This document shows, in pieces, positions 1 through 22,576 of a DNA stretch of 22,576 nucleotides. The stretch covers positions 1 through 22,576 of the IMG/VR virus record IMGVR_UViG_3300008107_001457; one strand, given 5' to 3'. Every line of letters starts with the position of its first letter. Within the stretch, counting starts at the first letter, position 1. Under the pieces are notes generated by a model. It did no database searches. It saw only the letters and a program-made list of their open reading frames with translations, and was not told where the DNA came from. Both the position numbers and the translations under genes were made by a program. This DNA is from a virus.

Positions 1-23
1 ACTACCTATAATTATCCATAACG

Positions 24-1271
24 ATGAATCAAAAATATACATTTAAAACTATCCCTCGTTCAAATGGTACTAATCAGCGTATTAGTTTAGTTGAACGTAA
101 AAACCAATTCTATATTAGTTTTGGTGCGGATAATGGTTTTCCTAATAAACTGATTGATTTGATGAACTATTCATCAATTCATGGAACGTGCATTAATGCA
201 ACCGTAGAGGCAATTATTGGTAATGGTTTAACCTCTAATATGCCTGAAACATTAGACTTTGCAAATTATGATAATGAATCTTGGAATGATATTTTCAAGA
301 AAGTAGCTAAAGACTACAAATTATTTGGTGGTTTTGCTTTAGAAATAATTTGGTCTAAAGACAGAACTAAAATAGCCGAAGTATATCATATTGACTTTTC
401 ATACTTACGTGCTAAAGAAAAAAACTTTAGAGGTAAAATTCCAGGATACTACATTTGGGACGAATGGAATGGTGTTAGTTCTTATGTTAATCAAAACTTA
501 GAAGATATACCATTTTTACCTGTATATAATCCTTATACTAAAAATGAGGAGCCATCTCAAATTTACGTTTATCACGCATACAGACCAGGTATGAAATATT
601 ATCCTGTACCTGACTATGTAGGTGCATTAAAAGTAATTGAATTAGATGCTCAAGTTGATAATTTCCACCTTAACAACATTACTAACGGCGTAGTTCCTTC
701 CCTTGCTATTACTACATTTACTAACGCAAATGAGGAAGAAAGAGAAGCAATCGAAATAATGCTTCGTAATCAGTATGGTGGAACTGAAAATGCTGGTTCA
801 TTAATTTATATGGACGTTGATAGTCCAGAAAATGCACCAGTCATAACCCCTATCGAATCAAACGGAACAGACGTTTATTATACAACTATAAACGATTTAG
901 TAACGCAAAAAATATTAACTGCTCACCGTATTACCTCTCCTATGATGTTAGGTATTAAAACAGAAGGTCAATTAGGTGGTAGAGATGAAGTAACAGACGC
1001 TTATTTATTATTTACAAATACTGTAGTTAAACCATTCCAGCAAGCAATTTTAGATTGTTTTGATGAAATTTTAAAAGTTAACTATGGTAATGATTATATT
1101 TTAGGTGTTGAACAATTAAAATTATACAGCGATGGTAAAGAAGAGGTTGATGTAGTAGGTCAAGAAGCTGAAGTAGGTGAAGATAATTTACTTGAGGCCG
1201 AAATCGAGAGAGCTGACCGCTTAAACAACCCTAACATAAACCAAGCAGGACAAGAACAACCAATAAACTAA
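24..1271 (+). CDS. Phage portal protein
   Basis: This 415-residue protein is most likely the portal, the dodecameric ring at the capsid vertex through which DNA is packaged and ejected and to which terminase docks. The length is within the usual portal range. The N-terminus opens a mixed alpha/beta body, and residues near 30-60 (NGFPNKLIDLMNYSSIHGTC) match the segment in portals where the protein recruits a Ser/His-rich helix. The central stretch has Asn/Tyr-rich sequence, then a long helix around residues 200-225 and the LTAHRITSPMMLGI segment near residue 300, typical of the stem and clip region. The C-terminus is acidic and polar, as in many portals. The next gene is a head-tail connector, which supports the call. 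The ATG has an A/T-rich upstream sequence and no Shine-Dalgarno. It is the first gene in the window, so the head genes expected before it lie outside. Confidence 0.85.
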   Translation: MNQKYTFKTIPRSNGTNQRISLVERKNQFYISFGADNGFPNKLIDLMNYSSIHGTCINATVEAIIGNGLTSNMPETLDFANYDNESWNDIFKKVAKDYKLFGGFALEIIWSKDRTKIAEVYHIDFSYLRAKEKNFRGKIPGYYIWDEWNGVSSYVNQNLEDIPFLPVYNPYTKNEEPSQIYVYHAYRPGMKYYPVPDYVGALKVIELDAQVDNFHLNNITNGVVPSLAITTFTNANEEEREAIEIMLRNQYGGTENAGSLIYMDVDSPENAPVITPIESNGTDVYYTTINDLVTQKILTAHRITSPMMLGIKTEGQLGGRDEVTDAYLLFTNTVVKPFQQAILDCFDEILKVNYGNDYILGVEQLKLYSDGKEEVDVVGQEAEVGEDNLLEAEIERADRLNNPNINQAGQEQPIN

Positions 1272-1275
1272 TACA

Positions 1276-1911
1276 ATGACTGACGTATTAATAATTTCAG
1301 AAGAAAACTTAAGACAATTTACAGACATTAACAATAATGTTGATTCTAAATTGTTAAAAAATGCTGTCCGTGAAGCGCAAGATATTGAAATCCAAAGATT
1401 ATTGGGTACTAAATTATACGAGGCTGTTTTAGACAGAATTAAAACTAATACCTTAACAGGTGTATATGAAGTGTTAGTATTAGATTGGGTACAAAATGCT
1501 TTACTATATGCTGCTTACTATTATGCTTTAGAGGACATTTATTTACGTCCTCGTAATAATGGTTTATTAATTCCTAATGGTGGTGAAAATAGTGATCCAG
1601 CAGATGGAACTTGGTATAACCGTAAACACGAATCAGTAAAAAACAAATCACAATTTTATCAAGAACGTTTAACTAACTATTTGATTCAGAAACAAGGTTT
1701 ATATCCCGAATTAAATGGTAATGTTGAATTACAACAAATGTACCCTGATTTTGGTGTACAGTATAGAAATCCTATTGTAATGAGAAGAAATGGTAGAGGT
1801 TATCACTACAATCAAGCAGTTGAATGTGGTTTACCAGTATATGATTCTCGTTATCCACAATTTCCTCAATACCCTTACAGGGCTTACATGAACAACGTAT
1901 CTAATTTTTAA
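1276..1911 (+). CDS. Head-tail connector / neck protein (DUF6712-like)
   Basis: This 211-residue protein resembles the DUF6712 / gp6-like connectors that sit directly after the portal in Bacteroidota phages and form the adaptor ring below it. The first 90 residues are helical, with an EEN-x3-FTDI motif, DSKLLKNAVREAQDIEIQRLLG and then a Tyr/Ala-rich helix (ALLYAAYYYALEDIYLRP); this is the pattern of connector adaptors. The C-terminal third is rich in Tyr, Pro and Arg and looks extended, as expected for a tail-side extension. It begins four bases after the portal stop, so it is in the same operon. The family call rests on pattern recognition without a search. The connector role is supported by position. 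Confidence 0.7.
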   Translation: MTDVLIISEENLRQFTDINNNVDSKLLKNAVREAQDIEIQRLLGTKLYEAVLDRIKTNTLTGVYEVLVLDWVQNALLYAAYYYALEDIYLRPRNNGLLIPNGGENSDPADGTWYNRKHESVKNKSQFYQERLTNYLIQKQGLYPELNGNVELQQMYPDFGVQYRNPIVMRRNGRGYHYNQAVECGLPVYDSRYPQFPQYPYRAYMNNVSNF

Positions 1912-1919
1912 TATATAAA

Positions 1920-4580
1920 ATGGGAAGAAATTTAACTAACCTATACATTAGTCAATCATTTGAATACTTAGTTCAAATAAGTGGAAGTGAATTACAAAAT
2001 GGTTTAGGATCAACATTAACAGGTAGTTTAGCAATTACCTCATCAAAAGCAGATACAGCAACATCTGCATCTTTTGCTACTACGGCTTCGTATGTTGCAT
2101 CTGTTGTTTCAGCTTCATATGCTGTAAGTGCTTCAAACGCAGCACAAGCTACAACTGTATACTCAACTCAAACTAATGCAAACCAAGATCATTATGTAAC
2201 ATTTGTTGCTACTACTAATGACTACGAGAATATAGAAACTGATAACCAGTTAGTATATAATCCAAATACTAATTTATTAACTGTAACGGCATCATACGCT
2301 AATAATGCTTTAAGTTCCTCGTATAGTACAAATGCTTTATCAAGTTCATATGCTGCTACGGCTATAAGTAGTTCATTTGCTACAAACGCTAATAATGCGA
2401 ATACAGCAACTTCAGCATCATTTGCTAGCACTGCTACTTCAGCATCATATGCTACTAATGCTTTATCTTCTAGTTTTGCAGTAACAGCAAGTTATGCTTT
2501 AAATGCAGGTGTAACAGTAAATACGGGTTCATTATTAACTACAGCAAGTGCAGTTAACAACGTAATTACCTTTACTAAAGGAGATGGTTCAACATTCCCC
2601 GTAACAGTAAATACAGGTTCTGCTGTAACAGTAAATACTGGTAGTTTGTTAGTAACAGCGTCTATAAGCAACGCAACTACCACATTCACCAAAGGTGACG
2701 GTAGTACATTTAGTATTACAGCTAATAACGTAGTAAACGCTGATAGTGCGAGTGTAGCAGTATCATCTTCATATGCTATATCGGCTAGTCAAGCACAAAA
2801 TGCTATTTCAGCATCTTATGTATTAAATGCTGTTTCTGCCTCATATGCAGATAGTGCTTTATCTTCAAGTTATGCTTTAACAGCATCTTTTGCTTTAAAT
2901 GCTCCTACTATTAATACTGCTTCATTTGCTACCACTGGTTCAAATACATTCATTGGAAATGAAACAATTTCAGGTTCGTTAAATGTTACAGGTTCCGTAA
3001 CAGGTAATGTAGTAGGTAATAATACAGATACTTATACAAGTGCACCTGCTGTACAACAGATTGTAACATTAACACAAGCAGAATATAATGCTATTGGTTC
3101 ACCTGATGTAAACACATTATATATTATTTCAGGTTCTCTTCCAATTAACACAGGTTCATTTGCTACCACTGGTTCAAATACATTTATTGGTAACCAAATT
3201 ATAACTGGTTCCTTTGCAGTAACAGGTTCTATAGGGGGAAATGTATTAGGTAATAATACAGATACTTATACTAGTTCTGCCCCTATACAACAAGTAGTAA
3301 CATTAACTCAAGCAGAATATAATGCAATTTCTTCAAGTGCTAATGCAAATACTTTTTATGTAATTAGTGATAGTACAGCATTTAATCCATCAAATTATGC
3401 TACTACAGGTTCTAATACATTTATAGGAAATCAAATTATATCTGGTTCATTAACAATAACAGGAGAAATTACAGGTTCAATTGTAAGTGCTTCATATGCT
3501 GCAACTGCTTCTTATGCTAATAGCGGATTTAAAGTAGGTGAACTTACTATTAGTACTCCTGGTACAACAAATAATGATAATACATTTGTAGGTAGAAGTG
3601 CTGGTTTTAAAATAAGTTCGGATAAAAATAGTACTCTTATAGGTTCAAATGCTGGTTATAATTTAGTTGGAGATGATAACGTTGCTGTAGGTTTAAATGC
3701 ATTATTTGGTCAAATTGGAACTGATTCTACAGGAGGTCAAAATACTGCTGTTGGTACTAATGCTGGTTTGCAAATTAAATTAGGTAATGGAAACGTTGCT
3801 TTAGGTTATAATGCAATGTATACTGTTGCTGATTTTCCTGCAGGCGCTGACGCTTCTTTCAACACAGTAATTGGTAATTCAGCTGCTAAAAAATTATACT
3901 ATGGTGATAATAATACCATAATTGGTTCTTTAACAGCCCAATTAATAAGCACTGGTTCAAATAATACTATTATAGGTGCTAATTATTCAGGTAGTGATTT
4001 TGACAACACAGTAGTATTAACAGATGGACAAGGTAATGTTCAGTTTTTTGCTACTGGTGGGTTAGCTACATTTACAAATGTTACAGCTAGTTCTATAAAT
4101 TCTGTATTTACAGGTTCATTATTAGGTACTGCCTCGTTTGCTAATACATCAACAACAGCAAGCTATGTTTTAAATGCTGTTTCATCATCATTTGCTTCTA
4201 CAGCTTCATTTTACGATTTATCAGCAGTTACTCAAAATGCAGTATTTAGTGGTTCAGTAAGAGGTGAAGTTAGAGCATTATCAATTAGTTCTCAAACAGC
4301 ATCTCTTGATTGTTCAACTGATAACTTCTTTACATTAACACTAGTTAGTGGTTCTACAACCTTTATTAATCCATCTAATATATTACCAGGTCAAACAATT
4401 AACTTACGAGTTAAACAAGCATCTGTTGCCTCAGGTTCAATATCGTTTGCCTCAAGTGTAAAACAAGTAAGTGGAAGCGCTTATACACCTACATCAACAG
4501 CAAATGGAGAAGATATTATTACATTTATATCATTTGATTCAACAAATCTTTACTTAAGTAATATTAAGAACTTTATATAA
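1920..4580 (+). CDS. Large repeat-built tail fibre / adhesin
   Basis: This 886-residue protein is a probable trimeric tail fibre. After a short N-terminal anchor (MGRNLTNLYISQSF) come long runs of the motif S-A/S-S-Y/F-A-x-x-A with short spacing (about residues 35-115, 125-200 and 275-335). This low-complexity Ala/Ser/Tyr pattern is common in fibrous shafts of environmental phage fibres. Residues 335-520 carry a module of 78-79 residues repeated about 2.4 times (ATTGSNTFIGN, then GSxxxTGS, then VTLTQAEYNAI, then NTxYxIS). Residues about 550-695 contain repeated G-x-x-N-x-x-x-G-x-N/S-A units (DDNVAVGLNA, GQNTAVGTNA, GNGNVALGYNA), resembling the YadA-like head of trimeric adhesins. The C-terminus looks like a compact beta domain. 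No S74 chaperone domain is evident. It precedes three lectin-like genes and probably presents or anchors them. Confidence 0.75.
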   Translation: MGRNLTNLYISQSFEYLVQISGSELQNGLGSTLTGSLAITSSKADTATSASFATTASYVASVVSASYAVSASNAAQATTVYSTQTNANQDHYVTFVATTNDYENIETDNQLVYNPNTNLLTVTASYANNALSSSYSTNALSSSYAATAISSSFATNANNANTATSASFASTATSASYATNALSSSFAVTASYALNAGVTVNTGSLLTTASAVNNVITFTKGDGSTFPVTVNTGSAVTVNTGSLLVTASISNATTTFTKGDGSTFSITANNVVNADSASVAVSSSYAISASQAQNAISASYVLNAVSASYADSALSSSYALTASFALNAPTINTASFATTGSNTFIGNETISGSLNVTGSVTGNVVGNNTDTYTSAPAVQQIVTLTQAEYNAIGSPDVNTLYIISGSLPINTGSFATTGSNTFIGNQIITGSFAVTGSIGGNVLGNNTDTYTSSAPIQQVVTLTQAEYNAISSSANANTFYVISDSTAFNPSNYATTGSNTFIGNQIISGSLTITGEITGSIVSASYAATASYANSGFKVGELTISTPGTTNNDNTFVGRSAGFKISSDKNSTLIGSNAGYNLVGDDNVAVGLNALFGQIGTDSTGGQNTAVGTNAGLQIKLGNGNVALGYNAMYTVADFPAGADASFNTVIGNSAAKKLYYGDNNTIIGSLTAQLISTGSNNTIIGANYSGSDFDNTVVLTDGQGNVQFFATGGLATFTNVTASSINSVFTGSLLGTASFANTSTTASYVLNAVSSSFASTASFYDLSAVTQNAVFSGSVRGEVRALSISSQTASLDCSTDNFFTLTLVSGSTTFINPSNILPGQTINLRVKQASVASGSISFASSVKQVSGSAYTPTSTANGEDIITFISFDSTNLYLSNIKNFI
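2920..3480 (+). repeat. In-frame tandem module of 78-79 codons in the tail fibre
   Basis: The DNA encoding ATTGSNTFIGN starts near 2925, 3159 and 3399, so the period is 234-237 bases. Copies 1 and 2 are nearly complete, including the VTLTQAEYNAI segment; copy 3 is partial. Synonymous differences between copies show that the duplication is not recent. Confidence 0.75.
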
Positions 4581-4583
4581 TAT

Positions 4584-5453
4584 ATGTTTACACCATTTGC
4601 GTTTGTAAAAACACTAGCTCCTGCTATACCTACTTATAGTTATCTTTTAGATGATTATTCAGGAGCATATGCTGCTTTTTCACTTAGAAAACTAAGTAGT
4701 ACATACAATGGCTCAGCTATTCAAGTAAGAAGATCAAATGATAATGCTACACAAGATATTGGATTTGTTAATAATGTTTTGGATACAGGATCATTATTAG
4801 ATTTTTGTGGAGCAAATAATGGGTTTGTAACATACTGGTATGATCAATCTGGTAATGCTAGAGATTTAGCAGGAACTAGTAATGCTTTTCAACCACGAAT
4901 AGTAAACGCAGGTACTTTAGAAACATCTAATAGTAAACCGGCAATTTCTTTTTCAAGCGCACATTGGATGGAATATGATATTGTTGATACTTTTAATTAT
5001 CCTACAAGTTATTTTACAGTGTTAAGTCCTGTAAATAATACTACTCCCTCTTATTATGGAATGATAAATACAGGAGATAATGAAAACTTTATGATTGTGG
5101 GAAATAACGGAACATCTCAAACAATTAGTGCTTGGGGTGATGATGGAGGAGCTCAAACTCCTTTCAATGGGTTAAGTACTACAAATGGTACTCAATATTT
5201 AGCTACTAATATAAATTTTTCACAAACAAATACTGGAAGAAAATTGTATGTAAACTCAACTAATGAATATACAAGTAATGTTACTGTGTTTGAACAAACT
5301 TGTCAATATATTTCACTTAACCGATATGATAGAAGATCTAACGCTGGTTTAGGTAGTGCTAAATGGACAGAGATAATTCATTATATGACTAATCAAACGG
5401 GTAGTCGCTCAGGAATTGAATCTAACATTAATAATTATTACTCAATATACTAA
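4584..5453 (+). CDS. Arabinofuranosidase-like tail protein, putative receptor-binding
   Basis: The protein (289 residues) resembles the alpha-L-arabinofuranosidase B catalytic-like domain (concanavalin-like beta sandwich) often seen in phage tail proteins. Visible landmarks are AYAAFSLRKLSSTYNGSAIQVRRSNDNATQDIGF at residues about 28-62 (the conserved sugar-binding-domain opening), GNGFVTYWYDQSGNARD-type sequence near residues 80-97, and SKPAISFSS with a following Trp near residue 120. The C-terminal half has the alternating beta pattern and ends in a helix, SGIESNINNYYSIY, typical of LamG/concanavalin-like phage domains. Whether it cleaves glycans or only binds them cannot be decided from sequence. 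It starts three bases after the fibre stop and overlaps the next gene by one base (TAATG). I infer a role in recognising surface polysaccharide. Confidence 0.65.
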   Translation: MFTPFAFVKTLAPAIPTYSYLLDDYSGAYAAFSLRKLSSTYNGSAIQVRRSNDNATQDIGFVNNVLDTGSLLDFCGANNGFVTYWYDQSGNARDLAGTSNAFQPRIVNAGTLETSNSKPAISFSSAHWMEYDIVDTFNYPTSYFTVLSPVNNTTPSYYGMINTGDNENFMIVGNNGTSQTISAWGDDGGAQTPFNGLSTTNGTQYLATNINFSQTNTGRKLYVNSTNEYTSNVTVFEQTCQYISLNRYDRRSNAGLGSAKWTEIIHYMTNQTGSRSGIESNINNYYSIY

Positions 5454-6307
5454 TGGCTATATATTATCAAAACCAATTTAGAAATTATTACTTAGGTTCT
5501 ACAGGTTCCTTGGGAGCAATGTATTACGGTAATGTTGAAGTTAATCCTGGAAGTACAGCTGCCCCTTCATTGTGGACACCTGCTGATTTATCAAATTTAT
5601 ATATTTGGTGGTCTGCTGATACTGGTATAACTACAAGTGGTACTAATGTAACCTCTTGGGTATCTAAAGCAGGTGTTATAAGTCGTACTTTAACTCAAGT
5701 AGCAGGAACAACTGCTACTGTATATAATTCAAGTGATTCTTCATTTAATAATAAACCAACAGTAACGTTTCCATCTAATAAAAATGGATGTTTATCATTT
5801 TACGATACAAATTCAGGATTAGCAAACGATGCTAGTTTGACGGTTTCAGTATGTTTTATAATGTCACCAGAAGCACCTACTTCAGGTTATGCTTTAATGG
5901 GTGGTTTTACTTCAACTGGAGGGGCATATGGTGAATTAGTACCAGCTACAAGTGTAACAGGTAATCCTGGTTATTATTCTACTTATGTATTTACTGGAGG
6001 ACAAAGAGCTACAGATACATTAATGGTTAATGGAGGAGCTCAATTTATAATATCTGATTATAGTAATACAGATTTAAAAATTTATCCTAATTCAACTACT
6101 GCTTATGAAGCAGGTACTACTTCATTGGCAGCTGCTGGACTTTCAAATTGTGTATGGTCATTAGGAGGATATGGTGATTCAGGAGGAGGTTTTTTTGGAG
6201 GTGCAGGGTATTCAGGCAAAATTATGGAAATGATTATTACTACAGGTACACGTTGGACAGCACAAGATTTAAGTGATTTATCAAATTACGTTAATACTTA
6301 TTATTAA
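5453..6307 (+). CDS. Concanavalin/LamG-like tail protein, putative receptor-binding
   Basis: This 284-residue protein has a short N-terminal segment with repeated Y-x-G-N/S units (YYLGSTGSLGAMYYGNVEV), which looks like a virion-attachment tag. It is followed from residue about 38 by a LamG/concanavalin-like domain. The domain opening, LSNLYIWWSADTGI...VTSWVSKAG, and the closing helix, TAQDLSDLSNYVNTYY, are characteristic of this class in phages. The middle is rich in Gly, Ser and Thr with beta-strand alternation. It is translationally coupled to the previous gene. It probably binds a cell-surface carbohydrate; no catalytic residues can be assigned. Confidence 0.6.
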   Translation: MAIYYQNQFRNYYLGSTGSLGAMYYGNVEVNPGSTAAPSLWTPADLSNLYIWWSADTGITTSGTNVTSWVSKAGVISRTLTQVAGTTATVYNSSDSSFNNKPTVTFPSNKNGCLSFYDTNSGLANDASLTVSVCFIMSPEAPTSGYALMGGFTSTGGAYGELVPATSVTGNPGYYSTYVFTGGQRATDTLMVNGGAQFIISDYSNTDLKIYPNSTTAYEAGTTSLAAAGLSNCVWSLGGYGDSGGGFFGGAGYSGKIMEMIITTGTRWTAQDLSDLSNYVNTYY

Positions 6308-6318
6308 TATTTAAAAAT

Positions 6319-7203
6319 ATGCCAATTTATTTAGGAAATCAAGAAATAGGAAGTGAGTATATTGATTCATACTTATTAGCAAAAATATACTTAGGTCCAT
6401 ACCTTATAAATGATGGTATTGTACTTCCTACTACAGATCCTGATGCGCAAGCATTTATTGATGTTACTGGTATATCAGGTACAAATGCTACTGCTATTAA
6501 TACATTAGTAGTAGATCTAAAAGCAGCTAGTTTATGGAATGAAATGTATGCTATTTGGCCATTTGTTGGTGGTACAATAGATACTAACAAATATAATCTT
6601 AAAAACACTTCTTTATATACATTATCATTTTCAGGTTCACAAACATTCAATAGTACTGGGTGGTTTAATAATTCAATAGATACTAATAATGGTGCTAGAA
6701 CAGGATTTAACCCAATAACTCAAGTTATTAGTTTAAATAGTTTTGGTATTGGATATTATGCTGGTAATGCTACTTCAACAGGTACAATTGATATAGGTTC
6801 TTGGCCTGGTTCTGGTGGTAATAGTAGTATTTACTTATCAGCAGATTTAGCAGGGGGTTCAGGATTATATATTAGTGATTTTTACAGTGAGGATGGTGCA
6901 CGTATTGTAACAGCAAACGGTGCTGGAGGTGATGTTAGAGGAATGTGGTCTGTTCAAAGAACAGCAAACAACGTAATGAAAGCATATAGAGGGGGTACAA
7001 ACATTGCTACTAATTCAAACACAGAAACAGATACACCTCCAAACTGGGATATATCAATTGGTGGTACTGCAACCGCAACTCAAATTATTCAGAATAAAGA
7101 TCAAAAATATCAATTCTTGTATTTTTCAACTGGTTTAAGTGATGCACAAGTAGCAAGTTTAGATACTATAGTAACAACTTTTCAATCCAACGTAGGTAGA
7201 TAA
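6319..7203 (+). CDS. Concanavalin/LamG-like tail protein, putative receptor-binding
   Basis: The third lectin-like protein in a row has 294 residues. Its N-terminus, MPIYLGNQEIGSEYID..LLAKIYLGPYLI, carries the same IYLG-type attachment repeats as its upstream neighbour. Residues about 45-75 (DPDAQAFIDVTGISGTNATAINTLVVDLK) match a domain opening common in phage beta-sandwich proteins. The body (FNSTGWFNNS...ARTGFNP...FGIGYYAGN...GRSQ-like GGxxRGMWSVQR) fits a concanavalin fold, and the end (FLYFSTGLSDAQVASLDTIVTTFQSNVGR) is the usual terminal helix. Its stop overlaps the start of the next small gene (TAATG). Confidence 0.6.
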   Translation: MPIYLGNQEIGSEYIDSYLLAKIYLGPYLINDGIVLPTTDPDAQAFIDVTGISGTNATAINTLVVDLKAASLWNEMYAIWPFVGGTIDTNKYNLKNTSLYTLSFSGSQTFNSTGWFNNSIDTNNGARTGFNPITQVISLNSFGIGYYAGNATSTGTIDIGSWPGSGGNSSIYLSADLAGGSGLYISDFYSEDGARIVTANGAGGDVRGMWSVQRTANNVMKAYRGGTNIATNSNTETDTPPNWDISIGGTATATQIIQNKDQKYQFLYFSTGLSDAQVASLDTIVTTFQSNVGR

Positions 7204-7337
7204 TGGTTAAAATAAAATCATCTAAAGCAGAATCATTATATAAATCTAAACCTAAGAAAAAAGGATCCGCCTTTAAACAAAGCGGACCCAAAGCAACCAA
7301 GACTAAACCAAGTGTTGGTCAAGGAAAGAGACGTTAA
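7203..7337 (+). CDS. Small Lys-rich basic protein
   Basis: This 44-residue reading frame begins at the ATG overlapping the previous stop codon (TAATG) and is very basic: MVKIKSSKAESLYKSKPKKK, then Gly/Lys/Ser/Pro-rich sequence ending GQGKRR. It has no Cys or Trp and looks disordered, like small nucleic-acid-binding or virion-associated phage peptides. The coupling to the tail operon and non-random composition support it as a real gene. Its stop lies in the palindrome TTAA, which also supplies the stop of the converging minus-strand gene. Function unknown. Confidence 0.55.
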   Translation: MVKIKSSKAESLYKSKPKKKGSAFKQSGPKATKTKPSVGQGKRR

Positions 7338-7834
7338 CGTTTTCTTTTATTTACCTTAGTTTTATTAATATCAAATGAACCTTGAATTACTTGAGGTTCG
7401 GGTGATTTTATTATTGTATAAGTAGTATCACCACTATCATATTGTACTTTAGGAACTTCAATGTGTAATGCCGATGCAACACCAATCATTGTAAATTCAT
7501 CTGTAACTTTTAATTGTTCGGGTGTTAAACAATCGTTTATATAAAACAGTATATAACCGTCTTCAAATACCTCAAACCAAAAAATATTCATACCTTGTGA
7601 GGCCATACCATATAGTGTATAAAAATGCGTATTAGCAATTTTAATACCAGTATTTTCTCTATCTTTAACTGATGGTTCGTTTGCAACCTGAACATGAACA
7701 TAATATTCTTTATCTTCATTATCTTTAGCCAAAAATGAAATTGGTGCTTCAGGACTTGCTACTTCAAATGTTTTGAATCTACCACCTAACCAATGGTGGA
7801 ATAAACTTGCTTTTTGTTCGTTATTAAATTCCAT
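7334..7834 (-). CDS. Hypothetical protein, the only minus-strand gene
   Basis: This 166-residue protein has no firm family assignment. It starts MEFNNEQKASLFHHWLGGRF. The middle reads as strand-rich (KEYYVHVQVAN), then GIKIANTHFYTLY, then NIFWFEVFEDGYILFYINDCL, and the C-terminus is basic (KTKVNKRKR). The central order (strand, GIKI, helix, two hydrophobic strands) resembles the second half of a PD-(D/E)XK nuclease-like core, but the usual E-x-K is not present (VQVAN instead), so this is only a suggestion. It is convergent with the structural operon, overlapping by four bases. A TAATTTTG box on the minus strand (7866-7873) could be its own promoter. Its separate transcription suggests a moron-like or regulatory gene. 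Confidence 0.65.
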   Translation of the reverse strand: MEFNNEQKASLFHHWLGGRFKTFEVASPEAPISFLAKDNEDKEYYVHVQVANEPSVKDRENTGIKIANTHFYTLYGMASQGMNIFWFEVFEDGYILFYINDCLTPEQLKVTDEFTMIGVASALHIEVPKVQYDSGDTTYTIIKSPEPQVIQGSFDINKTKVNKRKR

Positions 7835-7865
7835 ATGTTGATAATACGTATTTAGACTGGGTGTT

Positions 7866-7873
7866 CAAAATTA
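7866..7873 (-). promoter_or_regulatory. Possible -7 box for the minus-strand gene
   Basis: Read on the minus strand this is TAATTTTG, an exact fit to the Bacteroidota -7 consensus TAnnTTTG, lying 32 bases before the start codon. No good TTTG -33 box is present at the usual spacing, so the call is weak. Confidence 0.35.
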
Positions 7874-7922
7874 TATTTATAAAAAGGAAATTTAACCATT
7901 TTCACAACCCTAAAATCGCATT

Positions 7923-7945
7923 AGAATCCCGTTAGGGATTCTTTT
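7923..7945 (+). terminator. Rho-independent terminator (GAATCCC hairpin)
   Basis: A perfect stem, GAATCCC/GGGATTC (extended by one A-T pair), closes a GTTA loop and is followed by TTTTGTTT. It would end plus-strand transcription coming from the structural block through the antisense of the minus-strand gene. A second hairpin with the same stem occurs at 13383. Confidence 0.75.
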
Positions 7946-7951
7946 GTTTAA

Positions 7952-7984
7952 TTTGGTATTTTGCATTTACTGCCGTATATTTAT
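7952..7984 (+). promoter_or_regulatory. Promoter P1 (TTTGG, 19 bases, TATATTTAT)
   Basis: TTTGGTAT at 7952 is followed, after a total gap of 19 bases from TTTGG, by TATATTTAT at 7976. Layout and spacing equal those of P2 (8065) and P3 (12848). It fits Bacteroidota -33/-7 architecture, with a variant -7 box. Downstream lies only a short stretch ending in a terminator. Confidence 0.6.
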
Positions 7985-7989
7985 TGTAA

Positions 7990-8055
7990 AGTATTATTTC
8001 ATAATAATAATAACTTATTGTCAATTAAGGGCCCTTAAAAAAAAGGGCTCTTTTT
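7990..8055 (+). ncRNA. Possible very short terminated RNA
   Basis: Promoter P1 is followed within about 70 bases by a strong terminator, and no reading frame with a credible start lies between them. The predicted RNA would be A/U-rich with a single G/C-rich terminator hairpin. It could be a small RNA, or P1 could read through to help express 8122 after attenuation. The 5' end is estimated from the -7 box. Confidence 0.3.
8027..8055 (+). terminator. Rho-independent terminator (AAGGGCCC hairpin)
   Basis: AAGGGCCC pairs with GGGCTCTT (one G-U pair) around a 10-base A-rich loop, followed by a T run. The 5' arm belongs to a 14-base perfect palindrome (TTAAGGGCCCTTAA, 8025-8038). Confidence 0.65.
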
Positions 8056-8064
8056 CTGCTCAAA

Positions 8065-8097
8065 TTTGGCATTCTTGCTTTAAGATCGTATATTTAT
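8065..8097 (+). promoter_or_regulatory. Promoter P2 upstream of the 8122 operon
   Basis: TTTGGCAT at 8065 and TATATTTAT at 8089 are separated by 19 bases, the same as in P1 and P3. The start codon of the next gene lies 24 bases after the -7 box. This is the likely promoter for the regulatory/packaging block. Confidence 0.65.
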
Positions 8098-8121
8098 TAC
8101 CGACAATAAAATTATGAAATT

Positions 8122-8646
8122 ATGAAAAACACAACACGTAAAAAAAAAGAATCATTTGTAGTATTCGAAGATTGGATGAAATATTCCAGATTTTTAAATG
8201 ATGCCGAATTTAGGCAATTTATTAACAACATTTTAAATTATTATAAGGGTATTGAACCTGTATTAAATACATCTAATTTACAAGAGGTATGGCAGGATAT
8301 AGTTGATGACCTGAATGTTAATATAGCTAAAAAACAGATTAAAAGAGATATAATGTTAAAAAACGCTGTATCCAATCCTAAGCTTAATATCGTACCTAAT
8401 ATCGAACCCGATACTAAAACCCAATATCGGGACCCGATATCGGTACCTAATATCGAACCCGAAACTAGTGGGATGGTAGATGGTAGATGGGATATGGGTG
8501 ATGATAAGATGGGGGATGAAAAGATGATGTATGAGTACATGGGTGAAGATGATGATGGTTTTCCTACCATTAAGTTACCTGTATCACAATCCTCTCGTAG
8601 ACGCTCCGAGGAATTTGATAAAATATTTGAAGAAAACTGGGATTAG
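8122..8646 (+). CDS. DUF6291-like protein, possible replication initiator
   Basis: Residues 9-75 of this 174-residue protein (KESFVVFEDWMKYSRFLNDAEFRQFINNILNYYKG, then VWQDIVDDLNVNIAKKQIKRD) follow the DUF6291 pattern. That pattern is found at the N-terminus of phage replication proteins that otherwise continue into DnaD-like or helicase-loader domains. Here the rest is short: a low-complexity linker with two near-identical VPNIEP units, then a Met/Asp/Gly-rich acidic stretch (about residues 115-150), and a charged end. Linker DNA contains iteron-like repeats (8392-8462), which is where origins lie in many phage initiator genes. A three-codon frame (MKL, 8114-8125) ends on the start codon (ATGA). 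It is first in the operon behind P2. The initiator role is inferred. Confidence 0.5.
   Translation: MKNTTRKKKESFVVFEDWMKYSRFLNDAEFRQFINNILNYYKGIEPVLNTSNLQEVWQDIVDDLNVNIAKKQIKRDIMLKNAVSNPKLNIVPNIEPDTKTQYRDPISVPNIEPETSGMVDGRWDMGDDKMGDEKMMYEYMGEDDDGFPTIKLPVSQSSRRRSEEFDKIFEENWD
8392..8462. repeat. Iteron-like direct and inverted repeats, candidate origin
   Basis: A 20-base unit starting GTACCTAATATCG occurs identically at 8392-8411 and 8443-8462. Between them, 8421-8443 forms a near-perfect 23-base inverted repeat centred on 8432 (CCAATATCGGG / CCCGATATCGG). The ATATCG core appears five times within about 75 bases. A purine-rich GATG-rich stretch follows (about 8470-8560). The units sit within the linker of the DUF6291-like gene. 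Protein-level repetition could explain part of it, but the inverted repeat is not explained that way. Confidence 0.5.
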
Positions 8647-8674
8647 TAATACTCAGGTTATATAATTATAACAG

Positions 8675-9265
8675 ATGGATTATAACACTTTAACTCAGGA
8701 AGAAAAGAAAACAATGGTTAACATAGCCATAGAGAAATCATATCCTAAGTTATATCAGGATTTCAGACGTATTACCTCCTATAACCACCAACAATTTGAG
8801 GATTTATTATTGTTTTGTGTCCACGAGTTCCTTACTAAAAAATCTATAGACTACCAGTTTAAAGTAGCGGTTATAGATAATGCACTGCCTAATTACTTTG
8901 GTAGATCAATGAGTTTAAATCTCAGATCAAGTACATCTCCTTACTGGCACAAATACAGACAAGAAGGTTACATAAGTAGAGGTGTGTATGAATTTGAAAC
9001 TGATAGCCAATTTGTACAAGGTGAATTTGATGAAATCAAGGACATGTTATCTCCAGCTACCGAAATAGATCCCTATGAGTGTATGATGCAGGCAATTGAT
9101 AAACTAGATTTTTATCATAAACCACTACTTATAGATTATTATCTAAATGGTATGACATTTACTCAAATGAAAGAAAAATATGGCATACATTTACCTTATT
9201 TAAAAAAAGCAGTTACTTCAGCAATCAAACAAATACAACAACACTGTAAACATTTTATAAAATGA
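8675..9265 (+). CDS. Sigma-70-like factor
   Basis: This 196-residue protein resembles small, divergent sigma-70-family proteins of Bacteroidota phages. Residues about 24-60 (PKLYQDFRRITSYNHQQFEDLLLFCVHEFL) look like a sigma region 2 helix pair. The C-terminal segment about 139-190 (IDKLDFYHKPLLIDYYLNGMTFTQMKEKYGIHLPYLKKAVTSA...) has the order of sigma region 4: a helix, then a helix-turn-helix (MTFTQMKEKYG with a following recognition helix). The central portion is not recognised. It could bind host core RNA polymerase and direct it to phage promoters, perhaps the TATATTTAT set in this window. Alternatives are a generic helix-turn-helix regulator. It starts 28 bases after the upstream gene. 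Confidence 0.55.
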   Translation: MDYNTLTQEEKKTMVNIAIEKSYPKLYQDFRRITSYNHQQFEDLLLFCVHEFLTKKSIDYQFKVAVIDNALPNYFGRSMSLNLRSSTSPYWHKYRQEGYISRGVYEFETDSQFVQGEFDEIKDMLSPATEIDPYECMMQAIDKLDFYHKPLLIDYYLNGMTFTQMKEKYGIHLPYLKKAVTSAIKQIQQHCKHFIK

Positions 9266-9441
9266 GCACATTTTACTTTATTTCGTTGGTTATTACCGCA
9301 GGTCTCTCTGTTTTAATAACCCTTATCGCCCCACAAATTAAAATGCGTTATACACGAATAAAACGCGCTAAAAAACAAAAATTAAATGAACTAATAGCCC
9401 AAGAAGTTGAACGTCAAATAAAACAAATAGTAAATGATTGA
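9262..9441 (+). CDS. Small single-pass membrane protein
   Basis: The 59-residue frame starts at an ATG overlapping the sigma-like gene's stop (ATGA). Residues 4-24 (FYFISLVITAGLSVLITLIAP) form a clear transmembrane helix. They are followed by a basic, helical cytoplasmic tail (KMRYTRIKRAKKQK, then ELIAQEVERQIKQIVND), suggesting N-out/C-in topology or a short coiled coil. It overlaps the next membrane gene by eight bases, so the two are probably translated together. A holin/spanin-like role is possible but there is no specific evidence. Confidence 0.6.
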   Translation: MSTFYFISLVITAGLSVLITLIAPQIKMRYTRIKRAKKQKLNELIAQEVERQIKQIVND

Positions 9442-9688
9442 GTTAATTAGTATAGCAATATTAGGATTCTTTATAGCAGAATGGTTTCAACCTATTCAGT
9501 GGCTAAAAGATGAATTTAAAGTGTATGAATGGCCCTTTATAGGTAAACATTTATACTGTGTAAAATGCTGTAGTTTCTGGTTAGGACTAATTTTAACCCA
9601 TAATTTGTATTCTGCAGTTCTTGTTAGTATATTCGGATATACTATAAGTTATTTAGTAGATAAGATGGAAAGAGATAGATATAATTGA
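9434..9688 (+). CDS. Small membrane protein with a Cys cluster (DUF1360-like)
   Basis: The 84-residue protein has a hydrophobic N-terminus (residues 1-18), an amphipathic middle, the motif CVKCCSFW at residues 42-49 and a second hydrophobic region about 47-75. The C-x-x-C(C)-x-F-W arrangement next to a membrane helix is the hallmark of DUF1360-type small membrane proteins, which occur in bacteria and phages. Function of that family is not established. It overlaps the preceding small membrane gene and probably forms a pair with it. Confidence 0.55.
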   Translation: MIELISIAILGFFIAEWFQPIQWLKDEFKVYEWPFIGKHLYCVKCCSFWLGLILTHNLYSAVLVSIFGYTISYLVDKMERDRYN

Positions 9689-9715
9689 TGTCTTACTTAA
9701 AAACGTAATATTTAT
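9685..9715 (+). promoter_or_regulatory. Possible promoter before the GIY-YIG gene
   Basis: TTGAT at 9685 and TAATATTTAT at 9706 are 18 bases apart (from TTG to TA), a weaker version of the P1-P3 layout. The 41-base gap before the endonuclease gene is otherwise empty. It would give the endonuclease its own transcript. Confidence 0.35.
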
Positions 9716-9729
9716 AACAAAATAATAAT

Positions 9730-10164
9730 ATGGCAAACAAAGAAAAAAAACGCGAGTACATGAAAGTGTACAATCAGTCACAAAAGGCAAAACAATCAAA
9801 AGCAGCTTACAACGCAACCGAACGAGGTAAAAAATTACATCGTGAGGGTCTAAAACGCTATTATGCTAAAATTAAAGGCATATATGGTATTTTTGATGCT
9901 GAAACAAGTGAATGTTTATATATTGGAGGCAGCAGTGCTGTAAACAATAGAATTAATATTCACAGATATGCAATCAATAATTTAGATAAAGCAGCACAAC
10001 ATAGACCATCACAATTCCAGTTATACCAATTATTAGCATCACATAATTCAGTTATGTTTGAAATACTAGATGAGTGTGATAAAAGTATTGTAGGTCAATT
10101 AGAACAATTTTATATTAACATATATAATCCAAAATACAATAGTTATAAACATGATAAACTTTAA
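9730..10164 (+). CDS. GIY-YIG family endonuclease, probably homing
   Basis: The nuclease core of this 144-residue protein is clear. It has GIYGIF at residues 50-55, LYIGGSS at 63-69 (the YIG strand), Arg74 and His78 on the following helix, Glu125 as the metal-binding acidic residue, and a terminal YNPKYN (132-137), the usual asparagine-containing end. The first 48 residues are very basic and lack the fold; they could bind DNA. Free-standing GIY-YIG genes in phages are commonly homing endonucleases. It overlaps the next gene by 14 bases. No intron or split gene is seen beside it. Confidence 0.8.
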   Translation: MANKEKKREYMKVYNQSQKAKQSKAAYNATERGKKLHREGLKRYYAKIKGIYGIFDAETSECLYIGGSSAVNNRINIHRYAINNLDKAAQHRPSQFQLYQLLASHNSVMFEILDECDKSIVGQLEQFYINIYNPKYNSYKHDKL

Positions 10165-10492
10165 TGAACAATTAAGTCAAACAGATGCTAAATGGATATT
10201 AGAGGAGGTAGTACCTAAAGCATCTTACAGAATTGACCACAAAACATTAGCTTGGTGGAGAGATGCCCATAATAAAGCATTTAAAGAACAAGTAGGTATT
10301 CCCGGATGTTCTTGTGAATATGTGGCAACAATGAGAGTATGGCAAGGTAGAATTAATCAGTATGATCCACAAATTAGAGCAATTGCCTATCCAGTTACAG
10401 TAACAGAAACGGGTGAAACAGGTTATACTGAAAATACACCAAAACCAAAAGTAGGACGTAAACCAAAAGCAGCATCTGGATTAACTGAATAA
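10151..10492 (+). CDS. Hypothetical protein
   Basis: This 113-residue protein is not recognised. Residues 1-50 are helical with several Trp (WILEEVVPK, LAWWRDAHNKAFKEQ). IPGCSCEYVATMRVWQGRINQYDPQI follows at about 50-75, and the C-terminus is a polar Pro/Lys/Gly-rich tail (ENTPKPKVGRKPKAASG) that looks disordered and basic, compatible with nucleic-acid binding. The paired Cys (C-S-C) could be structural. It overlaps both neighbours (14 bases and one base), so it is in the same translation unit. Confidence 0.6.
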   Translation: MINFNEQLSQTDAKWILEEVVPKASYRIDHKTLAWWRDAHNKAFKEQVGIPGCSCEYVATMRVWQGRINQYDPQIRAIAYPVTVTETGETGYTENTPKPKVGRKPKAASGLTE

Positions 10493-10950
10493 TGCCAATA
10501 GCAAACTATAAAGGCAAACAATTTTTCACTTACTTGGATAGTGATAAAGCGTGGGAACTCATTGAACAAAAAACAATGGGTTACAACGTAGATATGGATA
10601 TACTATATCCTGAACATTTCCACACGGATAAAAACAGTATTAAGTACTGTGAAATATTAGATAAATTAGTAATGGAGGAAGAACAATATAGTTTATTTGA
10701 CTCCAAGTGTGAGGGATATGCTATAACATCATTCGGTAGAGTATTTAATGCAAAACACATCAATCAAGTAGTAGTTTATTTCTCCAGGACAGAAATTAAA
10801 ACCACTATTAGACAGGATAAAATCAGTTTTGCAACCGAGTTTGCCAGATTAGGATGGTCATTTAATATAAACGATATAAAACGTAGATACGACGAAAACA
10901 AATGGAAATATCAAAAAGGTGGAGTCAACTACCATATGGACCCGAAGTAA
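10492..10950 (+). CDS. Hypothetical protein
   Basis: This 152-residue protein is not assigned. The segment YAITSFGRVFNAKHINQVVVYF (about residues 82-103) has the shape of a NUMOD4-like DNA-binding element (I-x-x-x-GRV-x-N), but no HNH nuclease follows. The end (FARLGWSFNINDIKRRYDENKWKY) is helical and basic. It may be a DNA-binding accessory protein; evidence is weak. Its ATG shares one base with the previous stop, so it is coupled. The start codon is the first ATG after the upstream stop. Confidence 0.6.
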   Translation: MPIANYKGKQFFTYLDSDKAWELIEQKTMGYNVDMDILYPEHFHTDKNSIKYCEILDKLVMEEEQYSLFDSKCEGYAITSFGRVFNAKHINQVVVYFSRTEIKTTIRQDKISFATEFARLGWSFNINDIKRRYDENKWKYQKGGVNYHMDPK

Positions 10951-11018
10951 TATTTAATGGTAGATACGTGTCCTACAAATATAGGTCATATAAATACAAT
11001 AATTATGAAATCAAATAA
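10902..11018 (+). CDS. Possible overlapping small protein
   Basis: A 38-residue frame starts within the 3' end of the preceding gene and overlaps the next frame by 14 bases. The product, MEISKRWSQLPYGPEVIFNG and then a Tyr/Arg/Lys-rich segment, is basic and aromatic. It fills the otherwise empty 54 bases between genes and fits the chain of overlapping small frames leading to the terminase. It could equally be chance. Confidence 0.35.
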   Translation: MEISKRWSQLPYGPEVIFNGRYVSYKYRSYKYNNYEIK

Positions 11019-11248
11019 ATTTAACCACGAGAAACATTTGGAGGAAAGTGTTGAGTGGATATTAGAAAATAAACGCGATATTAAACGATGATAGACGTGT
11101 TTGGTTAGAAACCATTAAGTATCAAAACAAAATTAAAGGTGGTGAAATTGAACGTCAAGAAATTAAAGTACAAGGTAACGTAACATTAAGTTGGGGTAAT
11201 CAATTAAGTGAATTAGATCCTAACTACGGTCAAACAGAAATACTGTGA
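11005..11248 (+). CDS. Small terminase-adjacent protein broken by a +1 frameshift
   Basis: The first part (11005-11091, 28 residues, MKSNKFNHEKHLEESVEWIL...) ends at TGA after CGA. A second frame, open from 11066 to 11248, has no ATG, GTG or TTG start. It encodes a protein-like sequence (DDRRVWLETIKYQNKIKGGE, then IERQEIKVQGNVTLSWGNQL...). Joining them needs one +1 shift within 11065-11091 and gives about 79 residues. Candidate sites are CGA-TGA-T, reminiscent of the RF2 +1 site, or the A4 run at 11066-11069. Alternatively it is a real mutation or a sequencing/assembly indel. Position directly before the large terminase suggests a small-terminase-like role, but it is short for that family and no helix-turn-helix is obvious. 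Confidence 0.4.
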
Positions 11249-11397
11249 AAATAGAAATTATAGAATCAGTTTTTTTTGGAAAATCAACATGGAGAGTATA
11301 CTGCAATGGTGAATTAACTTATACGTGTGATTCAAAAATGCAAGCAATAGAATATTCAATTCAAAAATATGGACATTCAGCTGTTTTCCCCTCATAA
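11245..11397 (+). CDS. Small protein with GTG start, overlaps terminase
   Basis: This 50-residue frame begins at GTG, which overlaps the preceding TGA (GTGA), and ends 29 bases inside the terminase gene. The product, VKIEIIESVFFGKSTWRVYC and then NGELTYTCDSKMQAIEYSIQKYG, has a strand-strand-helix pattern (W-x-V-Y-x-N-G, then a helix) similar to short single-domain phage proteins of the DUF2188 type. The in-phase overlap supports a real gene; the GTG start lowers confidence. Confidence 0.45.
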   Translation: MKIEIIESVFFGKSTWRVYCNGELTYTCDSKMQAIEYSIQKYGHSAVFPS

Positions 11398-12631
11398 AGG
11401 TCAAAAACAAATTATTGATAAGTTTGCCGATAGTGAACATAAATTCGGTATCGTAGCAACTGGTAGACAATTTGGCAAATCATTACTTGCACAAAACCTA
11501 ATGTTGTATTGGTTATTAAAAACATCAAATCAAAAGGGTGCTTGGATAACACCTGTATATAACCAATGTAAGAAAATATTTGATGAATTAACTAATGCGG
11601 CTAATCCAGTTATCACAAAACAAAATAAAGCAGATTTAACAATACAATTTATCAATGGAAGTACTTTACAATTTTTATCTACTGATAATTACAATACCAT
11701 ACGTGGATTTAGTTTCAATTACATGGTATTGGATGAGGCAGCATTTATTAAACAAGATGCAATTGAACAAGCAGTAATGCCTACATTAACTGCAATTGGT
11801 AAAAAATGTTTAATTATATCTACACCTAAATCCAAAAACTGGTTCTATGAGTATTTCTTACGTGGTAACACGCCTAATAACGTTTATATTTCATTCAAAG
11901 GTATTTCTCGAGACAATCCATACGTAAATAAAGACTTCCTTATAGAACAACATAAATCGCTACCTGCCGACATTTATTATCAAGAGTATTTAGCTGAATT
12001 TACTGATTCAGGTAATGACGTATTTACAAACTTAGATTTAGTATGTATGATAGATGAATGGGGAATACCAAAAAGAACTGAACGATACTATATTGGAGTT
12101 GATACAGGAATCACTAATGATTTTACAGTTTGCGTTATCCAGAGCGAATCAGGACGAGTCGAAAAAATTATTAGAACTAACGGACGCACATTTGAAGAAA
12201 TTGGAAAGGATATCGTACTTGAGTGTAGTAGATGGAATGTCACTGGAGGATTTTGTGAAACAAATGGGATTGGATTGGCCATGTTCGAGCTCCTTAGACC
12301 CCGAATCCGAAAACTAATGCCATTTACAACAACACAAGATAGTAAAACAGAGGGTGTTCGTAAATTAATTTATGATATACAAGAGGGTAAAGTTGAATTA
12401 CCAAGTAAAAAATTAATGCCTGAAGTGTTTGATGAAATGAGTGCCTATACATTTAAATACGCTGCTAATGGTAATATATCTTTTACACACCCAAATGGAA
12501 TGCACGATGATTTAGTTGATGGAATTATGTTAGCTAATTTAGCACGTAATAAACAAGCATTTACTAAAAATAAATTATATATAGGAAACATTAATAAAAC
12601 ACAAACACAAGACAATGGGATTCGAATTTAA
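11369..12631 (+). CDS. terL: Terminase large subunit
   Basis: The packaging motor ATPase and nuclease has 420 residues. The N-terminus FSPHKGQKQIIDKF is the typical Q-motif region. Walker A is GRQFGKS at 32-38, and Walker B with the catalytic acid is MVLDEAA at 119-125 (D122, E123). The coupling motif STPKS is at 151-155. The RNase H-like nuclease begins at GVDTGIT (243-249, D245), with the second acidic segment at FCETNG (295-300, E297) and the third at HDDLVDG (379-385). All catalytic positions are present, so the protein should be active. The start was chosen at the ATG giving the standard N-terminus, even though it overlaps the previous small frame. The adjacent 3' gene overlaps by 17 bases. 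Confidence 0.93.
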   Translation: MDIQLFSPHKGQKQIIDKFADSEHKFGIVATGRQFGKSLLAQNLMLYWLLKTSNQKGAWITPVYNQCKKIFDELTNAANPVITKQNKADLTIQFINGSTLQFLSTDNYNTIRGFSFNYMVLDEAAFIKQDAIEQAVMPTLTAIGKKCLIISTPKSKNWFYEYFLRGNTPNNVYISFKGISRDNPYVNKDFLIEQHKSLPADIYYQEYLAEFTDSGNDVFTNLDLVCMIDEWGIPKRTERYYIGVDTGITNDFTVCVIQSESGRVEKIIRTNGRTFEEIGKDIVLECSRWNVTGGFCETNGIGLAMFELLRPRIRKLMPFTTTQDSKTEGVRKLIYDIQEGKVELPSKKLMPEVFDEMSAYTFKYAANGNISFTHPNGMHDDLVDGIMLANLARNKQAFTKNKLYIGNINKTQTQDNGIRI

Positions 12632-12869
12632 ATCAGATCAAGAACCAAAACAATTGGTTGACAGTAAAACAGTATTATCAGTAAATAATAATGTAGAGAT
12701 AGTAAGTGAAAACGACTTAACACAACCTATATTTGCTGAAGGTGAGGAAGAAAAATTAGCTATTCAATTTATTGAGGAAAATGAATTGTATGTTAAATTT
12801 ATGTTATGGTGTGGGATTCAAGATCAATTAAAAAATCTTAAATCTAGTTTGGCATCCACAAACGAATAA
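12615..12869 (+). CDS. Small acidic hypothetical protein
   Basis: This 84-residue protein begins 17 bases before the terminase stop. It is acidic in the middle (AEGEEEKLAIQFIEENELY), probably helical at the end (VKFMLWCGIQDQLKNLKSSL), and has no recognised domain. It is the last gene of the operon; its 3' end holds the TTTGG box of promoter P3. A terminase- or virion-associated role is possible only by position. Confidence 0.6.
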   Translation: MGFEFKSDQEPKQLVDSKTVLSVNNNVEIVSENDLTQPIFAEGEEEKLAIQFIEENELYVKFMLWCGIQDQLKNLKSSLASTNE

Positions 12870-12880
12870 ACTATATTTAT
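12848..12880 (+). promoter_or_regulatory. Promoter P3 upstream of the structured RNA
   Basis: TTTGGCAT at 12848 and TATATTTAT at 12872 are 19 bases apart, identical in layout to P1 and P2. The -33 box lies inside the preceding gene. No gene with a proper start follows for 270 bases; a set of hairpins does. Confidence 0.6.
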
Positions 12881-12883
12881 GTC

Positions 12884-13079
12884 CACAAGATAGGTTTTTT
12901 TCACTGCCATGTTATTTCCTATCCTTGTGGCATTTGTTTATTCTTAAGGAGCGTAATGGGGGGTTAAAGTTAACTTTGTGCCATTTTCAGTATTCTATTC
13001 AAATACCCCCCGCTCCATTTTTTTAACACTTCTATTCATTTCATATTTTTCTTGGGGCGAAAGCCCCTTCCTTTTTTTT
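12884..13079 (+). ncRNA. Candidate structured noncoding RNA beside terminase
   Basis: Three hairpins follow promoter P3. Stem 1 is CCACAAGATAGG (12883-12894) with CCTATCCTTGTGG (12918-12930), perfect except for a single bulged base. Stem 2 is GGAGC (12948-12952) and GGGGGGT (12958-12964) with ACCCCCCGCTCC (13005-13016), and its large loop contains the perfect palindrome AAAGTTAACTTT (12966-12977). Stem 3 is GGGGC-GAAA-GCCCC (13054-13067) and works as terminator. Both large loops contain TGCCAT. Stem 1 starts at the predicted transcription start. No plausible coding frame crosses it. Alternative: stem 1 or 2 are simply terminators of the upstream operon, stem 2 also being followed by a T run. 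Confidence 0.5.
13054..13079 (+). terminator. Rho-independent terminator with GAAA tetraloop
   Basis: GGGGC-GAAA-GCCCC is a perfect five-pair stem with a GNRA tetraloop, followed by TTCC and a long T run. It is the strongest terminator in the window and would define the 3' end of the RNA beginning near 12884. Confidence 0.8.
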
Positions 13080-13087
13080 GCCCCTAG

Positions 13088-13120
13088 GTTGGATATACGG
13101 ATATCCTTTCGTATATTAAT
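13088..13120 (+). promoter_or_regulatory. Promoter P4 before the 66-residue gene
   Basis: GTTGGAT at 13088 and TATATTAAT at 13112 are again 19 bases apart. The start codon follows 31 bases later. The spacer contains a hairpin, GGATAT-ACGG-ATATCC (13091-13106), which could be an operator. Confidence 0.5.
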
Positions 13121-13151
13121 GACATAATAAGAAAAACAAATAAAATAAGTT

Positions 13152-13352
13152 ATGTACAAAACACAATTAGTTACAACAAAAGGAGAGGCAATTAGAACCT
13201 TTATCTCCGCAACACGTCCTGCAACTCGTTTTGGTTCTGAAGGAGTTGAAATCACTTACACTGACAGTGACACTAGTTTTACCGTAATGGGTAGCTGGAA
13301 TGTTATTGTAGAAAAAATGGCAGATGATGAGGTGAAACTATATAAAAAATAA
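13152..13352 (+). CDS. Small hypothetical protein, own transcription unit
   Basis: The 66-residue product (MYKTQLVTTKGEAIRTFISA, then TRPATRFGSEGVEITYTDSD...MGSWNVIVEKM) is predicted to be strand-rich and is not recognised. It has its own promoter (P4) and terminator (13383), making it a monocistronic unit between packaging and tail genes. This isolation suggests a regulator, an anti-defence or host-takeover protein, or simply a highly expressed small protein. No helix-turn-helix, metal site or signal peptide is visible. Confidence 0.6.
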   Translation: MYKTQLVTTKGEAIRTFISATRPATRFGSEGVEITYTDSDTSFTVMGSWNVIVEKMADDEVKLYKK

Positions 13353-13382
13353 TTTAGTAACATATAAATTCTAGCTGCAATT

Positions 13383-13405
13383 GAATCCCGAAAGGGATTC
13401 TTTTG
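13383..13405 (+). terminator. Rho-independent terminator (GAATCCC hairpin, GAAA loop)
   Basis: GAATCCC-GAAA-GGGATTC followed by TTTTG. The stem is identical to that of the hairpin at 7924; only the loop differs. It ends the 66-residue gene's transcript. Confidence 0.75.
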
Positions 13406-13435
13406 TACAATCTAAGTTTAGAAATTTTACAATCG

Positions 13436-13444
13436 CATATTTAT
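13436..13444 (+). promoter_or_regulatory. Promoter P5 -7 box of the tail operon
   Basis: CATATTTAT preceded by TCG and followed by TAC matches the -7 region of P2 over most of its length. The -33 position reads CTAAG rather than TTTGG, so this promoter may be weaker or activator-dependent. The start codon is only five bases after the box, implying a leaderless transcript. Confidence 0.45.
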
Positions 13445-13449
13445 TACAG

Positions 13450-14187
13450 ATGCAAATTACAACCAATATACCAGAATATTTTAATGTTAAGCATTACAAG
13501 GATTTCTCTACTCTAAAATCACTAGATGAAATGGAGCAGAGATTACACGTTATAACAGCATTAACTGGTGAATCAATGGAGACCGTTAGACAATGGCCAA
13601 TTCCATTTGTTATACAACTATATGCGAAGTTAAACGAACTAATTTCAAGTGTACAACCTGAATTTTATCCTGTAATTGAATGGGAAGGTAAACAATATGG
13701 TTTTAGACCCATTCATAAAATGTCTTTAGACGAATATATTGACTTTGAAAATTTAGCTAAAGATGTAGATAAAAATATTAATCAAATACTTGCTATTATT
13801 TACCGTCCTATTACTACTAATAAAATAAGTAATGGTACATTTATGATAAAACAATCCTATAAAGTACTAACAGGACAAATAGAAAATGGATTTGATTATT
13901 ACGATATAGAAAAATACGATAATGAAATAAGAAAAGAACGAGCCCCACAATACGATAAGTTTCCAGCTTCAGTGGCATTAGGTGCTATGGGTTTTTTTTT
14001 AGACAGCAAGCTCTCACTCTTAAACAGTACAGTGTTTTATTTCCCACAATGGGAGTTAGTGATGAGCGAACTGAAGAAGAAAAAGAACAAGATAAAAAGA
14101 GCATTAGCGCGCATTACGGCTGGTTATATATCCTCCATCAACTTGGGGAAAGTCCCATCTTACAAATCACTGGAAATAAATGCCTAA
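13450..14187 (+). CDS. Tail assembly chaperone, unshifted form
   Basis: This 245-residue protein resembles tail assembly chaperones that bind the tape measure during tail construction. Features are an N-terminal PEYFNVKHYKDFSTLKSL region and ALTGESMETVRQWPIPFVIQLYAKL at about residues 36-60. These are followed by WEGKQYGFRPIHKMSLDEYIDFENL, an I-x-x-I-L-A-I-I-Y-R-P-I segment at about 115-125, and an ASVALGAMGFF helix just before the shift site. I start it at the ATG at 13450. A longer frame exists back to a TTG at 13381, but it would translate a terminator hairpin. After the T9 run the zero-frame end (61 residues, Lys-rich) has little similarity to known chaperones. The conserved C-terminus is in the -1 frame. 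Confidence 0.65.
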   Translation: MQITTNIPEYFNVKHYKDFSTLKSLDEMEQRLHVITALTGESMETVRQWPIPFVIQLYAKLNELISSVQPEFYPVIEWEGKQYGFRPIHKMSLDEYIDFENLAKDVDKNINQILAIIYRPITTNKISNGTFMIKQSYKVLTGQIENGFDYYDIEKYDNEIRKERAPQYDKFPASVALGAMGFFLDSKLSLLNSTVFYFPQWELVMSELKKKKNKIKRALARITAGYISSINLGKVPSYKSLEINA

Positions 14188-14294
14188 CAGACATAAATGT
14201 TATATTTGCCTTTAATTATTTATCAATGTTAGCAGAAATACAATTAGAAAAAAACGAAAAAATAAAATCAATTAACAATGGAAACAAATATTGA
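14001..14294 (+). CDS. Frameshift extension of the tail chaperone (-1 frame)
   Basis: This frame is reached by a -1 shift at T-TTT-TTA (13995-14001), the last part of a T9 run, exactly in the zero-frame phase of a canonical slippery heptamer. The fusion product would be 281 residues: 184 shared plus 97 new. The new part has an acidic, charged linker (SDERTEEEKEQDKK) and then a compact domain (HYGWLYILHQLGESPILQIT, then CLTDINVIFAFNYLSMLAEI). Its G-W...L...L pattern matches the C-terminal domain of chaperones from related phages. This mirrors lambda gpG/gpGT. An ATG at 14049 could give an independent product. A missing T in the homopolymer (T10 to T9) would be the trivial explanation. Confidence 0.6.
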   Translation, partial: RQQALTLKQYSVLFPTMGVSDERTEEEKEQDKKSISAHYGWLYILHQLGESPILQITGNKCLTDINVIFAFNYLSMLAEIQLEKNEKIKSINNGNKY

Positions 14295-14478
14295 AAATAA
14301 CGAATTAACTCCAGCTAAAAAAACAAAAACAGTACAATTAACTGAGTTAGAAGCAGGTATTCAATCACGTAGAGCTGAATTAAATTTTCCTGCATTACAA
14401 GCATTTTACGGTTTATCGGAAACCGAATTACAAACAATTTTAGATAAATTACCTCCAGTAGAGGGATGTAACTGTTAA
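14278..14478 (+). CDS. Small hypothetical protein
   Basis: The 66-residue product is polar and helical (LTPAKKTKTVQLTELEAGIQ) with a short C-terminal LPPVEGCNC tail carrying two Cys. It overlaps the chaperone extension by 17 bases and ends two bases before the next gene, so it is coupled within the tail operon. Function unknown. Confidence 0.55.
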   Translation: METNIENNELTPAKKTKTVQLTELEAGIQSRRAELNFPALQAFYGLSETELQTILDKLPPVEGCNC

Positions 14479-14480
14479 TT

Positions 14481-14954
14481 ATGGCTGATTTTCCTACCTA
14501 CCAATACATTGTCGAACAGTTTAGAACAGCGTGTTCTGAACACCTTGCCATAAAAGAATTTGGTGAAGGAAGTATCGACAGATTAGACAGTTTAAATCAA
14601 AACGTAAAATACCCTTATGCGTTTTTACGTCCTATTCAATCAAATGGAATGATACTAAATGCCAATGGTGTTTCAGGTACTCGTAGATTAAATTTTGAAT
14701 TCTACATAATGGATATTCCTCAGTTAACAGATACTGATGTTTTAAAACTACAATCACAATGTGAGATTTATGTTTATGATATTATATCTTGGTTTAACTT
14801 AGGACCAGCATCACGTTCACAAGAGGAATTTATTACATTAAATAGTATTTCACCTTTATACGAGGCATTTAATGATAGAGTTGCTGGATGGGTAGCTAAT
14901 TTAACAATCAATACTTACGGAACATTAGACTTCTGTAACTTTCCTAAATTATAA
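14481..14954 (+). CDS. Putative tail completion / tail terminator-like protein
   Basis: This 157-residue protein has the length and layout of phage tail-completion or tail-terminator proteins. It has an N-terminal helix (YQYIVEQFRTACSEH), a strand region with an aromatic hydrophobic core (YPYAFLRPI, LNFEFYIMDIPQ), a central helix (LKLQSQCEIYVYDIISWF) and a final strand pair (GWVANLTINTYGTLDFCNF). This alternation resembles the fold of lambda gpU-like and neck proteins. It shares one base with the next gene, an HK97-gp10-like protein, and the two are commonly neighbours. No motif is decisive. Confidence 0.5.
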   Translation: MADFPTYQYIVEQFRTACSEHLAIKEFGEGSIDRLDSLNQNVKYPYAFLRPIQSNGMILNANGVSGTRRLNFEFYIMDIPQLTDTDVLKLQSQCEIYVYDIISWFNLGPASRSQEEFITLNSISPLYEAFNDRVAGWVANLTINTYGTLDFCNFPKL

Positions 14955-15436
14955 TGGCTGAAATACAAGGAACAATACCAACCGGAACAACAGGAGGTCC
15001 TTTACAACAGGCAATCCAACAAGTAGGCAATCAAATTGTTGCTGAAATGAGAGCTATTCTGCAACGTAATAATAATGATAATACGGGTCAATTAGCTAAC
15101 TCAATTACAGCTACTGTTGAAGGTGGTAATCTAGTTATTTCAATGCAAGACTATGGTAAGTGGGTTAATGATGGTCACGAAAGAGGATCAGGCAAAAAAC
15201 CACCAATTAGAGCTATTGAATTCTGGATTGCTAAAAATGGTATTTCACCTAAACAAGGTTTATCTAAAAAACAATTACCATTTGCCATTCAAGCATCAAT
15301 TGCTAAACGTGGTCAAGTAAGAAGAAGATCTTATCCATTCATTGAACCTGCAATTGAAATAGTATTATCAAAAGATTTAGAAGGTATATTCGCCAAAGCA
15401 ATAGAAGCCATAGCAAAACAATATTTTAAGAAATGA
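14954..15436 (+). CDS. HK97 gp10-like head-tail joining protein
   Basis: The 160-residue protein shows the layout of the HK97-gp10 family. It has an N-terminal helix (AIQQVGNQIVAEMRAIL), then NDNTGQLANSITATVEGGNLVI (residues about 41-62), YGKWVNDGHERG (67-78, the signature aromatic and Gly/Asn/His stretch), then RRRSYPFIEPAIE near 120. The family forms part of the connector between head and tail tube. It overlaps the upstream gene by one base and the downstream gene by four (ATGA), so expression is coupled. Confidence 0.65.
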   Translation: MAEIQGTIPTGTTGGPLQQAIQQVGNQIVAEMRAILQRNNNDNTGQLANSITATVEGGNLVISMQDYGKWVNDGHERGSGKKPPIRAIEFWIAKNGISPKQGLSKKQLPFAIQASIAKRGQVRRRSYPFIEPAIEIVLSKDLEGIFAKAIEAIAKQYFKK

Positions 15437-16842
15437 GTATTTTAATTACACAAATTCCAGGTAGATTAAATTTAGCATCCTCAGATATGCTATTTGAGGT
15501 AACCTCATCATTTACTGGTTCAGCACAATATCAGTATATTTCAGTATTAAGAGATGCTGCAAATACAACATTAACAACTGTAAAACAACAACCTAACCCT
15601 TCAGGTTTTGGTGTGTTTAACTTAGGTAGAATAGTACCTCAATATCTTGGATACGATAATGGATATTTTGAAATGGGTGCTGATTCTATATTTTATAAAA
15701 ATTCACAAGTAGCTAAATTCTTTAAAGTAGCATTTGGTGAGGAATATGGTTCATCAGTATCATCGTCTGTAAACGTTTATAATGGTATAGTAAACAATGT
15801 TACTGGTTCTCCATCACAAACGGGGTCTATAAATTATTATTACTTATTAAACGGTATTTTAGATCCTAATAGTGGTGATTGGAATTGGAATACTAGTTCT
15901 TATTATTCACCTCAAACAACTCCCTCATCAGCATCATTTACTAAAAATGTTTGCCTAACAGATGCACCTAGAACCCAATCAGCTAGAATCGGAGATTACT
16001 TAACTATATCGTCTATAAACGGCAATATATTAGGAGGCACAACCACCGCACAAGACATTTATGCAATTGATTATAACGTGTATTATACGGGTAGTTTAGT
16101 ATTTACAGGTTCAGAATATAACATTAATAGTCCTGGAAATGATATTAGTTATGGAGGACCTAGAACATCATCTGCTCAATTATGGAGCACAGTTGCTACT
16201 GTTCAAACATCATCTAATAATATAGGTTCACAAACATCAGGATCTTTATTAATTAACATGGGTATTGGTCCTGCAAACTTAACTGCTATTGGTAATTTTA
16301 GTTTTGATATTCAAAATTGGGATTATTATGATGTAATTTTAAGACCACAATCAGGTTCAAGTAAAATAAACACAAATGCATCTTGGGATAAATTTAGAAT
16401 CAATAAACAAGATCCTTCTTGTGGATACGATGGAATTAGATTTGCTTGGATTAACAATTATGGTGTTTGGGATTGGTTTAATTTCCCATTACAATTAACT
16501 AAAACAACTGCCTTACAAAGAGGACAGTACACAGCTAATTTTGTACAGTATAATACACCTAGTACAACTGTAGCTTATAATAAAAAACGTAGAGGATTAA
16601 ATTACTACGATATAAACATTAATGAGGTATATACCGCTAATTCTGATTGGTTAACACAAGAGGAAGCAGATTGGTTAGAAACATTGTTTTACTCACCTAA
16701 TGTGTTTATACAAGATAGTAATGAAATGTTACCTGTTGTTATTTTAGATAGTTCATTTGAATCTAAAACTAACCCACGTACACAAAAGAATTTCCAATAC
16801 ACAGTTACATACGCTTTAGCAAACAGTAAACGTTCAAGATAA
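15433..16842 (+). CDS. Tail tip / minor tail protein
   Basis: This 469-residue protein resembles baseplate or distal-tail proteins of Bacteroidota phages. Its N-terminal beta-rich part (LNLASSDMLFEVTSSFTGSAQYQYISVLRD...) contains regularly spaced strands. Around residues 330-350 RFAWINNYGVWDWFNF has the W-D-W/F-x-F signature, followed by LQRGQYTANF and KKRRGLNYYDININ. Near the C-terminus a helix-strand pair (LTQEEADWLETLFYSPNVFIQ) is followed by a final strand region, NPRTQKNFQYTVTYALANSK. This order recurs in tail-tip proteins. It is in a tight run with the gp10-like protein and the next large protein. Confidence 0.6.
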   Translation: MSILITQIPGRLNLASSDMLFEVTSSFTGSAQYQYISVLRDAANTTLTTVKQQPNPSGFGVFNLGRIVPQYLGYDNGYFEMGADSIFYKNSQVAKFFKVAFGEEYGSSVSSSVNVYNGIVNNVTGSPSQTGSINYYYLLNGILDPNSGDWNWNTSSYYSPQTTPSSASFTKNVCLTDAPRTQSARIGDYLTISSINGNILGGTTTAQDIYAIDYNVYYTGSLVFTGSEYNINSPGNDISYGGPRTSSAQLWSTVATVQTSSNNIGSQTSGSLLINMGIGPANLTAIGNFSFDIQNWDYYDVILRPQSGSSKINTNASWDKFRINKQDPSCGYDGIRFAWINNYGVWDWFNFPLQLTKTTALQRGQYTANFVQYNTPSTTVAYNKKRRGLNYYDININEVYTANSDWLTQEEADWLETLFYSPNVFIQDSNEMLPVVILDSSFESKTNPRTQKNFQYTVTYALANSKRSR

Positions 16843-19800
16843 TGAGCAAAGAATTTGAAGTAATACTTAGGGCCTTTAATGATAAAAATCAAAAATTTGA
16901 TTTAAATATCATAGACAATATCAGTTTAAAACTTGATATTAGTGCTATTGAGGCACAGGAAATAGGTAAAATATTTGGTATATCATCTCAAACATTTTCA
17001 TTACCTGGAACAGATGAAAATAATCAGTACTTTAATAATGTATTTGATTTAGGTACTACACCAGCTGTTGCATTTGGTAAAACAGCACCTTGTCAAGTAT
17101 TAGTTGACGGTGCTGCTGCATTTACAGGTAAATTATATATTCAAGATGTTGTAAGCGACCAATACAATGATGTAGTTTATAACTGTGTTGTTACAAACGA
17201 AACTATTGATTTTAAAACATTAGTAGAAAATCGTACATTGGCCTCATTAGCTAGTAATTGGTCAAAATATAATCACGCTTATACTTGGACAAATGTATCA
17301 TCCTCTTGGGAAAATAAATTATTTTCAGGTTCAGTATTTTATCCTTTAGTAAATTATGGCTCACAAGTAAATGATCCTACATCCCCTACTATTGGGTTTT
17401 CTGCCACTAGTACTTTTGCTACTACTGGTTCAATGGATAATGCTGCTACACCATTAAAAGTATCACAATTTAAACCTGCTATTCAGGTTAAAACTATATT
17501 AGATGAAATATTTGCTTCTGTAAATTACAAGTATACTTCATCGTTTGTAAATACTGATTACTTTAAATCTGTTTATATGTTAAGCTCCCCTGATGAAAAA
17601 GAGGGAGTAACATTTGTAAATATGGTTTCTCAAAGTGTACAAGCTACTCCAACAGCAACACAACAACTTATAGCTCAACGTAACTTTGTTTTTGATAGAA
17701 TTAATTACGGAACTGAAATAACTGATACTGGAGGAAACTGGAATCCAACTACAAGTACTTATACTGCGGTATCTTCAGGTAGTTATACATTTAGCTCACA
17801 ATTAACATTTACAATTTCTAATATTCCACCTTCAGGATTCTTAAATAGTAATAGAACATTTCAATGGCAAGTTAAGGTAAATGGAAACATTGTATTAAAT
17901 TCAAATAGTAGTTTTGGTACTGCTACCTCTGGTGTTGTAGGATTACCTGCAACTGTACTTACTTTAAATGCAGGAGATACAGTACAAATATTTGGTAGAT
18001 ACGTTGGTAGAATATTTAACGAACGTTTTAACATTACAGCAGGACCAAATAGCTCTTGGATTAGAGTAATAGGTGCCCCTACAGCAGAAGGAGGTACAAT
18101 CAACGTAGGTTCAGTATTCCCTCCTGATATGAAAATATTAGATTTCATAAAGGGATTAGCCGAAAAATTTAATTTAGTAATTGAACCAGTACGTAATGAA
18201 AGAAATATTTTACGTATTGAACCCTTTAATGATTGGATAGATCAAGGTACAGTAGTAGATTGGACTGAAATAGTTGATAGAGGTACAAAATATAAATTAA
18301 CATCTCCATTAATTGATCAAGCTCGTAACCTGTATTTTAGTGATGCCTCAGATGAGGATGTATTAAATAAAAATTATCTTTCAGTATATGGTAAAATATA
18401 TGGTGAATATAAATTTACTACACCATTAGATTTAGCACAAGGTAGTAAACGATTAGGAGAGGTATTTGGTGCTACTCCTACACGTTTTATTAATAATTCA
18501 ACAGTTGTTGAAGTACCTTGGTTATGTAAAGAGGAAACATCTAAAGCATTAGTACCCTTTAAATTTAAACCAAGATTATTACATAAACAACCTTATCCAC
18601 AAATTGTACCTTCAAATGAAGCCAAAGGTAATAATGGTACTAATGTTGGTTTTTACTATGTTAAAGATTTTGGTACTACTAGAGCTGTCAATACTTATAA
18701 TACTGCTTTACCCACATATAGAGATAGTGTTATAGACCCTCAACCTAAAAGTGCATTGCATTTTGATTCATCTACTTATAGACAATTTAAATTACAACCC
18801 CCTCCACTTACAAAGTATGTTCCTGGAGCGTATGATAATTATTGGGCATTTTGGACTAACGAAATTTATGACATTGATGCACGTATGTTAACGTGTAATG
18901 TTATATTAAAACCAACCGAAATACAAAACATCCAATTAAACGATAAGATTTTTATAGACGGTCAATATTACCGTATAAACAAAATATCAGGTGCTAATTT
19001 AGTAAATACTGATTCAGTACAAGTTGAATTATTAAAATCAGCACCTCGTAAAATACCTTATAACGGTAGAAGAAGAATATTAACACCTCGTTCATCTGAA
19101 CCCAATGCATTCGTTGATGCAATTATTGACACATATAATGATGATGGTTCTATTACTTATGCTGATTTTGAAACAGGTGAAATAATTAGCGACCAAACAA
19201 TTATTGAACAAGTTGTAGGTATAGATGGTAAAGATTATTATGCTGGTACTACTTGGAATAATGAACAATATCAAGTTTATAATCCAAATATTATAGCAAT
19301 AGGAGCTACCAAATATAATGAATCACATACAAATGTTATTGCAGTAGGTAATGGTAATACAATTACTGATTATACTGCTAATTCATTTATTTTAGGTGAT
19401 AATAATATAATTAATCCTTTAACTGATATCACTGATGAATCAGGTTCATTTGGTAATACAACCAATATAACTGTAATTGCAAGTGATGCTAATATAAACG
19501 GTTCTACTAATGTAGTATTAATTCAACCTTCAGGTTCACGAATTATATCGGGTTCATATAATAACGTGTTAATAAACCCTATAAACGACATATATGAAAG
19601 TGATCCAACGGGTAGTGTTTATACAGGTAATTTAAGAAACCAAGGTACAGCAGATTTTGCTCAAGGTTTAACAGCAACAGGTTCAGTTGATATAACAGGT
19701 AGTTTAACATTAAATGGAGCAGCAATTACACCTGGTGGAGGTATTGATACAGGTTCATTTGTAACAACCTCATCATTTAATTCATTTACAAGTTCAATTA

Positions 19801-20075
19801 ATGCTTATACAGCATCTAATCCTACACCAATAGGTTTTAATCACGTTTTTGCTGCAGACCCAACTAATGAGGTATTTACAACAATTACAAATAACAATAT
19901 GAGAACAGCATATCAAATGAATTACTTACTTGTTTCAGGTTCAAATTCAATAAATGCTGGACAATTACAAATTACAGCAGATGGAACATCAGTGGCTGTA
20001 GTAGATACAATTTTACAAAGAAATATAACAGGAGCACCTACGGCTTCATTTATATATAATTTCAGGTTCATATAA
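16842..20075 (+). CDS. Large tail tip / baseplate protein with C-terminal fibre-like domain
   Basis: This 1077-residue protein starts with a compact beta-rich hub-like domain (LNIIDNISLKLDISAIEAQEIGKIFG, then SQTFSLPGTDENNQYFNNVF). FKPAIQVKTILDEIFASVNYKY at about 210-230 is a motif seen in tip proteins of this phage group. A second hub-like region (MKILDFIKGLAEKFNLVIEP) occurs around 428-448. The C-terminal third, from about residue 810, is different: N/G/S-rich hexapeptide-like sequence (GNGNTITDYTANSFILGDNN) and GSxDITGSLTLNGA, similar to the fibre at 1920. I infer a tip protein joined to a shaft-like adhesin domain. It starts at an ATG sharing one base with the previous stop (TAATG). It probably binds the host or anchors fibres. 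Confidence 0.6.
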   Translation: MSKEFEVILRAFNDKNQKFDLNIIDNISLKLDISAIEAQEIGKIFGISSQTFSLPGTDENNQYFNNVFDLGTTPAVAFGKTAPCQVLVDGAAAFTGKLYIQDVVSDQYNDVVYNCVVTNETIDFKTLVENRTLASLASNWSKYNHAYTWTNVSSSWENKLFSGSVFYPLVNYGSQVNDPTSPTIGFSATSTFATTGSMDNAATPLKVSQFKPAIQVKTILDEIFASVNYKYTSSFVNTDYFKSVYMLSSPDEKEGVTFVNMVSQSVQATPTATQQLIAQRNFVFDRINYGTEITDTGGNWNPTTSTYTAVSSGSYTFSSQLTFTISNIPPSGFLNSNRTFQWQVKVNGNIVLNSNSSFGTATSGVVGLPATVLTLNAGDTVQIFGRYVGRIFNERFNITAGPNSSWIRVIGAPTAEGGTINVGSVFPPDMKILDFIKGLAEKFNLVIEPVRNERNILRIEPFNDWIDQGTVVDWTEIVDRGTKYKLTSPLIDQARNLYFSDASDEDVLNKNYLSVYGKIYGEYKFTTPLDLAQGSKRLGEVFGATPTRFINNSTVVEVPWLCKEETSKALVPFKFKPRLLHKQPYPQIVPSNEAKGNNGTNVGFYYVKDFGTTRAVNTYNTALPTYRDSVIDPQPKSALHFDSSTYRQFKLQPPPLTKYVPGAYDNYWAFWTNEIYDIDARMLTCNVILKPTEIQNIQLNDKIFIDGQYYRINKISGANLVNTDSVQVELLKSAPRKIPYNGRRRILTPRSSEPNAFVDAIIDTYNDDGSITYADFETGEIISDQTIIEQVVGIDGKDYYAGTTWNNEQYQVYNPNIIAIGATKYNESHTNVIAVGNGNTITDYTANSFILGDNNIINPLTDITDESGSFGNTTNITVIASDANINGSTNVVLIQPSGSRIISGSYNNVLINPINDIYESDPTGSVYTGNLRNQGTADFAQGLTATGSVDITGSLTLNGAAITPGGGIDTGSFVTTSSFNSFTSSINAYTASNPTPIGFNHVFAADPTNEVFTTITNNNMRTAYQMNYLLVSGSNSINAGQLQITADGTSVAVVDTILQRNITGAPTASFIYNFRFI

Positions 20076-20104
20076 GAATTTAATATAACAAATATTTATA
20101 ATCA

Positions 20105-22330
20105 ATGGCTACTTTTAGCATAAACGTCGACGTAAATAGTAAATCAGTAAATGAATTAGAACAGGATTTACAAACATTAGAAGCCCAATTTAAGACACTT
20201 AAAATTGGTGATCCTGGCTTTACTGCATTAGGACAAAAAATACAAGGGGTAAAATCCCAATTAAAAGATGTAGAATTACAATTTGAGGGTCTTGATAAAG
20301 AACAAAGAGCAACTGCTTTAGTAGATGTATTTAATGGTTTAACAGGTGCGGTAGGAGCAGTATCATCTGCTTTTATTGCCTTTGGTGCAGATGCTTCAGC
20401 AATAGAAAATGCTGAAAAGAAATTATTAGGTGTTATTGGGGTTGTAGGTGGATTAAGAGATGCATCTAATGGTTTAGTAGCAGCTGGTAAATTATTTGGT
20501 CCTACATTTAGTTCTGTTGGTGAATCAATTAAAGCTGGTTTTACAGCAGGTGCTACAGGTGCTCAAACATTTAAAGCAGCTCTTATATCAACAGGTATAG
20601 GTGCATTTATTGTTTTAGTAGGATTATTAGTAGATGCCTTCCTTAGTTCAGCTGATTCAGCAGAAGAGGCAAATAAAGAAATAGAAAAAATTAATGGTAC
20701 CTTAGAAAGACAACTACAATTAATTGAAGATCTTAATCGTAGAAGACAAAACGATCAAAAAGTTGAAGAATCACGTTTAAAAGCACTAGGTGCCTCTGAG
20801 GAAGAATTATTTCAATTAAAATTAAAGGGATATGAAAGAGATAGAGATTCAGCAATCAGTGCTGTAAGAGCTATTAATGCAGCACAAGATGAAGCATTAG
20901 CTAAATTTAAAGGTACTGAAAAAGAAAAACAAGATTTAATTGACAAATACAATTCTCAAAGACAAAAAGCAATTATAGATCGTAATAATGCTGAAACAGC
21001 TATTGAGGTTGAAAAAAATAGAAAAATTGAAGAGGCAAATAAAAAAGCTCAAGATAACTATAAAAAATACATTGATGAAAGAAATAGAGTTGCTAAAGAT
21101 GGACAAAGCAATTTAACAGAGGCTTTACAACAATTAAGAGAATCAGAAGCAAAAGATGATAGAGAATTAGCTAAAGTACAATTACAAAATAAATTAGCTG
21201 ATTTAGAAACAGAACGTTTAGCCAGAGTAGCAGAAGCAAAAAGATTAAATTTAAGTGTATTTAATGTAAATAAAGAATTTGATGCCTTAAATGAAGTAGC
21301 AAGAAACGAATATAATAAAACTATTGCTCAACTTGATGAAGAGGCTGCTGCTAAAGATAAAGAAAAACAAGATGAAAGATTAAAAGCAAAACTAGAACGT
21401 GAAAAAGCATATACTGAATTAACTAGAGTATTAGGTGAGGAATCAGCTAAAAATGCTATTGATGCTGTACAACGTCAAATTGATGCTGTTGCAGCCACTA
21501 CTGTTGCTGGTGTTGAACAAATAGGTCAATTACAAAAAACATTAATTGAAAAAGAACGTGCTAATGCAGTTGCAGCAGCCGAACAAACTAAAACAGATAG
21601 ATTAGCTGCTTTACAAGAACAATTAGATGCTGAACTATTATTATATGCTGGAAATGAACAAAAACAACTTGAATTAAAAGCAACATATGCTACTCAGGTT
21701 GAGGCTGTAACTAAACAAACTGCTGAAAATGTTACCGCTATTAATGCTGATGCAAATGCAAAAATAGTTGAAAACGATAAACAAACAGCAGAACAAAAGA
21801 AACAAATACAAGAGGCACAATTACAAGCTGCTTTACAATTTGCAAACACAGTAGTAGGTGCTTTAGATGGTATCGCAAAGGAAGGTACTGAAGCACAGAA
21901 AGCAGTTGATATTGCTAAAATCTTAATTTCAGCAGCAACCGCAGCATTCCAAGCATTTGCACAAGCAACAGCATTGATTCCGCCTCCAGGTGGTCAGATT
22001 GTTGGTGCTGCATTAGCAGGTGTAATTGCAGTAGGTGCAGCTAGAGCTATTGCTGATGTTAAAAAAGTAAAACCAGGTGGAGGTGGAGGTGGTCCTGCAG
22101 CCCCAGCAGCAGGTGCAATTGTACAACCTCCTGCTCCTGCAACTGGTCAAGGTACATTTACTCCTTTATTACCACAAGGAGGTACAACAATAGGTTCAGG
22201 TGGATCTCAAACTACAACTTTAGGAAATGATATGAGTGGTGGACGAGTTATCAAAACATATGTATTAGCAGGTGATGTAACTGATGCTCAAGAGGCTGAA
22301 GCTAGAATTAACCAAAGAAGACAATTATAA
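20105..22330 (+). CDS. Tape measure protein
   Basis: This 741-residue protein determines tail length and is packed inside the tube. The N-terminal helix (VNELEQDLQTLEAQFKTLKI) starts a coiled coil. Residues about 70-135 are Ala/Gly-rich and hydrophobic, and residues 161-181 (ISTGIGAFIVLVGLLVDAFL) form a clear membrane segment. Residues about 185-590 are long charged coiled coil, rich in Glu, Lys and Gln. A second hydrophobic part lies at about 597-652 (AKILISAATAAFQAF, then IVGAALAGVIAVGAARAI). A Gly/Pro-rich linker then leads to a terminal RVIKTYVLAGDVTDAQEAEARIN, typical of Bacteroidota tape measures. It lies after the tip proteins rather than directly after the chaperone. Confidence 0.85.
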   Translation: MATFSINVDVNSKSVNELEQDLQTLEAQFKTLKIGDPGFTALGQKIQGVKSQLKDVELQFEGLDKEQRATALVDVFNGLTGAVGAVSSAFIAFGADASAIENAEKKLLGVIGVVGGLRDASNGLVAAGKLFGPTFSSVGESIKAGFTAGATGAQTFKAALISTGIGAFIVLVGLLVDAFLSSADSAEEANKEIEKINGTLERQLQLIEDLNRRRQNDQKVEESRLKALGASEEELFQLKLKGYERDRDSAISAVRAINAAQDEALAKFKGTEKEKQDLIDKYNSQRQKAIIDRNNAETAIEVEKNRKIEEANKKAQDNYKKYIDERNRVAKDGQSNLTEALQQLRESEAKDDRELAKVQLQNKLADLETERLARVAEAKRLNLSVFNVNKEFDALNEVARNEYNKTIAQLDEEAAAKDKEKQDERLKAKLEREKAYTELTRVLGEESAKNAIDAVQRQIDAVAATTVAGVEQIGQLQKTLIEKERANAVAAAEQTKTDRLAALQEQLDAELLLYAGNEQKQLELKATYATQVEAVTKQTAENVTAINADANAKIVENDKQTAEQKKQIQEAQLQAALQFANTVVGALDGIAKEGTEAQKAVDIAKILISAATAAFQAFAQATALIPPPGGQIVGAALAGVIAVGAARAIADVKKVKPGGGGGGPAAPAAGAIVQPPAPATGQGTFTPLLPQGGTTIGSGGSQTTTLGNDMSGGRVIKTYVLAGDVTDAQEAEARINQRRQL

Positions 22331-22576
22331 TGAAAATCGTAGAATTAAAAATAGATGATAATTATCTATCAGGCGTAGATTCAGTAGCATTAGTTGAATC
22401 ACCAGCCACAGAATTAGATTTTATTGCTTTCAATAAAGTCAATATGGCCGAAATGACATACAATGATTATCCACAAGCAGCAGTTGATGCAGCTAGACGT
22501 GGTATTGAGTTGAATGAAAAAAATAATAATAAATGTGCTACCCAAGTAGGTAAAGTAAGAGCACAACAATTAGTAA
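22330..22576 (+). CDS. Probable prohead protease or related head protein (5' part)
   Basis: The 82 codons visible start at an ATG overlapping the tape measure stop (TAATG); the gene runs off the window. The sequence begins MKIVELKIDDNYLSGVDSVA, with LVESPATELDFIAF, then TYNDYPQAAVDAARRGIELN, and CATQVGKVRAQQL. These segments (SxALVESPA and DYPQAAxxAAxRGIELN...C.TxVGKxRAxQL) occur in phage head maturation protease/minor head proteins of this group. The catalytic portion lies outside, so protease activity is inferred. Confidence 0.5.
   Translation, partial: MKIVELKIDDNYLSGVDSVALVESPATELDFIAFNKVNMAEMTYNDYPQAAVDAARRGIELNEKNNNKCATQVGKVRAQQLV

Follow-up and report, generated by a model that had tools for sequence, protein, structure and literature searches.

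The window, meaning the whole 22,576-nt stretch of IMG/VR virus record IMGVR_UViG_3300008107_001457 that was analysed, is 22.6 kb long, compared with 26-31 kb for several relatives. Near its middle the gene for the large terminase subunit is followed by a small open reading frame, orf84, then by a predicted structured RNA and by orf66. The features of the locus are as follows.

11369-12631, plus strand: terminase large subunit, ATPase and RNaseH-like nuclease
12615-12869, plus strand: orf84, a small protein whose gene precedes the RNA at homologous loci
12848-12853, plus strand: -33 promoter element TTTGGC, within the 3' end of orf84; Flavobacterial-type layout
12872-12879, plus strand: -7 box TATATTTA
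12884-13024, plus strand: predicted small RNA of about 140 nt (covariance model, covariation)
12883-12930, plus strand: hairpin 1, arms 12883-12894 and 12918-12930, loop 12895-12917
12905-12910, plus strand: UGCCAU in loop 1
12948-13016, plus strand: hairpin 2, lower stem 12948-12952/13012-13016, upper stem 12958-12964/13005-13011, loop 12965-13004
12953-12957, plus strand: conserved one-sided 5-nt bulge GUAAU (roughly RNAAU in the family)
12966-12977, plus strand: 12-nt palindrome AAAGTTAACTTT in loop 2
12975-12988, plus strand: UUUGUGCCAUUUUC in loop 2
13018-13024, plus strand: U-tract after stem 2, probable intrinsic terminator
13054-13079, plus strand: back-up intrinsic terminator with a GCGAAAGC loop, which the family does not conserve
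13152-13352, plus strand: orf66, the next gene, with a promoter-like sequence of its own at about 13089-13117

The original prediction placed an RNA gene here on the strength of a dedicated promoter, stable stems and a terminator. The promoter, said to share its layout with two others, is present; TTGG-N19-TATATTTAT occurs at 7953, 8066 and 12849, three copies in the window against 0.05 expected by chance. Nearly all homologues retain TTGG or GTGG at the -33 position, and the spacing from promoter to hairpin 1 is short and fixed across them. Promoters of Flavobacterium psychrophilum carry TAnnTTTG located at -12 to -5 (PMC9723704), and setting TATATTTA at these positions puts the start of the RNA at about 12884. 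At the other end, the GC-rich stem 2 is followed by a U-tract, the 8 nt past the stem holding a mean of 5.5 T versus 2.5 in the background (28 members); stem 2 and the U-tract are probably an intrinsic terminator, with the 3' end of the RNA at about 13024. Since the U-tract follows hairpin 2 and the promoter is kept, the RNA should extend from 12884 to about 13024 and thus measure about 140 nt rather than the 195 nt initially proposed. A covariance-model match spans 12884-13026 (82.9 bits). The GNRA-loop terminator that had been described does exist at 13054-13079, but it does not serve as the conserved end of the RNA, being missing in L012, L037, L046 and L047. In a subgroup of six relatives (L024, L049, L007, L013, L014 and L015), a conserved AATGTAACGCTTTCGAGAAAAC lies after stem 2, ahead of a GC-rich terminator.

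The predicted folding energy was -57.2 kcal/mol, versus a mean of -38.9 kcal/mol for shuffled sequences (z -4.6), and none of 200 shuffles folded as well. Both predicted stems were recovered: the 12-pair hairpin at the expected start of the promoter (12883-12930), which has a single bulged C, and the second stem with its 40-nt loop and 12-nt palindrome, to which we add the conserved 5-nt bulge. Across the family, hairpin 1 has a U-rich loop with (U)GCCAU and is followed by a linker, and hairpin 2 consists of a lower stem, the one-sided 5-nt bulge, an upper stem rich in G and a loop enclosing an inner hairpin; in relatives this small inner hairpin covaries, and it occupies the site of the window palindrome AAAGTTAACTTT.

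Covariation had been put forward as the check on these stems. A MAFFT alignment of 17 sequences, in whose fitting structure played no part, contained 11 pairs with two-sided changes, and 96.4% of cells were paired, versus 47-61% in slid registers. A covariance model extended membership to a terminase identity of about 61-64%; in the 28-member alignment, 20 of 23 pairs had changed on both sides and 96.7% of cells were paired. All six modelled pairs of hairpin 1 changed on both sides among relatives, as did 10 of the 13 in hairpin 2, where pairing was 99-100%. Placed on the orf84 tree, coincident changes numbered 70, compared with 16-33 for slid (misregistered) pairs. Compensatory change is thus strong. 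A possible pairing of loop 1 with the stem 2 bulge (CCAUUA/UAAUGG) falls in columns that hardly vary. The Rfam search that had been suggested alongside returned no family match, with nothing relevant at gathering or at permissive thresholds. By sequence, the element has what is expected of an independent small RNA, namely its own promoter, its own 3' end and a conserved secondary structure. Conservation and covariation strongly support the claimed RNA gene, and we regard it as very probably real.

The terminase protein retrieved 51 related contigs from IMG/VR, and more were added by a scan based on an alignment. About 30 phage contigs carry a homologue of the RNA at the equivalent position; the order terminase, orf84, RNA element is found in lineage contigs that extend beyond orf84. 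Among 11 records searched whole, the RNA was found in ten, in single copy each, the eleventh stopping within the terminase gene; one contig, whose ends overlap, has the RNA at both ends. Two pattern scans of viral collections together with the covariance model confined the RNA to the window's phage lineage. Other pattern-scan matches were attributed to chance, as in L171, an unrelated GC-rich prophage, and 72 other viral loci searched with the covariance model gave no convincing match. Named phages yielded no DNA match by blastn, and their terminases are distant relatives only, with at most about 27% identity among the matches listed; a genome scan turned up remote relatives of the terminase, at 36-38%, in a Flavobacteriaceae metagenome assembly. 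These latter relatives and the promoter type suggest that the hosts are Bacteroidota, and the RNA's carriers form an uncultured phage group that probably infects this phylum.

TGCCAT lies in both large loops, as had been claimed (12905-12910 and 12979-12984). Most of the 28 aligned members retain GCCAU, which is also found in loops on unrelated stems: relatives at 55-65% terminase identity have hairpins at the locus with stems unrelated to those of the window, and GCCAUU and UUUGUG(A/C)CAUUU are retained in the loops of these hairpins. The window's own loop 2 sequence, UUUGUGCCAUUUUC, has UUUGUGCCAUUUU in common with a loop of L197 and is one base off the UUUGUGACAUUU of L180 and L207. By appearance, the CAU-containing motifs of the window loops, UGCCAU and UUUGUGCCAUUU, are complementary to start codons.

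This complementarity was most evident in the relatives. The loop motif UUUGUG(A/C)CAUUU is complementary to start codons; AAAUGUCACAAA is the complement of UUUGUGACAUUU, and AAUGUCACAAA complements the loops of L180, L186 and L207. In fetched relatives AAUGUCACAAA had 13 contexts, nine of them starts of ORFs of at least 31 codons (many being unrelated genes), three the RNA loops of L180, L186 and L207 on the other strand, and one intragenic (L217). Among 610 non-redundant starts, ATGTCACAAA was the commonest 10-mer, with 8 seen versus 0.15 expected. Relatedness inflates such counts, and the motif had been picked out before it was tested. The relatives' loop motifs match start-codon complements over 11-12 nt within the same genomes, and in L186, L207, L215 and L181 the loops paired with their own genome over longer stretches than shuffled loops did (p 0.005 for all tests taken together). 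The enrichment at start codons is partly generic, since 22 of the 89 contexts of the 15-mer AAAATGTCACAAATG in unrelated viruses are gene starts.

The RNA of the window, like those of its close relatives, matched gene starts no better than shuffled RNA did, and no target was found within the window. Loop 2 predicts AAUGGCACAAA as a start; no gene in the group's fetched contigs begins with it, and none begins with AATGGCACAAA. The predicted candidate start sequences are AAUGGCACAAA and AAUAACAUGGCAGUG for the window RNA and AAAUGUCACAAAUG for that of L207 and L186. Several relatives are longer, so the target of this RNA may be missing from the window, or may be a host gene. Two specific pairings were tried and rejected: when loop 1 was set against the ATGGCA starts of homing-endonuclease and neck genes, the own loop was not consistently the best, and ATGGCA gene starts were not enriched in the window clade; loop 2 UUUCAUAA of close relatives showed only a slight excess against UUAUGAAA starts. 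Long antisense matches of the RNA within its own contig included none that was convincing. Separately, the gene product encoded at 9730-10164 of the window has a GIY-YIG-like stretch (KGIYGIFDAETSECLYIGGSS); GIY-YIG-like genes are variable among relatives, and several have an ATGGCA start.

We reasoned that the element may be a standalone small RNA of the antisense type that acts in trans, its loops pairing with translation-start regions, a reading that we adopt tentatively, with a little under an even chance of being right. Transcription would begin from a host-type promoter where orf84 ends and yield an RNA of about 140 nt, which would fold into two hairpins, hairpin 2 and the U-tract terminating transcription; the exposed loop motifs UGCCAU and UUUGUGCCAUUU would then pair in trans with translation-start regions and block ribosome entry, the genes concerned belonging to the phage, to the host or to a rival phage. 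We infer transcription, antisense action and a target in the window phage, and the trans mechanism is carried over to that phage from its relatives, since the target evidence comes from them and none from the window. A regulatory RNA was among the alternatives listed with the original prediction, and it is the one that best fits the sequence evidence.

A trans-acting RNA could instead work by binding protein, its loop motif and 5-nt bulge being recognised by a phage or host protein for which it would act as decoy or scaffold. Members with changed stems retain both the loop hexamer and the bulge (about RNAAU), and no target mRNA was found in the window clade, two observations that favour protein binding; this reading does not predict the 11-12 nt matches to start-codon complements in the relatives' own genomes, and we hold it to be unlikely, though it stands second after pairing through the loops in trans. 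A cis role is more doubtful still. The position at the 5' end of a transcript, the two hairpins, the conserved bulge and the same-strand genes downstream would suit a leader or an antitermination element of a continuing transcript resembling put of HK022, which allows polymerase to pass terminators downstream and in which two hairpins at the transcript 5' end have important unpaired bases. Unlike put, the window RNA is then followed by a terminator-like U-tract and by genes with their own promoters; the U-tract follows hairpin 2 family-wide, and the downstream segment, of about 180 to 1200 nt, contains inserted small ORFs with promoters of their own. Such insertions, which separate the RNA from orf66, speak against a leader acting in cis, and the leader alternative offered earlier is accordingly less likely than the trans antisense type. 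In L049 a tRNA gene (1696-1766) lies shortly after the RNA, in a variable stretch before the orf244 homologue.

The 6S-like alternative, also offered earlier, is likewise less likely than the trans antisense type. 6S RNA is a long hairpin with a large central bulge that mimics an open promoter; there was no match to a 6S family in Rfam, and the window RNA has two separate hairpins with a one-sided bulge of 5 nt. That the conserved unit functions as DNA, for instance as a site for packaging or for replication, might be argued from two contigs (L001 and L004) that end or start inside it, but the ends of circular-assembly contigs can lie anywhere, the promoter and U-tract are strand-specific and at fixed places, and G-U pairs and an asymmetric bulge are retained on one strand, making a DNA role very improbable.

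Least probable of all, and ranked behind even the DNA element, is a phi29-like packaging RNA working with the terminase, which had been raised as speculation. Like the phi29 prohead RNA (RF00044), which forms a ring on the prohead, the window RNA is a small, structured phage RNA of similar length that adjoins the gene of the packaging ATPase in its lineage. In contrast to it, the window RNA has no family match, RF00044 remaining unmatched at the gathering score and up to E 10, and it is not tied to the terminase. A packaging RNA, needed alongside its ATPase, would be expected in close relatives, and some terminase relatives lack the window RNA: in L204 and L213 (60-61% terminase identity) and in L033 and L034 (59%) the terminase gene and the orf244 homologue are only about 50-70 nt apart, with no RNA there. 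In L212, L215 and L216 an analogous hairpin precedes the orf244 homologue, and genes separate it from the terminase. The phi29 RNA is described as unique to its group and is encoded near the genome end, and it may stand in for a function that was lost along with the nuclease, the nuclease domain of the phi29 ATPase being vestigial (PMC11476376); the nuclease domain of the window terminase is intact, the protein matching Terminase_6C with invariant acidic residues D245, D251, E297, D380 and D381.

Sequence evidence for a short, structured and independently transcribed RNA, with loops complementary to starts in relatives, likens the element to known phage trans-acting small RNAs; it differs from them in having no Rfam family and no target found in the window. 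Rfp18 of Flavobacterium psychrophilum similarly has a flavobacterial sigma-A type promoter, a structured form and predicted pairing through a stem-loop, but it is encoded by the host and its predicted targets are host proteases (PMC9723704).

No description of such an RNA was found in the literature searched. The element represents a covariation-supported RNA family without an Rfam entry, carried by uncultured phages that lack close relatives in the searched phage collection. Should the loops pair with start codons, they would constitute a defined, testable antisense system in hosts that initiate without Shine-Dalgarno pairing, and a clear case of conserved loops on unrelated stems. Extending the trans loop-pairing reading to the whole family, interchangeable hairpins of unrelated stem and start-codon-complementary loop would silence genes in such hosts, the loops tracking the starts of their targets, possibly genes of competing phages or homing endonucleases; this wider scheme is speculative, and we rate it as clearly less likely than the trans pairing itself.

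A different RNA, a terminator hairpin, has a constant loop, GUUUAGUGACAUUUA, on varying stems in L182 (3850), L212 (4571), L215 (3210) and L216 (7081), and sits before the orf244 homologue in the last three. The complement of the loop (ACGCAAAAATGGCACAAATGGAA) of a hairpin at 3730-3790 of L197 matches an ORF start of L186 (4087) at 22 of 23 bases. Lastly, the window may have a second, shorter RNA gene at 7953-8055: another promoter with the TTGG-N19-TATATTTAT layout lies there, an intrinsic terminator (AAGGGCCC..GGGCTCTTTTT) comes about 70 nt after it, and the stretch has no ORF. L001 has an identical copy of this region, and other relatives mostly lack it.
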